Origin: Acidobacteriota bacterium
GTDB taxonomy: Bacteria; Acidobacteriota; Terriglobia; Bryobacterales; Bryobacteraceae
Assembly (NCBI GenBank): GCA_025353165.1
Contig: JANXRE010000091.1
Span: 1 to 64,000, forward strand
Length of the DNA: 64,000 nt
Direction of reading: 5' to 3'
Shown here: positions 1 to 64,000 of the stretch, piece after piece
Position numbering within the stretch: the stretch's first letter is position 1
How the letters are laid out: the number at the start of each line of letters is the position of its first letter
The notes under the pieces: model-generated
Told to the model about the DNA's origin: nothing
Database searches by the model: none
What the model saw: only the letters and a program-made list of their open reading frames with translations
Program-made: the position numbers and the translations under genes

Positions 1-219
1 ACCGTGTGCTTCATAGCGGCGTCCGATCTCGCGCACCGCTTTGGGCGTCAGTCTGACATTGGACGCCACTTCGGCCACAGGCTTGCCGTCATGCAACTGG
101 GAGAGGGCGAGAGCGCGAAGAACCACTCGAACTGATTGAATCCCACCTCGAAGCAGCAAGTCAACCTTGTCCCGGTGACGCTTGGGCAAGCGAATGTGGA
201 GTCGACGGTAGGCTCGCAT
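1..219 (-). CDS. IS630-type transposase, N-terminal part (runs off window start)
   Basis: Reading the minus strand from the ATG at 217-219 gives 73 codons without a stop up to the window edge. The peptide has a basic start (MRAYRRLHIRLPKRHRDK) and then a helix-turn-helix (LSQLHDGKPVAEVASNVRL followed by TPKAVREIGRRYEAHG). This matches the layout of the N-terminal HTH of IS630-family transposases, where an arginine-rich helix precedes a 'VAEVA...TPKAVREIGRRYE' recognition helix. The catalytic DDE part would lie outside the window, so completeness cannot be judged. The 38 bp between this start and the next gene are AT-rich and may hold the IS end. It could also be a stand-alone HTH regulator, but the recognition helix favours a transposase. 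Confidence 0.6.
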   Translation of the reverse strand, partial: MRAYRRLHIRLPKRHRDKVDLLLRGGIQSVRVVLRALALSQLHDGKPVAEVASNVRLTPKAVREIGRRYEAHG

Positions 220-257
220 GACCAAGTATAATCCAAAACATTCTCAATTAAAAGTGT

Positions 258-1352
258 TTAAAAATACCTTTTCAAGCGGTCAGAGACCTTAGTCAACACC
301 GCCAGCGTGTCCTGGGCCGCACGGCGCCACGTAAACTCCTTCGCGCGCTCTTGCGCGGCGGAGACCAGCCGCGCGCGGAGCTCGTCGTCGAAACAGATGC
401 GCTCCAACGCGGGATCGATGTCGTCGAGCGGGAAGAAGAGCGCCGCCTCCGAGGCGAACTCTCGAAACGGCGGAATATCCGAGCACGCCAGCGGCACGCC
501 CGCCGCCATCGCCTCAAGCGCGGGCATTCCGAATCCCTCGAAGCGCGACGGACAGACGACTGCCCAAGCGCGACGGTACAACTCCCGCAACTTGTCGCTC
601 GCCAGCCAGCCGGTGATCTCGACCGATCCGCCGAGGCCGAGTTGCGCGATCAAACCGTCGATCTCATGGCCCGAGAACCCGCGCATCCCCGCTACCACGA
701 GACGGAAATCCGGATGCCGCTGGCGGAACCCGGCGAACGCGCGGATGAGGCCGTCGATGTTCTTGTGCGGATGCAGCGTGGATACGCAGAGGAGGAAGCG
801 CTCGGGCTCCCGCCGCGCCGCGATGTCGAAAAACTGAGGCGCGACGCCGTGGGGAATGACGGCTGAATCCTCGCCGTAATACCGCCTCAGATCCTGGCGG
901 GTCGCCTCCGACACCGAGATCAGCCGCGCCGAAACGTCCGCCGACAGCCCCAGGAACAAGTTCCAGAACGGCAGGTCGAACCAACGAAAGTATTCCGGGT
1001 GGCGCTTGTGCTGAAGGTCGTGGAACACCGTGACCCGGGGGCAGGAACACACCGCGGGGGCCGTAAATCCCGGGTTGAAGAGCACGTCCAGCCCGAGCCG
1101 CCACACAACGGCCGGGAGCACGGTCTGCTCCCAGAGGATGCGCGCGGGGCGGAAGCGCGCGGCCACCGCCTGCGGGCGATCGTGAAAATTGGGAGCGCGC
1201 GGCACGAGGTCGCTCGTCTCGCGATTCGTAAAAACAAGATACTCGTTATCCCGGTCCACCTCAGCCAGCGCCGCGAGAAGATTGCGGAGATAAATCTCGG
1301 TGCCGCCGACGCCTCCCGGAATCAGGTACAGCGCGTTGACGCCGATTTTCAT
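258..1352 (-). CDS. GT4-family glycosyltransferase (GT-B fold)
   Basis: 364 residues, the normal length for a retaining GT4 enzyme that transfers a sugar from a nucleotide-sugar donor during surface polysaccharide synthesis. It starts MKIGVNALYLIPGGVGGTE, with the Gly-rich acceptor-side loop of the GT-B fold. The C-terminal half has LLCVSTLHPHKNIDGLI and the signature EGFGMPALEAMAAGVPLA, whose two glutamates form the E-x7-E donor-binding motif. No membrane segment is seen, so it probably acts on the cytoplasmic face of the membrane. Its ATG overlaps the upstream gene's stop by 4 nt (1349-1352), which indicates translational coupling in a glycosyltransferase operon running from about 5091 down to 258. 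The sugar donor and acceptor cannot be predicted. Confidence 0.9.
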   Translation of the reverse strand: MKIGVNALYLIPGGVGGTEIYLRNLLAALAEVDRDNEYLVFTNRETSDLVPRAPNFHDRPQAVAARFRPARILWEQTVLPAVVWRLGLDVLFNPGFTAPAVCSCPRVTVFHDLQHKRHPEYFRWFDLPFWNLFLGLSADVSARLISVSEATRQDLRRYYGEDSAVIPHGVAPQFFDIAARREPERFLLCVSTLHPHKNIDGLIRAFAGFRQRHPDFRLVVAGMRGFSGHEIDGLIAQLGLGGSVEITGWLASDKLRELYRRAWAVVCPSRFEGFGMPALEAMAAGVPLACSDIPPFREFASEAALFFPLDDIDPALERICFDDELRARLVSAAQERAKEFTWRRAAQDTLAVLTKVSDRLKRYF

Positions 1353-3037
1353 CGGCGCTGCGCGGCCATCAGCCCGTTCACTGCGGACTGGTTAGCAGGG
1401 TTGATCGACAGCGCCCTTCGAAACTCCGCGCCGGCGAGGTCGAACTCCCGCGACATCAGGAATAGATTGCCGCGGTAGAAATAGAGCATGTCGAATCCGG
1501 GGTCGATGCGCTCGGCTTCGGCCAGGGCGGCGAACGCGGCGTCGCGGTGATTCTGTTTCGCCTCCACCATGCCGATCTGAGCGTACACGTGCGCGGTTCT
1601 GTCGATGGCGGCAGCCGCTTGCAGCTTTTCGAGCGCGGGACTTTCGCTGCCGGCGCAATCCAGCGCGAGCGCCCAGTCCACCAGCAGCTTCACGTCCGGC
1701 TTCTCGAGCTCCGCCGCCTTGGCGTATTCGCCGGACGCCCGCGCGCATTGCCCGAGATTGTAGTACGCGAACGCAAGCTGAAACCGCGGTCTCACTTTGT
1801 TCGGAGACTTCTCAACGGCGTCCGCCCACAGCGCGACATCGTTGGACCATAGCTGATTACGCTGCCAGGTGAGAAAAGCAAAGACCGCGAGAACAGTGGC
1901 GAGCGCGCCGGCGAGCGCCGGGCGGCTCACAGGCAAGCGCCGGAGAAACTCGCAGCACACCAGCACCAGTCCGATGAACGGCAGGTAGAGCCGGCGTTCG
2001 ACCAGCAGGTCGCGAATCGGAACAAAGGAGGAGGTCGGCGCGAGCAGGATCAAGAAGGCGAGCCACCCATAGGCGGCTAGGGGAAACTTGCGGCGCCCGA
2101 TCCAGGCCGCGGCCGTCACCGCGATCAACGCGACGAGCCCAAGAATCGCGCCGTGCTCGAACGGGCCGCGCGAAATCGCGAAATCGTAGTCGATGTTCTG
2201 CCCGTACGGCAGCACGAACAGCCGCACATATTCCCAGATCGCGCGGCACTGCGAGAAGAAGTAATTGAGCGGGGTAAGGTCGCTCATGCTGAAGCCCGCG
2301 CTGGTTGACGCGCGCAACACGCGGAAATAGAGAAACAGGCCGCCCGCGCCGCCGGCCACCACTGCCGGGACATACAACTTCCAGTTGCGGCGGATTCCCG
2401 GGAACGAAAACCAGAAGTAGTCGGTCAACAGCAGAAGCACCGGCAACACGGCGGTATGCTCCTTGGTCAGGAACGCCGCGGCCAGTAGGACCAGAACTGC
2501 CGCCGAGACCCGCCAGGTGATCGCCACCGACCGGCGGAACAAAAACAGTGCGAAGGCTGCGTTAAACAGGAACACGCTCTGGTTTTCCGAACGGCTCGCG
2601 ACATACGACACGGACTCCGTTTGAAGCGGATGAATCAGGAAGAGCGACGCTCCAAAAATCGCGAGGATCCGCCTCAGTCCTCTCTCGACGCCCGCCCACT
2701 CCAGGAGTTTCGAAAGTATGAGCCACAGTAGAGCCGCGCTGCCGAAATGGAAAAACACGTTGACGATCTTGTAGCCGTACGGGTCCGCGCCGCCCGCCGC
2801 GAAATTCGCCCAGTACGACAGCATCAGCGCCGGACGCACGCCCGCGATCCACTTGAGAAGCGATGCGCCGCCCATGCTGGGATCGAGAAAGGGCAGGTAT
2901 TGATCATCAAAAACGAACGGGCCCTTCATCGCCGGGCCGTAGATCTGGAACGCGATGAAAAGAGCCAGGCCGAGGCCCAGTGGGTATATCCACCACGGGG
3001 ACGAAGAATCAGGCTTGGCTCGCTTGACGGCCTTCAT
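1349..3037 (-). CDS. TMTC/GT39-like multi-pass glycosyltransferase with C-terminal TPRs
   Basis: 562 residues. The N-terminal two thirds is a series of hydrophobic helices starting near residue 15. GPFVFDDQYLPF near residue 35 carries the acidic pair typical of the first external loop of GT-C enzymes of the O-mannosyltransferase/TMTC type. From about residue 410 the protein is soluble and made of TPR-like helical pairs, ending EFDLAGAEFRRALSINPANQ. Such proteins use a polyprenyl-phosphate sugar and glycosylate exported proteins or glycans on the outer face of the inner membrane. Two GT2 enzymes and a DUF2304 protein sit directly upstream, consistent with supply of a lipid-linked sugar. The start overlaps the DUF2304 gene by 29 nt. 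The exact substrate is unknown. Confidence 0.75.
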   Translation of the reverse strand: MKAVKRAKPDSSSPWWIYPLGLGLALFIAFQIYGPAMKGPFVFDDQYLPFLDPSMGGASLLKWIAGVRPALMLSYWANFAAGGADPYGYKIVNVFFHFGSAALLWLILSKLLEWAGVERGLRRILAIFGASLFLIHPLQTESVSYVASRSENQSVFLFNAAFALFLFRRSVAITWRVSAAVLVLLAAAFLTKEHTAVLPVLLLLTDYFWFSFPGIRRNWKLYVPAVVAGGAGGLFLYFRVLRASTSAGFSMSDLTPLNYFFSQCRAIWEYVRLFVLPYGQNIDYDFAISRGPFEHGAILGLVALIAVTAAAWIGRRKFPLAAYGWLAFLILLAPTSSFVPIRDLLVERRLYLPFIGLVLVCCEFLRRLPVSRPALAGALATVLAVFAFLTWQRNQLWSNDVALWADAVEKSPNKVRPRFQLAFAYYNLGQCARASGEYAKAAELEKPDVKLLVDWALALDCAGSESPALEKLQAAAAIDRTAHVYAQIGMVEAKQNHRDAAFAALAEAERIDPGFDMLYFYRGNLFLMSREFDLAGAEFRRALSINPANQSAVNGLMAAQRR

Positions 3038-3374
3038 TCAGTGCTTCAATCCGATACTCGAGAATCGCGACTTTCTGCGCCAGCGCGATGTTCGCATCCT
3101 TCAGGTCGGAGATGGTTGTGGAGAACCGGTAGAACACCACCAGGAACACGCAAAATACCATGATAAGCAACGCCAGCGGCGGGTCGCTCAAGCCGAGCAG
3201 GCGGGATAGCCAGAGGAGCGTCTGTTGAGAGCGGGACAGCGCAAACAGCGCGACCGCCGCGGCCAGCCAGCTCACCGAATACTCCACGCGGATGTGGGCC
3301 CGGCGCAGAGAAAAGAGGATCGCCAGCGCCAGCCCCAGGCTGAACACCGCGACAACATTCAGCAGACGCTCCAT
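3009..3374 (-). CDS. DUF2304 family membrane protein
   Basis: 121 residues with three hydrophobic stretches (about residues 5-20, 32-50 and 65-85), then a short amphipathic coiled coil (STTISDLKDANIALAQKVAILEYRIEAL). This layout is that of DUF2304 proteins, which are usually encoded directly beside a dolichyl-phosphate-mannose-synthase-like GT2, as here (the GT2 ends at 3377, 2 bp before this start). A role in anchoring or assisting the lipid-linked sugar synthase is inferred from this recurrent pairing. The biochemical function of the family is not established. Confidence 0.8.
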   Translation of the reverse strand: MERLLNVVAVFSLGLALAILFSLRRAHIRVEYSVSWLAAAVALFALSRSQQTLLWLSRLLGLSDPPLALLIMVFCVFLVVFYRFSTTISDLKDANIALAQKVAILEYRIEALNEGRQASQA

Positions 3375-3376
3375 CG

Positions 3377-4087
3377 TTATCTACTCCTCCGGCGGCCTTC
3401 GAATCGCAAGATGTTCACGAACACTCCCAGCATCACGTGGACAATGTAATACAGGGATTTCACCGCCGTGATGGAGGAGCGCCCGCCCTTGCGCGGCCGC
3501 ATGCGGCAAGGCACTTCCTGGAATTGAAACCGCTTGCGCTGTAGCACCACCAGGGCCTCGATCTCCGGGTACTCGAGCGGAAAACTCCGGCTGAAGATGG
3601 CCAGGGCCGTGCGCTTCAAGCCGACAAAACCGGACGTGGGGTCGTGCACCGTCTTTCCCAGAATCGGCCGGAGCATCAGCCGGAACGCCCATATTCCAGC
3701 CCCGCGAACCCAGTTCGTGTACGGATGATCGCCGTTCAGGTAGCGCGACCCGATCACCATGTCGCACGACGTGCTCTGGAGCACTTCCAGGATGCGGGCG
3801 ATGTACGCGGGATCGTGCTGGCCGTCGCCGTCCACGCGCACCACGTACTCGTATCCGAGTTCGTACGCTAGTTTGTAGCCCGCTTGCACGCAGCCGCCGA
3901 GCCCGAGATGATGCGGCATGGACAGCACCTCCGCGCCGCACGCCCGAGCCACCGCGACCGTCGAGTCCGTGGAAGAATCGTCGACCACCAGCACCGGAAC
4001 GTCCGGCATCGTCTGGCGTAATTCGCGGATCACGGAGCCCAGCGCGGCTTCCTCGTTAAATGCGGGAACCAGGATCAGCAGTCTCAC
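3377..4087 (-). CDS. GT2 polyprenyl-phosphate glycosyltransferase (DPM1-like)
   Basis: 236 residues from a GTG start at 4085-4087 (VRLLILVPAFNEEAALGSVI). The same frame stays open further upstream, but only as an unrelated shadow of the neighbouring gene, and the GTG overlaps that gene's TGA in a GTGA junction. GT-A motifs are clear: VVDDSSTDSTV near residue 35, the metal-binding DGDGQHDP near residue 90, and a GSRY stretch shortly after. The family transfers a sugar from a nucleotide donor to polyprenyl phosphate on the cytoplasmic side. With the DUF2304 and TMTC-like genes downstream it probably makes the lipid-linked donor for the multi-pass transferase. It has no long C-terminal membrane domain. 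Confidence 0.88.
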   Translation of the reverse strand: MRLLILVPAFNEEAALGSVIRELRQTMPDVPVLVVDDSSTDSTVAVARACGAEVLSMPHHLGLGGCVQAGYKLAYELGYEYVVRVDGDGQHDPAYIARILEVLQSTSCDMVIGSRYLNGDHPYTNWVRGAGIWAFRLMLRPILGKTVHDPTSGFVGLKRTALAIFSRSFPLEYPEIEALVVLQRKRFQFQEVPCRMRPRKGGRSSITAVKSLYYIVHVMLGVFVNILRFEGRRRSR

Positions 4088-5091
4088 AGCGCCGCCACCT
4101 GCCGCGGTGAAATTCCATGCGACCGCACCAGTTTTGCGAACTGCTTCGAGGAAAGGCGAGCCGTCCGCTGGATCTCGCGCCGCTGGCCGAGCAGCCGCGG
4201 GAGTTGGGAAAGCATGTCGAGATTGGAGCGCAGCACAATCCACGGCAATTGAAGCGCGCTCCCGCCGCTCTGCCGAAATTCGGCGGTCTTCCCCGCGCCG
4301 CGGCTCATGTACACCGCGTGCCAGAAATAGCGGGCCAACGAATACAGCGGCGCGGCTGCAAGCATCGGCATGGGAAGGTTCTTGACCGCGACTCGCAAAC
4401 GGTTGCGCTCCACCAGCCAGGCTTTCTCCACCGACGCCCGCCCGGAGGTGTGAGAATACCGGTGCTCCACCACCGCGCCGGCAACATACATGCATTCCCA
4501 CATGCGCCAGCGCGCCCGCAATCCGAGATCGGTGTCCTCGCAATACAGAAACAACGTTTCGTCGAACAGGCCGATCTCGTCCAGCATGGCGCGACGGTAC
4601 AGCGCGGCGCAACCGCTCGGGAACAGCACGTGCGCGGGCCGCGCGTATTCGGAGGCGGGTTCCATATGCCCACGCTGCTTGCTTGAGCCGTCCGCGCAGA
4701 GCAGCATGCCGGCCGAGTCCAGGCGATCTTCGCCGAACATGCGAACCTGCGGCGCGCACATCCCGATCTCGTACCGGCCTTCGATGACGGCGAGCATCGC
4801 TTCGAGCCAACGCGGATCGGCGACGGCGTCGTCGTTCAGCACGGCGATGTACGGTGCTTCGGACGCGCGGACCGCCTGGTTCACCGCCGCGCCGAAGCCA
4901 ACGTTGCGGCCGTTCTCAATGATGCGCGCCCGATCGCGAACCACGTCCAGGCGCTTGGCGCGGCCTTCATCCGAGTTGTCGATCACGACGATCTCGACGC
5001 CGCTCACAGTCTGGGCGGCAACCGAGCGGACGCAATCGGCCAGGCAATTGTCCGCCGCTAGCGACGGTATGGCAACTGAGACAACGGGCAA
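4084..5091 (-). CDS. GT2 glycosyltransferase, rhamnosyltransferase-like
   Basis: 335 residues. The N-terminal GT-A domain shows MPVVSVAIPSLAADNCLADC, then VVIDNSDEG, GRNVGFGAAVNQAV and LNDDAVADP (the DxD-type metal site). Further on, GLFDETLFLYCEDTDLGLRA is the conserved acceptor-side motif of rhamnosyl- and galactofuranosyl-transferase-like GT2 enzymes. The last 100 residues are helical and may attach to the membrane. It is the first gene of the minus-strand glycosyltransferase operon; a plus-strand gene begins 38 bp away, so the promoter should lie in 5092-5129. The sugar specificity is not readable from sequence. Confidence 0.87.
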   Translation of the reverse strand: MPVVSVAIPSLAADNCLADCVRSVAAQTVSGVEIVVIDNSDEGRAKRLDVVRDRARIIENGRNVGFGAAVNQAVRASEAPYIAVLNDDAVADPRWLEAMLAVIEGRYEIGMCAPQVRMFGEDRLDSAGMLLCADGSSKQRGHMEPASEYARPAHVLFPSGCAALYRRAMLDEIGLFDETLFLYCEDTDLGLRARWRMWECMYVAGAVVEHRYSHTSGRASVEKAWLVERNRLRVAVKNLPMPMLAAAPLYSLARYFWHAVYMSRGAGKTAEFRQSGGSALQLPWIVLRSNLDMLSQLPRLLGQRREIQRTARLSSKQFAKLVRSHGISPRQVAAL

Positions 5092-5129
5092 GTGCCGATT
5101 TTATCGCGCCGGTGGCATAGGCTGGAGAA

Positions 5130-5936
5130 ATGCGGTTCTTGTGCCGGTCGCTTTCCATCCTCGTGCTGGCGTTTCCGGTGATGGCCGCCGAATTGACCGA
5201 GGCTGCGAAAAAGGCATTCGCCGATTACATCACCGAAACGGAATCCGGCACGGCTGCGGTCCCCCGACTGGCGCAGGGCGGCGTAATCGCGGTTCCGTTT
5301 GCCCATCGAAAACCGGGCGGCGACGCCAGCGTCACGATTCCGGACGGCCTGATCCATCACTGGTTCGGCGCGACGTTCGTCCCCGGCGCGTCGATTGCGG
5401 ACGCGCGAGCCGTGCTCGAGGATTACAACCGCTACAGCCAGTACTACGCGCCCGACGTCAGCGAATCGAAAGCGCTCGGCCGCGCCGGCGACATTTTCGA
5501 TGTTTTTCTCCGCCTGCATCGCCAGGTGCGCGTCAAGGCGATGTTCGGGTACAGCTTTCTGGTGGAGTTCAACGCGAATTACAGGGTGCGGTATTCGCAG
5601 GAGGGAGGCACGCTTCTGGTTCGTTCGATCTCGACCCGCATCGCGCAGGTTCGCGATCCGAATCGGTCGCACACGGACGAGTACCCGGTGGACGGCGGGG
5701 ACGGTTTTCTCTGGCGGCTCAACTCGTACTGGCGAATCTATGAAGGTACGAATCAAGGCCGGCGCGGCGTCTACATCGAGAGCGAAGCGGTGTCGCTTTC
5801 CCGCTCGGTGCCCGGATTCCTCGCCAAGATCGTGACGTATTTCACCACCAATTTCCCAGAGGATTCGCTGCGGGCGACCCTCCAGAAGACGCGGAGCGCG
5901 GTGGAAGCGAGGGCCCGGCTGACGGCTGGTCACTGA
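5130..5936 (+). CDS. Secreted protein of unknown function, possible START-like fold
   Basis: 268 residues. The N-terminus (MRFLCRSLSILVLAFPVMAA) is a clear Sec signal peptide with cleavage expected near residue 19. The mature part has ASIADARAVLEDYNRYSQYY, later RYSQEGGTLLVRSISTRIAQ, and a C-terminal stretch with LARQ-like helices (SLSRSVPGFLAKIVTYFTTN). The order 'input loop, strand-rich middle, long C-terminal helix with phenylalanines' resembles SRPBCC/START-type lipid-binding folds, but I cannot assign a named family. It is divergent from the glycosyltransferase operon and 32 bp ahead of uppP, so it may share a transcript with it. Confidence 0.7.
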   Translation: MRFLCRSLSILVLAFPVMAAELTEAAKKAFADYITETESGTAAVPRLAQGGVIAVPFAHRKPGGDASVTIPDGLIHHWFGATFVPGASIADARAVLEDYNRYSQYYAPDVSESKALGRAGDIFDVFLRLHRQVRVKAMFGYSFLVEFNANYRVRYSQEGGTLLVRSISTRIAQVRDPNRSHTDEYPVDGGDGFLWRLNSYWRIYEGTNQGRRGVYIESEAVSLSRSVPGFLAKIVTYFTTNFPEDSLRATLQKTRSAVEARARLTAGH

Positions 5937-5968
5937 AAGGTATCGCCGCAGCGACGATATGCGCTACG

Positions 5969-6832
5969 ATGTCAGTTCTTTCCATTATGCTCATCTACCA
6001 GGTCGTCATCCTCGCGATTATCCAAGGTGTAACTGAGTTCTTGCCCGTTAGCAGCACCGCCCACCTCGCGCTGACCCATTGGTTGTTCGGCTGGGATTTT
6101 GCAAAACCCGAATACGACTTTGCCTTCGACGTCGCGCTGCACGTGGGCACCCTGCTGGCCATCGCGGTATATTTCTTCCGCGATTGGCTGCAGATTTTCA
6201 GCCAGGCGTTCGGCGGCAGTTATTCGCCGGACCCCGAACTGGCTAAGAACCGCAAGCTGCTGTGGCTGCTGGCGCTCGGGTCGATACCGGTCGGCATTGC
6301 CGGCGTCGTCTTCGGGAAACAGGCTGAGACGACGTGGCGCAACCCATATGTCATCGCCGCGATGTTGATCTTGGTCGGAGTCGTGATGTGGATCGGGGAG
6401 AAGGCCGGCAAACGCGTGAAAGACGTGGGCCAGGTCAGCGCCGCCGACGCTGGGATCGTCGGAATTGCCCAGGCTCTCGCGGTAATCCCCGGAACTTCCC
6501 GCAGCGGGATCACCATCGCCGCCGGCCTGTTCCGCAATCTGGATCACGCCGCCGCCGCGAAGTTTTCTTTCCTGCTATCGACGCCCGCCATCGCCGCCGC
6601 CGCCCTGAAAGCTCTCTACGATCTGAAGAAGCACTACGGCGGCGTGCCGCATGAAATGATCGTGCCCGGATTGGTGGGCGCCGCAGTCAGCGCGGTGGTC
6701 GGCGCGTTTGTCATCAAGTTCCTGCTGGACTACCTGCGGAAGCACGGCCTTTACTTTTTTATCTACTACCGCATTATCTTTGGCATAATAGTAGTCGCTC
6801 TGGCCGCTATTTTCCCGTTCAGCGGGAAATGA
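5969..6832 (+). CDS. uppP: Undecaprenyl-diphosphate phosphatase (UppP/BacA)
   Basis: 287 residues, multi-pass inner-membrane protein that converts undecaprenyl diphosphate to the monophosphate so the carrier can be reused for peptidoglycan and O-antigen synthesis. Both catalytic signatures are present: EFLPVSSTAHLAL near residues 20-33 (E and S/H residues) and IPGTSRSGITI near residues 173-183 (the conserved Arg). About eight hydrophobic segments follow the family pattern. A second ATG six codons in (5987) is an equally possible start. The stop overlaps ftsK by 4 nt (ATGA), so the two are co-translated. Confidence 0.95.
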   Translation: MSVLSIMLIYQVVILAIIQGVTEFLPVSSTAHLALTHWLFGWDFAKPEYDFAFDVALHVGTLLAIAVYFFRDWLQIFSQAFGGSYSPDPELAKNRKLLWLLALGSIPVGIAGVVFGKQAETTWRNPYVIAAMLILVGVVMWIGEKAGKRVKDVGQVSAADAGIVGIAQALAVIPGTSRSGITIAAGLFRNLDHAAAAKFSFLLSTPAIAAAALKALYDLKKHYGGVPHEMIVPGLVGAAVSAVVGAFVIKFLLDYLRKHGLYFFIYYRIIFGIIVVALAAIFPFSGK

Positions 6833-9252
6833 ATATTCTTACCCCAACGCGCCACCACCGGCTCAACGAAGCCGCGGGGATAGTTTTGCTCCTCGCCGGG
6901 CTGTTCGTAACGCTCAGCCTGGTTTCCTACAACTACCAGGATGCCTCCTGGAACACTGCTACGGGGCTCGCCCGGTCCCACAACCTGACCGGGAACGCGG
7001 GCGCGATCGTCGCCGACTTCTGCCTGCAGGTGTTCGGCCTTTCCGCCTACGCCATCCCGGCTCTGATGCTGCTGCTGGCATGGAAGTGGCTGCGATCGTC
7101 GGCCATCGAATCGCCGCTGATCAAAATCGGCGGGGCCGCGCTCCTGCTGCTCTCCATCTGCACGGGATTGGCGTTGCTGCCGCCGTGGAATCCCATCGGC
7201 GGAGTTCTCGCGGCCGGAGGACTGCTCGGCAACGTCGCCGCCGGATACCTCGTTCAGAGCATGAATATCGCGGGCGCGGCGATTCTCACGGCTGCCGCCG
7301 CGATCGTCTCCATCTATCTGGTGTCCACCTTCACCATGCGAAAACTCGCGGCGTGGTTCAGTGGCCCCATCGCCTGGCTCGACCGGCGAATGCAGCGCTA
7401 CAACGCCTGGCGGGCCGAGCGCGCCCGCATCGCGGCGGAGAAGAAAGCCGAACGGGCCAGGATCAACGCCGAAAAACGCGCGGAGGCATTGAAAATCGCG
7501 GCCGGGCCCGAGGTCGAGCCGAAGCCCGGGCGCCGCCGCAAACAGAAGGAGCCGGAAGAAGCGCAAATCGTCGACCCGTTCGGCGAGCCTCCCTGGGAGC
7601 AGTCCACGGCGCGAACCACGGCACCCGCGCCCGCGCCCGGGCCCGAGCCGGAAGAAATCCCCATCCGCGAGATGGCGCCATACGCGCCGCCCGAGCCCAT
7701 CCCGTTGGCCGCCGCCCAAGCCGCACCCGAGCCCGCCGCTTCGAAGAAAACCGGCCGGGAAAAACCCAGGCTGCACAACTACCGGCTGCCTCCCACCACG
7801 CTTCTCAACGAGGCGCCTCCGCGGAATCCCTACGATTCCCAGGAGTTGAAAGAGACTGCCGTCCGGATCAAATCCAAGCTCGAGGAATTCAACGTCCGCG
7901 GATCGGTGGTTCAGATCAACCCCGGCCCCGTCGTCACCACGTTCGAGTTCAAACCCGAAGCCGGAGTCAAGTACAGCCGCATCACGACCCTGATCGAGGA
8001 TCTGTGCATGGGCCTCGAAGCCGAGTCCATCCTCATCGAGCGCATTCCCGGAAAGCCCACCGTGGGGATCGAGGTCCCCAACTCGAAGCGCGAGGTCATC
8101 AGTCTCCGGCAGATGATAGAGAGCGACGAATTCCAGTCGTCGGCCTCCCCGATGACCGTACCGTTGGGCAAGGACATCAACGGGCGGATGAAGGTGGCCG
8201 CGCTCGATACGATGCCGCACTTGCTCATCGCCGGCTCCACCGGATCGGGCAAGAGCGTGATGCTCAATTCGATCATCATGTCGGTCCTCTACAAGGCCAC
8301 GCCGGACGACGTTCGGCTGGTGCTGGTGGATCCCAAGCGGCTGGAACTGGGATTGTACGAGAACGTGCCGCACCTGCTCACGCCCGTCATCACGGATCCC
8401 AAACAGGCCGCCAACGCGCTTCGCAACGCGGTGCTCGAAATGGAGCACCGGCTGAAGCTGCTGGCCGGCCTGGGCGTCCGCAACATCGAGCAGTTCAACA
8501 AGAAGGTGCGGCAGATGCTCGCCGTCCCCCGGAGCCTGTTCGAGGACGACTTGCAGAACCAGGAGGAGCTGCATCCGCTGCCCTACATCCTGGTCGTGAT
8601 CGACGAGCTGGCCGACCTGATGATGATCGAGCGCGCCAACGTCGAGACGTCCGTCGCCCGGCTCGCGCAGATGGCTCGCGCCGTGGGGATGCACTTGATC
8701 CTGGCGACGCAGCGGCCCAGCGTGGATGTCATCACCGGTCTCATCAAGGCTAATTTCCCGTCGCGCATCAGCTTCCGCGTGGCGACGCGCGTGGACTCCC
8801 GCACGGTGCTCGACGTCATGGGCGCGGACCATCTGCTGGGCAAGGGCGATATGCTCTTCCTGCCTCCTGGATCGTCGCGGCTCATCCGCGTGCACGGCGC
8901 ATACGTCACCGAAAACGAGATCAACCGCGTGGTGGAGTTTTGGAAGGACCAGGCGAAGCCAGACTACGATCAGAGCCTGCTGCTGCCGCCGCCGGATGAA
9001 GAAAGCGAGGCGGAGGAAGAGTTCGCGGGCGAGCGCGATCCCATGTACGAAGACGCCGTCCGCGTGGTATGCGAAATGGGCAAAGCCTCCACGTCGACTC
9101 TGCAGCGGCGTCTGCGGCTGGGCTACGGCCGGGCCGCGCGAATCCTCGATACGATGCAGCGCGACGGCATCATCGGACCGCCCGACGGCAGCCGTCCGCG
9201 CGACGTGTTGAAGCATCCCGATTGGCTTAGCGAAGTCGGCCAGCTACGATAG
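6829..9252 (+). CDS. ftsK: DNA translocase FtsK/SpoIIIE
   Basis: 807 residues, the usual size for this hexameric ATPase that pumps chromosomal DNA through the closing septum and helps dimer resolution. The N-terminal ~170 residues contain four hydrophobic helices anchoring it at the division site. A basic, then Pro/Ala/Glu-rich linker follows (about 190-320), next the alpha domain, and then the RecA-like motor with Walker A GSTGSGKS near residue 470 and Walker B ILVVIDELADLMM near residue 590. The last ~65 residues (YEDAVRVVCEMGKASTSTLQ onward) are the winged-helix gamma domain that reads KOPS polarity sequences. The start overlaps uppP by 4 nt. Confidence 0.96.
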   Translation: MNILTPTRHHRLNEAAGIVLLLAGLFVTLSLVSYNYQDASWNTATGLARSHNLTGNAGAIVADFCLQVFGLSAYAIPALMLLLAWKWLRSSAIESPLIKIGGAALLLLSICTGLALLPPWNPIGGVLAAGGLLGNVAAGYLVQSMNIAGAAILTAAAAIVSIYLVSTFTMRKLAAWFSGPIAWLDRRMQRYNAWRAERARIAAEKKAERARINAEKRAEALKIAAGPEVEPKPGRRRKQKEPEEAQIVDPFGEPPWEQSTARTTAPAPAPGPEPEEIPIREMAPYAPPEPIPLAAAQAAPEPAASKKTGREKPRLHNYRLPPTTLLNEAPPRNPYDSQELKETAVRIKSKLEEFNVRGSVVQINPGPVVTTFEFKPEAGVKYSRITTLIEDLCMGLEAESILIERIPGKPTVGIEVPNSKREVISLRQMIESDEFQSSASPMTVPLGKDINGRMKVAALDTMPHLLIAGSTGSGKSVMLNSIIMSVLYKATPDDVRLVLVDPKRLELGLYENVPHLLTPVITDPKQAANALRNAVLEMEHRLKLLAGLGVRNIEQFNKKVRQMLAVPRSLFEDDLQNQEELHPLPYILVVIDELADLMMIERANVETSVARLAQMARAVGMHLILATQRPSVDVITGLIKANFPSRISFRVATRVDSRTVLDVMGADHLLGKGDMLFLPPGSSRLIRVHGAYVTENEINRVVEFWKDQAKPDYDQSLLLPPPDEESEAEEEFAGERDPMYEDAVRVVCEMGKASTSTLQRRLRLGYGRAARILDTMQRDGIIGPPDGSRPRDVLKHPDWLSEVGQLR

Positions 9253-9256
9253 GCAT

Positions 9257-9769
9257 ATGCGAATCTTGATCTGGGCCATCGCGCTGCCCCTGTGCGCGCA
9301 GAATCCGGTAACGGATGTGGTGCGTACAAACTACGAGCGTTTGAAGCAGGACATGGTGGAAACCGCCGAGCTCATGCCGGCGGCCAGCTACGATTTCAAG
9401 CTCACGCCGCCGCAGCGCCCTTTTTCCGGCTGGATCGAGCATACGGCCATGGGCAATTACCGGATGTGCTCGATGATGCTCGGGCGCGCGGAGCCGGATG
9501 CTTCCAAGGGCGTTCACGGCCTCGCCGCGAAGGACGATCTCGTCAAGGCGCTGCGGGAATCGTTCGCTTATTGTGACGGCGCCCTGAAGGAGATGGACGA
9601 CACCAAGGCGGTCGCGGAAATCGTGTTCAACGGCCGGAAGTATCCGGCGGTACAGGTCATGATCGGGCTGGTGGCATCCCTGAGTGAGCACTACGGCAAC
9701 CTTGTGGGATACTTGCGGACGAAGGGAATCGAACCGCCGTCGACGTCTCGCGCGTCCAGGAAGAAATAA
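9257..9769 (+). CDS. DinB-fold secreted protein
   Basis: 170 residues. A short hydrophobic leader (MRILIWAIALPLCAQ) looks like a signal peptide. The rest is a four-helix DinB/YfiT-like bundle: NYERLKQDMVETAELMPAASYDFK, a region around residue 55 with WIEHTAMGNYRM where the His could be a metal ligand, and a final SLSEHYGNLVGYLRTKGIEP helix carrying a second His. This placement of histidines is typical of DinB proteins, which often act as metal-dependent thiol transferases or remain unassigned. It begins 4 bp after ftsK and ends 5 bp before the likely selenoprotein gene, so the two probably share a transcript. The link to thiol chemistry is inference. Confidence 0.8.
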   Translation: MRILIWAIALPLCAQNPVTDVVRTNYERLKQDMVETAELMPAASYDFKLTPPQRPFSGWIEHTAMGNYRMCSMMLGRAEPDASKGVHGLAAKDDLVKALRESFAYCDGALKEMDDTKAVAEIVFNGRKYPAVQVMIGLVASLSEHYGNLVGYLRTKGIEPPSTSRASRKK

Positions 9770-9774
9770 CATCC

Positions 9775-10320
9775 ATGCTACGGAAACTAACTTCTCTTGC
9801 TGTACTAACCGGGATCGCAGCATACGCGGTCAATCTGCCGAGGCCCGCCGCGGAAGTCGCCATAGTCACGCCTAAAGGCGACCAGGAACTGCTGTCCAAA
9901 TACCGGGGCAAGATCGTCATCCTGACGTTTATCCTCAGCACCTGACCGCACTGCCAATTCACCACTCAGGTTCTGAGTGGCATTCTGGACGAATACAGCA
10001 AGCGCGGCGTGCAGGCGCTGGATGCGGCCTTCAACGACGAGGCGGACATGGCGGATTACGTGAAGCGTTTCCACCCGAATCACCCGGTAGGGAAGGTGAG
10101 CCGCGAGTTCATGGCCGACTACGCGCAGATCACGCCGATGATGCGAGTGAGTGTGCCGATCATGTTATTCATCGACCGGAAAGGCATGATCCGGTCGGAA
10201 TACTTCGGCAACGAACCGTTCTTCAACCCGGAGTCGGCGTTGAAGAGCAACATAAAGGCGGAGTTGGACAAGTTGCTGCTGGACGACAAGCCTGCGGCGA
10301 AGAAGAAGAACCGCAAATGA
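9775..10320 (+). CDS. Selenoprotein: exported thioredoxin-fold (TlpA/AhpC-like) protein with in-frame TGA (Sec57)
   Basis: From the ATG at 9775 (AGGAAG 11 nt upstream) the frame gives a hydrophobic leader (MLRKLTSLAVLTGIAAYAV), then a TlpA/AhpC-type fold: KGDQELLSKYRGKIVILTFI, the active site ST-(TGA)-PHCQF, a helix VLSGILDEYSKRGVQALDAA, the cis-proline region MRVSVPIMLFIDRKG, and a Lys-rich tail ending at TGA 10318. The TGA at 9943-9945 is codon 57 and lies exactly where the first Cys of a CPHC redox motif belongs. The frame is conserved-looking on both sides, with no frameshift. A perfect hairpin follows at 9962-9980. I therefore read Sec at 57, giving a UPHC site and 181 residues. Conventional calling would leave only a leaderless fragment beginning near 10009-10069. 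The alternative is a Cys-to-stop nonsense mutation in a recent pseudogene; the SECIS-like hairpin argues against it. Expected role: periplasmic thiol-disulfide or peroxide redox chemistry. Confidence 0.85.
9962..9980 (+). promoter_or_regulatory. Bacterial SECIS-like hairpin downstream of the in-frame TGA
   Basis: CCACTCAG (9962-9969) pairs perfectly with CTGAGTGG (9973-9980) around the loop GTT (9970-9972). If the two apical pairs open, the loop becomes AGGTTCT, close to the AGGUCU apex that SelB binds in E. coli fdhF. The loop begins 24 nt after the TGA, within the 16-37 nt window used for bacterial SECIS elements, and a G is the first loop base, as required. The element lies within the coding sequence, as bacterial SECIS elements do. 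Confidence 0.82.
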
Positions 10321-10358
10321 GACCAGCGATCTAGGTCTCTAGACTAGCCTGACTTTCG

Positions 10359-10520
10359 TCAGTCCAGCACGATTTTGATCGATTTTCGGCGCCGGGGTGA
10401 AGGCAAGTCCCTTGAGTGCTCGGCGAGCTGGTCATAGCCGGGCGCCGGCTGGTGGCAGCGCGAGCAAACCGCCGCCGAACGCTTGAGCGGACGTATTGAG
10501 ATCTCAATGCTCTTGTGATC
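10359..10520 (-). pseudogene. Remnant of an ISL3-type transposase N-terminus
   Basis: The minus strand encodes IRPLKRSAAVCSRCHQPAPG followed by YDQLAE. This is the zinc-ribbon start of ISL3-family transposases (CxxC followed by a GYD element). The similarity stops after about 30 residues and the frame ends soon after in unrelated sequence. No catalytic domain is present nearby, so this is a fragment. It lies between the selenoprotein gene and another broken gene. The assignment rests on one short motif. Confidence 0.4.
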
Positions 10521-10610
10521 GGAACTGAAGCGGCCTGCTGGTAAACAAATCCCGGAAAGCGATGACAGCGTTTTAGAATCGTGATGAGCTGCAGCATGAG
10601 GTGGAAGCTG

Positions 10611-11025
10611 ATGACGGCGAGAACTACCAAGATAAAACGAGGCACCACCGCGCCATATCACAACCTCGAACACTACTGCCGGAATCTGAACGGCTGGCCA
10701 CGCTCGTGGATGGGGCTGGAGAAAGATCTGCCGCCAGGCGAGCAGTGGTGGCCCTGTTTCGCCCGTTCCTGGAACATCTGGCCTCGTCGGATCTCTCAGC
10801 GAAAACGATTCAGCAACACGTCGACAATATGTGGGTCCTCGGCGGGGGGGCATCCGCGACCTGAACGATAACCCAGCTCTGAGAAAGAAGCCCGTCGAGC
10901 GGGTACTCTCCGACATGATGGAATACGGCGGGCCGCTTCTCTATCACGGAAGCGAAGATCACCAGACATCCTTCGACGCCTCGGGCAGGAAGTTCCGGCG
11001 ATTCCTCACCGCAACGCCCCGCTAA
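10611..11025 (+). pseudogene. Small conserved protein of unknown function, broken by two frameshifts
   Basis: Three successive frames join into one plausible protein. It starts at 10611 (MTARTTKIKRGTTA), with HNLEHYCRNLNGWPRSWMGL and EKDLPPGEQ. It then shifts frame near 10745 to VVALFRPFLEHLASSDLSAK and TIQQHVDNMWVLGG, and shifts again in a run of seven G at 10846-10852 to IRDLNDNPALRKKPVERVLS and GGPLLYHGSEDHQTSFDASG, ending near 11025. The text 'LSAKTIQQHVDNMW' resembles the N-terminal SAM-like domain of tyrosine recombinases, and small proteins of this kind recur in bacterial genomes. Function is unknown. The second shift is in a homopolymer, so a sequencing error there is possible, but the first is not. 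Confidence 0.65.
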
Positions 11026-11042
11026 CTAGCGAAACTATGTAG

Positions 11043-12017
11043 GTGCCCGGTCTGATTGGAATCGCGCGGCTGGCGGCCGAAAGCGAGCGGCTGGAAGCCA
11101 AGCGGCGGGTCGACTATTTCGAGTTGCCGACGCGCCGCTTGATCAACCACTGCGACTCCAAGCGGTCCATGCCGTTCGAATGGACCATCAACCCGTACCG
11201 GGGCTGCGAGTTCGGCTGCAAGTACTGCTACGCGCGCTACACCCATGAGTTCATGGAGTTGCGCGACCCCGTGCAGTTCGAAACGCTGATCTACGCGAAG
11301 GCTTGGAACGAGCCGGGGTTTCGCGTGGAACTCGGCCGGATCCGCCGTGACGCCCATATCGCCATCGGGACCGCGACCGATCCTTACCAACCCGCCGAGC
11401 GCCGTTTCGGCATTACCCGGAAGATCCTGCAGGTGTTCGCCGGGGAGCGCGGGCGCACTCTGTCGATCACCACCAAGTCCGACGCAGTGGCCCGGGACGC
11501 CGATGTTCTCGCCGCCATCGCGGAGCGCAATGCGATCTCAGTCAACATGACGGTCACCACGATGGACGAGGAACTGGGGCGGCTGCTGGAGCCGTTCGCG
11601 CCGCAGCCGGCGCTGCGCATGACCGCCGTTCGACGCCTGGCCGCGGCGGGCATCCACTGCAATGTGTACTGCTGTCCGGTGATGCCGTTGCTGAACGACT
11701 CGGAGCGCAGCATCGAGCGGGTGGCGGAAGCCGCCGCCGCGGCCGGGGCGGAGTGGTTCATGGGCAACCCTCTCTTCCTGAAGCCATGTTCGAAACAGGT
11801 TTTCCTGCCGTTCATCGAACGGGAATTCCCGAAACTAGCGCGCCGTTATCGGGAGCGGTACGAGAGATCGGCGTTTCTGAAAGGCGATTATCCGGAGATC
11901 GTCAAGCAGAGGATTGCACGGGCACGGGAGAAGTACGGCCTAGTCAAGCGCGGCATGGAGTACCGCCCGCAGGATTTCCAAGAACCGCAGCTCTCATTAT
12001 TTCCCGACGCGGCTTAG
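11043..12017 (+). CDS. Radical SAM protein, Rv2578c/SplB-like
   Basis: 324 residues from a GTG start. After an N-terminal region with YFELPTRRLINHCDSKRSMP comes INPYRGCEFGCKYCYARYTH, in which the three cysteines of CxxxCxxC bind the 4Fe-4S cluster that cleaves S-adenosylmethionine. A TIM-barrel-like core follows, with IAIGTATDPYQPAERRFGIT and LSITTKSDAVARDADVLAAI. This order is that of the Rv2578c group, related to spore photoproduct lyase; the substrate is not known. No ribosome-binding site is obvious before the GTG. It stands alone between decayed DNA and the convergent kds operon. Confidence 0.85.
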   Translation: MPGLIGIARLAAESERLEAKRRVDYFELPTRRLINHCDSKRSMPFEWTINPYRGCEFGCKYCYARYTHEFMELRDPVQFETLIYAKAWNEPGFRVELGRIRRDAHIAIGTATDPYQPAERRFGITRKILQVFAGERGRTLSITTKSDAVARDADVLAAIAERNAISVNMTVTTMDEELGRLLEPFAPQPALRMTAVRRLAAAGIHCNVYCCPVMPLLNDSERSIERVAEAAAAAGAEWFMGNPLFLKPCSKQVFLPFIEREFPKLARRYRERYERSAFLKGDYPEIVKQRIARAREKYGLVKRGMEYRPQDFQEPQLSLFPDAA

Positions 12018-12342
12018 TTTAGTTAGGGGGGCTTCCAGAAGTGCGCTCAAGCATTTCGATGACCTCGTCGCCGTACACGCGCCAAACCGCTCATCGCCGG
12101 CCGTTTCACCAGGTCAATGACGACTTTGAGGCCTATGGCGCCACCGTCAATGCTCATTGTCGAGTCCTAACTCGCAAGTGTACAACGTTCGGACTGTGTT
12201 CACAGCTCGATCCTTTTCGTACCCCATGCCGGAGTCGATCATAGCTGACAGCAGGAACAGACGGGAATTGCTCCTGAACCTGGATCCTAGATTAAGCCAC
12301 TCTGAAGTGGGGAAGTGGGCGGTCAAGTTGACGAAAAACGCC
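12018..12342. other. Intergenic stretch with a possible decayed small gene
   Basis: The stretch lies between the convergent radical SAM and kdsA genes. On the minus strand an ATG at 12155-12157 opens MSIDGGAIGLKVVIDLVKRP, and a second frame gives RVYGDEVIEMLERTSGSPPN ending at TAA 12019-12021. Together they look like a 45-residue protein split by one frameshift. I do not recognise it. The remainder (about 12160-12342) holds nothing I can assign, and no strong terminator hairpin is visible. Confidence 0.3.
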
Positions 12343-13188
12343 CTACCCGTCGATTTGACTGGGCGTGGAAGTCTTGACGACTTCCGCGCCCCTCACGAGC
12401 GCGTCGATCCCGCGGAGCGAATCCAGCAACGCACCGAGCCGGTCCAGGCGCAATGCATTCGCGCCGTCCGACAACGCCCGCTCCGGCGCTTCGTGCACCT
12501 CGATGAACAGGCCATCCACGCCCGCACCCACGGCCGCGCGGGCGAGCGGTGCAATGAACTCGGGCTGGCCGCCCGAGGCCGAGCCCGCCGCGCCGGGCAG
12601 TTGCACGCTGTGCGTCGCATCGAACACCACCGGGCGGCCGAGCTTGCGCATGATCGCGATCCCGCGCATGTCCACCACCAGATTGTTGTACCCGAAGCTC
12701 GATCCGCGCTCGGTCAGTACAACCTTGTCGTTCCCCGTGGACGCGACCTTGTCCACCGCGTGGCGCATATCCTGAGGCGCGACGAACTGGCCTTTCTTGA
12801 TGTTCACCACGCGACCCGTGCGGCCCGCCGCAATCAGCAGGTCGGTCTGGCGGCACAGGAACGCGGGGATCTGCAGGACGTCCACCGATTCCGCGGCACG
12901 CTCGGCTTGCCAGGTCTCGTGGATGTCGGTCAGCACCGGAATTCCAAGATCGCGCACCCGGCCAAGAATCCGCAACCCCGCGTCCATGCCGGGTCCCCGG
13001 TACGACGACCCGCTGGAGCGGTTGGCCTTGTCGAACGACGCTTTGAAAATGTACGGCCCCGCGATATCGAGAATCCGCCGTGCCAGGAACTGGACATGCT
13101 CCTCGCTTTCGATGACGCACGGTCCCGCGATCAGGGCGAGCGGAACGCCATCGCCGATGGCTACCCCCGTCCCGATCTCAACCCTCAT
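12343..13188 (-). CDS. kdsA: 3-deoxy-8-phosphooctulonate synthase (Kdo-8-phosphate synthase)
   Basis: 281 residues. Condenses phosphoenolpyruvate with arabinose 5-phosphate to Kdo-8-phosphate, the first committed step to the Kdo of lipopolysaccharide. Signatures: LALIAGPCVIESEEHV at the start, FKASFDKANRSSGSSYRGPG (PEP and A5P binding) near residue 50, TERGSSFGYNNLVVDMRG, and DATHSVQLPG. The Cys in AGPCVIES is the metal ligand of the metal-dependent class, as in Aquifex, in place of the Asn of the E. coli type. The start overlaps pyrG's stop by one base (TGATG), and kdsB is upstream of pyrG, so CTP supply and Kdo synthesis/activation are co-expressed. Confidence 0.96.
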   Translation of the reverse strand: MRVEIGTGVAIGDGVPLALIAGPCVIESEEHVQFLARRILDIAGPYIFKASFDKANRSSGSSYRGPGMDAGLRILGRVRDLGIPVLTDIHETWQAERAAESVDVLQIPAFLCRQTDLLIAAGRTGRVVNIKKGQFVAPQDMRHAVDKVASTGNDKVVLTERGSSFGYNNLVVDMRGIAIMRKLGRPVVFDATHSVQLPGAAGSASGGQPEFIAPLARAAVGAGVDGLFIEVHEAPERALSDGANALRLDRLGALLDSLRGIDALVRGAEVVKTSTPSQIDG

Positions 13189-14843
13189 CAGGCCCCGCGT
13201 TCCGAGAGCACCGGCTCGCCGGCCTCGGATTCAACGCGCGCGAAGCGCCGCTTCCGCTGCTCCTTCGCGGCTCCGATGAACGCCCGGAACAGCGGATGCG
13301 GCTCCAGCGGCTTTGATTTGAATTCCGGGTGGAACTGGCAGCCCAAATACCACGGGTGATCGGCGATCTCGCAGATCTCGACGTAGATTTTATCCGGGGT
13401 CTCGCCGGCGAGACGAAGGCCGTGGCTGGTCAGGATGTCTTCGAACTCGCGGTTGAATTCGTAGCGGTGACGGTGGCGCTCGCTGATCAGGTCCGTCTGG
13501 TACGCCTGCCGTGCGAAGGATCCTTCCGCCAGCCGGCACGGATACGCGCCGAGCCGCATGGTGCCACCGAGTTCGTCGACGCCCTTCAATTCGCGCAGTT
13601 TGTAGATGACGCGGGAGGAAGTCCCGGGATCGCATTCCGTCGTGTTGGCGTCCGCGAGTCCGCAGACGTTGCGCGCGAATTCGATCACCATGGCCTGCAT
13701 GCCGAGGCAGATCCCGAAATACGGGACCTTTCGCTCGCGCGCGAACCGGATGGCGTTGATCATCCCCTCGACCCCGCGTTTCCCGAAGCCCCCGGGCACC
13801 AGGATGCCGTCGCAGATTTCCAGTTCCCGCGCGCAATCGGGCCAAGTGAGGCGCTCGGCCTCGATCCAGTGAATATCCACCTTCACGCCGTGCGCGATGC
13901 CGCCGTGCAGCAGCGCTTCCTTCAGGCTCTTGTAGGAGTCTTCGTACTCGACATACTTGCCCACCAGAGCGATCCGGACTTCTCCGGAGGGGTGCTTCAA
14001 GCGGTGCAGCATCTCGTTCCAGCGGCCCAGGTCGCGCGGACCGGCATCGAGTTTTAACAACTGCACCACCAAGTCGTCTACGCCCTGCTCGGCAAATTTC
14101 AGGGGCACTTCGTAGACCGAGGGAACGTCTTTGGCCGTGATCACGGCATTCACGTCCACGTCGCAGAACAGCGCGATCTTCTCCTTGACATCCTGCGGCA
14201 GCGGCTGTTCCGACCGGCACAACAGCATGTCCGGTTGAATACCAATGGCGCGCAGTTCCTTGACGCTGTGCTGGGTCGGCTTGGTCTTCAGTTCATGAGC
14301 GGCGGCAATCCAGGGCACCAGCGTGACATGGACGAAGATGGCGTTCGAGCGGCCGAGTTCGTGCCGCAACTGGCGGATGGCTTCGAGAAATGGCAGGGAC
14401 TCGATATCGCCCACGGTCCCGCCGATTTCGCAGATGACGACATCCACGTCTGCCGAAACCTTTCGCACGGCGGCCTTGATCTCATTGGTGACGTGCGGGA
14501 TCACCTGCACGGTCTTGCCGAGATAGTCGCCCCGCCGTTCGCGCGAGATGATTTGCTCGTAAATCCGGCCCGAGGTCAGGTTGTGGGCCTGCGTCAGTGG
14601 CGAATGGGTGAAGCGCTCGTAGTGGCCCAGATCGAGATCGGTTTCGGCGCCGTCGTCGGTGACGAAAACCTCGCCGTGCTGGAAGGGGCTCATTGTACCG
14701 GGATCGACGTTCAGGTAGGGATCGAATTTCTGCAATGCCACCCGCAGTCCGCGGCTTTCCAGAAGGCAGCCAATGCTCGCGGCCGCAATACCCTTGCCGA
14801 GCGACGAAACAACGCCGCCGGTCACAAAAATGCATTTCGGCAT
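13188..14843 (-). CDS. pyrG: CTP synthase
   Basis: 551 residues, the standard length. Amidates UTP to CTP with glutamine nitrogen. The N-terminal synthetase domain opens [20 protein letters not shown] with its P-loop, and continues with [20 protein letters not shown] and [11 protein letters not shown]. The C-terminal class I glutaminase domain has [10 protein letters not shown] near residue 380 with the nucleophilic Cys, and a terminal [10 protein letters not shown] with the catalytic His/Glu. It sits between kdsB and kdsA, a common arrangement because KdsB consumes CTP. Confidence 0.97.
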
Positions 14844-14848
14844 ATTTA

Positions 14849-15643
14849 TTAGTCCGTTGCCAGGCGGCCCTGGCCCATGGTCATCTCAAACAAACCTGTC
14901 ACGCGCTCCAGGTCTTCCGGGGTGTCCACACCCAGGGAATCGTATTCGGTCTCCACTACCCGGATCGAAAACCCATTCTCAAGAGCGCGAAGCTGTTCCA
15001 GCCGCTCCGCTTTTTCGAGCGGCCCCACCGGCAGATCCGGGTAGCTCAAGAGAAAATCGCGGCGGTACACGTACAGTCCGATGTGCTTGTAATGCGCGGC
15101 CTGCAGCCGTTCGCTCTCCTCGCGCACGTAAGGAATCGGGGACCGGGAGAAATAGATCGCGTTTCGCAGCCGGTCGGTGACCACCTTCACCACGTTCGGG
15201 TTGTGAACCTCGGCGGGGTCCTCGATGCGCTTCATCAGCGTTCCCATGGGAACGTCCGTGTCGTCTAAAAGAGCAAGGGCCGCGGCATCGATGGCGGCCG
15301 GATCGATCAGGGGCTCATCGCCTTGAATGTTGACGATAATTTCGGCGGAATCGGCGGAAGCGACTTCGGCGGCGCGATCGGTACCCGACGGATGATCCGA
15401 ACGCGTCATTCGCACGGGGGCTCCAAACCGGCGGGCTTCCCGCGCGATTCGGTCGTCGTCGGTGGCAATTACCAGATGCTGGAGATACCGGGCTTGGGAA
15501 GCACGTTCGTAGACGTGCTGCAACATGCTTTTACCGGCGATGGCGAGGGCTTTTCCAGGAAATCGGGAGGCGGCGAAGCGGGCAGGAATTATGCCCAGAA
15601 TCCGCGTCGGCACAATCGATGATAGCACGGCGGGCGCGCTCAT
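14849..15643 (-). CDS. kdsB: CMP-Kdo synthetase (3-deoxy-manno-octulosonate cytidylyltransferase)
   Basis: 264 residues as read from 15643. A GTG ten codons later (15613) would start directly at [20 protein letters not shown], which matches the family N-terminus better and may be the real start. Motifs: the nucleotide-binding [14 protein letters not shown], [12 protein letters not shown], [11 protein letters not shown] near residue 115 and the C-terminal [15 protein letters not shown]. It activates Kdo with CTP before transfer to lipid A. First gene of kdsB-pyrG-kdsA and divergent from a VWFA gene, with the shared promoter region at about 15614-15702. Confidence 0.95.
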
Positions 15644-15702
15644 TCGTCGAAGGAAATTTGGCGGATGCTACAATTGATTTAGCCGCACCGAAGGGGCGTC
15701 TC

Positions 15703-16731
15703 ATGTTCGCGGATAGAACTCGTTGCAGCCTGCTGCTTGGCCTGTGTTTGATGTTGCCGGCCGGCGGCCAGGACCGCGGCGATCCCAAGCAGGCGCCGTC
15801 GCAGCCCGGCCCCGAGCCGCGCGTGAACATCGAGCCGCGGCTGAAGAAATCGCCGGATGCCGAGGAGTCGCCCGATGCCAGCCGCCGGAGCAACATCCGC
15901 ATCGACACCACGGTGGTGCTGGTCCCGGTATCCGTCACCGACCCGCTGAACCGGTTCGTGACCGGGCTGGAGAAAGAGCATTTTAAAGTCTTTGAGGACA
16001 AGATAGAACAGCACATCTCCCAGTTCTCGAGCGAGGATGCGCCCCTGTCCGTGGGCATCGTGTTCGACACCAGCGGCAGCATGGGAGCCAAGCTCCAGAA
16101 GGCGCGGCAGGCAGTGGCGCAGTTTCTGAAGACCGCCAATCCCGAGGACGAGTTCTTTCTGGTGCAGTTCAACGACCGGCCCAATCTGGTTATGCCGTTC
16201 ACGCGGAATACCGAGGAGATTCAGAACCGGCTTACTTTCACGCAAGCCAAGGGACGGACGGCGCTGCTGGACGGGATTTATCTGGCGATGAACCAGATGA
16301 AGAAGGCCCACAATCCGCGCAAGGCGATCCTGGTAATCTCGGACGGAGGCGACAACTCCAGCCGCTACACGGAAAGCGAGATCAAGAACGCGGTGCGAGA
16401 GGCGGACGTCCAGCTCTACGCGATTGGAATTTACGAACCGATGGCCTCGCGCAACCGGACGGCCGAGGAGCTCAACGGCCCCAGCCTGCTCAATGAACTG
16501 GCCGAACAGACGGGCGGCCGCAGTTTCGCCATCGAGAATTTAAACGAACTGCCGGACGTCGCGGCGAAGGTCGGGATTGAACTGCGCAATCAGTACGTCA
16601 TCGGGTACTCGCCGAAGAACAGGGATCGCGACGGGAAGTACCGCCGGATCAAAGTCACTTTGGTGCAGCCGCGAGGCCTGCCCCCGTTGAAAGCCTTTTT
16701 CCGCCTTGGATATTATGCACCTTCCCGCTAG
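15703..16731 (+). CDS. Secreted VWFA-domain protein (acidobacterial type) 1
   Basis: 342 residues starting at ATG 15703, with AAGGGG 7 nt upstream; the frame is open further upstream but that part overlaps kdsB. The N-terminus (MFADRTRCSLLLGLCLMLPA) is a signal peptide, followed by a Pro-rich linker. RIDTTVVLVPVSVTDPLNRF and LEKEHFKVFEDKIEQHISQF form the strand-rich element that precedes the VWA domain in the acidobacterial subfamily (TIGR03436). The VWA MIDAS motif is VFDTSGSMGAKL near residue 123, with a later ISDGGDNSS. The C-terminus ends ELRNQYVIGYSPKNRDRDGK. Role unknown; VWA domains bind proteins through a divalent metal. A paralogue follows directly. Confidence 0.88.
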   Translation: MFADRTRCSLLLGLCLMLPAGGQDRGDPKQAPSQPGPEPRVNIEPRLKKSPDAEESPDASRRSNIRIDTTVVLVPVSVTDPLNRFVTGLEKEHFKVFEDKIEQHISQFSSEDAPLSVGIVFDTSGSMGAKLQKARQAVAQFLKTANPEDEFFLVQFNDRPNLVMPFTRNTEEIQNRLTFTQAKGRTALLDGIYLAMNQMKKAHNPRKAILVISDGGDNSSRYTESEIKNAVREADVQLYAIGIYEPMASRNRTAEELNGPSLLNELAEQTGGRSFAIENLNELPDVAAKVGIELRNQYVIGYSPKNRDRDGKYRRIKVTLVQPRGLPPLKAFFRLGYYAPSR

Positions 16732-16732
16732 A

Positions 16733-16792
16733 CCGCTTGCTCACGCGCGCGGCTCGGAACTGCCGATTCTGAGCCACGACCGTAAGGGAGTG
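16733..16792 (+). repeat. Interspersed repeat copy just before and at the probable start of the second VWFA gene
   Basis: 16733-16755 (CCGCTTGCTCACGCGCGCGG plus CTC) matches the reverse complement of 29186-29208 at 22 of 23 positions. The following segment to about 16792, containing GAGCCACGACCGTAAGGGAG, looks like the second half of the same unit. The unit is placed between two coding sequences, 2 bp after a stop codon. Read in frame it encodes PLAHARGSELPILSHDRKG, a peptide with no secretion-signal character. Confidence 0.6.
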
Positions 16793-17716
16793 GTTATCAC
16801 CCTTTTTCTTCTCGCGGGCCTGATACCCGCGGCCGCCCAGGACGAGACCATCATCCGTGTCGACACTCGCCTGGTTGTCCTGCATGCCACGGTGATCGAC
16901 AAAAGCGGCAAGTTCATCGGCAACCTCCCGCAAAATGCGTTCAAGGTTTACGAGAACGGCAAGGAACAGCAGATCAAGATTTTCAAGCGCGAAGACGTGC
17001 CCGTTTCCATGGGCATCCTGATTGACGACAGCGGCAGCATGCGGGACAAACGCGCCAAGGTCGCCGCCGCCTCCATGGGATTGGTTAAGGCATCGAATCC
17101 GAATGACGAGACCTTCGTCGTCAATTTCAACGACGAGGCGTACCTGGATGTTCCGTTCACGAATGAGCCGTCCAAGATGGAGGAAGGCCTCAGCCGGATC
17201 GATTCGCGCGGCGGGACGGCGATGCGCGACGCCATCGGCATGTCCCTCGATTACATCAAGAGCAAGGGGAAGAAGGACAAGAAGGTGATCTTCATCGTCA
17301 CCGACGGCAATGACACGGCCAGCAACGAAACGCTGGAGCGGACCGTGCAGCGGGTGCGCCAGAGCGAGGTTCTGGTTTACGCCATCGCGCTGCTCAACGA
17401 AGAGGAGCCCAGGGAAGCCAAGAAAGCTCAGCGCGCCTTAAAACAGCTGACCGATGCCACCGGCGGGCTGGTGTATTACCCGAAGGAACTGGCCGAAGTC
17501 GAGCCGCTGGCGCTGCGGGTGGCGCAGGAGATCCGGAATCAATACATCATTGCCTATACGCCTGCGATCCAGGAACTGGACGGCAGCTTCCGCCAGATCA
17601 AGGTGAGCGTGAACGGCCCGGGGCGCCCCCAGGTTCGGACCCGGAACGGGTACTACGCAAGCCCGGCTCAGGGCTCCAAGCAAGCCGGGGCGGCGCCGGC
17701 CCCCCCCGCCAGGTAG
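16790..17716 (+). CDS. Secreted VWFA-domain protein (acidobacterial type) 2
   Basis: 308 residues if started at GTG 16790 (VVITLFLLAGLIPAAAQDET), which gives a proper signal peptide. In-frame ATGs at 16706 and 16715 would add repeat-encoded residues and overlap the preceding gene, so I prefer the GTG. The mature protein has IRVDTRLVVLHATVIDKSGK, KVYENGKEQQIKIFKREDVP, the MIDAS motif LIDDSGSMRDKR, and FIVTDGNDTASN. It ends like its neighbour (EIRNQYIIAYTPAIQELDGS). It is clearly a paralogue of the preceding gene by tandem duplication, with a repeat between the two copies. Function unknown. Confidence 0.85.
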   Translation: MVITLFLLAGLIPAAAQDETIIRVDTRLVVLHATVIDKSGKFIGNLPQNAFKVYENGKEQQIKIFKREDVPVSMGILIDDSGSMRDKRAKVAAASMGLVKASNPNDETFVVNFNDEAYLDVPFTNEPSKMEEGLSRIDSRGGTAMRDAIGMSLDYIKSKGKKDKKVIFIVTDGNDTASNETLERTVQRVRQSEVLVYAIALLNEEEPREAKKAQRALKQLTDATGGLVYYPKELAEVEPLALRVAQEIRNQYIIAYTPAIQELDGSFRQIKVSVNGPGRPQVRTRNGYYASPAQGSKQAGAAPAPPAR

Positions 17717-17719
17717 CGC

Positions 17720-17920
17720 GTGCTCAGGTTTCTCTGGATGGCGACAAGAGGTTACAGGCTACGCCCGTGGTCCAGCCCCTATCTTCGCTGGCGCATCGAG
17801 ACATTCTCTGGCTTGCACGCTGAACGCATCGATTACCAGGTTTTTCGGGAGTTTGTCTCCCGTCACACGCCTGAACTGCTGCGCTTCCTGCGCTGGGCCG
17901 GCCGTATGAGCCGCGCATAA
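17720..17920 (+). CDS. Small conserved protein of unknown function
   Basis: 66 residues from GTG 17720, 3 bp after the VWFA gene. The sequence (MLRFLWMATRGYRLRPWSSP, then YLRWRIETFSG) is rich in Arg, Trp and Tyr and ends ELLRFLRWAGRMSRA. The Arg/Trp pattern and tight spacing look like a genuine small protein rather than chance. I do not recognise a function. It has no signal peptide or membrane span. Confidence 0.55.
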   Translation: MLRFLWMATRGYRLRPWSSPYLRWRIETFSGLHAERIDYQVFREFVSRHTPELLRFLRWAGRMSRA

Positions 17921-18012
17921 ACCGGCGTTGGCCCGCATTCCAACATTTTTTGAGAGTACGTGCGTCTCGAAACACCTTATAAGTGGTGTCATTCCCCGGA
18001 GAAAGGCTTAAA

Positions 18013-18357
18013 GTGGAGAGTAATTCGGTTCTTGAATCGTTACCGGGGGCAAGCGTCGCCCGACGTCTCGAACTCCCCGAACTCCGCCAGAAGTGCGGGT
18101 TATCCCTGCAAGACATCGCGTCAACCACGAAAATCAGCAACCGGTTTCTCCGGGCGATCGAGGACGAGGAATTCTCGCTCCTGCCGGGCGGGATCTTCAA
18201 CACCAGCTACCTCCGCCAGTACGCGGCCGCGGTCGGCTATGACGAAGTGAAACTGCTGGCTTACTACCGCACTACGGCCGGTGCCTGCGACGCTGAGGAT
18301 CCCCCTCGGCCGGCTCCCCGACGGGGACTCCTGAGCTGGCTGACTGTTCGAGGCTGA
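18013..18357 (+). CDS. Small RodZ-like helix-turn-helix protein
   Basis: 114 residues from GTG 18013 (GAGAAAGG ends 5 nt upstream); an earlier GTG at 17983 is possible. The core is a Xre/RodZ-type HTH: RRLELPELRQKCGLSLQDIA, STTKISNRFLRAIEDEEFSL and LPGGIFNTSYLRQYAAAVGY, which is the cytoplasmic N-terminal domain of RodZ. The membrane span and periplasmic part are missing; the protein ends in a Pro/Arg-rich tail. It lies just ahead of the flagellar genes, separated from them by the FliA promoter. It may be a stand-alone regulator or adaptor; no target can be named. Confidence 0.75.
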   Translation: MESNSVLESLPGASVARRLELPELRQKCGLSLQDIASTTKISNRFLRAIEDEEFSLLPGGIFNTSYLRQYAAAVGYDEVKLLAYYRTTAGACDAEDPPRPAPRRGLLSWLTVRG

Positions 18358-18366
18358 TTTTTTTCT

Positions 18367-18393
18367 TAAGTTTTGCTGTTGCCCGGCCGATAG
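18367..18393 (+). promoter_or_regulatory. FliA (sigma-28) type promoter for flgM
   Basis: TAAG at 18367-18370 is followed by a 15-nt spacer and GCCGATAG at 18386-18393. The consensus is TAAA-N15-GCCGATAA, so spacing is exact and only two positions differ. The flgM ATG is 32 nt downstream. This makes flgM a target of the sigma factor it inhibits, the usual feedback design. Confidence 0.75.
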
Positions 18394-18424
18394 GAGAGGT
18401 GAGGAGAGCGTTTCGGCGACCCAA

Positions 18425-18721
18425 ATGAAGATCTACGATACGAACCAGCAGCCTGCCGCGGTGACGAGTGGGACTCGCGAAACGCAGCGTCCGGATTCCT
18501 CGAGCTCAAAGGTGTCGGTGGCCGGCGCGCGAATCGGCGGGCAGTCGCCCGATCACGTGCAGCTTTCCAGTCTCGGCCTGCAAATGGGAGTGGAAGTGAC
18601 CTCCCCGGACCGGCAGGCGCGGATCACGCAACTGGCCGCGCTACATCAGGCGGGCTCCTATAAGGTGGATGCTCACACGCTGAGCGGCCGCATTCTGGAC
18701 GATGCGATCTTCGCTCGCTAA
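18425..18721 (+). CDS. flgM: Anti-sigma-28 factor FlgM
   Basis: 98 residues, normal for FlgM. The N-terminal half is polar and probably disordered (MKIYDTNQQPAAVTSGTRET). The C-terminal half carries the sigma-binding helices: SPDRQARITQLAALHQAGSY then KVDAHTLSGRILDDAIFAR, the typical 'R..I..L...G.Y.VD....A..I' pattern. It binds FliA until the hook is finished and is then exported through the flagellar machine. First gene of flgM-flgN-flgK-flgL. Confidence 0.9.
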   Translation: MKIYDTNQQPAAVTSGTRETQRPDSSSSKVSVAGARIGGQSPDHVQLSSLGLQMGVEVTSPDRQARITQLAALHQAGSYKVDAHTLSGRILDDAIFAR

Positions 18722-18735
18722 ACAGGGGTAACTGC

Positions 18736-19113
18736 TTGATTTCAAGCGCCGAATTCGAGCTGGCGCGCGCGGCCCGAGACAATATCGACCACGCGAAAGG
18801 CCTCATGCTGGCACCCACGCTGGCAGCTCTGCTGACGGTCACTCCCGCGTTGGAGGAGAGCGCCGCCACCCTGGCGCGCCTGGAAAATCGGGTGCGGGCA
18901 ACCGGCCGGGAAGAATTGGGCGCCCGTCAGCAACTCCGGCAAGAGCTGCGGGGATTGAAACAATCGCTTCGAGGTTTAGAACGTCTGATGGAAAACGCCG
19001 CTGCTTTTCACTCGGGATGGGCTGGGCTGATCGGCTCCTGTGCGGCGTCTTACACTCGCACGGGCGAGCCTGGCAAGGTATCGGAAGCCTGCACCATGGC
19101 GGTGCGGGGATAG
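18736..19113 (+). CDS. flgN: FlgN-like export chaperone
   Basis: 125 residues from a TTG start at 18736 with CAGGGG upstream. It is predicted almost wholly helical with heptad-like repeats (LAALLTVTPALEESAATLAR, LRQELRGLKQSLRGLERLME), as in FlgN, the cytoplasmic chaperone of the hook-junction proteins FlgK and FlgL. Sequence identity to FlgN is weak, so the assignment leans on helical content, size and position between flgM and flgK. Confidence 0.7.
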   Translation: MISSAEFELARAARDNIDHAKGLMLAPTLAALLTVTPALEESAATLARLENRVRATGREELGARQQLRQELRGLKQSLRGLERLMENAAAFHSGWAGLIGSCAASYTRTGEPGKVSEACTMAVRG

Positions 19114-19122
19114 GCGCGACCC

Positions 19123-20481
19123 ATGGGAAGCCTTCTCACTTCGCTGCTCAACTCGGCCAACGCCATCGACGTATTGAACCGTCAACTCGCGGTTATCCAG
19201 AACAACGTCTCCAACGCGAACACGCCCGGATACGCCCGGCAAACGCAATCGGTCCAGGCCATGGCGCTCGAACCCTCGTCCGGCTTGCTCGGCGGCGTGA
19301 CGGCCGGCCCGGTTTTAAGTGCCCGGTCGGAGTATGCGGAAGAAACGGTGCGCCGCCAGAACTCGCTGTACGGTTCCGCTGAACAGCGCTCGGCCGATCT
19401 TTCGCAGATCGAGCCACTGTTCGATCTCAATTCGACCGGCAGCATCTCCAATTCACTCAACAAATTCTTCCAGAGCTTTTCCCAGCTCAGCGTGAATCCG
19501 AGCGACACAGTCTCGCGCCAGAACGTGATCGATCAGGCGCAGACGCTGGCCGGATCGTTCCGGCAGACCGCCGCGGGACTGGTGCAAGCCGGCAACCACG
19601 CGGATGTCGGCATTCGAAACACACTGACGCAGATCAACGATCTCACCACTCAAATCGCCAAGTTGAACGCATCCCGCATCAGCGACTATAGGAATGTGGC
19701 AGATTCGGGCACCGACGCCCAGATGCATGCGGCGCTCGAGAATCTGTCGGAGCTCGCCGACATCACGGTCCTGCAGGACAAGACCGGCGCTTTGAACGTG
19801 TACCTCGGCGGCCAGACGCCGCTCGTGATCGGCGACCGGCAGGCGGCCCTCAGCGCGGACTCGTCGGCCTCCGCCACCGCCGTGCTCGATGCGCAGGGGA
19901 AGGATATCACGGCCACGATTCAGTCGGGCAAGCTGGGTGGCCTGCTGGACGAGCGGCGGAATACGATTTCTTCCTACACGGCCGAGCTGAACCAACTGGC
20001 CCAGACTTTGGCCACGTCCGTAAATGGTCAGTTGAAAGCCGGCCTCGACAACAGCGGCGCCACGCCAACCGTCGACCTGTTTTCCTACGATCCGTCGGCC
20101 CCGGCGGGCACGCTGGCGGTCACCGGCATTCAGCCGGACCAGATCGCCGCCGCGGCGGCGAATGCCGCCGGCGGGAACGGTAACGCCCTGGACGTGGCCG
20201 CCCTCGCCAACTCGCAGGTGTTAAACGGATTTACCCTCACCCAGTTCTACGGCAACCTGGCCGCCAAAGTCGGCCAGGACGTATCGTCCTCCAAGAACGA
20301 ACAGCAGAGCCAGCAGGAGGTGGTAGCGCAGGCTCGCAGCATGCGTTCGGACATCTCCTCAGTTTCGCTGAACGACGAAGCTGCGCTGATGATGCAGGTC
20401 CAGAGGCAGTACCAGGCCGTGGGAAAGGTAATTGGCGTCCTCAATAGCTTAACGGACACACTTCTGTCGATGGTCAAATAG
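19123..20481 (+). CDS. flgK: Flagellar hook-associated protein 1 (FlgK)
   Basis: 452 residues. The N-terminus has the axial-protein rod motif (LNRQLAVIQNNVSNANTPGY then ARQTQSVQAM), and the C-terminus has the matching coiled coil (VSLNDEAALMMQVQRQYQAV, GKVIGVLNSLTDTLLSMVK). The middle region (FDLNSTGSISNSLNKFFQSF, later LLDERRNTISSYTAELNQLA) is typical of FlgK. It forms the hook-filament junction and is exported through the flagellar type III system. It is at the short end for the family. It ends 2 bp before flgL. Confidence 0.95.
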   Translation: MGSLLTSLLNSANAIDVLNRQLAVIQNNVSNANTPGYARQTQSVQAMALEPSSGLLGGVTAGPVLSARSEYAEETVRRQNSLYGSAEQRSADLSQIEPLFDLNSTGSISNSLNKFFQSFSQLSVNPSDTVSRQNVIDQAQTLAGSFRQTAAGLVQAGNHADVGIRNTLTQINDLTTQIAKLNASRISDYRNVADSGTDAQMHAALENLSELADITVLQDKTGALNVYLGGQTPLVIGDRQAALSADSSASATAVLDAQGKDITATIQSGKLGGLLDERRNTISSYTAELNQLAQTLATSVNGQLKAGLDNSGATPTVDLFSYDPSAPAGTLAVTGIQPDQIAAAAANAAGGNGNALDVAALANSQVLNGFTLTQFYGNLAAKVGQDVSSSKNEQQSQQEVVAQARSMRSDISSVSLNDEAALMMQVQRQYQAVGKVIGVLNSLTDTLLSMVK

Positions 20482-20483
20482 CG

Positions 20484-21389
20484 ATGATCCCTCCAGTAAA
20501 CGCCACCACCGAGTTGTACCTCGCCGACTTAGGGCGAGTGAGCGACCGCATGCTGCGCGCGGAACGGCAGCTTTCCACCGGCAGACGAGTGAATACGGTG
20601 TCGGACGATCCGACCGTGATCACGTCCCTGCTCCAGACCCGGGCGGCTCTCCAATCGACCCAGCAGATCGACACGAATTTGGGCCGGGTCAAAACCGAAG
20701 TGGACGCCGCCGAGCAGGGACTGCAGTCGGCCGTCACTATTATGGAGCGCGTCCAGGTGCTCGGCTCACAAGGCGTGACAGCAACCCAGACGGCCGATTC
20801 GCGCCAGGCGCTAGCGACCGAAGTCGGTTCTCTTCTGAGGCAGCTTAGCGGAATCGCCTCCACGAACGTGGAGGGCCGGTATCTGTTCTCGGGCGATAGC
20901 GATCAGGTCCAGCCTTACAATATCGACATTACCCAGGCGAATGCGATCGGGGTTTATGCCGGCACCGCCGCCACGCGGGAAGTCCAGCACCCCAATGGGT
21001 CGCGCTTCTCGGTGGCGCGTACGGCGCAAGACATTTTCGATGCCGCCGATCCCACTCAAAACGTGTTCCATTCCGTCGACGATCTCCGCACCGCGCTCCA
21101 AAACAACGACACTGCCGGGGTGAATACCGCGCTCGCGAACGTACTGAGCGCCGGCAAGTACCTGAACGGTCAACTGGCTTTTTACGGAACGGCCCAGAAC
21201 AACGTCGCGGCCGCCTCCGATTACGGATCCAAGCTCGTGCTCCAACTCCAGGCGGAACAAAGCACGTTCCAGGATGCCGACATGACGAGCGCGATCGTGG
21301 AGTTCCAGCAGGCCCAGACGCAGCAGCAAGCCGCCCTGATGATCCAATCCAAGATGCCGCGTACCAGCCTGTTCGATTTCCTGGGATAG
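20484..21389 (+). CDS. flgL: Flagellar hook-associated protein 3 (FlgL)
   Basis: 301 residues, standard FlgL length. Flagellin-like N-terminal coiled coil (DLGRVSDRMLRAERQLSTGR, VNTVSDDPTVITSLLQTRAA) and a C-terminal one (FQDADMTSAIVEFQQAQTQQ, QAALMIQSKMPRTSLFDFLG). The internal part has GRYLFSGDSDQVQPY, which is diagnostic. It is the last gene of this partial flagellar cluster; flagellin and the export genes are outside the window. A short GC hairpin at 21390-21411 overlaps the convergent gene's stop and lacks a T-run. Confidence 0.95.
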   Translation: MIPPVNATTELYLADLGRVSDRMLRAERQLSTGRRVNTVSDDPTVITSLLQTRAALQSTQQIDTNLGRVKTEVDAAEQGLQSAVTIMERVQVLGSQGVTATQTADSRQALATEVGSLLRQLSGIASTNVEGRYLFSGDSDQVQPYNIDITQANAIGVYAGTAATREVQHPNGSRFSVARTAQDIFDAADPTQNVFHSVDDLRTALQNNDTAGVNTALANVLSAGKYLNGQLAFYGTAQNNVAAASDYGSKLVLQLQAEQSTFQDADMTSAIVEFQQAQTQQQAALMIQSKMPRTSLFDFLG

Positions 21390-21398
21390 CAGCCCTTC

Positions 21399-22385
21399 TT
21401 ACCGGGGGCTGATCTTCCCGAAACCGAACCGCGCATCCCGGACTCGCAGATCCGGTCCGATCTCCGCTGAGGCTACAAATCCGGGTTCGGCCGGGTCGCC
21501 GAAGCGCAGATCGAAAGCTCGAACCAGCGTCAACTCTTCCTGGCCGCCCCCGGTGGTGGTCCGCCAGAGCGTAAAGGGCGAGAAGTTGAGAAAGACGCGG
21601 AAAGGCTCGGTATCCTGGGCAGCCGCCACTGCGGGACCGGGCTCCGCCTTGTAGAAGGAAACCCCGCGAGTCGGGTCGAAATCGGACAGAAGATTTACGT
21701 CGAAAAGCAGAAAAGACGAATCCGTTTCCACCAGCCCCCTCCACTGGAAGGGATTGGCAGGTCCCGGAAAAGCCGCGACACGGAGCGGCGGAGCGCCTGC
21801 ATAAACCCGGGAATCGAGCGCCGCCACAGCGCGCTGATGAGCCAGAAATCGCCCGTATTCAAAGCCCGCGAACAGCACCAGAACGAACCAGGCCCAGCCT
21901 CTCCCGGGTGAGGTCCTGGCGCCGATCTCGGAGCTGACCAGGCGCGACAGGAAGGGCGCGGCGATCCCGAGCAACAGAATCGCCCAGATCCAGAGATCGA
22001 CGACATTCACGATGTCCAGCCGCAGCCAGTCGGATGAAAAAGGCAGCAACATCCGGATGCCGTAGACATTGGTCCAGTCCAGAAGCAGGTGCGATGCAAC
22101 GCCCGCCAGCGATACGAGCCAGAGCCGGAAAAACACCGGCCGCCGCCTCTCCATCAGCCACACGAGGACCGCCGGGAGAATCGCCAGCATTGGCGCAAGC
22201 ACCCAGGCGTGAGTCCACCAGCGGTGGTACCGCAGATAGGCCAGCGGACCGCCGAGCCAGCTCACGACGTCCAGGTCCGGAGCGTTCGCGGCCAGCGCAA
22301 GCAGCAGCGTGGCCCGCGGCACCATTCGATTCAAACCGGCCCGGGACAGCATGACGCCGGTCAGGGTATGGGTCAGGTTGTCCAC
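21399..22385 (-). CDS. YdjM-type membrane protein (predicted metal-dependent hydrolase)
   Basis: 328 residues. It begins MDNLTHTLTGVMLSRAGL, and histidines or acidic residues recur beside membrane spans: NAPDLDVV, YLRYHRWWTHAW and SHLLLDWTNVYGIR. This is the pattern of the YdjM/YfhO-like inner-membrane family (LexA-regulated in E. coli), annotated as metal-dependent hydrolase on the basis of these His/Asp motifs. About five to six membrane helices occupy the first 190 residues, and the last 140 form a soluble extracytoplasmic domain. The substrate is unknown. Confidence 0.82.
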   Translation of the reverse strand: MDNLTHTLTGVMLSRAGLNRMVPRATLLLALAANAPDLDVVSWLGGPLAYLRYHRWWTHAWVLAPMLAILPAVLVWLMERRRPVFFRLWLVSLAGVASHLLLDWTNVYGIRMLLPFSSDWLRLDIVNVVDLWIWAILLLGIAAPFLSRLVSSEIGARTSPGRGWAWFVLVLFAGFEYGRFLAHQRAVAALDSRVYAGAPPLRVAAFPGPANPFQWRGLVETDSSFLLFDVNLLSDFDPTRGVSFYKAEPGPAVAAAQDTEPFRVFLNFSPFTLWRTTTGGGQEELTLVRAFDLRFGDPAEPGFVASAEIGPDLRVRDARFGFGKISPR

Positions 22386-22392
22386 GTAGCTG

Positions 22393-23673
22393 CTACTTTA
22401 GGGCGGCCGAAAGAGTTCCCGTCTGCCGCAGGAGATTTAGGCGGAGCCGTTCCAGATCGTTCTGCGCCTGATAATAGGCCAGCCATTTGTCGCTTTCCTG
22501 AACGCGCGCCCCCTCGATCTCGCGGATGGATACGCGCCCCTCGTCATGCTGGGCCAGGAAGATATTCAGCTGCTCGCGGGCGACGTCGAGGTCCAACTTC
22601 GCCACCTCGCGAGCCGCCTCCGCGTGCTTCACATCCTGGAAAGCTTTGCGGGAATCGGCCGCGATCTGATTGCGAAGCAGGTTGTACTGGGCCCGCAATT
22701 TCGCCAGGTCGGCGTCGCCCTGGGCGGCGTAGGCGTGCGCCGATTTCCCGACAAGGAAAGGCAGCGTAAACGACGCGCCCAACTCCCCGTTGTTTCTCTG
22801 GAAACGGCGGATGTTGTAGAAATCCTGGAAATTGTGCTCAGCCAGGAGGGAGTATTGCGCCACCAGGTCGATCTGCGGCCAGCGCGACGATTGATAGCTC
22901 TTGACCTCCAGGCTCTTGGCCTGCATTTGGGATTGCAGCAGCCGCATCTGCTTGTTGTTCGCGAGCGCATCGTCCAGTGTGCCTTGCTCCGACTCCGGCA
23001 ACCTCAGCGCCGGCTCCTCGCCAGGCAGCGGGCGGGCGAGGTCCTCCGCTCCAAACCCGAGAACCAGCGCCAGCGACGATTCGGCTTCCTCTTGAGCGGA
23101 GGCCAGGGCCGCGGCACGCTGCCGGGCCCGTGCCGCATCCAATTCTGCCCGCCGCGATTGAATCGGGAGTTCCCGGCCTTCCGCTACGCGCTGTTTCACC
23201 TCTTCCAACACCGTCTGCAGGCTCTCCACCTGTTTCCGCGCCGCGACCGCCGCGCGTGCCGTCTGTTCCGCTTCCAGGAAGAGGGAAGCGGTTCGATAGA
23301 CGACCTCGTCCTGCTGGCGCGCGACGTCGATCTCCGCACCGCGCGCGTTCTCCCGGGCTTGTGCGACGAGCAAGCGCTGCGGCCGGTTGTAGATCTCCAT
23401 CAGCACGCGTGTTTCGAAGATGGAGGGCGGGTTCCCGTTGATCGCCTGGGGGTATCCACGGGTCCAAGCCGCGCCGCTGCCGCCGTAGATCTTGGGAGTG
23501 AACGGGTCGCGCGCGATGTCGACGGCGAACTGCGCCTTCACGTGATCCAGCCGGGCAATCACCAGACTCGGATTCTGGCGGATGGCCAGGTCCACGGCTT
23601 CTCTCAACGAGAGGGCACGCACTTCGGCGCAAATCGGAAGCGATGCCAGCGCGAACAGGATAAGCGTTCTCAC
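22393..23673 (-). CDS. TolC-family outer-membrane efflux protein
   Basis: 426 residues. A signal peptide (MRTLILFALASLPICAEVRA) precedes two repeated alpha-helical/beta-strand halves. The first starts LSLREAVDLAIRQNPSLVIA, the second at about residue 230 with LDDALANNKQMRLLQSQMQA. Long coiled-coil stretches (QVESLQTVLEEVKQRVAEGR and the C-terminal DLDVAREQLNIFLAQHDEGR) form the periplasmic tunnel. It exports substrates delivered by an inner-membrane pump. Encoded 4 bp downstream of an ABC permease. Neither an adaptor (MFP) nor an ABC ATPase is adjacent. Confidence 0.9.
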   Translation of the reverse strand: MRTLILFALASLPICAEVRALSLREAVDLAIRQNPSLVIARLDHVKAQFAVDIARDPFTPKIYGGSGAAWTRGYPQAINGNPPSIFETRVLMEIYNRPQRLLVAQARENARGAEIDVARQQDEVVYRTASLFLEAEQTARAAVAARKQVESLQTVLEEVKQRVAEGRELPIQSRRAELDAARARQRAAALASAQEEAESSLALVLGFGAEDLARPLPGEEPALRLPESEQGTLDDALANNKQMRLLQSQMQAKSLEVKSYQSSRWPQIDLVAQYSLLAEHNFQDFYNIRRFQRNNGELGASFTLPFLVGKSAHAYAAQGDADLAKLRAQYNLLRNQIAADSRKAFQDVKHAEAAREVAKLDLDVAREQLNIFLAQHDEGRVSIREIEGARVQESDKWLAYYQAQNDLERLRLNLLRQTGTLSAALK

Positions 23674-23677
23674 ACTC

Positions 23678-24883
23678 CTATTCGTACCGCAGGGCTTCGG
23701 TCGGGTTCAAACGGGCGGCGCGATTGGCGGGAATGATTCCGAACACCAGCCCGACCACCAGCGACACAATGAACGCGACGGCGATGGCGGTCATCGATAT
23801 CGGAATCGCGTATTCCGGAAAGAGGAAATCGATGGCGAGAGGGATCCCGACGCCGATCAGAATCCCGATGATCCCGCCGCCGACGCTGATGAGCACCGCC
23901 TCGGTCAGGAATTGCTCCAGCACGTCCCGCCGCGAGGCTCCCACCGCCATCCGCAAACCGATTTCGCGTGTGCGCTCCGTCACGGTCACCAGTATGATGT
24001 TCATGATGCCTATACCCGAGATGATCAGCGCGATGGCGGAGACCAGCATGAGGACAACGCTCAGCACCAGCCCGATCTTCCTGGCTGCGTCGAGGATAGC
24101 GGACAGGTTCTCGACCTTGTATCGCGCTCCGGCGCGGTGCCTGCTCTCCAGCAGCCGCTTCACCGCCTGCGTGACCGGCGCGACTTCTTCCGCCGTGCGC
24201 GCCTGCACGTACATCGGATCGATTCTTTCCACCGGAGAAAAGTATTGCAGCACCGTGATCGGGATCACCACGGTCTCGCTGGCCAGCTCGGAAAGGCCGA
24301 AGCTTTCGGTTCGCTCCTTGAAAGTGCCAATCACGTCGAACTGAAGATTCTGGATCTTGACCTGCTGCCCGATGGCCGCCGGCTGGCTGCCGTACAACCG
24401 GCGCGCGAGCCGCTCGGTTAGCAAGGCGGCCTTGTTGCGCGTGGCGACGTCGTTGGCGTCGATGAATCTCCCGGCGAGCAGCGCCATGTTCCGCACGTCG
24501 GGGTAGTACTGGTCCACTCCGTTTACCTGGATGTCCTCCTGCCGGCCCTGAACGCGCATCTGGGTCATGATGTTCATCACGCCGGTGGCGGCGACGATCC
24601 GATCGCCCAGTTGTTGCCGTACGGCTTCGACATCGGACAGCTTCACGAAGTCGGCATTCACTTGCGGGTTGGCGGCGTTGCCGGATTCATACTGGGCGTA
24701 GACCATGTTCGACCCGATCGCGCGGATCTGATTGAGCACGAACTCGCGCGCGGTGGTAGAGATGGTAACCACCAGAATGACCGACGCGTTCCCGATGACC
24801 AATCCCAGGGCCGTCAGAATCGTGCGGATCTTGTTCGCGCGGAGAGCCTGCACGCTGAATCGAAGGGATTCGGGGTTGAACAT
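23678..24883 (-). CDS. MacB-like ABC transporter permease
   Basis: 401 residues from ATG 24881-24883 (GGAGG precedes it on the minus strand); upstream in-frame codons overlap the divergent gene and look spurious. N-terminal MFNPESLRFSVQALRANKIR, then a membrane segment (TILTALGLVIGNASVILVVT), a large periplasmic MacB domain (about residues 45-270), and three C-terminal spans beginning KIGLVLSVVLMLVSAIALII. ERTREIGLRMAVGASRRDVL is the cytoplasmic coupling motif of FtsX-like permeases. It probably works with the TolC protein downstream and an ATPase and adaptor encoded elsewhere. Confidence 0.9.
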   Translation of the reverse strand: MFNPESLRFSVQALRANKIRTILTALGLVIGNASVILVVTISTTAREFVLNQIRAIGSNMVYAQYESGNAANPQVNADFVKLSDVEAVRQQLGDRIVAATGVMNIMTQMRVQGRQEDIQVNGVDQYYPDVRNMALLAGRFIDANDVATRNKAALLTERLARRLYGSQPAAIGQQVKIQNLQFDVIGTFKERTESFGLSELASETVVIPITVLQYFSPVERIDPMYVQARTAEEVAPVTQAVKRLLESRHRAGARYKVENLSAILDAARKIGLVLSVVLMLVSAIALIISGIGIMNIILVTVTERTREIGLRMAVGASRRDVLEQFLTEAVLISVGGGIIGILIGVGIPLAIDFLFPEYAIPISMTAIAVAFIVSLVVGLVFGIIPANRAARLNPTEALRYE

Positions 24884-24929
24884 ATCCCGCCTCCAGTGTC
24901 TCACGCACGTGCGCGTGTACACTGGGTTT

Positions 24930-25466
24930 GTGAGGTACTTTGGCGTCGCGCTGAGCACATTCTGCCTTGCCGGCGCGCTGCACGCGCAGCCGGCCGGATA
25001 CTCGGCTCCATGGGATGTGAAGCAACTGATGGACTCGCTGGTCAAAGAGGCCCAGCGGCTGAAGCCGATCGTCCTGCAGGCGAACCCGCGGCAATGGAAA
25101 GACGCTTCCTTCGCCGCCAGTTACCAGACCCAGTGGACATCGGCGCAAAACCTGATTCAGTATTTCATCGGCTCGGCCGACAACCTGGCAAAGCAACCGG
25201 AGAAGCTGCCGCTCGCGCTGGAGACGTACTTTCGCATGGAAGCGATGGAGACGAATCTTGCGTCGCTGGCGGATGGAATCCGTCGCCATGACAATCCGGC
25301 GGTGGCCGACCTGCTGCAAGGCGTGATGAACGAGAATGCAAGCAACCGCGAGAAATTGAAGCAGTACCTGACCGACCTGGCGGCAGCCAGGGAACAGGAA
25401 TTTCAGATCGCCGATCGCGAGGCGCAGCGTTGCCGCGGCGCCATTAATTCCAAGCACCAGGAGTGA
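24930..25466 (+). CDS. Secreted helical protein of unknown function
   Basis: 178 residues from GTG 24930 (VRYFGVALSTFCLAGALHAQ, a good signal peptide). The frame is open upstream but reads antisense over the permease gene. The mature protein is largely helical (KQLMDSLVKEAQRLKPIVLQ, MEAMETNLASLADGIRRHDN, LTDLAAAREQEFQIADREAQ) with no motif I recognise. It sits next to a small Cys-rich protein gene, which starts within 3 bp of its stop. Confidence 0.72.
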   Translation: MRYFGVALSTFCLAGALHAQPAGYSAPWDVKQLMDSLVKEAQRLKPIVLQANPRQWKDASFAASYQTQWTSAQNLIQYFIGSADNLAKQPEKLPLALETYFRMEAMETNLASLADGIRRHDNPAVADLLQGVMNENASNREKLKQYLTDLAAAREQEFQIADREAQRCRGAINSKHQE

Positions 25467-25468
25467 TC

Positions 25469-25744
25469 GTGACCCCCACGCTGACCTTCACATGCAGTAT
25501 CTGTAGCGAGCCATCGCAGGCGATTTGCGTCTACTGCACCAAGGACGCATGCGGGAATCACCTGTGTGGGCGCTGCCGCCGTTGCAGCGACTGTTGCGAG
25601 TGCGAAGTGCATCTGGACGAATCGTTCGAGCACGAGCACGCGGCGCACGTGGATGAAGCGCCGGCCGCGCCGGACCTGTCGAAATTGTTTGCGCCAGAGC
25701 ATCCCGAGGACGCCCCCGCGCCTCCCGTCTTCCCCACCGAGTAA
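25469..25744 (+). CDS. Small cysteine-rich protein, probable zinc-binding (B-box-like)
   Basis: 91 residues from GTG 25469, with AGGAG 5 nt upstream; a GTG at 25463 overlapping the previous stop is less well spaced. Eleven cysteines and one histidine lie within 37 residues: CSICSEPSQAICVYCTKDAC followed by GNHLCGRCRRCSDCCECEVH. The CxxC pairs resemble eukaryote-like B-box or treble-clef zinc fingers. The C-terminal half is acidic and Pro-rich (DEAPAAPDLSKLFAPEHPED). No export signal. It may bind zinc or mediate protein contacts; function unknown. Confidence 0.7.
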   Translation: MTPTLTFTCSICSEPSQAICVYCTKDACGNHLCGRCRRCSDCCECEVHLDESFEHEHAAHVDEAPAAPDLSKLFAPEHPEDAPAPPVFPTE

Positions 25745-25782
25745 CAGCGCTGAAACGCGATTCGTATATCCTGTAGTTCATA

Positions 25783-28353
25783 ATGCGAATCGCGCTCGTT
25801 CTGCTTGCGGCCGCCTTGGCGCTAGCCGCGGACTACCGCACCCCCGCGGGAACCCGGACGGCGCGGAGGACCGAGGAAGGCGCCGGAACCATCCTTCCCG
25901 GCGGCCGTCTCCTGCTGCCGTTCGGGAAACAGTACACCACCGGCCCCGGCCCGTTCGGACTGGCAGTCAACGGCGACGGCTCGCGCGTGGTCACCGCCAA
26001 CGGGGGCCCCGACCGCTTGTCGCTGACCTTTCTCGAGCGGGACGGCGCGGAATGGCGGACACGGACCATTTCTCTCGGCGGCAAGGATCGGGGCGACGCC
26101 GACGAGTGGAAATCCGCGTTCATGGGCCTGGCCTTTACGACGGATTCGAACGGCCGGGAGATCCTGTTCGTTTCCGAGGGCGAGTCCGGCCAGGTCCGGG
26201 CCATCGATGCGAAGACCGGCACAACAGCCGGGCGCTGCGATTTGAACGGCGACGGATTCGCGGACAGCTACTCCGGGGACTTGGCGCTCGACCGCAACAA
26301 GGGCGTGCTGTATGTGGTCGATCAGGCGAACTTCCGCGTGGCGGCGATATCGACTGTGGGCATGCGGAAACTGGGATCCACGCGGGTAGGCCGTCTGCCA
26401 TTCGCAATCGCGCTGGCCCCGGACGGCCAGCGGCTGTACGTGACCAACGTCGGAATGTTCGAGTACAAGCCGCTGCCAGGCGCCGATGCAAAGCGTCCCA
26501 TCGAGACGGGGCTTTCGTTCCCCGCCTTCGGATTTCCATCCCAAGCGGCGCGTGACGGTACGAAGGGCGTTCCCGGTCTTGGCGACCCGAATGCGCCTGA
26601 GTCGAACAGCGTCTGTGTGCTGGATACCGGCGGCGGGGGAGCGCCGAAAATCGTTCGCTTCGTCCGCACCGGCCTTCCGTTCGGAAACGCGATCGCCGGC
26701 GGGTCCAGCCCGGCGGGCGTCTTCGCCACGGCCGATCGGATCTACGTTACGAACAGCACGAATGACACGATTTCGGAGATCGACTCCGGAACGCTGCGAG
26801 TTCTGCGCACGGCCGAGTTGCGCGCTCCGGGACTCGAGCGCCTGCGCGGATTTTTGCCGATCGGCCTCGCTTGGGAGCCGCGCCACAACTGGCTGCTGGT
26901 CGCCGAAGCGGGCGTCAACGCGGTCGCGGTGATCGACGCGCGTTCGATGAAGGTGCTGGGCCACATACCCGCGGGCTGGTTTCCGACGCGCGTGGTGGTG
27001 AACGGCGAAACGGTTTACGTCACCAACGCCAAAGGCCACGGAATCGGCCCCAACGCAACACCCGACGCTCCCCTGCCCGAGAGTTTTCAGGCGGTAAGGC
27101 GGCGCGGCACCCTGTCGCGTTACGCCCTCCCGGAGGTTTCCGCTCTGGGCCGTCTTACCAGCGAGGTATGGCGGGCAAATGGGTTCGTTTCGCAGTCGGA
27201 CCCCGCGCCGATGCCGGAAGGTCTCACGCACGTCGTGATCATTGTGAAAGAGAACCGGACCTTCGACGAGGTATTCGGCGACATGCCGGCCAGTAAAGTG
27301 AACGGCGCGCCCAAACTGGCGCGCTTCGGACGCGGGGTCACGCCGAACCATCACGCGATGGCCGACCAATGGGCGATCAGCGACAACTTCTATACCGATT
27401 CCGAGGTCAGCGTCGATGGCCACCACTGGGTGGTCGGCTCCTATCCGAATGCCTGGACGGAGAGTACGCTCATGGCCGCGTATGCCGGCGAGAAATCATT
27501 TCGATTTCCGACCGGCGCGCCCGGACGACTGTCTTTCGCGGAATCGAATTCGTCCGTCCATCCGGAGGAACAGCCCGAAGCCGGTTCGCTCTGGCATCAT
27601 CTCGACCGCAACGGAATCTCGTTCCGTAATTTCGGCGAAGGATTCGAACTGGCGGGGGTTTACGAAGACGAAGGCGAGAAGCCGACAGGAGCCCGCTACC
27701 TCACGAACGTGCCGATGCCGGAACCTCTGTTCCGAAACACCTCGCGCGAGTATCCGGGCTTCAATACCAATATCCCGGACCAATTTCGCGCGTCGCAGTT
27801 CATTCACGAGATGGAGGGGCGCCCCTTGCCGCGGTTGTTGTTTATTCATCTGCCGAACGATCACACGGCCAAGGCCAGGCCGGAGGACGGGTACGCCTCG
27901 GCGAAGTCCTATCTTGCGGATAACGATTACGCTCTGGGACGCATCGTGGAGTTCCTGTCGAAGACTCCGGAGTGGCGGCACATGGCCGTGTTCGTGACCG
28001 AGGATGACGCGCAGAGCGGCGTCGATCATGTCGATGCACACCGCACCGTCCTGATGGTTGCGAGCCCCTATGCGAAGCGGGGCTACGTCTCGCATGAGAA
28101 CTCCAGCTTCCCTGGAATGCTGAAAACGGTGTTGCGAATTCTGGGCCTTCCTCCGCTCAATCTTTACGATGCGGCAGCCGCGGATCTCTCCGGCTGTTTC
28201 AAGACCGAGCCGGATTTTACGCCCTATCAGTTGCTTCCCGTGGACCGGGCGATCTTCCGTCCCGAGGACGCGCGGGAGCCGAAGGACCCGCGGCCGGGCG
28301 CGAAGATGGACGACCCGCGTGAAATCCAGCGCCAGCATCGGGAACGACAATGA
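25783..28353 (+). CDS. Secreted phosphoesterase with N-terminal beta-propeller
   Basis: 856 residues. Signal peptide MRIALVLLAAALALAADY. Residues ~45-390 contain YVTN-like blades (GPGPFGLAVNGDGSRVVTAN, RLPFAIALAPDGQRLYVTNV, NGETVYVTNAKGHGIGPNAT). From about residue 480 the phosphoesterase domain (PF04185 type) begins: HVVIIVKENRTFDEVFGDMP, with NHHAMADQWAISDNFYTDSE, VDGHHWVVGSYP, and VTEDDAQSGVDHVDAHRT near residue 745. The acidic and His residues of these motifs form the metal centre of alkaline-phosphatase-superfamily enzymes. Probably acts outside the inner membrane on phosphoesters. The ATGA overlap with a glycerophosphodiesterase gene suggests joint phosphate or lipid-headgroup scavenging. 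Confidence 0.88.
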   Translation: MRIALVLLAAALALAADYRTPAGTRTARRTEEGAGTILPGGRLLLPFGKQYTTGPGPFGLAVNGDGSRVVTANGGPDRLSLTFLERDGAEWRTRTISLGGKDRGDADEWKSAFMGLAFTTDSNGREILFVSEGESGQVRAIDAKTGTTAGRCDLNGDGFADSYSGDLALDRNKGVLYVVDQANFRVAAISTVGMRKLGSTRVGRLPFAIALAPDGQRLYVTNVGMFEYKPLPGADAKRPIETGLSFPAFGFPSQAARDGTKGVPGLGDPNAPESNSVCVLDTGGGGAPKIVRFVRTGLPFGNAIAGGSSPAGVFATADRIYVTNSTNDTISEIDSGTLRVLRTAELRAPGLERLRGFLPIGLAWEPRHNWLLVAEAGVNAVAVIDARSMKVLGHIPAGWFPTRVVVNGETVYVTNAKGHGIGPNATPDAPLPESFQAVRRRGTLSRYALPEVSALGRLTSEVWRANGFVSQSDPAPMPEGLTHVVIIVKENRTFDEVFGDMPASKVNGAPKLARFGRGVTPNHHAMADQWAISDNFYTDSEVSVDGHHWVVGSYPNAWTESTLMAAYAGEKSFRFPTGAPGRLSFAESNSSVHPEEQPEAGSLWHHLDRNGISFRNFGEGFELAGVYEDEGEKPTGARYLTNVPMPEPLFRNTSREYPGFNTNIPDQFRASQFIHEMEGRPLPRLLFIHLPNDHTAKARPEDGYASAKSYLADNDYALGRIVEFLSKTPEWRHMAVFVTEDDAQSGVDHVDAHRTVLMVASPYAKRGYVSHENSSFPGMLKTVLRILGLPPLNLYDAAAADLSGCFKTEPDFTPYQLLPVDRAIFRPEDAREPKDPRPGAKMDDPREIQRQHRERQ

Positions 28354-29183
28354 AGAGGCTGCTGCTGGGAGCGCTACTGATGAGTGCCATGGTGCAAGCT
28401 CGAATTCAGGTGCACGGCCATCGCGGCGCGCGCGCGCTGCGGCCGGAGAACACGATACCGGCGTTTCAATACGCGATCGAAGCCGGCGCGGATGTTCTCG
28501 AACTCGATATGGCGGTGACGAAGGACAACGTCATCGTCGTCTCGCACGATCCTATCCTCCATCCGCCGGTCTGCAAAGGGCCCGCCGAGAGCGCCGTGAT
28601 TCGGCAGTTCACCCTGGCTGAGGTTCGGGAGTGGGACTGTGGCGCTATTCGGAATCCACGTTTCCCCAGGCAGCAGCCGGTCCCCGGCACGAGGATGCCG
28701 CTGCTCGATGAGGTATTCGCACTCGCCCCTTCGGGACCGCTCGAGTTCAACATCGAAACCAAGAGCTTTCCGGATCACCCCGAGTTCACTCCGCCGCCGG
28801 ACGAGTTCGCTCGTCTGGTGCTCGACGTGATCCGGAAGCACAAGGTAGAGCGGCGCGTCATCCTGCAATCGTTCGACTTCCGCACGCTACACGCCATGCA
28901 GAAGATCGCGCCGGAAATCCGGCTGTCGGCTCTGACTGAGAACGACAAGCGGGATTTCGTCACCATCGCGGGCGAAGCGGGCGCGCAGATTATTTCTCCT
29001 TACTACTGGCTGGTCACGAAGGAGAAGGTGAAGCAGGCGCACGACGTGGGTATCCAGGTGGTGCCGTGGACCGCGAATGATCCGGCTACCTGGGACCGGC
29101 TGATCGACGCCGGGGTGGATGCGATTATATCCGACGATCCGGCGGCGCTGATCGAGCATCTCCAACGCCGGGGAGACCGTTAG
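28350..29183 (+). CDS. Glycerophosphodiester phosphodiesterase (exported)
   Basis: 277 residues. After a signal peptide (MKRLLLGALLMSAMVQA) comes the GDPD signature: VHGHRGARALRPENTIPAFQ with catalytic His and Arg, and LELDMAVTKDNVIVVSHDPI with metal-binding Glu/Asp and His. Further conserved stretches are LEFNIETKS, ILQSFDFRTLHAM and the final VDAIISDDPAALIEHL. It hydrolyses glycerophosphodiesters to glycerol 3-phosphate and an alcohol, here in the periplasm. The start overlaps the phosphoesterase stop by 4 nt. Confidence 0.94.
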   Translation: MKRLLLGALLMSAMVQARIQVHGHRGARALRPENTIPAFQYAIEAGADVLELDMAVTKDNVIVVSHDPILHPPVCKGPAESAVIRQFTLAEVREWDCGAIRNPRFPRQQPVPGTRMPLLDEVFALAPSGPLEFNIETKSFPDHPEFTPPPDEFARLVLDVIRKHKVERRVILQSFDFRTLHAMQKIAPEIRLSALTENDKRDFVTIAGEAGAQIISPYYWLVTKEKVKQAHDVGIQVVPWTANDPATWDRLIDAGVDAIISDDPAALIEHLQRRGDR

Positions 29184-29185
29184 CT

Positions 29186-29208
29186 GAGCCGCGCGCGCGA
29201 GCAAGCGG
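29186..29208 (-). repeat. Second copy of the 16733 interspersed repeat
   Basis: On the minus strand this reads CCGCTTGCTCGCGCGCGCGG plus CTC, matching 16733-16755 at 22 of 23 bases. It lies 3 bp after the GDPD stop and 7 bp before the glmS stop. Only the first half of the unit is present here. Position between convergent stops is typical of REP-like repeats. Confidence 0.6.
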
Positions 29209-29214
29209 GTTCAG

Positions 29215-31065
29215 TTATTCCACCGTGACGCTCTTGGCGAGATTTCGCGGCTGATCCACGTCGCAGCCCCGGCGCACGGCTATGTGATAAGCCAGCAGTT
29301 GCAAGGGCACGACTTCCAGAATCGGGTAGAGTAGCTCATTCGTCGGCGGCAGGAAGATTACGTGATCGGCCGATTTCGGAATCTCCTCGTCTCCCTCAGT
29401 CGCGAGAGCGACCACGATGCCCTCCCGCGCTTTCACTTCCTGAATGTTCGACAGCGTTTTCTCGTACCGGATCTGGCTCTCTTCGCTTCGTATGTCGCGG
29501 GTTGCGATCACCACCACCGGGAGATTTCCGTCGATCAGGGCGTTCGGCCCGTGCTTCATCTCTCCCGCCGGATAACCTTCCGCATGGATGTAGGAGATTT
29601 CCTTCAGCTTCAGCGCGCCTTCGAGCGCGATCGGGAAATGAATGCCCCGTCCCAGGTACAGAAAATCCGAAGCCCGGAAAAGCTGCTTCACCATGTCGTC
29701 GTAAACGCCGTCGTTGCCGAGAACCCCTTCGAGCTGCCCCGGGATGTGGACCAGTTCGTCCACCAGTTCGCGCGATTTCTCCGGGGAAATCTTCTCCCGC
29801 ACTTGCGCCAGGTGCATCGCCAGAATGAACAGCGCCGTAAGCTGGCAAGTGAAGGCCTTCGTGGAGGCGACGCCGATCTCCGGCCCGGCATGCGTCAGCA
29901 GCGTGCCCGACGCCTCGCGCGTGATCATCGAGCCGATCACATTGCAGATGGCCAGCGTCTTCGATCCCTTCTGCTTCGCCTCTCGCTGCGCGGCCAGCGT
30001 GTCGGCGGTCTCTCCGGACTGCGAGATCACCACTGTGAGAGTAGTCGAGTCCAGGATCGGATCGCGATAGCGGAACTCGCTGCCGTAATCCACTTCGACC
30101 GAAATGCGAGCCAGCTTCTCGATCATGAATTTGCCGGCCAGCGCGGCGTGCCAGCTGGTGCCGCAGGCCACGATGCGCACGCTGCGAAACTCGCGGAAAT
30201 CGCGCGGCGTGATATCCATCTCGTCGAGGAAGATCCGGCCCGACTCCTGCCCGACCCGGCCCAGCATGGTATCCCGCACAGCGCGCGGCTGCTCGAACAC
30301 TTCCTTCAGCATGAAGTGCTTGTAGCCGCCCTTTTCCGCCATGATCGGATCCCACAAAATATGCGTGACCTGCCGCTTGATGGGCCGTCCGGAGAAATCC
30401 GTCAAGTGAACGCCTTCCATCGTGAGCACAGCGAGGTCGCCGTCGGCGAGGAAGAACATATCGCGGGTGTGGCTGAGAATCGCCGGGACATCCGAGGCCA
30501 CGAAGTATTCGCCGTCGCCCAACCCAACCACCACCGGCGGACCGTTGCGCGCCGCGACGATCTTGTTCGGATCGGAGCGGGAAATGACCGCGAGCGCGAA
30601 CACTCCCTTGAGCTCCCTCACCGCCTTACGGACCGCTTCTTCCAGGTTGCCGTCAAAATACTTTTCAATGAGATGCGCGATGACCTCGGTGTCGGTCTCG
30701 GTGACGAACTTGTGTCCCTCCGCCTGAAGTTGCGTCTTCAGCGCGAGATAGTTCTCCACGATTCCGTTGTGGACCACGACGATGTCGCCCTTGCAGTCCC
30801 GGTGGGGATGAGCGTTTTCCTCCGTCGGCCGGCCATGCGTCGCCCAGCGTGTGTGGCCGATGCCGTAGGATCCGTCCACCGGGCTCATCCGTATGCAGTC
30901 CTCGAGATTGCGGAGCTTGCCGGAAGCGCGGCGCACAGCCAGGTTTCCATCCTCGAGCACCGCGAGCCCGGCCGAATCGTACCCGCGATACTCCAGGCGC
31001 TTCAGCCCGTCTAGAATGATCGGCACTGCTTTCCGATCTCCGATGTAGCCGACAATTCCGCACAT
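29215..31065 (-). CDS. glmS: Glutamine-fructose-6-phosphate aminotransferase
   Basis: 616 residues, typical length. Converts fructose 6-phosphate and glutamine to glucosamine 6-phosphate for peptidoglycan and lipid A. The N-terminus [20 protein letters not shown] carries the catalytic Cys of the class II glutaminase domain exposed after Met removal. Two SIS isomerase domains follow ([20 protein letters not shown], later [20 protein letters not shown]), and the end is [11 protein letters not shown] as in nearly all GlmS. I see no glmS ribozyme in the 40 bp upstream. Divergent from ppx/gppA. Confidence 0.97.
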
Positions 31066-31104
31066 GATCTAATCTTAGCGATGGTTTGCGGTATCACTAG
31101 AGTG

Positions 31105-32643
31105 ATGCCGCGTTACGCCGCTATCGACATCGGCAGCAACTCCGTCCGAATGCTTGCCGCCGAAGCCACGCCCGCTGGAATTCGGTCACTCGCCGCCGAC
31201 CGGAGCGTTACTCGCCTCGGTGAGAGCGTTTTCCGCTCGGGGCGAATCAGCGAGGACGCGATCCGCTTCCTCTGCGAACAGCTCGCGCGCATGCGCGAAG
31301 TCTACGTGAAGCTCGAGGTGGTGGGCGTACGAGCGGTCGCCACCGCCGCCGTTCGCGACGCGAGCAATCAGCACGAAGCGCTGGAGCGGGCTTCCGAGGC
31401 GGCCGGAACCCCGGTTGAGATTATCTCGGGACAGGAGGAAGCGCGGCTCATCCATCTTGGCGTTCAGTCGCGCTGGCCCCACAAGAACAAGCGCATCCTA
31501 ATCGTCGATGTTGGCGGCGGGAGTGTCGAACTGGTGCTCAGCGAGAGCGGCGATTTGAAAGCCGCGTTTTCGAAACCGCTGGGCGCGGTACGGCTCACGG
31601 AAGTGTTCCTCAAGGGCGATCCTCCCGACGAGCGGGCGTTGGCGCGGATGGAGAAATATGTCGATGAGAAACTCGCCGCCCCGTTGGCCAAAATCGGTCC
31701 GGGGCCTTTCGACCGGCTGATCGCGACTTCGGCGACCGCGGCCGCGATCGTTTGCGCCATCAATCGGGTGCCGAGGGCCCGGCGCGACACCGCGGACCGT
31801 CTTCGCGCGACCGCGGCGCAAGTGCGCAAGCTGTCGAAGGAGCTGAATGTTCGCGATCTGGCGGGACGCCGGAAGTTCGCGGGCATTGGCCCGAGGCGCG
31901 CGGAGATCATCGTCGCCGGAGCCGCGGTCTTCCGGCGCGTGCTCGACACCTTCCAGCATCCCTCGCTCTATTACCTCGCCGCGGGCGTGAGGGATGGCAT
32001 CATAGCCGATCTGGGTGCCCGAGGCGTCGGCCGCGAATTGTCCCAGCTCAGCCGGGAACAGCGAGCCGTGGTGGAGGAGATGGCGCGCCGGTACGGAGTC
32101 TCGCTCCGGCACGTCCGCCGCGTCGCGGTGCTGGCTCACGAGCTATTCGAGGGGCTCAAGCCGCTGCACCGACTTCCCGCCGAGCAAGGCAAGCTGCTGG
32201 AAGCCGCGGCATACCTTCATGACATCGGCCATTTCATCAGCGACACCGGCCATCACAAGCACTCCGGCTACATCGTCTCCCACGCGGACATGCCGGGGTT
32301 CACAGACGCGGAGCGGCATATTATCTCAATGCTGTGCCGCTATCATCGCAAGACGATGCCGCAGGTCCGGCATTCCGCCTATCAGACGCTCGCCTCGGAT
32401 TGGAGGCGGTCCATCGTTTTCCTCGCGCCGTTGCTGCGCCTTGCCGATAGCCTGGACCGCGGCCACGAGCAGCGCGTGGAAGAGGTCGCATGCCAGTTTA
32501 AGAATGGAGCCGTGGTTCTCACGCTCAAGGCGCACGCCGACGCGGATCTGGAACAGTGGGCGGCGGAGGGAGCCGGCGACGTGTTCCGGCAGGTCTACCA
32601 GACGCCCCTGACGGTCGTACGGCTGCGCGCTGGCGGGTCGTAG
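31105..32643 (+). CDS. Ppx/GppA phosphatase with C-terminal HD domain
   Basis: 512 residues from ATG 31105 (MPRYAAIDIGSNSVRMLAAE); an ATG eight codons earlier is less family-like. The actin-like fold shows the phosphate 1 motif AIDIGSNS and phosphate 2 motif IVDVGGGSVELVLSESGD near residue 132. The C-terminal third is an HD-type domain with AAYLHDIGHFISDTGHHKHS. This is the exopolyphosphatase/guanosine-pentaphosphatase family, acting on polyphosphate and/or pppGpp. Sequence alone does not separate the two activities. Confidence 0.9.
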   Translation: MPRYAAIDIGSNSVRMLAAEATPAGIRSLAADRSVTRLGESVFRSGRISEDAIRFLCEQLARMREVYVKLEVVGVRAVATAAVRDASNQHEALERASEAAGTPVEIISGQEEARLIHLGVQSRWPHKNKRILIVDVGGGSVELVLSESGDLKAAFSKPLGAVRLTEVFLKGDPPDERALARMEKYVDEKLAAPLAKIGPGPFDRLIATSATAAAIVCAINRVPRARRDTADRLRATAAQVRKLSKELNVRDLAGRRKFAGIGPRRAEIIVAGAAVFRRVLDTFQHPSLYYLAAGVRDGIIADLGARGVGRELSQLSREQRAVVEEMARRYGVSLRHVRRVAVLAHELFEGLKPLHRLPAEQGKLLEAAAYLHDIGHFISDTGHHKHSGYIVSHADMPGFTDAERHIISMLCRYHRKTMPQVRHSAYQTLASDWRRSIVFLAPLLRLADSLDRGHEQRVEEVACQFKNGAVVLTLKAHADADLEQWAAEGAGDVFRQVYQTPLTVVRLRAGGS

Positions 32644-32684
32644 CTGGTACACTAAAGATGCGACCTCGCCGTTGGCCATCTTGC

Positions 32685-32758
32685 TGGGAGGTCGTCTAAT
32701 GGTAAGACTGCAGACTCTGGATCTGCGTATCGGGGTTCGAGTCCCTGCCTCCCAGCCA
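32685..32758 (+). tRNA. tRNA-Gln (anticodon CTG)
   Basis: A full cloverleaf can be drawn: acceptor TGGGAGG (32685-32691) with CCTCCCA (32748-32754), the D arm with TAATGGTAA, anticodon stem GCAGA/TCTGC around CTCTGGA giving anticodon CTG, and the T arm CGGGGTTCGAGTCCCTG. Discriminator G, and CCA is encoded (32756-32758). It reads the CAG codon. Confidence 0.95.
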
Positions 32759-32899
32759 ATTCCCTACCAGATCAACTTGAGAGCAACCCGTAACTGTCGG
32801 CTGCCGTGGAGCCGATAGAGCCAAAGTAGCTTCCCAGGGCTGAGGCTGGTTGAGGGCCGGTGACCGGGTTGTCCACAGGGTTATTGGGCGTCGAGAAAA

Positions 32900-33019
32900 C
32901 CGGGTCGCCAGTTTCCGCGACATCCACTGAATAGGCGGTTTCCCGCAGAGCGCGCGCCACGAAGCTACTTTGCGTTCATCTTCCACAACGAGAATGCGCA
33001 CGGGGGGTTTTTGGCCCAT
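32900..33019 (-). pseudogene. Response-regulator N-terminal remnant
   Basis: The minus strand from ATG 33017-33019 encodes MGQKPPVRILVVEDERKVAS, the first strand and acidic pocket of a receiver domain. A shift of frame at about 32962 is needed to continue with VARALRETAYSVDVAETGD, the usual next helix and strand. After that the similarity ends, and the phosphoacceptor Asp region and output domain are absent. About 40 codons survive, so it is a truncated, frameshifted relic. The rest of 32759-33094 holds nothing else I can assign. Confidence 0.6.
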
Positions 33020-33094
33020 CGGCCATCGCTTCCGTATATCCGGCCAACTTTTCCGATCCCGTCCGCGTCCATCAGTTGTACCTAATTTCGTGCC

Positions 33095-34027
33095 ATGACC
33101 ACTCCCCTCAAAGTAGCGGCTGTTTCGATGGCCCTTTGCGTCAGCCTCACGGGGCTTCCCCAGTCACCCGCCCAGGAGACGGCCAAGCCCCCGTCCGAAA
33201 GAACCTCGACGGAGGATGCCAAGGTTCCGCCCGAGGTGGACCAGGCCCTCCGGGCCCGTGTGGCGCAGTTCTACCAGGCGCACGTCGACGGAAAGTACCG
33301 GGCGGCGGACCAGTTCGTGGGGGAGGACAGCAAGGATGCGTTCTTCGGGATGGCCAAGCCGCACATCAAGAGCTTCGAGATTATCCGAATCGACTACTCC
33401 GAGAATTTCACGAAGGCCGAAGTTGCCCTCCTGTGTCCCGCCGATTGGTTCTTGAGGGGGCAGAAGGTTGCCGTGAAGATCCCGCTCCACGATCTGTGGA
33501 AGCTCGAAAACGGCCAGTGGCTGTGGCATGTGATGCCCGCGCAGAACGAACTACACACACCCTTCGGTACCGTTCGAAAAACCGGCAAGGAGGGCGAATC
33601 GCCGCTGCCGGATGCGGTGAAGGACCCGGTGGCCGCCGCGCGCACCATCCTCAACCAGGTGAGCCTGGATAAGAGTACGGTGACGCTCAAGATCAACCGC
33701 CAGGATTCCGCGGAAGTAATGGTGAAAAACAGCATGCCGGGCGCGATTCGTATTCAGGCGGCGTCGCCCGGCGTGCCCGGGTTCAGCTCAACGGTCGAGA
33801 AGGAGCAGATCGGCGCGGGCGAAACGGCAAAGATCGTCTTACGCACGGCGGGCGCCAAGGATGCCGCCGCGACGCCGGACACGATGGTCCAGGTGCGTGT
33901 CGAACCGACGGGGCAGATTCTGCCGGTGACCGTAAAGTTCGTCATGGCGGAACCCGAGCCGCCCGCTCCGGCTCCCCAGACGCCGGCCAAGAGCAAGAAG
34001 GCCAAGAAAAAGAAGAAGACGACGTAG
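33095..34027 (+). CDS. Secreted protein of unknown function with Lys-rich tail
   Basis: 310 residues. The N-terminus (MTTPLKVAAVSMALCVSLTG then LPQSPAQE) is a signal peptide. Residues ~45-150 form an alpha/beta region resembling an NTF2-like fold (VDQALRARVAQFYQAHVDGK, YRAADQFVGEDSKDAFFGMA, PLHDLWKLENGQWLWHVMP). A strand-rich second part (about 175-280) looks immunoglobulin-like, and the end is Pro/Ala-rich and strongly basic (KSKKAKKKKKTT). No named family is certain. It is followed by a strong hairpin terminator. Confidence 0.72.
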   Translation: MTTPLKVAAVSMALCVSLTGLPQSPAQETAKPPSERTSTEDAKVPPEVDQALRARVAQFYQAHVDGKYRAADQFVGEDSKDAFFGMAKPHIKSFEIIRIDYSENFTKAEVALLCPADWFLRGQKVAVKIPLHDLWKLENGQWLWHVMPAQNELHTPFGTVRKTGKEGESPLPDAVKDPVAAARTILNQVSLDKSTVTLKINRQDSAEVMVKNSMPGAIRIQAASPGVPGFSSTVEKEQIGAGETAKIVLRTAGAKDAAATPDTMVQVRVEPTGQILPVTVKFVMAEPEPPAPAPQTPAKSKKAKKKKKTT

Positions 34028-34040
34028 TACCCAAGCGAAA

Positions 34041-34062
34041 GGGGGTGGCCGAAGCCACCCCC
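34041..34062. terminator. Hairpin terminator between convergent genes
   Basis: GGGGGTGGC (34041-34049) pairs with GCCACCCCC (34054-34062) around CGAA, a perfect 9-bp GC-rich stem with a stable tetraloop, followed by TTCTCGGTTATT on the plus strand and preceded by CTTTCGC read from the minus strand. It sits 13 bp after the plus-strand stop and 25 bp from the minus-strand gene's stop, so it may serve both. Confidence 0.75.
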
Positions 34063-34087
34063 TTCTCGGTTATTGCTAGCTACTGGA

Positions 34088-35989
34088 CTAGTTACCCAGC
34101 ACTTCGCTGTTCGTAACACCAGTCGGCCGCTGCTGTCCGCCCGGATCCAGAACGAGTCCGAGGTAAGATTCGGAAGCGCCCTGATCGTATGCACCGCGGC
34201 CGAAGCCGCTGATGAAGGCCAAGCCATGGCAGTACTGGAAGTTCGCATTCGCGATCACGTAGCCCGCGTAGTTCGGGATTCCGTTGACCGTCGCACCGTT
34301 GGCGGTGTCGCCAGAGTAGATGCTGAACGCATAGGTTGTGCCCGCGGGAATGTCGGGCGACATGCCCGTCATCTGCGCGGTGGTCAATGCTACCGGATTA
34401 TTGGAAGCATCGAAGGTGGTGCCGTAGAAGTGGAAGTTGATCTTGCCATGCTGGGCGATGGTGCCCGTGCTGCTGGTGGCGGTCGCGTTCCAGGGATCCA
34501 TGCTGGTGTTGCTCACCGCGATTCCGGTGTCATAGTTGAACCGGGTGGTCGCGTAGGTGAACAACAGGTTGCACTGGCAAGCGTTGACGGCAAACGGAAG
34601 AGTGGAAGCCGCCACGGAACTCGGCCCGAAGCGCGGAATCGGATCCGTCGAAAGAGCCAACGTGTCCGTGTTCTGCGGAGCGAGACCGACGCTAACCGTC
34701 GGAGCCGGATTGGTCGGAATGACCACCAGACCGGAGTTGTAAGCAAACGTGGTCGGAATCGCGACACTCTCGACTGTGAACGGATCGTCCGCGATGACCG
34801 AGTAGAAGATCTTGCCGGAGGTGGAAACCAACGACAACGGAATTGTTCCTCCCTCGACGCATCCGCCGAAGGCTGCACATGTGGCAACGTACGCCGTGCC
34901 GCTGAAGGCGGCGGCGGCCGTGGCCGTCGGTGTATTGGTGGTGGTCGCCGTGGCGTTCGTGCAGGTCGTCCCGCTGCTGTCGCAGGTTACCAACTGCGCC
35001 GAACCGGTGATGATGCCGTCGTTCGGCCGGAACAGCGGAACGGTGGTCGGCAGGTAGACGCTGACGCCAGCCTGTACACCAGCGATGTTCACGTAGAAAC
35101 GGGTAGCCTGGGTGGCCAGACCGATGGCGTTACCAGCCCCGAACCCGGCCGACGTGAAGCCGTTCTCGGTGAAGTTATTCATGCCTGGAGAGCTCTGCTC
35201 GCCCGTGCCCAGCAGTTTGAACGAGGAAGCAAAGCCTTCCGTCAGCAGGACGCCAAACTGGGTGACATTAGCAGAACCACCGCCCAGCAAGCCCGTGTTC
35301 TGTCCGGCGCATTGCAGGAAGTTGCCACTGCCCAGCGTACTGGCGATGCTCAGCGCCGGCTGCAGGAATGCAACCGTCAACTGATTCCCGGGGTTGTTAA
35401 CCGCAAATCCATGGACGCCCGTGATGGACACGAACTCCTGAATCGACTGCGGAATGAACTGCGTGCTGCTCGGCGGAGCCGACAGGTTGTCCGTCCGGAT
35501 GTTCGTGATGCGGATGGTTGTGACGTTGGTCCCGGGCGGAACAAAAGGTACGCCGGTCCAAACGATTGAGGTGTAGCCAGACACTCCGCTCGCGGAGGTC
35601 TGCAGGTTCTGAAGCTGTCCCTGGAACGCATTGAAAGTCGGATCGCAGGGCGTTACCGGGTTGGCGGGGCACAGCTTGATGGCTGCGGCGCCGGTCGGCT
35701 CATTAATCAGCACCAGGGCGTCGCTCAGGCCATTCGCCTGGAGGCGGCTGGTCACGAACGCATTCAGGAACACCTGAATGTTTACCGCCTGATTCCCTAG
35801 GGCGGGGTTTCCGCCAGTGCACGACAACACGACGTCGCCCACCAGGTCGGCCACGCCTTCAGCGCGGGCTACCGGCGGAACACCGTTCGTGGATGCGCAC
35901 GTGACGACTTGGGCGCTCATCGGTAAAGCGAGGCTCGACAGCAGAGCCACTACGGCAAACGCCAAAAACCATTTGCGAAAATCTGCCAT
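34088..35989 (-). CDS. Large secreted protein of unknown function
   Basis: 633 residues from ATG 35987-35989, chosen because AAGGAG precedes it by 5 nt; an upstream in-frame extension has no signal-like start. The N-terminus MADFRKWFLAFAVVALLSSL is a signal peptide ending near ALPMSAQ. The mature protein is rich in Thr, Ser, Ala, Asn and Val, poor in charge, and predicted mainly beta (repeated SVAIPTTFAYNSGLVVIP-like strands). About five cysteines lie in CxxC-less surroundings. No catalytic motif is seen. It may be a surface or secreted beta-sandwich protein and, being next to gspD, a possible T2SS substrate (inference). Confidence 0.75.
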   Translation of the reverse strand: MADFRKWFLAFAVVALLSSLALPMSAQVVTCASTNGVPPVARAEGVADLVGDVVLSCTGGNPALGNQAVNIQVFLNAFVTSRLQANGLSDALVLINEPTGAAAIKLCPANPVTPCDPTFNAFQGQLQNLQTSASGVSGYTSIVWTGVPFVPPGTNVTTIRITNIRTDNLSAPPSSTQFIPQSIQEFVSITGVHGFAVNNPGNQLTVAFLQPALSIASTLGSGNFLQCAGQNTGLLGGGSANVTQFGVLLTEGFASSFKLLGTGEQSSPGMNNFTENGFTSAGFGAGNAIGLATQATRFYVNIAGVQAGVSVYLPTTVPLFRPNDGIITGSAQLVTCDSSGTTCTNATATTTNTPTATAAAAFSGTAYVATCAAFGGCVEGGTIPLSLVSTSGKIFYSVIADDPFTVESVAIPTTFAYNSGLVVIPTNPAPTVSVGLAPQNTDTLALSTDPIPRFGPSSVAASTLPFAVNACQCNLLFTYATTRFNYDTGIAVSNTSMDPWNATATSSTGTIAQHGKINFHFYGTTFDASNNPVALTTAQMTGMSPDIPAGTTYAFSIYSGDTANGATVNGIPNYAGYVIANANFQYCHGLAFISGFGRGAYDQGASESYLGLVLDPGGQQRPTGVTNSEVLGN

Positions 35990-35999
35990 TTCCTTCTCC

Positions 36000-36455
36000 T
36001 TGTGGAATTCTAATTTTGAATTGATGGAAGTTCTTCTTTTCAACCTGAGCCTCGTTAGCAATACATCGGAAGAGTTTTCCCCCAAGAACTTTCGGCCAGT
36101 TGCGCGGTCAGCGCCCGTTCGCCTCCAGTTGCTTGAACTCCGGTTTCGATCCGCTCTGTTAAGCTCACGTCTCGTGACTTCTCTATCTCTTTTTTCGTGC
36201 TCGCGGGATCCATGCGTGATGAAAACCGCTAATCAACCCTTGGACGCAGTCAGAATATTCATAACACCCGCCGCCTCACAAGTCAAGTCAAAAGCATGAT
36301 TTGCGGTGATACAAGTGCAAGGAAGACCCGGTACGATTACACCACAATCCGGGGCCATCCGCTCATCTTTTTGCATAGAACCGGCGGGTTTGCGCATTAA
36401 ACGGGTGTTCAAGGGGCCTCAGCGGGCTAAAAGCACGGCTAAAAGGAACCGGCCG
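36000..36455. other. Intergenic region, AT-richer, holding a probable promoter
   Basis: 456 bp between the secreted-protein gene and gspD. No coding potential I trust. It contains a good minus-strand sigma-70 promoter (36258-36286) and otherwise nothing recognised. Downstream of gspD (36290-36455) no strong hairpin terminator stands out. Confidence 0.5.
36258..36286 (-). promoter_or_regulatory. Sigma-70-like promoter for the large secreted protein
   Basis: On the minus strand TTGACT (36281-36286) and TATGAA (36258-36263) are separated by exactly 17 bp, close to TTGACA-17-TATAAT. Transcription would begin near 36250, leaving a leader of about 260 nt before the ATG at 35989. The assignment is by consensus only. 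Confidence 0.5.
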
Positions 36456-38855
36456 CTACTCCTTGACGGTGCGCTTCAGCTTCCGCAGGTGGGACTTCAG
36501 CTCTTCGCTGGCATCCTGCAAGTCGGAGTTATCGAAGATCACTCGGGGGGTCAGAAAGATGATGAGCTCCGTTCTCGACTTCGAATAGGTGCGGCTGCCG
36601 AACGCAGCGCCGATAATCGGCAACCGGTGAAGGCCGGGGAGCCCCGCAGAAGTTACGTCGCTGGTTTCGAGGATGATGCCGCCGATCGCGATCGTGTCGC
36701 CGTCCTCCATCGTGAGTTGCGTCTGGACGTTGCGCGTCGAGAAGGACTGTCCCGAAACGCTGGCACCCTGACTGCTCGCGCTAGGCGCGCTGATGTCCTG
36801 GTTGACGACCAGCGTCACGATGCCGCTGGGATTGATGTGCGCGAGAACATTCAGCGTTACGCCGGTGGTGCGCTGGGCGACCTGCTGAACCACCTGGCTG
36901 CTCCCCCCGGTCAGCACGCCGCCCGCGGCCTGCGCCGTGACAATGGGGACTTCACTTCCAACGGTGATCGAGGCGGGGACGCTGTCGGTGGCGATCAGGC
37001 TCGGAGACTGAATCAGCCGCGATTTGCTGTTGCTGTCGTTCACGAGGTAACTCAGCAGCGCCTGGCTGTTTCGCACGACCGTCGCCAGGCTGATGCTGGT
37101 GGCACCTCCGACCAGCCCGGCCGAAAGAAGACCGCTTTGGGTGCCTGGCGCGCTTTTGAGGAAGCTCGCCGTAATACCGGTGGCGAGACCGCTGCCGAGC
37201 GTCACTTCGTAAATCTTGGCTTCCAGCAGAATCTGGCGCGGCGGGATGTCGAGCTCGCGCAAGAGCTTGAGGATGCTCGCATACTGCGCGGCGGTCGCGT
37301 GGACCAGCAGCGAATTGTCCATCGAGTTGGGGACAATGCGCGGATTCTGGAGATCGGCCGACCCCTGAGGTCTGGCGCCCAGGTAGGTTCCGGTGGAGTC
37401 GGACGCCGTCTGGCCCGCGGCGGGCGCGGTGCCGCCGACGCCGAGCGGCTGATAACCGGCGGTGCCACCGGCGTACTGCGGCGCGTATCCCGGATAGCCG
37501 TAACCGCCGCCGCCCCCCATCCCGTATCCGCCACCGTAGCCTCCGCCGCCGTAGCCCATCCCGCCCATGGAACCGCCACACCCGGCGCCGATTCCCAATC
37601 CGGCGTTAGCGCCTCCGATGGTCTGGTTCGAACCTGATCCGTAGCCGCCACCGCCTCCCCGGCCTCCGCCGTACCCGCCTCCGCCATACCCGCCTCCGCC
37701 GAAGCCTCCCCCGTATCCTCCGCCGTAGGGCATTCCATAGTCGCCGCCGCCGTTCGGCATTCCCATGCCGGCTCCGCCAGGATAAGTCCCATACATGCCC
37801 CCGTAGAGCTGCTGGATGACCATCGCAAGGCAGTCCGCGCGCTGGTATTTCAGCCGGTACACGTAATTGTCCATGCCCGTCCCGGAGCTCTTGAGGGGAA
37901 TGTCGAGCTTGTTCAACCACGTTTGAATGGTGTCGAAGACGCCCGGGTTCTGAGCGATGGCGACCAGGGTGTTGATGCGGTCCACCGGCAGGAATTTCAC
38001 CGGAGCGCTCTTCTCGTTCAGGGAGATGGAGCGAATGATCTTCTCCAATTCCTGGGCGATGTCGGAAGGCCGCGAGTTCTTCACGTCGAACAGACGGACG
38101 CGCTGATTGGCCATGGAGTCGCTGTCAAACAGGGCGATGAGATCCATGGTGCGGCGCATGTTGCGCCGGCTATCCAGAATGAAAAGAAGATTGGCCGGCC
38201 CGTAGGGGATCATCTTCGCCCCCTCGCCGTTGAAAGGCTCGAGGACCTTGGAGAGCTCTTCGGCGGTGGTGTACTTGAGGAACACTAGGTTCAGCATGGG
38301 CGAGTCGTCCAGCGGAATGTCGCCCGCTTTCGTGGCTGTCTGCGGCGTGAGCGGCATCCGCGAGAGGTCCGCCAGCGGCACGATCCGGTAGATGTCGCCG
38401 ACCTGGACCATGGCGGCGTTGTTGATCCGCAAAACCAGGTCCAGCAACGCGCGGGTATCGATGTCCTTCACTTCGCCATAGGTGTTCAACGTGACCGAGC
38501 CGTTCACCCGGGAGTCGATCGTGTAATTGATCTTGAGCTGGCGGGCCAGCATGTCGACCACCTCGCGCAGCGAAGCGCCCTGGAGGCTGAGTCCGCCATA
38601 CACCGTGGGGATGATGGTGGGCGAGGAAGCGGGAGGCTGCCCGGGCGCGGGCTTGGCGGCGGATGGCGCGGGCTTGGCCTCCTGCGCGGCGGGCGGCTGC
38701 GGCTTCGGCTTCGGGGGCTGCGCGGTCTGTGGCGTGGTCTGGTTGCCGCGCGGTCCGAATCCCGGGGGCAGCACCGGAGATTGGGGAGCTTGAGCGAACG
38801 CGACAGCCGCGGCCACCGGGATCATCCACGCGACGAGTGCGCGAAACTTCCTCAT
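36456..38855 (-). CDS. gspD: Type II secretion secretin GspD with Gly/Tyr-rich insertion
   Basis: 799 residues from ATG 38853-38855, which overlaps the upstream stop (ATGA). Signal peptide MRKFRALVAWMIPVAAAVAF, a Pro/Ala/Lys-rich linker (to ~95), then N0 (YGGLSQGASLREVVDML-like) and N1-type domains (LVFLKYTTAEELSKVLEPFN, VRLFDVKNSRPSDIAQELEK). A stretch of about 120 residues near 350-470 is almost wholly Gly, Tyr and Met (GGGFGGGGYGGGGYGGGRGG). The secretin core follows with VPIVTAQAAGG, LTMEDGDTIAIGGIILETSD and the closing AGLPGLHRLPIIGAAFGSRT. It forms the outer-membrane exit channel. Last gene of the gsp operon. Confidence 0.93.
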   Translation of the reverse strand: MRKFRALVAWMIPVAAAVAFAQAPQSPVLPPGFGPRGNQTTPQTAQPPKPKPQPPAAQEAKPAPSAAKPAPGQPPASSPTIIPTVYGGLSLQGASLREVVDMLARQLKINYTIDSRVNGSVTLNTYGEVKDIDTRALLDLVLRINNAAMVQVGDIYRIVPLADLSRMPLTPQTATKAGDIPLDDSPMLNLVFLKYTTAEELSKVLEPFNGEGAKMIPYGPANLLFILDSRRNMRRTMDLIALFDSDSMANQRVRLFDVKNSRPSDIAQELEKIIRSISLNEKSAPVKFLPVDRINTLVAIAQNPGVFDTIQTWLNKLDIPLKSSGTGMDNYVYRLKYQRADCLAMVIQQLYGGMYGTYPGGAGMGMPNGGGDYGMPYGGGYGGGFGGGGYGGGGYGGGRGGGGGYGSGSNQTIGGANAGLGIGAGCGGSMGGMGYGGGGYGGGYGMGGGGGYGYPGYAPQYAGGTAGYQPLGVGGTAPAAGQTASDSTGTYLGARPQGSADLQNPRIVPNSMDNSLLVHATAAQYASILKLLRELDIPPRQILLEAKIYEVTLGSGLATGITASFLKSAPGTQSGLLSAGLVGGATSISLATVVRNSQALLSYLVNDSNSKSRLIQSPSLIATDSVPASITVGSEVPIVTAQAAGGVLTGGSSQVVQQVAQRTTGVTLNVLAHINPSGIVTLVVNQDISAPSASSQGASVSGQSFSTRNVQTQLTMEDGDTIAIGGIILETSDVTSAGLPGLHRLPIIGAAFGSRTYSKSRTELIIFLTPRVIFDNSDLQDASEELKSHLRKLKRTVKE

Positions 38856-39268
38856 TTTTTCTCCGGTTGCGCCGCGGTCTTCCCTGGCTCGGCCTTCGAT
38901 TTGGAAAATTCGACCATGGCTTTCTCCTCTTCCGTCAAGTCGGATTTCTTTCGCTCCCAGATGGCGACCCCCATCACGCCGGGCCTCTCGAAACGAAACG
39001 TGTCGCCCTTGTCCGTCACCTTGACGCCCGCGTAAGTGGGATCGCCGTCGGAATCGGGCACTTTCGCAAGGCCGGTCATGGTGTAGCGGTAAATCCAGGC
39101 CTTGCCGTCTTTGTCCACGTATCGCCACGCGTACGGACCGATCTTGACCGCATCGGCCGGGACCGTCATCGCGGCCGTCTTTGGCGCGGGCTTGGCGGGC
39201 TTCTTCGAGGAATCCTGGGCCAGCAGGACCACCGGCAGGAATAACAACAGCAGTTTTGTCGATTTCAA
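38852..39268 (-). CDS. Uncharacterised exported protein within the T2SS operon
   Basis: 138 residues with a signal peptide (MKSTKLLLLFLPVVLLAQ), a short Lys/Pro linker and a small domain: VKIGPYAWRYVDKDGKAWIY, later RFERPGVMGVAIWERKKSDL. The C-terminus is charged and contains EEEKAMVEFSKSKAEPGK. No T2SS component of this sequence is known to me. It is co-translated with gspD (4-nt overlap) and 13 bp after gspC, so a pilotin-like or accessory role for the secretin is an inference from position. Confidence 0.7.
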   Translation of the reverse strand: MKSTKLLLLFLPVVLLAQDSSKKPAKPAPKTAAMTVPADAVKIGPYAWRYVDKDGKAWIYRYTMTGLAKVPDSDGDPTYAGVKVTDKGDTFRFERPGVMGVAIWERKKSDLTEEEKAMVEFSKSKAEPGKTAAQPEKK

Positions 39269-39281
39269 CTTTCCCTCCCTT

Positions 39282-40001
39282 TCACTTCACCGGCTCCCAA
39301 CGGCACGCCCTTCCGAAGGCGTTCGTCGTTTCCAGCTTCCGGTATCCGTCCACCACCGTTCCGGACGGGGTTGTGTCACCCGCGACACAAGCCCGGTTGC
39401 CGTCGCCGGCCACCGTGCCGGGACCCGACGCGGGCGTCGTGACGTTAGTTACGGTGCTCTCCGCGGGCTTCGCCGGACCCGCCGCGGCGGTCTCCGGCGG
39501 AGCGTCGGACGGCTTCGCCATGATCTGGTCGAGCCGGCGCTCGATAACCTTTCCGTCCCATTCGAAAACAACCTGTTGGGCGTCGAAGCTGACCAGTTTG
39601 AATTCGCCGATCGCCTCGCCCTTGCGATAGATCCGTTGCCCGCCCTTGGCGTTCTGCAGGCCCAGGATGATACTCGGCTCGCCGAAGAACATCGTGCCGT
39701 AAGCGACCGGCAGCGGCGGCATGGGTTTTACCGGCGGCGGCACGACCGGGTCGAGAATCACGGCCGGATTCCGGTCGCGCGACAACAGCATCCGGATGGC
39801 GACATCCGCGTAATTGGCCGCTACCAGCGAAGCGGGCGCGTTGACGGGTGGAAGAGGCGGCATCGGCTCCGGCTTTACGGGCAGATTCAAATTCCTGGCC
39901 GCGCGCTCCCGCGCCTCTTGCCGCATCTGCTGGAACCGCACCGCGATCACCGCCAGCAGGGCCAGGAGAATCAGATTGAGGAACCACAGCCTGCGCTTCA
40001 C
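39282..40001 (-). CDS. gspC: GspC-like T2SS inner-membrane component
   Basis: 239 residues. One N-terminal membrane span (MKRRLWFLNLILLALLAVIA), a Pro-rich periplasmic linker (LPVKPEPMPPLPPVNAPASL), and then a homology-region-like domain: YGTMFFGEPSIILGLQNAKG, GQRIYRKGEAIGEFKLVSFD, QQVVFEWDGKVIERRLDQIM. The 'G..YRKGE.IGEFKL..' pattern matches the HR domain of GspC/PilP, which contacts the secretin. The usual C-terminal PDZ domain is absent. Position between gspM and the secretin supports GspC. Confidence 0.75.
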   Translation of the reverse strand: MKRRLWFLNLILLALLAVIAVRFQQMRQEARERAARNLNLPVKPEPMPPLPPVNAPASLVAANYADVAIRMLLSRDRNPAVILDPVVPPPVKPMPPLPVAYGTMFFGEPSIILGLQNAKGGQRIYRKGEAIGEFKLVSFDAQQVVFEWDGKVIERRLDQIMAKPSDAPPETAAAGPAKPAESTVTNVTTPASGPGTVAGDGNRACVAGDTTPSGTVVDGYRKLETTNAFGRACRWEPVK

Positions 40002-40576
40002 GCCTTCTTCTCCGGCACCAGTTTTCGCGGCACCAGGCCCGTCACCGTCAGGCGAAGGTTGATGGTCTTCAACTTGGGGTTTGCCGCAGACGCCCGCAGT
40101 TCGCCGGTCGCCAGCAACTGCGGCTCATTCCCCAAATCCGCCATCAGGTTGACGAGTTGCTCCATCGTGCACTCGGCGGTGACGGCCACGGTGACTTCAC
40201 CGTAGGTATCGCCGTACAGTTTCGGGGCCGAGAAATCCGAGCCGCGAACTTCCAGCCCCTCCTTGCGCGCCAGCTTTTTCACGACGTCCAGCACTTGCGC
40301 CTGAGCCTGGTTCACGGTTTCCGCTTCGATCAGGTGCTTCTCGCGACTGGCTAGCTCGGCCGCGGTCTGTTTGAGCACCGTCTCCTTGCCGGGCACGCGG
40401 GACAGGCTCGTCCGCAAACGGCGAAGCCGCAGTTCCAGCGCGTCGGCCGACCCTTCCTGGGCCACAATCTTTGGGGCGCTCGAGTCTCCGGAGAGTACGG
40501 CCCGCGCCACGAAATACAGAACCACCGCCAGCCCAAGCGCCAGCAGCGCCTTGCGATTGCGCGCCGTGATGTTCAC
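39998..40576 (-). CDS. gspM: GspM-like T2SS component
   Basis: 192 residues: one membrane span (KALLALGLAVVLYFVARAVL), a coiled coil (LELRLRRLRTSLSRVPGKET, LASREKHLIEAETVNQAQAQ) and a ferredoxin-like periplasmic domain (EVTVAVTAECTMEQLVNLMA, KTINLRLTVTGLVPRKLVPE). This is the GspM/PilO architecture, a partner of GspL in the inner-membrane platform. Starts and stops overlap both neighbours by 4 nt. Confidence 0.8.
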   Translation of the reverse strand: MNITARNRKALLALGLAVVLYFVARAVLSGDSSAPKIVAQEGSADALELRLRRLRTSLSRVPGKETVLKQTAAELASREKHLIEAETVNQAQAQVLDVVKKLARKEGLEVRGSDFSAPKLYGDTYGEVTVAVTAECTMEQLVNLMADLGNEPQLLATGELRASAANPKLKTINLRLTVTGLVPRKLVPEKKA

Positions 40577-41862
40577 TGCCCCGCCCCCATCCGCCGGGCG
40601 CTGATGGAGTAAGTCTCGCCGGAGGCGGCGCGCGCGATCGGCATGACGAATTCAGAGCCTTTGAAGAGACTCGAGGCGTCCACGGTCTTTAGCAGCCCGG
40701 CGGCCTGATCGGTCTCGCCGCCGACGCGCATCGTGTCGCGCGTCAAATCCATGCCGGTGGCCCAGGTGGGGGGCGTCAGGATTTTCGTCAGCTCTGCGAT
40801 GGCATTCAGGTCGGAGCGCGTGCGCTTGCGGAAACCGTCGAGCAGGAGCGTGCGGCGGCGCGCGGTCTCAATGGCTTTGTCCATGGTCACGGCTCGTCCG
40901 GCTTTCGGCTCCAGCTTCGCGATTTCAGCGGCGAGCGACTTCCGATACTGCGCGTCCTCGTAATTCGAATAGCCCCAAAGGCCCAGGGCGCTCAAGACCA
41001 CCAGCGACCCCAGCACGATGGTGGGGATGTACATGGCCCGCGAATTCACCGCCCGTTGCGACTCGGGCAACAGATTCATCGGGAGCGAAAGGTGCGGGCA
41101 TGCCGCCGCGACGGCCGCGGCATACGCGAGAGCCGCGGGCGAGAGCTCGGCCGGGTGCTTTGGTTGCGGCAGGATGCCGGCGATCTCCACCAACTCTGTC
41201 CCGGCGGGCAGACGAAGTTCGGCCAGCGCCTGCCCCGTGGCCCGCTCGTCCAGAAGCGTCGAGAATACAGGATGGGCCGGGCTCTCTCCGTACGCCTCCA
41301 TCTGATCTTCGCTGTGGTGCAGGGCCAGGAAGCCGGACGCCGGAGGCGCGCCGAGCAGCCGGATCGAACTGTAGATGGCCGCCGCGGAGAAGGTGACCGC
41401 GCCGACCCGAATGCCCGCTTCGGCAAACAGCGCGGCGTAGCGTTCGACGATCTCGCGCCGGGTGATGCCGATCAGGACGTTGCCACCCGCTCCGAGCGGT
41501 GCCCATCCGAACGCCGCTTCGTCTTCCGCGTACGGATGGAGGGATTCGATCTGGTATCCGATGGCAGCGGGGAGGTCCCGCGCGGAAACCCCGGGCAGGG
41601 CGAGTTGGCGAACGATGACATCGGTCCTCGGCAGCAGGACCCCGGCAGCGAGATGCGACGCTCCGGCCGATTTCGCGAACCGCGCGTATTCCGCGCCCCA
41701 CTGGTCGGCGGGGCGCTGCGCGAAAGACTCGATGACCAGTTCGCCGAGCAACTGGATGCCGCCCGGGCGGACTCGAACGGCAACGACGCGCAGATCCCGC
41801 GGGCCGATCTCTATGCCGATGCCGGCGCCGAACGCCACCCATTTCCGAAACTGATTGCTCAT
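40573..41862 (-). CDS. gspL: GspL-like T2SS component
   Basis: 429 residues from ATG 41860-41862; an in-frame ATG twelve codons upstream overlaps gspK and is less likely. The N-terminal 260 residues form an actin-like (PilM-type) cytoplasmic domain (GIGIEIGPRDLRVVAVRVRP, VLLPRTDVIVRQLALPGVSA). A membrane span follows near residue 285 (IPTIVLGSLVVLSALGLWGY), then a coiled coil and a small periplasmic PilN-like domain. GspL links the ATPase GspE to the platform. Placed between gspK and gspM as in canonical operons. Confidence 0.83.
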   Translation of the reverse strand: MSNQFRKWVAFGAGIGIEIGPRDLRVVAVRVRPGGIQLLGELVIESFAQRPADQWGAEYARFAKSAGASHLAAGVLLPRTDVIVRQLALPGVSARDLPAAIGYQIESLHPYAEDEAAFGWAPLGAGGNVLIGITRREIVERYAALFAEAGIRVGAVTFSAAAIYSSIRLLGAPPASGFLALHHSEDQMEAYGESPAHPVFSTLLDERATGQALAELRLPAGTELVEIAGILPQPKHPAELSPAALAYAAAVAAACPHLSLPMNLLPESQRAVNSRAMYIPTIVLGSLVVLSALGLWGYSNYEDAQYRKSLAAEIAKLEPKAGRAVTMDKAIETARRRTLLLDGFRKRTRSDLNAIAELTKILTPPTWATGMDLTRDTMRVGGETDQAAGLLKTVDASSLFKGSEFVMPIARAASGETYSISARRMGAGQ

Positions 41863-41866
41863 GTCG

Positions 41867-43000
41867 CTAGAACCCGCTCCCGGATGGAGACCAGGCATCG
41901 TCGTACCAGCGAAGGATGTGGAACGGCTGCTCCGATTGGGCGTCGTCGAAGTACTTGACTACCGCCGAAACGGATCGCCTGAGATCGCCGAGTTTACCGT
42001 CCGCGAGTTTCAGCCTGGCAGTGGCGCGGATGGTCCAGATTGAGTTTCCGCTGACGGACAGCCGGCCCGCCCCCGGCGCGCCCTCGACCAAGGACCGTAC
42101 TTCGTCAATCGACTTTATTGGCTGGACCTGCCGGCGGGCAAGGATTTGCGCAATCGCATCCTGGCCGATTCCGAGCGCCGCGAGCAATGCGGGCGCAGCC
42201 GTGTTCACGTCCACACTCTCGCCGGAACCGTAAACGGTCAAGGAATCCCTGAGGCCGCCTCGGGGAATAAGGCGGCCGGAGGCGTCTCGATCATAATGTC
42301 CGTAAAACAGTTCCGGCGTCATTCCTGGCACAAGGAGAACTTCTTCCAGCTCTTGAAAGGACGCATGGCGCGGCTGAAAAGTCGGAGGCGGCGCCATCGA
42401 GAGCGGGAGAACCTCGCTCCGCGGCCCGGCGGTCCTCCATTCGAGCAGGGTCGCCGCAAGCTGCTGCGCCCGTTGCGGATCCGTTCCGAGAGCCGCGAGC
42501 AGGAGCTCGATCTCGCGGGGCGCCGCTGTGTTGATGTTCAGTTTTCCGGCCTCCGGCGCGACCTCGACGAGCACCTTTCCGGAGGCGTAGTCGAACCACA
42601 GATAGGGCATCGGCGGGCGGTAATAGCGCGGCGAGCCGTCCGGGTTCGGCGATGCGCTTCGACCCCAGGTTCTCCACAGGATGGCGCGGTCGATCGAACC
42701 TGACGCGAGGTAATAAGCGCGCGTGCCATCCACCGCCGTGGATGCGCGCTCCGTTTCACCGCGCACCGTGGTCGCAACGCTGAAAGCGATGGCGGATAAC
42801 CCGGCCGCAAGCCACAGCACAGCCAGCAGCGCGCTGCCCCGTTCCGATAGACACCTTCGACGTGGCGCACGCACTCGTGCGTGCCGTGTCGCGACTCTTC
42901 GCGACACCATTTTTCGGCCCGGCTCGCCAAGCGTCGGCAAGAGTGCCGACGCGGCACGCAAAAGTGCGTGCGCCACACCGGACAGGACCCTAATCCTCAT
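41867..43000 (-). CDS. gspK: T2SS minor pseudopilin GspK with repeat-encoded N-terminal extension
   Basis: 377 residues from ATG 42998-43000, whose ATG overlaps the last codons of gspJ (stop 42990-42992), so this start is supported by coupling. After only seven residues (MRIRVLS) about 45 residues come from the 115-bp palindromic element at 42862-42976. The true class III prepilin leader appears only at ERGSALLAVLWLAAGLSAIA, with cleavage expected after Gly. The body has YYLASGSIDRAILWRTWG and LNINTAAPREIELLLAALG, the helix-hairpin-helix-like GspK signature. GspK caps the pseudopilus tip. Whether the long leader is still processed is unclear, and a downstream start (for example ATG 42910-42912) is possible. 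Confidence 0.88.
   Translation of the reverse strand: MRIRVLSGVAHALLRAASALLPTLGEPGRKMVSRRVATRHARVRAPRRRCLSERGSALLAVLWLAAGLSAIAFSVATTVRGETERASTAVDGTRAYYLASGSIDRAILWRTWGRSASPNPDGSPRYYRPPMPYLWFDYASGKVLVEVAPEAGKLNINTAAPREIELLLAALGTDPQRAQQLAATLLEWRTAGPRSEVLPLSMAPPPTFQPRHASFQELEEVLLVPGMTPELFYGHYDRDASGRLIPRGGLRDSLTVYGSGESVDVNTAAPALLAALGIGQDAIAQILARRQVQPIKSIDEVRSLVEGAPGAGRLSVSGNSIWTIRATARLKLADGKLGDLRRSVSAVVKYFDDAQSEQPFHILRWYDDAWSPSGSGF
42862..42976. repeat. 115-bp palindromic element of four tetraloop hairpins
   Basis: Perfect 13-bp terminal inverted repeats GTGGCGCACGCAC (42862-42874) and GTGCGTGCGCCAC (42964-42976). Inside are four perfect hairpins: GCACGCA-CTCG-TGCGTGC (42867-42884), GTGTCGCGA-CTCT-TCGCGACAC (42886-42907), GCGTCGGCA-AGAG-TGCCGACGC (42931-42952) and GCACGCA-AAAG-TGCGTGC (42954-42971). 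Stems 1 and 4 are identical. A 23-bp unpaired spacer (42908-42930) separates the two halves. It lies wholly within gspK, in frame. It looks like a REP/BIME-type mobile repeat. Confidence 0.85.
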
Positions 43001-43715
43001 ACGATGTCCCCACCACCTTGTTCACCCGGACCGGCAGGGTGATGGTGCTCAACTGCAGTCGCGACGGATCGGGCGACAGCGGCGCCATTTCGATGCGGAT
43101 CGCCGACGGGAATTTACCGCGATGCCATTCCGGCATCCAGCGCTGCAGGCCGGGAGGTGGCATCAGCTCCCGATAAAGAATGCGGCAATACGCCAAACGG
43201 TCCGCAATCACGAACGATCCAGGGCCGGCCTCCACCGGACGCATGCGCGGGACGGCGACACCCGATTCGGGATCCGCGTCAAAGCCCAGGCATAACAGCC
43301 CAAGCGAGGCGGGGCCGTTGTAGAACAGCTCGTTCACGATCAGCCGCACGCCCTCGCCCCGTTCGCCTGGCACGACCCGGTATTCGAGCACTCGCGGATA
43401 CCCGCGCGCGGCTTCCTGCAGGGAATAGCTGGAGACGAAGCGCATCTCGTCGCCGCGGCCTTCGAAGAACCCGAACGGATTGCCCGGATTTGTTCCGCAA
43501 TCGGAGGACAAGGGCATCAGCCCGGCGACCTCCGCCTCGAGGATGCGCTGAACGCTCGCGATGCGCCGGTTGCCGAGCAGCTTGTCGTTGGTCTTCGTCA
43601 TGGCGGTCAGGCCGACCCGCATCGCGGTCATCATGCCGACCGAGAGGAGGCTGACCAGCGTCACCGCGATCAGCAGTTCCAACAAAGTGGTCCCGGATTG
43701 TTTTTGGCGCGTCAT
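42990..43715 (-). CDS. gspJ: T2SS minor pseudopilin GspJ
   Basis: 241 residues from ATG 43713-43715. Prepilin leader MTRQKQSG followed by TTLLELLIAVTLVSLLSVGM; cleavage is expected after Gly8, with Glu at +5. The remainder (RRIASVQRILEAEVAGLMPL, LLCLGFDADPESGVAVPRMR) is a beta-rich globular domain. GspJ is part of the tip complex with GspI and GspK. It overlaps gspI by 4 nt and gspK by 11 nt. Confidence 0.87.
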   Translation of the reverse strand: MTRQKQSGTTLLELLIAVTLVSLLSVGMMTAMRVGLTAMTKTNDKLLGNRRIASVQRILEAEVAGLMPLSSDCGTNPGNPFGFFEGRGDEMRFVSSYSLQEAARGYPRVLEYRVVPGERGEGVRLIVNELFYNGPASLGLLCLGFDADPESGVAVPRMRPVEAGPGSFVIADRLAYCRILYRELMPPPGLQRWMPEWHRGKFPSAIRIEMAPLSPDPSRLQLSTITLPVRVNKVVGTSYED

Positions 43716-44143
43716 CTCGCGATCGCCCCGGCATCCTCGGGCCGGAGTATGCCCTGGCGGAATCCCTCCAGCCGGAAGGAGCGGCGATTGTCGCCGTTCA
43801 CCCACCAGATCTCCAGTTCGACGCGGTCCAGCACGGCGGAGCCAGGGCCCGCGCCCGGAGGCATCTCCCAAGGGCGGATTTCCGCGCGCCATCCACCGTT
43901 TTGCCAGCCCGTGATTCGTGAATCGAGTGGACCCTCCAAGGGCTGGAATCGGGGGGCCTTCAGGTCCAGGAGAAGTTCGTCCATCTTGGCGCGCCCGGCT
44001 TGAGCTGCGCGATCATAATCGGTTAGCCGCGCACCGGTGCGCAAGGAGGTCGAGAGATTCGCCAGCAAGCCAGAAACGGCGATGGCCATGATGACGGTGG
44101 CCACCAGCACTTCCAATAATGTGAATCCCCGCTCTTGCTTCAT
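43712..44143 (-). CDS. gspI: T2SS minor pseudopilin GspI
   Basis: 143 residues. Classic leader MKQERG|FTLLEVLVATVIMAIA. The remainder has AGRAKMDELLLDLKAPRFQP and VLDRVELEIWWVNGDNRRSF, matching the short GspI fold. It nucleates the pseudopilus tip. Overlaps gspH and gspJ by 4 nt each. Confidence 0.88.
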   Translation of the reverse strand: MKQERGFTLLEVLVATVIMAIAVSGLLANLSTSLRTGARLTDYDRAAQAGRAKMDELLLDLKAPRFQPLEGPLDSRITGWQNGGWRAEIRPWEMPPGAGPGSAVLDRVELEIWWVNGDNRRSFRLEGFRQGILRPEDAGAIAR

Positions 44144-44619
44144 TGCTTCTCAACCTGCGGCACTCCGGTGACGGGATCCACGCGCACGATCCGGCGGACA
44201 TTGCGGCGGTTCTCGATCAACACCCCAAATCTCGGCGGCGCGCCGCCCGGATAAAGCAGGAACCGGCGCGGCGCGTTCGGATTGCCGGGCTCCGGCGGAA
44301 GGATGTCCACAATCCGCACGCCGTCCGGCAGTTCGAGCCGCTTCGCGAATCCGGTTTCCGTCGAGTACATCGTCATCGCGTTCTGGCTCCTGTCGATGGT
44401 GATCTCAATCGTCACCTGCTTCCGCTCGGCCCGGTTGAGACCCGTATTGATGAAACCGGAGATCGCGTCCGACGCCTGCTGAAGCCGGAGCGAATCGATA
44501 CCCGATGTCACCGACGGGAACATCAGCCCCGCGAAAAGCGAGATCAGCGCGACCACGATCAGCATCTCAATCAGGGTCACGCCCGATTGCGCCGGCGCGC
44601 GCGGGACCGCCGCGGTCAC
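44140..44619 (-). CDS. gspH: T2SS minor pseudopilin GspH
   Basis: 159 residues. Leader MTAAVPRAPAQSG followed by VTLIEMLIVVALISLFAGLM, a class III prepilin signal with Val rather than Phe at +1. The globular part (QASDAISGFINTGLNRAERK, VTIEITIDRSQNAMTMYSTE) fits GspH. Bridges the pseudopilus shaft and the tip. Overlaps gspG by 4 nt. Confidence 0.85.
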   Translation of the reverse strand: MTAAVPRAPAQSGVTLIEMLIVVALISLFAGLMFPSVTSGIDSLRLQQASDAISGFINTGLNRAERKQVTIEITIDRSQNAMTMYSTETGFAKRLELPDGVRIVDILPPEPGNPNAPRRFLLYPGGAPPRFGVLIENRRNVRRIVRVDPVTGVPQVEKQ

Positions 44620-45056
44620 TGCGATTTCCAGCTCACGATGTCGGCGGCGTTTCCTTCACCTCCGGGCGCGCCGTCCTGGCCCAGCGAAACGACATCCGGT
44701 TCGTCGCCATGCTCGCCCGGATACTTGTACAGGTACGGGTGCCCCCAGGGATCGTTCGGGATCTCCTGCGGGAGGTACGGTCCGGCCCACTGGGTCAGGC
44801 CTTCGGGCCGGAGGCGGAGCGCGTTCAGCCCCTGTTCCGTGGTTGGATAAGTGCCGGTGTCGAGCTTGTAGGCTCCCAGCGCTGTCCCGAATGCGTTCAC
44901 CTGCGCCTTGGCGGCCACGCGCCGGGCGTTGTCGGTTTTGTTGAGGAAACGGGGAGCCACAAGCGCCGCGAATAACGCGATGATCGTGACCACGACAAGC
45001 ATCTCGATGAGCGTGACGCCGGCTTGAGCGGTTCTGCGTTTGGAAGTCTTGTTCAT
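44616..45056 (-). CDS. gspG: T2SS major pseudopilin GspG
   Basis: 146 residues. Leader MNKTSKRRTAQAG then VTLIEMLVVVTIIALFAALV; cleavage after Gly13. The C-terminus has the diagnostic GspG blocks: LGAYKLDTGTYPTTEQGLNA, GPYLPQEIPNDPWGHPYLYK and PDVVSLGQDGAPGGEGNAAD, the calcium-binding loop. It polymerises into the piston-like pseudopilus. Confidence 0.94.
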   Translation of the reverse strand: MNKTSKRRTAQAGVTLIEMLVVVTIIALFAALVAPRFLNKTDNARRVAAKAQVNAFGTALGAYKLDTGTYPTTEQGLNALRLRPEGLTQWAGPYLPQEIPNDPWGHPYLYKYPGEHGDEPDVVSLGQDGAPGGEGNAADIVSWKSQ

Positions 45057-45060
45057 TGTT

Positions 45061-46281
45061 TTATACCGCGATGTCGTTGATGCTGGTGATCGCCAGCAGC
45101 ATGCTTAGGATTAACACGCCCACCATGATTCCCATCACCAGAATGATCAGTGGTTCGAACAACGAGGTGAACCGCCGGATCGCGGCGCGCGTGTCAGTTT
45201 CGTAAATATCGGCCATGCGCGAGAACATCAGATCGAGTTTGCCCGTTTCCTCGCCGACGCTCAACAAGTGGCCGGCGAGTGGCGGGAACTGGCCGCATTT
45301 TCGGATGGGCCCCGCGATGCCTTCGCCGCGCTTGATTCCCTGAGCCACGAATTCGAGGGAGCCGGCAATGCGTTTGTTATTCAGGATCGCTCCGGCTATC
45401 CCGATGGATTGCACCAGCGGCACGTTGTTGGCCACCAGCGTTGCCATCGCACGCGCAAAGCGGGCCGTTTCGGCCTTGCGCAGCGCATCGCCGAGCACAG
45501 GTATCCGCAGCCGCAGCGTGTCCCACCAGAGCCGTCCCGTAACGGTTCGGATGTAGCCCTGCATCGACAGGAAGCCGACCACCACGGCGGTCACGGCCAT
45601 CCAGCCGTACCGGTTTACGATCTTGCTCATCTCGAGCATGATCTTGGTGGGAAGTGGCATCTGCATCCGCGACTGCTCGAACACTGTCGCGAATCGCGGA
45701 ACGACAAATTCCATCAGGATCAGGATCGAAGTCAAACCCACCAGGCTGAGCAAAGCCGGGTAGATCATCGACGAGATGATGTAGTTGCGGAGTTCGTCGC
45801 GGGTGCGCTCAAACTCCGTGAGGCGCTCGAAGACCTGGGCGAGCGATCCGCTCGCTTCTCCCGCCCTCACCATGTTGATGTAGAGTTCCGTGAAGTATTC
45901 GGGGTGAGACGCGAGACTGTCGGCGAGGGACTTGCCGCCCCTCAACACCCGGATGATATCCGCCACAACGCCGCGGAAATGCGGCCGGTCCGTGAGTTCG
46001 CTGGTGATCGTGAGCGCCCGATCCACCGGCACGCCCGAGTTCAGCAGGGTGGACAACTCCTGCGTGAAAAACATGACGTCGCGGCGGCGGCCCGGCGTGT
46101 AGTTGAACTTGAATCGCGCTGCCAGTCCGCCGGATTCCTGTGGAGTCGCGCCGACATAAACCGGAATCAGTCCCTGGCGCCGCAGTTCGTTCGCGACACG
46201 TTTATCGCTGTCGGCGGTCAGCGTGCCGGTGCGGACCTTCCCGTCCGAGGCAACGGCTTTGAAGAAGTACGCAGTCGGCAT
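45061..46281 (-). CDS. gspF: T2SS inner-membrane platform protein GspF
   Basis: 406 residues, standard. Two homologous GspF halves, each ending in membrane spans: FFTQELSTLLNSGVPVDRAL then LSLVGLTSILILMEFVVPRF, and ARFARAMATLVANNVPLVQS then the final LIILVMGIMVGVLILSMLLA. MPTAYFFKAVASDGKVRTGT at the start is typical. It is the rotor/platform that transmits GspE motion. 2 bp from gspE. Confidence 0.95.
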   Translation of the reverse strand: MPTAYFFKAVASDGKVRTGTLTADSDKRVANELRRQGLIPVYVGATPQESGGLAARFKFNYTPGRRRDVMFFTQELSTLLNSGVPVDRALTITSELTDRPHFRGVVADIIRVLRGGKSLADSLASHPEYFTELYINMVRAGEASGSLAQVFERLTEFERTRDELRNYIISSMIYPALLSLVGLTSILILMEFVVPRFATVFEQSRMQMPLPTKIMLEMSKIVNRYGWMAVTAVVVGFLSMQGYIRTVTGRLWWDTLRLRIPVLGDALRKAETARFARAMATLVANNVPLVQSIGIAGAILNNKRIAGSLEFVAQGIKRGEGIAGPIRKCGQFPPLAGHLLSVGEETGKLDLMFSRMADIYETDTRAAIRRFTSLFEPLIILVMGIMVGVLILSMLLAITSINDIAV

Positions 46282-46283
46282 GT

Positions 46284-47924
46284 TCAGAATTCCTGCGTGA
46301 CCCGGATCACTTCATCGGCGGTTGTGAGGCCAGTGGCGACTTTCAGCCATCCGTCCTCGCGAAGATTCCGCATGCCATGCCGCCGCGCCGCGTTCGTGAT
46401 CTGCGCCGCGTCGGTGTTCTTCATGATGAGCGCGCGAATCTCGTCGTTGAGTTCCATCAGCTCGAAGATGCCCATGCGGCCCTTGTATCCGCTTTGATTG
46501 CAGTCGTCGCAACCCGCGCCCCGGAACGTGTCAATCTCCTCGTTGAAAGGAGTGAGGCGCTTCCCGGCCGGAACTTTGCACTTGGGACAGATCAGGCGGA
46601 CCAGTCGCTGAGCGAGCACGGCCACCACCGAGGACGTGATCAGATAATTCTCCACGCCCATGTCGGTGAGCCGCGTGATGGCGCTGGGCGCGTCGTTGGT
46701 GTGCAGCGTCGAGTAAACAAAGTGGCCGGTTAGAGCGGCGCGGATGGCGATTGCGGCGGTTTCCTGGTCGCGGATTTCGCCCACCATGATCACGTCCGGG
46801 TCCTGGCGGACGATGTGGCGCAGGCCGGACGCGAACGTCAGACCGATCTGCGGATTCACGTGGATCTGGTTGATCCCGTCCATCTGGTATTCCACCGGGT
46901 CTTCGATGGTGATGATCTTCTTGTCCGTCTGGTTGATCCGCTTCAGCGCCGAATAGAGCGTCGTCGATTTTCCGCTGCCCGTCGGTCCGGTGACCAGGAA
47001 GATTCCGTGCGGCAGCGCGGTGAAGTGTTCCATCCGCTGGAGCATGTGCTCGTCGAAACCGAGCCGGTACAGGTCGTAAAAATCGCCCGCGGATCGGTCG
47101 AGCAAGCGCATGACGACGCTCTCGCCGTACAGCGTCGGCAGTGTCGACACGCGGAGATCGACTTCGCGGCCGATGGTTTTGATCTTGATGCGGCCGTCCT
47201 GCGGGAGACGGCGCTCGGCGATATTCAGCTTGGCCATCAGTTTCACGCGCGAGATGATGGCGGCCTTCATTTCGCGCGGCGGAGGATCCTGGCTGTACAA
47301 CACGCCATCCACGCGGAAACGAATGCGGAACTCCTTCTCAAACGGCTCGATGTGGATGTCGCTGGCGCGCTTCTCGACGGCCTGGGCGATCACTCCGTTT
47401 ACCAGCCGGATCACCGGCGCCTCGCTCGCCATGTCGCGAAGATGCTCGAGATCCTCGCTGGCGAATCCGCTTTCCGCGTCGGCGTCCCCGTCCGATCGCG
47501 ACGCCGTCTCGCCGTAGTAGCGGTCGATCGCATCGAGGATTTCCTGCTCGGCCGCGAGCACTGGTTCGACCCGCAGTCCCGTGCAGGCCTTGACCGCCGA
47601 GATGGTTTCGAAATCCAGCGGATCGGCCATGGCCAGCCGCAAGCTGTGGTCATAGAGCGCCAGCGGCAGGCACCGCGACGAGCGGAGAAAGCGAGGCGAA
47701 AGTCCCTCGGTCTCCGGAGACGAGGCGGGCGCTTCCTGAATCGTGACCAACGGGATGGAAAGCTGGTCCGAGAGAGCGGCCAGCACGTCGCGATGCGCAA
47801 CGAAACCAAGATCCACCAGCACCTTGCCGATCTTCTCGCCGCGCTCTTTCTGAATCTCGAGAGCGCGGTCGAGGTCTTCCTGCACAATCAGCCGCCGGTC
47901 GATCAGAATTTCGCCGAGCCGCAC
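46284..47924 (-). CDS. gspE: T2SS assembly ATPase GspE
   Basis: 546 residues from GTG 47922-47924 (MRLGEILIDRRLIVQEDLDR). N-terminal MshEN-like domain (about 1-150), then the AAA-type ATPase: Walker A VTGPTGSGKSTTLYS near residue 315, Asp box TIEDPVEYQMDGI, Walker B IMVGEIRDQETAAIA and the His box. Near residue 455, CPKC and CDDC form the tetracysteine zinc element present in GspE. It powers pseudopilus extension on the cytoplasmic face. The GTG follows the preceding TGA directly. Confidence 0.96.
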   Translation of the reverse strand: MRLGEILIDRRLIVQEDLDRALEIQKERGEKIGKVLVDLGFVAHRDVLAALSDQLSIPLVTIQEAPASSPETEGLSPRFLRSSRCLPLALYDHSLRLAMADPLDFETISAVKACTGLRVEPVLAAEQEILDAIDRYYGETASRSDGDADAESGFASEDLEHLRDMASEAPVIRLVNGVIAQAVEKRASDIHIEPFEKEFRIRFRVDGVLYSQDPPPREMKAAIISRVKLMAKLNIAERRLPQDGRIKIKTIGREVDLRVSTLPTLYGESVVMRLLDRSAGDFYDLYRLGFDEHMLQRMEHFTALPHGIFLVTGPTGSGKSTTLYSALKRINQTDKKIITIEDPVEYQMDGINQIHVNPQIGLTFASGLRHIVRQDPDVIMVGEIRDQETAAIAIRAALTGHFVYSTLHTNDAPSAITRLTDMGVENYLITSSVVAVLAQRLVRLICPKCKVPAGKRLTPFNEEIDTFRGAGCDDCNQSGYKGRMGIFELMELNDEIRALIMKNTDAAQITNAARRHGMRNLREDGWLKVATGLTTADEVIRVTQEF

Positions 47925-48464
47925 TCAGTACTCCTCGGCCTTAACGGTGGTGTTCAAGGCTGCGCCTTTGGCCATGGCCTCCAGCAGCTTTCCGCGCTGC
48001 ACGTGCATGACGATCTGGGCGGGAATGTCGTTGCCGATCTCCCAGGGCGAGCGCATCAGCGATACAGCCAGGACGACCTGCTCGTCCTGCGGCATCGCGA
48101 CCATGAAGTTGCTCAGGTTGCGGACAATCGCAAACATGGTTTCGCGCAACACCGGCAGGCGTTTCTGCTTTTTTTCATGCTGGGCGATCAGTAGATCCTG
48201 GCGCGGGTTCGGGCTGAACGGCGTTAACGCGGGGCCATTCGCGAGGCTGATGTCGGCGCTGAAAACGACGCCCACTCCCTCGACGTAGAAACCGCGCGCG
48301 AATCCCAGGACGATCCAGGGTTCGTCCGGGAACATGCTCTGCAACTGGCCGTTTACTACTTTCTCCATGTTCGAGACGTCGATACGAGTGATTTTGGGGC
48401 GCTCGCGGGTTCCGGCGGCCAGCGCCGCCGCGAAGCAGAGCGCCACGGCAAACAGGCGGGTCAT
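47925..48464 (-). CDS. Uncharacterised exported protein between sigma/anti-sigma pair and gspE
   Basis: 179 residues. Signal peptide MTRLFAVALCFAAALAAGT. The mature part has KITRIDVSNMEKVVNGQLQS, GFYVEGVGVVFSADISLANG and LPVLRETMFAIVRNLSNFMV. No family assigned. It overlaps the anti-sigma gene by 4 nt and abuts gspE, so it is co-expressed with the secretion system. Possible roles include a periplasmic sensor partner of the anti-sigma factor or a T2SS accessory factor; both are inferences. Confidence 0.72.
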   Translation of the reverse strand: MTRLFAVALCFAAALAAGTRERPKITRIDVSNMEKVVNGQLQSMFPDEPWIVLGFARGFYVEGVGVVFSADISLANGPALTPFSPNPRQDLLIAQHEKKQKRLPVLRETMFAIVRNLSNFMVAMPQDEQVVLAVSLMRSPWEIGNDIPAQIVMHVQRGKLLEAMAKGAALNTTVKAEEY

Positions 48465-49036
48465 TGTCCACCCCCGGGTTCCATGCGGTTGACCGCGACA
48501 TACAACGTTCCGAGCTGCTTCATCTTCATGCGCCAGTCCTCTTCAAACGCGACCTGCATGGTCCGCAGATCGAACTGGTGTCTCTTTTCGGAGGCCGCCA
48601 GGAGTTCCACTGTACGCTGCTGGTTGACCGCGATGGCCTTCGCCACCGCCTGATCCACGCGCGCCGAAACCCGCGCTTCGATGTCCGCGGTATCCACCTG
48701 GGCGACGGCGGGTGCGACAGCCGGCGGCCGCATCGCAAACCCATGTACGACGATCGCCAGCGCAAGCATAGCCGCGCCCGCAAATCCGAGCCGCGGGCCA
48801 GACCGCCACAACCGCTGCCACCAATGGGGCTCGAACACTTTATCCGAAACGAAGCCAATCCGGCGCGGGATCTCTTCCTCGCGCACCGACAGCAGGGCGG
48901 CCTGCGTGGTCTCCAAACGGGCCAGTTCGTCGCGGCAGGACAAGCACGCGGCCGCGTGGGCCTTTAGGGCCGCACGCTCTTCCCGCGTCGCTTCCCCCAG
49001 CAGGTAACTTTTCAGATCGACGGAATCACAGCTCAT
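48461..49036 (-). CDS. Membrane anti-sigma factor with zinc-finger domain
   Basis: 191 residues from ATG 49034-49036 (MSCDSVDLKSYLLGEATREE), overlapping the sigma gene's stop by 4 nt. The N-terminal ZAS-type zinc finger has LKAHAAACLSCRDEL, that is HxxxCxxC. One membrane span (LGFAGAAMLALAIVVHGFAM) near residue 85-105 leads to a periplasmic coiled coil (VDTADIEARVSARVDQAVAK). It should hold the adjacent ECF sigma factor inactive until a periplasmic signal. Confidence 0.88.
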   Translation of the reverse strand: MSCDSVDLKSYLLGEATREERAALKAHAAACLSCRDELARLETTQAALLSVREEEIPRRIGFVSDKVFEPHWWQRLWRSGPRLGFAGAAMLALAIVVHGFAMRPPAVAPAVAQVDTADIEARVSARVDQAVAKAIAVNQQRTVELLAASEKRHQFDLRTMQVAFEEDWRMKMKQLGTLYVAVNRMEPGGGQ

Positions 49037-49584
49037 GCCTCTCCCCCGGTTTTCACCGGAGCCAGCGTCTCTTTCAGCAGGTCGAGCGCGGTGTACAGGC
49101 GGGATTTCACGGTCGAGACCGGACACGAAAGAATCTCGGCCATCTCCTCGAATTTAAACCCCTGGTACATCTTCAACACCACCGCTTCACGCTGCTCGTC
49201 GTTGAGTCGCGTCAACGCGCTCCGGACGGCCAGCGTCAGCTCGATCGGGAACGCACCGCTAGAGGATTCCGCCGAGCCCGGATCGAATCCGATCTCGACG
49301 TCATCCGGCCGCGAACGGCGCAGCAGCGAGTAGGCCTCGTTATGCGCAATCCGAAACAGCCACGGCGCAAAGCGGCCGGGATCTTCGAGCTTCCCAAGGT
49401 TCTGATAAGCCTTGAGAAACACGTCCTGGCTCAGATCGAGAGCGTCCTCCCGATCGCGTACCAGCCTCAGCAGGTAATTGTAGATGCGCTTTTCCCATCT
49501 CGACACAAGGAGGTTATAGGCCTCCACGTTGCCGCGGCGCGCCTTGGCGATCAGGTCGCGGTCCTCGACCTCCCGAAAGATCAA
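49033..49584 (-). CDS. ECF-type RNA polymerase sigma factor
   Basis: 183 residues. Sigma region 2 has VSRWEKRIYNYLLRLVRDRE then DALDLSQDVFLKAYQNLGKL; region 4 has LNDEQREAVVLKMYQGFKFE then EMAEILSCPVSTVKSRLYTA, the DNA-binding HTH. This is a SigW/RpoE-like ECF factor. It opens the unit sigma, anti-sigma, unknown, gspE onwards, all co-directional with overlapping or abutting ends, so it probably controls the secretion genes together with itself. Confidence 0.93.
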   Translation of the reverse strand: MIFREVEDRDLIAKARRGNVEAYNLLVSRWEKRIYNYLLRLVRDREDALDLSQDVFLKAYQNLGKLEDPGRFAPWLFRIAHNEAYSLLRRSRPDDVEIGFDPGSAESSSGAFPIELTLAVRSALTRLNDEQREAVVLKMYQGFKFEEMAEILSCPVSTVKSRLYTALDLLKETLAPVKTGGEA

Positions 49585-49656
49585 CTCTTCGGCTCCGTTA
49601 TAGTGACGCCGGAAAGGGCGTAAAAAGTCGATAACTTAATTATGTTGTACAGGCAG

Positions 49657-51810
49657 CTACTTAGCCACGGCCTGGGCGCGCCCGTACAGCCGCACCACGT
49701 TCTCGATGAGCTTCAGCCCGTAATTCCCCTCGAGAGTAAGCATCGATTCGGGGTGAAACTGCACCGCCTCGATCGGCAATTCCCGGTGCCGCACGCCCAT
49801 GATCACACCGTCCTCGGATTCGGCGGTCACTTCCAGGCAGGCCGGCAACCGTTCGGGCTTGGCGAATAACGAGTGATACCGGCCCACTTTGAAGCGCTCG
49901 GGCAGTCCCTCGAAAACCCCTATATTCCGGTGGTGGATGATGGAGGGTTTTCCGTGCATCGGATAATCGAGTACACCCAGCTCGCCGCCGAATGCCTCGA
50001 CCGTTCCCTGTAGCCCGAGGCACACCCCGAACACCGGAATGCCGAGCTTTGCGGCATAAAGTATGAGATCGGGAACGCCAAAATCGCTAGGCCGGCCGGG
50101 ACCCGGCGACACCAAAATGATGTCGGGAGCGATCTGCTCCATCATCTCCAGCGGGAATCCGGCGCGATAGGTAACGACCTGGGCCCCGGTCTGCCGCGCG
50201 TAGTTCGCCAGCGTGTGAATGAAGCAGTCGGCGTTGTCCACCAGCAGCAGTTTGACGCCGTCGCCGGCGCGCTCGGCCACGACCCGCTCGCCGCGGGCAT
50301 GGCTCGGAGCGCGCAGGCAAACAAAGAACCCGGTCGCCTTCATGCGAGTTTCCTGCTCTTCGCTCTCCGGGATCGAATCGTACAAAATCGTCGCACCCAC
50401 AGGGTAGCGGGCAACCGAGTTCTTCAGGTGCACCGTCCGGATCAGAATTCCGGTGTTGATATCGCCGTTCAGCGAGAGCATTCCCACCGCGCCGCCATAC
50501 CAGCCGCGGGCGTCCTTCTCCAGATTCTCAATCGCCTGGGCTGCCGCTTTCTTCGGCGCGCCGATCACCGTCACCGCCCACATGTGGCTCAAAAACGCGT
50601 CCAGCGAATCGAATCCCGGAGCGAGCGTGCCCTCCACGTGATCGACGGTATGGAACACTCCGGCATACGATTCGATCAGGCGTCGTCCGATCACTTGCAC
50701 GGTTCCGGGTACGCAGACGCGCGACTTGTCGTTGCGGTCCACGTCCGAACACATGGTGAGTTCGGATTCGTCTTTCTGGGACGCCAGCAGGTCGCGGATG
50801 GAATCCGCGTCTATCATCGGGTCGCCGGTGCGGCGCGCCGTTCCGGAAATCGGACAGCTCTCGACGCGTGTGCCTTCCACCCGAACGAACATCTCGGGAG
50901 ACGCGCCGACCAGTTGCTCATCGCCTAATTGCAGGAAGAATTCGTAGGGACTGGGACTGGCCTGCTGGATTCGCTTGAACAACTCTGACGGCGATGCTGA
51001 GAACGGAGCAGCGAACGTCTGGCGCAGGATCACTTCGTAATACTCGCCCTGTCGCATGCCCTCGCGGACCGTTTCCACCTTCGCCATGTACTCTTCCGGC
51101 GTGTGATCGGAAACGATGCCGGTCTCGGCCGCCTCCGGCGGATGCGGCAGCAGTTCGGCATCGCGATCGAGACCGGCGGTCGAAACGCCGTCGCGCTCGA
51201 AGTCGTACTGGTAGTGTTCGATCTGCTCTTTCTTGCGATCCATGAACGCGATGTCGTCGCAGAGAAACAGGTGCAGGTCCTTCTGCCGGTCGCGTGGAAG
51301 CTTGAGCCGGGCCGGATCGAACTGGAACAACAGGTCGTAGCCGAATGCTCCGACCAGCGCCAGGCGCGAATCCTTCTCGTTCTTGAATTCCTCGATCAGC
51401 GCCCGCAGGATGGAGAAAACGGACGGCTGTTTGCTCCGCTCCTCTTCCGAAAACAGCGCCGGCATCGGCTTCAGCGTTAGCCGCAGGGAGTGCGGTATCC
51501 GGACGCGGCTTGCTACGTGAGGATGCTGGTCGAAAAGCGGCTCCAGGATGTCGATCAGGACCGACCCTCGCCGGTTGAGCGCGTTGAGCTCGACCTCGCA
51601 ACCGCGCGCGACGATCTCCAGAGGCGGCCGCGCGCTTGCGATATCCCACCGCGAGTAGCGCTCCGGGTACTCGTAGCCCGAGGAGAGATAGATGCCGCGG
51701 TGCTGGTCGAGGTCGCGCAGCACCTCGTGCAGCCCGGTGTGGAACGGAATCTTGGAAAGACCGCGCGTGACGGCAATTCCGCTCCGCGTAGTGTACTTCA
51801 GGAAGCGCAT
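49657..51810 (-). CDS. trpE(G): Anthranilate synthase, fused TrpE-TrpG
   Basis: 717 residues. The N-terminal chorismate-using part includes GAFGYDLLFQFDP, YYEVILRQTFAAPFSASPSE, SPYEFFLQLGDEQLVGASPE and the catalytic VESCPISGTARRTGDP. The C-terminal ~200 residues are a class I glutaminase: LLLVDNADCFIHTLANYARQ, VSPGPGRPSDFG, FGVCLGLQGTVEAFGG with the nucleophilic Cys, and AVQFHPESML. The fused form makes anthranilate from chorismate and glutamine for tryptophan, as in some alphaproteobacteria. No other trp gene is nearby. A phenazine-type ADIC synthase (PhzE) has a similar fusion but no phz gene is present. Confidence 0.93.
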   Translation of the reverse strand: MRFLKYTTRSGIAVTRGLSKIPFHTGLHEVLRDLDQHRGIYLSSGYEYPERYSRWDIASARPPLEIVARGCEVELNALNRRGSVLIDILEPLFDQHPHVASRVRIPHSLRLTLKPMPALFSEEERSKQPSVFSILRALIEEFKNEKDSRLALVGAFGYDLLFQFDPARLKLPRDRQKDLHLFLCDDIAFMDRKKEQIEHYQYDFERDGVSTAGLDRDAELLPHPPEAAETGIVSDHTPEEYMAKVETVREGMRQGEYYEVILRQTFAAPFSASPSELFKRIQQASPSPYEFFLQLGDEQLVGASPEMFVRVEGTRVESCPISGTARRTGDPMIDADSIRDLLASQKDESELTMCSDVDRNDKSRVCVPGTVQVIGRRLIESYAGVFHTVDHVEGTLAPGFDSLDAFLSHMWAVTVIGAPKKAAAQAIENLEKDARGWYGGAVGMLSLNGDINTGILIRTVHLKNSVARYPVGATILYDSIPESEEQETRMKATGFFVCLRAPSHARGERVVAERAGDGVKLLLVDNADCFIHTLANYARQTGAQVVTYRAGFPLEMMEQIAPDIILVSPGPGRPSDFGVPDLILYAAKLGIPVFGVCLGLQGTVEAFGGELGVLDYPMHGKPSIIHHRNIGVFEGLPERFKVGRYHSLFAKPERLPACLEVTAESEDGVIMGVRHRELPIEAVQFHPESMLTLEGNYGLKLIENVVRLYGRAQAVAK

Positions 51811-51852
51811 AGGAGGCGAATTCCGAGAATAACACGCAGGTATACTCGTTCC

Positions 51853-52749
51853 ATGAACCGCCGCAGCTTTCTCCAGACGGGCACCGTGGCCGTATCCGCC
51901 GCGGCATCCGGCGCGCCCAAACGCGCGATCACTTCTTCGGTCATGCTGTGGACCCTAAAGGGCGAGTTCGAGCAGAAGCTGCAAGTGGCCGCGGAGGCAG
52001 GATGCAAGTCCGCCGAACTGGTGGCCGAACACGTCAACTGGACCGATGCCGACGTACGGCGAATCATCAAACTTCGGGAATCGCTGGGACTGGGGTTCGA
52101 TACGATCCTCGCCCAGCCGGACTGGGGGAAGCGCCCCGTTTCGATGGTGGTGCCGGAGCAGCGCGATAACTTCCTCGCCGACGTGCGAAGCGCGATCGAC
52201 TGGTCGAAGAAGCTCGACATTCCCCAAGTCATTTTGATGAGCGGCAATGAGGTGCCCGGCAAGACGTACCAGGAGCAGTGGGACAGTTTGGTCGAGGGCT
52301 CGAAGCGTGCGGCGGACCTGGCGGCGCAGGCGAAGGTGCAATTGATCTTCGAGCCGCTCAACAACAAGGTCAACCACAAAGGCTATTTCCTGCCGACTTG
52401 CGGAGAAGGGCTGAAGCTGGTGAAGACGGTCGACAACCCGCATTTCCGGCTGCTGTTCGACATCTACCATGAGCAGGTGCAGGTGGGGAATGTGATCCGC
52501 ACCGCGGTGGAAGCGATGCCGTACGTCGCCGTGTACCACATTGCCGACAACCCCGGCCGCAACGATCCGGGCACGGGCGAGATGAATTACACGAATATCT
52601 ACAGTGCGATTCGCAAGACCGGATACTCCGGGTACGTCACGATGGAGTACCTGCCGGTCGGCGACCAGACCGCGAGCCTGAAGAAGGCTGTTTCAGATAT
52701 GAAATGGTATTTCCAGGGACATTCTTTGTCGATGAAACACACGGACTAG
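51853..52749 (+). CDS. Hydroxypyruvate-isomerase-like sugar phosphate isomerase/epimerase (Tat signal)
   Basis: 298 residues from ATG 51853. MNRRSFLQTGTVAVSAAASG is a twin-arginine type leader (NRRSF). The TIM-barrel AP-endonuclease-2-like fold shows FEPLNNKVNHKGYFLP (conserved Glu), LLFDIYHEQVQVGNVI (Asp/His metal site), VYHIADNPGRNDPGTGEMNY and a terminal GYVTMEYLPVGDQTASLKK. These match the Hyi/OtnI group of isomerases. The exported location suggests it acts on free sugars; substrate unknown. Divergent from trpE(G) with only 42 bp between. Confidence 0.85.
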   Translation: MNRRSFLQTGTVAVSAAASGAPKRAITSSVMLWTLKGEFEQKLQVAAEAGCKSAELVAEHVNWTDADVRRIIKLRESLGLGFDTILAQPDWGKRPVSMVVPEQRDNFLADVRSAIDWSKKLDIPQVILMSGNEVPGKTYQEQWDSLVEGSKRAADLAAQAKVQLIFEPLNNKVNHKGYFLPTCGEGLKLVKTVDNPHFRLLFDIYHEQVQVGNVIRTAVEAMPYVAVYHIADNPGRNDPGTGEMNYTNIYSAIRKTGYSGYVTMEYLPVGDQTASLKKAVSDMKWYFQGHSLSMKHTD

Positions 52750-53246
52750 TCTACATGTGGCCACCCGCTGGAGCCAATGTGAACCCGGCGGACGTGGAAG
52801 AGTCGCGACCAGCCGTCGAGTCGAGTATCAGCGGCAGATCGTGGCGGTGGGTGGTGCGTTGAGCCAGCGGTAGTCCGCGCCCATTGGCTCGTCTCGTTCA
52901 CATTCCTTAGTGAAGACGCAGGCGCTCTTCGACACGAGAGAGGCGGTTATTGAGGTCGGCGAGGCCTTACCCGCGACAGCGTCCGGCTTTGTGTCCAACC
53001 TTGTTCCCGAGGCCAGCAGACGCGAGTTGAGCGAGTTGAACAATGAACGTTCATCAGGATGACCAGCATCGCGGCGACGGTGGGCAGTCCAGCACCGATG
53101 CAGAGTTGTATATTGCATGTCGGTCATGGCTGCTGCTCCCAGTTTCACATGGTCGCGAGGCCCCATCGCGTAGAATTCTTGTTACCGGCAGAGGCGTCAT
53201 CTGATGACTACAGTTCCCAGAACTGCGATAGCGTGCCAAGCTGTGT
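52750..53246. other. Intergenic stretch without an assignable gene
   Basis: 497 bp, visibly less GC-rich than the genes before it. A minus-strand reading frame of 112 codons (52828-53166) has no ribosome site, no family resemblance and uneven codon use, so I do not call it. Nothing else is recognised. Confidence 0.4.
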
Positions 53247-55300
53247 TCACTGCCATAACCACGTGTTCACTACCCCCATGTGCGAAGTTGAATACGGGTC
53301 TGGCAGGGCAGGAGTCGTGGGCCACCACCCGTATGGATCAAGTGGAACAGGCGTAGCTGTCAGGGTTGGCATTTGATCCACTTCGAAGTGCAGATGAGTA
53401 CTCACCCCACCCCAGATCCCAGAGCCCCCCTTCCCGGTCAGGGCGAAGTTGCCAACATAAGCGATCGGCTGAGGAGCACTGACGCTCACCCATGTTCCTT
53501 CTGGCGGGCACGTCTTACACACGATTGCATTGGAGCAGGTAGTCGATCCGTTCTTGGGCAGCGATGGGCATACCATAATCGTCTTGCCGTCTGGCCCGAC
53601 GTAGGATGCCAAATGTAGATAGAAAACAACGTAACCAGTCTGGCTCGTAACGCCCTGACAACCGTTTAGCGGTGGCGTACTTGAGGGAATAATTGCTAGG
53701 ACATGGTAGTTAGCTTGATTGACAGTCGCACCGCCCGCCGCAGCGATCTGGTAAGAAACGCAGCCGCTGACGGCAGGATAAACCCCGGTATGGAAGCTAA
53801 ACGGATAGTCATACCCTGGATGGCCGCCATAGAACAAGAACAGATTAGATGCAGTCGAGGGACCCACAGTTGACGAACCGCAGATCAGCGTTTTGCTTGG
53901 TGACGCGCCACCAGAGTAGTTGCCGTTCACTGTGAAAGGTGCACCGCTTGACTGTGCGTAGCCTGCGCTGCTTATGCTTAGTACCGGGCTCCGGAGCTGC
54001 TGGTTGGGGTTGCTGGGGTTACATTGGCCGACCTCGCCCCTGTAGTCCTCAACCATTTGACCCTTGCTGTAGGGGGAAGTCTGCCGATGGTCAAAGACCG
54101 CTGAGATGTTGACGGTCATGGGGGTACACCCTCCGCCCTTGCAATGGATCTTGTCGGACTTGATCGGAAAGTTGAGCGCTACAGGAGACGTAGTAGTCAT
54201 TGAGGTTGTATCGGTGCCTCCAGAGAGAAAAGGAGAACCCGATACCAGCGTGAGAGCGCCCGTCGTCGTATTCACGGAGAATCCGGAGATGTTGCTCGCC
54301 GACTCGTTCATGACGTAGACAAAGCGGCCCGTTTTGTTGATCGCAAGTCCGCGGGGGTTGGCGCCCGGGTCAGCCGGAAACGGTGAACCAGGCACTAGCG
54401 TCAGCGCACCGTTTGCGCTATCGACAAGGAAAGCTGACACGTCGCCAGAATAGTTATTGCCGACGTAGACATACTGGCCTGATGGGTGAACGCCGGCCCA
54501 GTCGGCTCCCGACCCAGAAGGATAGGGGAACCCGGGAATGGCGGTCAAGGCTCCGGTGCCGGTGTCGACTGTGAACCCCCAAAGGTTACTGGAAGGAACG
54601 ACGCTGGGGACGTACAAGAAGCGTCCGGTCGGGTCTACTGAAACCGAGAACCCCGGCGCCGCCCCCATTGAAAAAGGCGATCCTGGCACCGGTGTCAAGC
54701 CGCCGGTTGTCGTGTTCAGCGTGTACGCCGACACGTCGTTGGAGTTCGCATCCGCTACATATACAAACCGCCCAGTGGGATCGACGGCTACTGAATGAGG
54801 GTTCACGTCTGCCGGGAAGGGCGATCCCGGCACAGGCGTCAGAGCACCGGTCATGGAGTTGATCGCAAATCCGGAAACGTTGTTCGATCCGGCATTTGCA
54901 ACGTAAGCAAATCGACCTTTCGGATCCCTATTACAGAATGACAAATAGAGCCGGCGGGGAATGGCGAACCGGGCAGAGGCGTCAACACACCACTGGTGGC
55001 GTTTATGGTGTAAGCCCACACGTCGTTGCTCATGCCATTGGACACGTAAAGAAAACGACCGCTCGGATCGGCCGCGGCAGATAGCGGTTCGGCCCCACTC
55101 GGAAACGGCGAGCCAGGAACTGGCGTGAGGGCACCGGTGGTGGGGTCGATGACGAACGCTGAGACATTGCCTGATACCGAATTCGTTACGTAGGCAAATT
55201 CTTGAGCGTGCGTCGCCTCGCAGCACAAGCCGAAGCAAATCAAAATTGCGGGGAATCCCGCGAAGTCGGTCAGTGGAACAAGCTGGCGCAATCGAATCAT
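53247..55300 (-). CDS. Secreted seven-bladed beta-propeller with M23 peptidase domain; one frameshift
   Basis: The gene starts at ATG 55298-55300 with a signal peptide (IRLRQLVPLTDFAGFPAILI). Two propeller blades follow (GALTPVPGSPFPSG, GVLTPLPGSPFPAG). The frame breaks at about 54921-54940 and continues in the next frame with five more blades (for example GGLTPVPGSPFSMG, GALTAIPGFPYPSG). One inserted base would restore a 684-residue protein with exactly seven blades. The C-terminal third resembles an M23/LytM endopeptidase: GHPGYDYPF (HxGxD), VVFYLHLASYV and THLHFEVDQ (HxH), the zinc ligands. Codon use and GC content differ from neighbouring genes. It would act on peptidoglycan outside the cell membrane. 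As given it cannot be made whole; a sequencing error or a recent mutation are both possible. Confidence 0.7.
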
Positions 55301-55537
55301 ATTTCACTGTCCTTGTGTGCTCGGCTCGGCATCTTGTTGCCGCCCAGGGGGCGAGCCTACTACTGTGCGCATTCGCACCAAGAAACATATGCCGGCGTCA
55401 TATAATAAAATCAATCTGAGAGTTCCTGAGGCGAACGTGAAGCCAAGATTTCCATTTTGGAACCCAAGGTAGCGCTAGTATACACCGAACTGCTTCCTCT
55501 AGTGCCCTTTTTCAACATGAAATCGATTCTGGTCTGA

Positions 55538-56140
55538 TCAGGACGACGCTCTCCCCATCAGAATAATTGACAGCGCGGTGTCGCCAGCGTTGTGCGTCAG
55601 AACCCAGTCATCGCCCTGTTGAGAAAAATCCGGCTTCGGGTCGTCCGCCTTCCACATACTCAGTACCAGCGGATGCGGCGTACCGGAAGCTTTGCGGCTC
55701 CAGGTCATCAGGGTTTCGAAATTGGGCGCTGCATTCGGATCGGTGTCGTCCGCCATTTTGGTCAGGACGAAGAAATCCCGCTGCGGCGCTACCCCCTGGT
55801 GATCGCCGTTGATCGGGAACATCGAATACCGCAGCGTGTAGACGCCGGGTTTGATGACCTGCCCACGCCGGTCGTTGTAAGCCGCCGGGGCGCGCAGCAC
55901 CCCCAGCAGTGTACCGTGCGGAATGCCGGCCAGCGTGACGTTCTCGTCGGACGATTTCGCGCCCTTCTTCACGGATGTCACCAGCCAGATCTCGGCGATC
56001 ACTTTTCCGCTGGCGTCCGTTATTTGCGTGCCGGCCTTTTCGAGCAACTCCGCGAGAGCCGGAGGCGCGCCCGCTGGTTGCGCCTTGTACTGGCCGAGCG
56101 CGGATAAGGCGGTCAATAAACTAACGGCGATTGCTTTCAT
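55538..56140 (-). CDS. Exported protein of unknown function
   Basis: 200 residues from ATG 56138-56140 (MKAIAVSLLTALSALGQYKA, a signal peptide); the start overlaps the upstream gene's stop by 4 nt. The mature part has LAELLEKAGTQITDASGKVI, IPHGTLLGVLRAPAAYNDRR and VIKPGVYTLRYSMFPINGDH, then VLTHNAGDTALSIILMGRAS at the end. Mixed strand/helix, no catalytic motif recognised. It probably works with the DUF4380-like protein it is coupled to. Confidence 0.7.
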   Translation of the reverse strand: MKAIAVSLLTALSALGQYKAQPAGAPPALAELLEKAGTQITDASGKVIAEIWLVTSVKKGAKSSDENVTLAGIPHGTLLGVLRAPAAYNDRRGQVIKPGVYTLRYSMFPINGDHQGVAPQRDFFVLTKMADDTDPNAAPNFETLMTWSRKASGTPHPLVLSMWKADDPKPDFSQQGDDWVLTHNAGDTALSIILMGRASS

Positions 56141-57099
56141 GGCTGTACCAGCGGAAGAACTACGCGATCCAGTCCGGCGTCCGTCCATTCGGAGATGTGG
56201 ACGTTTTTATGCAAGCTCCATCTCTCGACATGCTCGACCGTCGATCCCTTCGGCAGTTTCTGTAACGGCCCGAGCGTCTCCAACTCCAGGAAGTCGCTGT
56301 TCGTGAAAGTCTCGAAGGACAGCCCGAAATCCGGATACGGTTTGCCCGCCTCAGCCGTGCACCGCTTAATGAACAAATCCGATCCGAGCAGGTAAGCCGC
56401 CCAGGTGTTTTTATTGAAGAGCCCCGTTTTCTGAGCCGTGGTGGCCGCGCGATCCTGTTTCAGCACCAGATACTTCTTCATGAACTTCCACCGCGGATCG
56501 CTGAAATCCGTGTACGCCCACATCGTGAGCGGGTTGGTTGGGTCCAGGTCCTTGGGATGCACGCCGCGTGGGGGAAAGCCGGTGATTGCGGCGCCGCCCT
56601 GGGCCATCATGGTCAGCGCCCACGGAGCGAGCTCGCTTACTTTCGTTCCAGTATTCGTCAACCGATGAATCACCTCGACCTTCGATCCGGAAGGCGCGAG
56701 TTTCACGATGATCTGCTTCTGGAGTCCGGTCTCCGGCTCGACGGGCTGCGTCAACTCGATGGCGTCACCCTTGATCTGCGCCTTCACCGGACCATTGTCC
56801 AGCGCGTATGTGATCGGTTTGATTTCCGGCGCCGCCCAAACGCGGTGTCCGCCGCGCGGCATCCATTCCTTTTCGCCGCTCTTGCCCAACTGCGGCGTGA
56901 ATTCCTTAAACATGTTCTGCCCGCCCACGAAGCCATAGCGGATCACGCGCGGCCCGACGTCGGTGGTGACGATCAGTTCAACTTCTCCGTTGGTCACGCG
57001 GTAGCAGTTCGGCCATCCGGCGTAAGCCGTCTTCTCGATTTTCACGGCAGCGGTTGCAGTCATGGTTAACAAGACACTCACAAAGAGATTTCGTATCAT
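56137..57099 (-). CDS. Exported DUF4380-like protein (galactose-mutarotase-like fold)
   Basis: 320 residues. Signal peptide MIRNLFVSVLLTMTATAAV. It continues GWPNCYRVTNGEVELIVTTD, VGPRVIRYGFVGGQNMFKEF and HRVWAAPEIKPITYALDNGP, the opening strands of the DUF4380 beta-sandwich, related to aldose epimerases. Later blocks include LTNTGTKVSELAPWALTMMA and DFGLSFETFTNSDFLELETL. Carbohydrate binding is likely; enzymatic activity is not shown. Coupled to the downstream gene by a 4-nt overlap. Confidence 0.78.
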   Translation of the reverse strand: MIRNLFVSVLLTMTATAAVKIEKTAYAGWPNCYRVTNGEVELIVTTDVGPRVIRYGFVGGQNMFKEFTPQLGKSGEKEWMPRGGHRVWAAPEIKPITYALDNGPVKAQIKGDAIELTQPVEPETGLQKQIIVKLAPSGSKVEVIHRLTNTGTKVSELAPWALTMMAQGGAAITGFPPRGVHPKDLDPTNPLTMWAYTDFSDPRWKFMKKYLVLKQDRAATTAQKTGLFNKNTWAAYLLGSDLFIKRCTAEAGKPYPDFGLSFETFTNSDFLELETLGPLQKLPKGSTVEHVERWSLHKNVHISEWTDAGLDRVVLPLVQP

Positions 57100-57175
57100 C
57101 GCTTCGTATTATGCCGCAGTGCGAGCACCGATGCCGTACGATGCGCCATCCAGTCGCATGAAGGACAATAAAGCC

Positions 57176-57367
57176 ATGAGCGGAATCCAGTTTGTCACCG
57201 ATGAGAAAGGCTGCAAGGTCGGTGTTCTAATCGATCTAAAAAAACACCGGGCTATCTGGGAGGACTTCTGGGACGGTCTCGTGTCTGAATCGCGCCGGAA
57301 GGAAAAGGGCACTCCTTACGACCAATACCGCGCAACCCGCCTGAAACGCACCAGTCCCCGTGGTTAA
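57176..57367 (+). CDS. Probable antitoxin of a RelE/ParE-type module
   Basis: 63 residues from ATG 57176 (AAGGA upstream); ATG 57158 is possible. MSGIQFVTDEKGCKVGVLID then LKKHRAIWEDFWDGLVSESR is the layout of short antitoxins that precede RelE/ParE toxins. The end is basic (RATRLKRTSPRG). The toxin remnant begins inside its last codons, which supports the assignment. Because the toxin is truncated, it is probably an orphan antitoxin. Confidence 0.6.
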   Translation: MSGIQFVTDEKGCKVGVLIDLKKHRAIWEDFWDGLVSESRRKEKGTPYDQYRATRLKRTSPRG

Positions 57368-57461
57368 ATACACTCTCGCAATCAAGCGGTCGGCGCAAAA
57401 AGAAATGGACGCACTCGATGGTGGGCTGTTCACCCGCCTAGACCCAATACTCGTCACTTAA
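57360..57461 (+). pseudogene. Truncated RelE/ParE-type toxin
   Basis: 33 codons from GTG 57360, overlapping the antitoxin stop by 8 nt: VVKYTLAIKRSAQKEMDALD, then GGLFTRLDPILVT and stop. The start (YTLAIKRSAQKEMDAL) is the first strand and helix of RelE/ParE toxins, which are normally about 85-95 residues. The catalytic C-terminal strands are missing. Its TAA overlaps the convergent methyltransferase stop, suggesting a deletion joined these ends. Confidence 0.6.
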
Positions 57462-58441
57462 CAATTCAGTGCGAGCACCGCATCAAGGGGTGTCCCCGTG
57501 CGGTGCCCCTGCACATCCGTGAATCCCGCCGCTTCGAGCAGAACCCGGTACTCGTTCAGCGAACGTTCGCGGCCCTCGGTACAAACCAGCATGTTGAGCG
57601 ACTGCATGTGCGCATCCACTGGCCCGCGCTTATCGTCGTCGAGCAACATCTCGGCTATCAGCAACCCGCCACCGGGCGGCAACACCTCATGGATGCGGTC
57701 GAGCAGCACGCGGATTTTATCTTCGCTCCAGTCGTGAAGAATGCGGCCGACGCCGTACAGATCGGCTTCGGGCAAGGGATCGCGGAAGAAATCTCCGGCG
57801 ATGAGTGCGACGCGTTCATCGACAAACTCGCGAGCGAACTCCACCGCGGCCGGGAGATCGAAAACAGCCGTGCTCATTCCGGGATATCGGGCGGCGACCG
57901 CCATCGGAAGGTGACCCGTTCCTCCGCCCAGATCCACGAAGCGGTGAAACCTGCGCAAGTCGAAAGCCGACACCACCGCGTCCGACGTGATCCGCCCGAA
58001 GCCGTGCATGCCCAACAGGAAATCCCGCTTCTGCTGCTCCGTGCGGAAGAAATGTTCGAAGATGCCTCCCGGGGGAAACCCGAAGGTTGGCTCCCAGCGA
58101 GGCGTGCCTTCGCGCAGTGCGCCTTCCAGATCGGACCACATGGGAAACAGCGCGGAATTCGAGTACAGGATGTATCCCGCCATCGTGTCGGGACTCTGGC
58201 GCGCGAGATAACGATCTGCGATCGCGGCATTCCGGTATAGGTCGCCTTCCTTTTCGACGAGGCCGAGAGGCACACAGGCGTCCAGCAGGCGCTCGGCTGT
58301 ATCCGCCCGGAATCCGAAATCCGCCGGACGTCCCGGACCTTCGTGAAGGCGGTCGAAGATGCCGAGTGACACGGCGGCAAACATCGTTTTCGAACGCCGG
58401 TAAGCGTAGATGAGTTCGATAATCGGGGCTGAATCGTTCAT
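57458..58441 (-). CDS. SAM-dependent O-methyltransferase (class I, ASMT-like)
   Basis: 327 residues from ATG 58439-58441 (MNDSAPIIELIYAYRRSKTM), overlapping thiL by 4 nt. The N-terminal winged-helix dimerisation domain has MFAAVSLGIFDRLHEGPGRP. The SAM-binding motif is FVDLGGGTGHLPMAVAARYP near residue 175. ADLYGVGRILHDWSEDKIRV carries the H-D-W block with the catalytic His of plant-type OMTs such as acetylserotonin methyltransferase. Substrate unknown, probably a phenolic or other hydroxyl compound. Last gene of its operon. Confidence 0.88.
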   Translation of the reverse strand: MNDSAPIIELIYAYRRSKTMFAAVSLGIFDRLHEGPGRPADFGFRADTAERLLDACVPLGLVEKEGDLYRNAAIADRYLARQSPDTMAGYILYSNSALFPMWSDLEGALREGTPRWEPTFGFPPGGIFEHFFRTEQQKRDFLLGMHGFGRITSDAVVSAFDLRRFHRFVDLGGGTGHLPMAVAARYPGMSTAVFDLPAAVEFAREFVDERVALIAGDFFRDPLPEADLYGVGRILHDWSEDKIRVLLDRIHEVLPPGGGLLIAEMLLDDDKRGPVDAHMQSLNMLVCTEGRERSLNEYRVLLEAAGFTDVQGHRTGTPLDAVLALNC

Positions 58442-59271
58442 TGCTGGAGGTGATCGTAACCGCGGACCGGCAGCGGCTCGCCGTTTAGAAGCACAAGCCC
58501 CGGCCGCCCCGTTGTTATGCCGCCGATGCGGATTGCGCCCTGAGGCGATTTGCGCCGCGCCGGCATGGTCCACAACAGTTCGTAATCCTCGCCTTGGTCC
58601 ATGGTCTGCCCTTTTCGCAACGGGACGTTCTCTACTGCCGCCGCAACTCCCGATGCCAAACACAACCGGTGCAAGTCCAGCGACAACCCGTCGGTGAGGT
58701 CCATGCACGCCGTGGCGCGGCCGCGCAGCGCCAGCCCCAATTCGATTCGCGGCACAGGCCGCCGGTACTCGCGCCAGTCCCGCCCCAGCCGTCCGCTGAC
58801 GAAAATCGAATCGCCGGCGCGTGCGCCATCGCGCCGCAGCGCGCGCCCTTTCGGAACCGCGCCACACACCACGATGTCGCACAGCACACGATCCGAATGC
58901 GACAGGTCGCCGCCCGCAAGATCGACGCGGAAGCGCTTCGCCAGCTTCAGAAACCCGGAATAGAACGAATCGATCCAGCGCCGGTCGCAGTCCGGCGCGA
59001 GCGCCAGGGAAAGCAGGCAGAATCGCGGTTCGGCACCCATGGCTGCGATGTCGCTCAGCCCCCGCGCAAGCGCCTTATGACCGATGTCCGCGGGCGAGTA
59101 AATGTCCCGCTCGAAGTGTACCCCTTCGAGAAGGAAGTCCGTTGTGAAAACGAGATCTTCGTTGACTCGCGGACGCCAGATCGCACAATCGTCGCCGATG
59201 CCCGAGATCAGCGCGGGGTGAACGGACCGCACTTTTCCCGCCAGCCGGCTGACCAGCTCGATTTCGTTCAC
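58438..59271 (-). CDS. thiL: Thiamine-monophosphate kinase
   Basis: 277 residues from GTG 59269-59271, which overlaps the Hsp70 gene's stop (GTGA); in-frame sequence upstream of this is a shadow. Motifs: SGIGDDCAIWRP, VFTTDFLLEGVHFERDI, VDLAGGDLSHSDRVLCDIVV, MDLTDGLSLDLHRLC and MDQGEDYELLW, all of the PurM-like ThiL fold. Phosphorylates thiamine monophosphate to the active diphosphate. The family is often about 320 residues, so it is on the short side. No other thi genes are present. Confidence 0.92.
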   Translation of the reverse strand: MNEIELVSRLAGKVRSVHPALISGIGDDCAIWRPRVNEDLVFTTDFLLEGVHFERDIYSPADIGHKALARGLSDIAAMGAEPRFCLLSLALAPDCDRRWIDSFYSGFLKLAKRFRVDLAGGDLSHSDRVLCDIVVCGAVPKGRALRRDGARAGDSIFVSGRLGRDWREYRRPVPRIELGLALRGRATACMDLTDGLSLDLHRLCLASGVAAAVENVPLRKGQTMDQGEDYELLWTMPARRKSPQGAIRIGGITTGRPGLVLLNGEPLPVRGYDHLQQ

Positions 59272-61868
59272 GTGATGACGAGCCCTGCCGGGAGTTCCTC
59301 GCCGAACACTCTGCCGAGCGCCGCAAGATCCGGTTGTTCTTCCGCGTCCGGGTCGAGTTCGGGGAACGCGCGCCGCACCGTTCCGAGCACCGCGGCCGGC
59401 AGATCTCGCGACGCGTCTCCCGTGTGCCGTGCCATCGCAGCCACCGCGTCCCGCGCCTTCTCGATCTTCACGAGCGTTTCCACCCACCGAGCAGCCGTCG
59501 ACGCCGGCACCACCAGGTTGTTTGGTCCGTAAAACAGCTTGCGCGCGCCGAGTCGCGACAGGCACCACAGCCCCGTCTCGACGAATTCGCCTTTGCGGAT
59601 CTTGTCCAGCAGCGCGTCGCCTAGCTGCGTCTTCGTGCCCACCGGCAGCAACTCAAGACTGGCTGCCGTGCGCCACATTTCGCGAAGCAGGCTTGGGTTG
59701 GCGCGCTGTTTTTTGCCGCCACGCGGGACGATGGTCCCCGACAGTCGAGCGAACACGTCCGACTGTTGGTTCTTGTTCAGCCCGCCCGCCACGCGCCCCC
59801 AGAAAATCCACCATTCGATTTCGTTTTGAACTTGCGAAGGGAACGCGAGTCCGCTCGCATAAATGCGCCGCGCCTGCTCGACGCGAAATTCGTCGCCGGG
59901 GAAGCCGAACCCGGGCCGCAGGCAAAAACCGCAGAGGTTTAGCCAGCGCAGCTCGTGCGCCGCGCCGCGTTTTCTCCCCTCGCTCAGATCGAGCATCTTG
60001 TCGGCCAGCCGCCGGATCGCGGACAGCGGCCACGACCCGCGCCCCAGTCCGAGCGCCTGCTCGAGCCGCGACGGCAGTTCCTCGGGAGCCAGCGCCGTCG
60101 CGTTGAATGCCGCCGCGATGAGCCGCTCTCCGTCCTGGATCGCCTCCTCGCTGACGACCGCCGCCGGGCGCTGCGGAGTGGGTGAAGACGCCGTCTTTCG
60201 CAGTTCAAACTGAAGCCGCCAGCGGTGATCGCTCACCTTCGAGTCGGCCCATATTTCGAGCGTGCCCACCTCCGTCAGCCGCGCCCCCAGTTTCACCGGA
60301 ACCAGCCGTTCGCCCGGCTTACCAAACCGGATCACCGCGTTGAGCGGCGCGTGCAGGTGCAGATCGTCGGACGACGCGAATTCCACCACATCGCCCAGCG
60401 CGTCCTCGGTTCGCGTCAGCGAACTGTATAGACGAAACGACACGGGTTTGTTCGCGAGCAGTTGCAGATTCCCGGTATCGACGTCGAGAGTCTGCCCCTC
60501 CTCGGTGCCGCGGGGAACCAGACACAACGTGCGGATCTGCGATCCTTCCACGGCGCTGGCCGTCTCGATAAAGTAAGCGCGAGGCAAGCCGCCCCGGACC
60601 AGGAGCCCCGCTCCAGTTGAACGAACGTACGAGTAATACGCCGCCCCGACAGACACGGCGAGATCGAGATCCCGGTTCTCGAACACGGCGGGCCGCTTTC
60701 CATACCAGCCCTCGATCACCTCCGCCACGCGTTGCCGGCAAATGTCGGGAATAAAAAACCCGCCATTGAACAGAATCGCGTCGGGCGCTTGACCCGCGGC
60801 GCTCACAAACGCCGCGATGTGCCGGGTGATTGCGGGATCCGTGACGTAAGGCAGACCGAGTTCGCGGAACAGCGACTTCTTGTCTTCCTTCGGTTTCTCG
60901 TCGAGACCGCAGAACGGCAGGAAGCCCTCGAGCGTCAGTTCGAGCGCCTCTTCGCGCGTGATCTCGGTCTTCAGCGTGCCGCCGACCAGCGCCGCGCCCG
61001 AGCCGAGCACCGTCACTTCGACGCTCTTCAGACTCGGGTCTGCCAGCAGCCGCTCTTTCGCCGACGCGCATTGCCGCCGCAGAGCGCTACGCTGCCGGAT
61101 CGAAAGCGGCTTCCCCAGTTTCGACTCGACCAGCCACCCGAGCGTCAGATCGAGATTGTCTCCCCCGAGCAGGAGGTGCTTTCCGACCGCCGTGCGAGTG
61201 AAGTCGATCTTGTCGCCCTCTCGCGAAACCCGGATCAGAGTGAAATCGCTGGTGCCTCCGCCGACGTCGCAGACCAGCACCACCTGGCCGTCGAACAGGC
61301 TCTTCTGCGATCGCACGAGATCGTTGGCGATCCACGAATAGAACGCAGCGACCGGCTCCTCCAGCAGGGTCAGCTTCTCGATCCCGGCCTGATGCGCCGC
61401 TTCGACCGTCAGCTCGCGGGCCTCTTCGTCGAAGCTCGCCGGGACGGTCAGCACCACATCCTGTTCGTTGATGCTCTGGCCGAACCGCTCCTTCCACGCC
61501 GACGCCATCTGCTCGAGCACCTTCGCCGAAACCTCGACCGGGCTCAGCACGCGGCCCGCTTCCTGCGCGTCCCATGGCAAGATCTTCGCGGTGCGGTCCA
61601 CCTCGGGATTCGACAGCCACGATTTCGCCGAGTGTACGGACTTCGTCGGGACCAGCGCGCCCTGCTCGCGTGCGAACGTACCTACGTATATCTGGTCGCC
61701 GAGGTAGAGAAACGAGGGCAGCGTTCGGCGAGGCTCTACGCGGCCCTGCGCGACATGCTGCGGGATTTCCAGAACGTGAATCGGAGGGAAATCGATCTCG
61801 CCGGCCTCGGCGGCGTCGATATAGGCGAGCGCCGAATTCGTGGTGCCGAGATCGATCCCGATCTTCAT
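59268..61868 (-). CDS. Hsp70-like protein 1 (divergent, long)
   Basis: 866 residues from ATG 61866-61868. The N-terminal nucleotide-binding domain is good: MKIGIDLGTTNSALAYIDAA (phosphate 1), VVLTVPASFDEEARELTVEA, LTLLEEPVAAFYSWI, VCDVGGGTSDFTLIRV (phosphate 2). After about residue 500 it has beta strands (LQLLANKPVSFRLYSSLTRT), then a long helical region (AHELRWLNLCGFCLRPGFGF) rather than the canonical DnaK substrate domain and lid. Cytoplasmic ATPase of unknown client. Overlaps the second Hsp70 gene and thiL. Confidence 0.88.
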   Translation of the reverse strand: MKIGIDLGTTNSALAYIDAAEAGEIDFPPIHVLEIPQHVAQGRVEPRRTLPSFLYLGDQIYVGTFAREQGALVPTKSVHSAKSWLSNPEVDRTAKILPWDAQEAGRVLSPVEVSAKVLEQMASAWKERFGQSINEQDVVLTVPASFDEEARELTVEAAHQAGIEKLTLLEEPVAAFYSWIANDLVRSQKSLFDGQVVLVCDVGGGTSDFTLIRVSREGDKIDFTRTAVGKHLLLGGDNLDLTLGWLVESKLGKPLSIRQRSALRRQCASAKERLLADPSLKSVEVTVLGSGAALVGGTLKTEITREEALELTLEGFLPFCGLDEKPKEDKKSLFRELGLPYVTDPAITRHIAAFVSAAGQAPDAILFNGGFFIPDICRQRVAEVIEGWYGKRPAVFENRDLDLAVSVGAAYYSYVRSTGAGLLVRGGLPRAYFIETASAVEGSQIRTLCLVPRGTEEGQTLDVDTGNLQLLANKPVSFRLYSSLTRTEDALGDVVEFASSDDLHLHAPLNAVIRFGKPGERLVPVKLGARLTEVGTLEIWADSKVSDHRWRLQFELRKTASSPTPQRPAAVVSEEAIQDGERLIAAAFNATALAPEELPSRLEQALGLGRGSWPLSAIRRLADKMLDLSEGRKRGAAHELRWLNLCGFCLRPGFGFPGDEFRVEQARRIYASGLAFPSQVQNEIEWWIFWGRVAGGLNKNQQSDVFARLSGTIVPRGGKKQRANPSLLREMWRTAASLELLPVGTKTQLGDALLDKIRKGEFVETGLWCLSRLGARKLFYGPNNLVVPASTAARWVETLVKIEKARDAVAAMARHTGDASRDLPAAVLGTVRRAFPELDPDAEEQPDLAALGRVFGEELPAGLVIT

Positions 61869-63673
61869 ACGGCCTGCTCGCGAACGTTGAACTCCAGCTT
61901 CCATCGCCTGCCGTCCCGCGCCACGCACCACAACTGAAGCTGGCCGGTTTCGGTGACCAGGCTCTCCAGCGACACTGGCGCCATCTCGCCCTGGTTGCCG
62001 GTGAGCGTCACTTCCATAAGCGCGAGTTCCTCGATATCCTCACCCGGATCGTCGATGAGGTCGCCCGCCTTATCGTTCTTTCGCGTCGCCGACAGGAGGA
62101 ACCGGAATTCCGCGGGCTCTCCGACGTACAGGCCGAACTCTTGGTTTTCAATTCGCACGCCGGTGCCCTCTTCCATCCCGAACGGCGCGACCACCAGCGC
62201 TTTCATGGGCGCCGGCATGCCAGGCACCGCGGGCATGGCGCTCTCGATCCCGATGTAGTACGTCCGCGGCACTCCTCCGCGAATGCGGACGCCTCGGCCC
62301 TGCCGCGCAGTGCCATAGTAAGCGGCTCCGCGCGCGACCGCGTGCATCAGGTCTTCGCCGAACAACGGCTGCACGGCCGGCAGTCCTTCCGCGGCCAGCC
62401 ACGAGTTCAGCACGTCGATAATTCGATCGCGAACGATGGGCGCGCGCAGGACACCGCCGTTGAAAAGAATATGCGTAGGCGCGGCCAGTCCGCTCGCGCC
62501 CCGGCGAACCGTTCCATGTTCGGCGGTCGATGCCTGCTGCCGGAGAAAGCGCGCCAGGTGACGGGTGATGGCCGCGTCGGCCGCGTACGGCAGTCCCAAT
62601 TCTGCGAGACCGGCGCGCCGCCGCGCGGGCATGTCGCTGCTCGACGCAGTGGGAAAAAATCCGTCCAGCAAGATGCGGTCGATATCCTCGCGCCGCAACT
62701 TCGCCTTGATCGTTCCGCCGACGAGGCCAGTGCCCTTGCCGAGAATCGTAACCGGATGCTCGGCTTTCTGTGCGTCCTCGCTCAGCAACTGCTCTTTCGC
62801 GGCGCGGCATTGCTGCCACAGCGCGTGCAGTTGCAGCGAATCGAGCTTGGTCCCCTTCGCGGCCAGTTGCGACTCGATGTGCCGCGCCAGCGCGAGATCG
62901 ATATTATCTCCGCCGAGCAGTATGTGCTCGCCGACCGCGACGCGCTCGAGCTGTAGTTCGCCCTCGCGCTCGGTCACCGCGATCAGAGTGAAATCCGTGG
63001 TGCCGCCGCCGATATCGACGACCAGAATCAGATCCCCGATCCGCACCCGATCGCGCCAATCCGCATGCCGCTCGATCCACGCGTAAAACGCTGCCTGCGG
63101 CTCCTCCAACAGAATGACGCTCTTGTAGCCCGCTTCCTCGGCGGCACGCTGCGTCAGCTCGCGCGCGACCGCATCGAATGAAGCGGGAACCGTCACCAGC
63201 ACCTGCTGATCCGCGAACGGAGCGTCCGGATGCTTGGAGTCCCACGCCTGCCGCAGATGATCGAGATACCTGCGCGCGGCCTCCAGCGGCGAAATCTTCT
63301 CGACGCCTTCCGGCGCAGTGGGAGGTAGGATGGCCGAAGTGCGATCCACGCCCGAATGCGACAGCCACGATTTCGCCGAGGACACCAGTCTGCGAGCGCT
63401 TTCGACGCCGCGCTTCCGCGCCAGTTCCCCGACGACCATATGCTCGTCCGAAGGCCACGGCAACGACAGCGAGCCGGCCGGGAAATCAGTCGCGCCGGCG
63501 ATATACAGAAACGACGCAAGGAGCGATTCGTCGCGAACCTCGCCCGGGTTCACCAATTGCGGAATCGATTCCAACGTGACGGAGGCGGGCTCGCGCGGAT
63601 CGGCCGGGGCCTCCGCGTATGCGAGCGCGCAGTTCGTCGTCCCGAGGTCGATCCCGATGACGTACTTCGGCAT
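61865..63673 (-). CDS. Hsp70-like protein 2
   Basis: 602 residues. MPKYVIGIDLGTTNCALAYA, LVTVPASFDAVARELTQRAA, SVILLEEPQAAFYAWIERH, VVDIGGGTTDFTLIAVTERE and LFNGGVLRAPIVRDRIIDVL are standard actin-fold motifs. The C-terminus has EFGLYVGEPAEFRFLLSATR and ends LQLWCVARDGRRWKLEFNVR, a beta domain without the DnaK lid. It resembles protein 1 over the first 480 residues, so the pair looks like a duplication. It starts 3 bp after the DUF2760 gene. Confidence 0.9.
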   Translation of the reverse strand: MPKYVIGIDLGTTNCALAYAEAPADPREPASVTLESIPQLVNPGEVRDESLLASFLYIAGATDFPAGSLSLPWPSDEHMVVGELARKRGVESARRLVSSAKSWLSHSGVDRTSAILPPTAPEGVEKISPLEAARRYLDHLRQAWDSKHPDAPFADQQVLVTVPASFDAVARELTQRAAEEAGYKSVILLEEPQAAFYAWIERHADWRDRVRIGDLILVVDIGGGTTDFTLIAVTEREGELQLERVAVGEHILLGGDNIDLALARHIESQLAAKGTKLDSLQLHALWQQCRAAKEQLLSEDAQKAEHPVTILGKGTGLVGGTIKAKLRREDIDRILLDGFFPTASSSDMPARRRAGLAELGLPYAADAAITRHLARFLRQQASTAEHGTVRRGASGLAAPTHILFNGGVLRAPIVRDRIIDVLNSWLAAEGLPAVQPLFGEDLMHAVARGAAYYGTARQGRGVRIRGGVPRTYYIGIESAMPAVPGMPAPMKALVVAPFGMEEGTGVRIENQEFGLYVGEPAEFRFLLSATRKNDKAGDLIDDPGEDIEELALMEVTLTGNQGEMAPVSLESLVTETGQLQLWCVARDGRRWKLEFNVREQAV

Positions 63674-63676
63674 TCG

Positions 63677-64000
63677 TTATTCGATTTCGATTTCCGCCGG
63701 AGCGATCACGTCCGGCTTCTGTGACGGCACGATCTTCGGCAGATCCACGCGCTCCGCCCGCCAGCCCTTGTGGCGGAGAAGCCCGCCCTGAGCCTTCCCG
63801 CTGGCCGGAACATTGCCCAACAGCTTCACCACAGCGGGATCGCTCGATTCGATCTTCGTGTAGCTCCCCTCAACGCCGTCGATGACGGGAGACAGGCGAA
63901 AGTACTTCTCGAGTGAATCGCGGCACTGCTCCTGCACGCTGCGGAAGGCCGCGCCGATCTGTTCGTCCTGGGCCCCTGAGATATCTTCCATCAGCAGGTC
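63677..64000 (-). CDS. DUF2760 protein, C-terminal part (runs off window end)
   Basis: 108 codons open to the window edge, the frame continuing beyond 64000. DLLMEDISGAQDEQIGAAFR then SVQEQCRDSLEKYFRLSPVI, DPAVVKLLGNVPASGKAQGG and LLRHKGWRAERVDLPKIVPS give the C-terminal signature of DUF2760. This family is regularly encoded directly before a pair of Hsp70-like proteins, as here. Its role is unknown; a chaperone adaptor is a guess from context. Confidence 0.78.
   Translation of the reverse strand, partial: DLLMEDISGAQDEQIGAAFRSVQEQCRDSLEKYFRLSPVIDGVEGSYTKIESSDPAVVKLLGNVPASGKAQGGLLRHKGWRAERVDLPKIVPSQKPDVIAPAEIEIE

What the first reader, a model, noticed from the sequence alone, without database searches (positions are those of the whole stretch)
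9775..10320. A hidden selenoprotein: exported thioredoxin-fold enzyme with UPHC active site
The reading frame from ATG 9775 to TGA 10318 is continuous except for TGA at 9943-9945. That codon falls exactly where the first Cys of a CPHC redox motif belongs in a TlpA/AhpC-like fold, and sequence on both sides keeps family features (leader peptide, cis-Pro loop). Seen directly: the frame, the TGA and the hairpin. Known: bacterial selenoproteins commonly replace a catalytic Cys in UxxC motifs. Inferred: Sec incorporation. Automatic annotation would either split the gene or keep only a fragment starting near 10009.
Basis: partly seen in the sequence, partly recalled or inferred. Interest (0 to 1): 0.92.

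Follow-up and report, generated by a model that had tools for sequence, protein, structure and literature searches.

The report
Secreted selenocysteine thioredoxin-fold enzyme
A soil-type Acidobacteriota bacterium carries a gene that looks broken by a stop codon but almost certainly encodes an exported redox enzyme with selenocysteine in its active site; the kind is known, and its relatives seem to have swapped selenium and sulphur versions several times.

Summary
The frame 9775-10320 is open except for TGA 9943-9945, which stands where homologues have the first Cys of a CPHC motif. Of 166 distinct homologues read (165 from the same bacterial family), 146 have Cys there, 20 have TGA, none anything else. 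Eleven TGA genes were found by protein similarity alone; nine came from a hairpin model built on ten of those eleven. All 11 have a hairpin starting 17 nt after the TGA with 6-7 of 7 stem pairs; the stem shows compensatory changes, and Cys homologues average 3.0 pairs. The genome has selA, selB, tRNA-Sec(UCA) and a selD with its own TGA. The protein models as a TlpA/ResA fold and has a probable export leader. Selenoproteins of this kind (PF00578, UxxC) are published, so this is a new member of a known kind. Less ordinary: Sec and Cys versions are interleaved on the tree (about nine switches, five forced by well-supported branches; a single Sec clade is rejected, AU p 8e-5), yet the Sec genes share nearly one SECIS sequence. 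The direction of the switches is unresolved. Selenium incorporation and enzyme activity are unshown.

The parts
9775..10320 (+). Selenoprotein gene: exported TlpA/ResA-like thiol:disulfide oxidoreductase, 181 residues with Sec57
   Evidence: Frame read directly; PF00578 32.8 bits, cut-off 26; 146 Cys and 20 TGA among 166 homologues; AlphaFold model mean pLDDT 92.6
9943..9945 (+). In-frame TGA read as selenocysteine (residue 57)
   Evidence: Aligned with the first Cys of the CxxC-type motif of Cys homologues; TGA at the same place in 20 of 166
9952..9954 (+). Codon of the second active-site residue, Cys60 (U-P-H-C)
   Evidence: C60 invariant in the 33-row alignment A3
9962..9980 (+). SECIS-like hairpin: arms 9962-9968 and 9974-9980, loop GGTTC
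   Evidence: In A1 (10 rows) 95.7% of cells paired against 28.6-37.1% when slid; 3 of 7 pairs with changes on both sides; R1 63.7 bits here, the window being one of its 10 source rows
9775..9837 (+). Probable export leader (about residues 1-21, hydrophobic, with an AYA site)
   Evidence: Read from the sequence; similar leaders in homologues; no signal-peptide predictor was run
10156..10158 (+). Codon of Pro128, at the cis-Pro position of the thioredoxin fold
   Evidence: Invariant in A3; aligned with the Pro at the same place of 3hdc; cis geometry not measured
9257..9769 (+). DinB_2-like gene ending 5 bases before the start codon, possibly co-transcribed; not shown to be part of the function
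   Evidence: PF12867 25.0 bits, cut-off 24.8; besides the window's own locus the protein was found in 1 of the loci searched, L071

Best explanation
The gene encodes a selenoprotein. During translation the hairpin at 9962-9980 binds SelB carrying Sec-tRNA(UCA), and the UGA at 9943-9945 is read as selenocysteine (established bacterial mechanism; inferred here from anatomy and comparison). The product is exported by its leader and folds as a TlpA/ResA/DsbE-like thioredoxin domain. Sec57 then acts as the attacking residue and Cys60 as the resolving residue (UPHC), so the enzyme exchanges disulfides or reduces an oxidised substrate in the periplasm through a selenenylsulfide intermediate. Shown by computation: frame, aligned U/C position, conserved hairpin, machinery genes, predicted fold. 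Inferred: selenium incorporation, export, chemistry. The substrate and the direction (oxidant or reductant) are unknown; a reductant role is only the more usual one for this fold (recalled).
For: TGA exactly at residue 57 in 20 of 166 distinct homologues, Cys in the other 146; 11 of those TGA genes came from a search blind to the hairpin. In those 11, 6-7 of 7 stem pairs form; compensatory changes in 3 of 7 pairs, covariation score 0.286 with 0 of 500 shuffles as high (10 rows). The hairpin exceeds synonymous-codon resampling at p < 0.05 in 16 of 20 Sec genes and in 2 of 145 Cys genes. Own genome: tRNA-Sec 74.7 bits, anticodon TCA; selB 377.9 bits; selA 481.2 bits; selD 361.6 bits with one TGA, in G-U-A-S-K near its N-terminus. 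tRNA-Sec is found in 19 of the 20 genomes in which a TGA copy was seen against 136 of the other 180 searched (Fisher p 0.035). Fold: 3gl3 Z 20.2 and ResA 2f9s Z 19.0.
Against: No protein-level evidence. G075, which has a TGA copy, shows no tRNA-Sec (72% complete assembly). tRNA-Sec is common in the family anyway (155 of 200), so the co-occurrence is weak support. A 7-pair stem alone is common after TGA in this window (218 of 1580). Nine of the 20 TGA genes were found with the hairpin model, so their hairpins are not independent evidence. The number of further pair types in the stem is no higher than in shuffles (4 against a mean of 4.9). An own-genome paralogue has ordinary Cys (C187, 40% identity), so the Sec copy need not be essential.
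Confidence: 0.95

Rival explanations
1. A pseudogene: the TGA is an ordinary nonsense mutation in a CPHC protein gene, and the hairpin is chance.
For: A stem of this length follows many TGA triplets (218 of 1580); a Cys paralogue exists in the genome.
Against: The same codon is TGA in 20 genes of 11 genus groups (handles), with a shared hairpin that covaries in the 10 rows tested; full Sec machinery is present.
Confidence: 0.02
2. A sequencing or assembly error at a TGC/TGT codon.
For: The window is from one draft assembly of 200 contigs; raw reads were not available.
Against: The same substitution at the same codon in 20 separate assemblies, each with the hairpin that Cys copies lack.
Confidence: 0.01
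3. Two separate genes, or termination at 9943: a short peptide and an internal start near GTG 10009.
For: An ORF from GTG 10009 exists.
Against: That fragment lacks both active-site residues and the N-terminal part of the fold; the Cys homologues are read through this place as one frame.
Confidence: 0.01
4. UGA read as another residue, such as Trp or Cys, by near-cognate decoding without selenium.
For: UGA read-through at low level is known in general (recalled).
Against: Every homologue without TGA has Cys there, never Trp (146 of 146); a SECIS would have no purpose; SelD itself has a TGA near its N-terminus, a usual Sec position (position recalled).
Confidence: 0.01

Closest known systems
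Prx-like thiol:disulfide oxidoreductase selenoprotein (PF00578, UxxC/UxxU; reference WP_010940744.1 in the table of PMC13188914, passages seen; the group is also in PMC1794560 and PMC9312934, passages seen)
   Same: Same Pfam family above cut-off and a UxxC motif.
   Different: Sequence relation to that reference not tested. This subfamily looks nearly confined to one Acidobacteriota family: of 396 phylum genomes 3 matched at E <= 1e-20, two of them in the family and one outside (a stricter limit than the 1e-10). It has a probable export leader and the motif UPHC.
ResA / DsbE / TlpA thiol:disulfide oxidoreductases
   Same: Fold: 3gl3 Z 20.2, rmsd 1.8 over 139 residues; ResA 2f9s Z 19.0; CxxC-type site and Pro128.
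   Different: Sec in place of the first Cys; a CPHC-type site (3c71 in the list is, by its title, a ResA variant with a DsbA-like CPHC motif); NCBIfam ResA 30.5 bits, far under its cut-off of 170.
ResA-like WAxxUGC selenoprotein (NF041054)
   Same: ResA-like and Sec-containing by its name.
   Different: Motif UGC, not UPHC; 17 bits against cut-off 300. The own genome has a separate WAxxUGC-type gene (L089).
Redoxin family selenoprotein (PF08534, UxxC; HEU0032618.1 in the table of PMC13188914, passages seen)
   Same: UxxC and a related Pfam model.
   Different: PF08534 scores 23.5 bits here, under its cut-off of 26.6.

Membership tests
Bacterial selenoproteins (UGA, SelB, SECIS) | In-frame UGA aligned with a catalytic Cys of homologues | tested here: met
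   20 TGA, 146 Cys, 0 other of 166
Bacterial selenoproteins (UGA, SelB, SECIS) | Conserved SECIS hairpin just downstream of the UGA | tested here: met
   bSECISearch itself was not available
Bacterial selenoproteins (UGA, SelB, SECIS) | selA, selB, selC, selD in the genome | tested here: met
Bacterial selenoproteins (UGA, SelB, SECIS) | Selenium in the protein | not testable with these tools
   Needs 75Se labelling or mass spectrometry
TlpA/ResA-like thiol:disulfide oxidoreductases | AhpC-TSA domain above Pfam cut-off | tested here: met
   32.8 bits, cut-off 26
TlpA/ResA-like thiol:disulfide oxidoreductases | Thioredoxin fold nearest to ResA/DsbE structures | tested here: met
TlpA/ResA-like thiol:disulfide oxidoreductases | Two redox residues and a Pro opposite the active site | tested here: met
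   U57, C60, P128; these columns are invariant in A3, where residue 57 was entered as Cys
TlpA/ResA-like thiol:disulfide oxidoreductases | Export to the periplasm | not tested
   Leader read by eye only
ResA proper (NF002854) | NCBIfam cut-off of 170 bits | tested here: not met
   30.5 bits
Prx-like thiol:disulfide oxidoreductase selenoproteins (PF00578, UxxC) | PF00578 plus UxxC | tested here: met
   definition from PMC13188914 and PMC9312934
Selenocysteine peroxiredoxin | PxxxTxxU motif (PMC13188914) | tested here: not met
   Residues 50-57 are LTFILSTU: no Pro at 50, no Thr at 54

The most novel reading that the evidence does not exclude
In this Acidobacteriota family (apparently Bryobacteraceae) a TlpA/ResA-like protein has switched between selenocysteine and cysteine many times, within genera and even between tandem copies. 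Because Sec copies from 10 genus groups (11 with a divergent paralogue) share almost one SECIS sequence, the likelier history is an old selenoprotein that was turned to Cys repeatedly, or whose active-site stretch was exchanged by recombination, contrary to the mainly Cys-to-Sec direction reported in 2006.
Probability: 0.4. Interest if true: 0.55.

Novelty: new member of a known kind. Interest (0 to 1): 0.42.

Why it matters
Read with ordinary stops, the gene falls to a fragment, so annotation can miss it. It adds a probable exported selenoenzyme to a phylum for which the papers I saw list only a few selenoproteins (4 in PMC1794560; 3 in the one Acidobacteriota genome of PMC12013277 that the passages show). 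Its family offers matched Sec and Cys versions for asking why a cell keeps or gives up selenium. PMC1794560 (passages and part of the abstract seen) reports Sec/Cys replacement as mostly one-way, Cys to Sec; this subfamily is a dense data set to test that.

Tried and rejected
Decay was rejected because the stops sit at one codon. Chance hairpin was rejected by comparison, not by the single sequence. Peroxiredoxin was rejected as the class because the PxxxTxxU motif is absent. General SECIS fossils in Cys homologues were looked for and not found: 2 of 145 Cys genes exceed synonymous resampling at p < 0.05, no more than chance would give; neither likeness to the SECIS (Spearman -0.04, p 0.64) nor excess pairing (0.11, p 0.19) goes with nearness to Sec genes. 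Two Cys copies may be single fossils: L065 of G093 (6 of 7 pairs, altered loop, p 0.003 before correction, R1 30.6 bits), beside the Sec gene L056 of the same genus; and the copy of G063 (12 of 13 core letters but 4 of 7 pairs, p 0.29, R1 36.6 bits). A first genome-contig scan with the single protein found nothing. The second used an alignment whose pattern demands Cys (CPHCQ), so it could show only Cys copies; 80 of 192 were kept. A plasmid search gave four TlpA-type hits of 28-31% identity. Organism: no name is given for the window; Bryobacteraceae is inferred from titles of named records whose contigs match those of the same family group.

Limits and dropped rows: the match list is capped, and nearly all but not all of its listed places were fetched (G137:C140 was not), so 20 of 166 is not a random sample. 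L063 was dropped as a repeat of L026; L095, a 26% paralogue, was left out by choice; repeats of one gene were removed by sequence. One of the 166 genes (L097) is from outside the family. A truncated L062 copy was left out of the trees. L117-L119 were left out, which used 40 of the 145 Cys rows. The tree includes the SECIS-coded residues; those mask them. Several Sec rows, the window's among them, have long branches. One search read two loci on the wrong strand; repeated correctly. Part of the output was cut; the L089 gene hidden there was read.

Full report
Observation. The frame from ATG 9775 to TGA 10318-10320 is open except for TGA 9943-9945. Read with that codon as one residue, the protein has 181 residues, a hydrophobic leader, the motif U57-P-H-C60 and a VP128 loop. 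A mechanical ORF list keeps only GTG 10009-10320 of this frame. The domain is PF00578 AhpC-TSA, 32.8 bits over a cut-off of 26.

Machinery. The genome that holds the window (contig C118; 98.4% complete) has one tRNA-Sec over the Rfam cut-off, 74.7 bits, which ARAGORN also calls tRNA-Sec with anticodon TCA. Of the eight weaker matches four were examined, and all four are tRNA-Ser. SelB matches at 377.9 bits, SelA at 481.2, SelD at 361.6 with one in-frame TGA. That TGA lies near the SelD N-terminus, in G-U-A-S-K, a usual Sec position in SelD (recalled). Of 14 control genomes the curated cut-offs were passed by 5 (tRNA-Sec), 2 (selB), 1 (selA) and 2 (selD).

Homologues. A protein search of 200 genomes of the family gave matches in 193 at E <= 1e-10 (the list of places is capped). 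I read 50 loci first: with L063 (a repeat) left out, 54 genes, of which 11 have TGA and 43 Cys at residue 57. A covariance model R1 of the hairpin region, built from 10 of those 11 genes, was run on all 237 genomes held for the family: 34 had a match at E <= 0.001, and 17 matches were at 44 bits or more. Ninety-five more stretches were fetched. In the combined set of 166 distinct genes, 20 have TGA, 146 Cys, none another residue; 165 are from the family and one, L097, from another family of the phylum. The 20 TGA genes lie in 20 genomes of 11 genus groups. Nine of them were found through the hairpin model (six at 44 bits or more; three divergent paralogues, L117-L119, at 30-33 bits), so their hairpins are selected for; the other 11 were not. 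Outside the family the subfamily seems rare: of 396 phylum genomes 3 matched at E <= 1e-20, two of them in the family.

SECIS. In the ten-row alignment A1 the seven-pair stem has 95.7% standard pairs; sliding the partner by one to three columns gives 28.6-37.1%. Three of seven pairs have changes on both sides, and the covariation score of 0.286 was reached by 0 of 500 shuffles; the count of further pair types was no higher than in shuffles (4 observed, mean 4.9). In the 166 genes, the 20 Sec genes have 6 pairs (8 genes) or 7 (12 genes); the 146 Cys genes have 0-6, two of them 6. Against resampling of synonymous codons, the hairpin is in excess at p < 0.05 in 16 of 20 Sec genes and 2 of 145 Cys genes. 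In the 17 main Sec genes the loop begins GGU, as I recall for the E. coli fdhF element; in the three paralogues it begins AGU. For balance: a stem of seven pairs alone follows 218 of 1580 TGA triplets in the window.

tRNA-Sec and TGA copies. 155 of 200 family genomes have tRNA-Sec. Read from that list, 19 of the 20 genomes in which a TGA copy was seen have it; G075, 72% complete, does not. Against 136 of the other 180 this gives Fisher p 0.035 (counts entered by hand), weak support only.

Fold. AlphaFold with 33 sequences gives mean pLDDT 92.6 (Cys in place of Sec). Best structural matches are DsbE-like 3gl3 (Z 20.2) and ResA (Z 19.0); by sequence 3hdc, E 4.9e-7. Peroxiredoxins also match, lower (Z about 16). 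Hence a thiol:disulfide oxidoreductase of TlpA/ResA type is the most likely class. ResA usually has CEPC and works as a reductant; CPHC is the site of the oxidant DsbA (recalled; the title of 3c71 calls CPHC DsbA-like), so the direction is open.

History. On a 57-row tree Sec and Cys need 6 changes, all forced by starred branches. With SECIS-coded residues masked, 165 rows need 9, of which 5 are forced, and a 57-row subset with 17 Sec and 40 of the Cys rows again 9 and 5. One clade of those 17 Sec rows is rejected, AU p 8.2e-5; several long branches, the window's among them, call for care. Sec and Cys genes sit side by side in G075 (L026), and in one genus L056 has Sec while L065 and L036 have Cys; L049 (Cys) lies among Sec rows of its genus. 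The Sec genes nevertheless share nearly one SECIS: the window and L043, 38% identical in protein, are identical over 25 bases there, whereas other TGA genes of the own genome have other stems. I take this as a hint of one old origin and repeated loss, but the search for fossils found no general signal, and recombination is not excluded.

Literature. Passages of PMC13188914, PMC9312934, PMC1794560 and PMC12013277 were seen through term searches; none was read whole. They list Prx-like thiol:disulfide oxidoreductases with PF00578 and UxxC, and other TlpA- or redoxin-type selenoproteins. PMC1794560 counts 4 selenoproteins in the Acidobacteria of its time. No paper in the held library came up for UPHC with selenocysteine. 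The one for Bryobacteraceae with selenoprotein is on goats fed selenium, and of the four that hold three of selenoprotein, Bryobacter, Solibacter, selenocysteine and TlpA none names Solibacter and the one naming Bryobacter is the same goat study. The library lacks most subscription journals. So the kind is known, and I did not find this member described.

Verdict. A real selenoprotein gene by comparison, new member of a known kind, with an unusual pattern of Sec/Cys switching that merits a proper evolutionary study.

Noticed in passing
Own genome G000: L075, L076, L080, L089, L092 (with the window gene, 6 of 32 PF00578 matches have one in-frame TGA): Five further thioredoxin-fold genes with TGA at a likely redox site: Prx-like AFTGGU (L075), YWUPLC (L076), DWUPFC (L080), WAxxUGC type (L089) and a deiodinase-family YTUPPF (L092) (NCBIfam hits of the matched segments, all under cut-off). 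With SelD and the window gene that makes seven candidates; their SECIS elements were only folded singly, not compared.
   Followed up: partly
L117, L118, L119 (G070, G132, G109): A divergent paralogue (23-28% identity) with TGA at the same site and a related hairpin with loop AGT in place of GGT.
   Followed up: partly
L026 (G075:C27): A Cys copy and a Sec copy of the gene lie in tandem and are sisters on the trees.
   Followed up: partly
window 9257-9769: A DinB_2-like gene ends 5 bases before the selenoprotein gene; the same pair occurs in L071 beside a Cys copy.
   Followed up: partly
window 58783-59214 (-): A weak SelD-family match (56.1 bits, cut-off 125) in a 404-aa frame; perhaps another enzyme of that superfamily (guess).
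   Followed up: no
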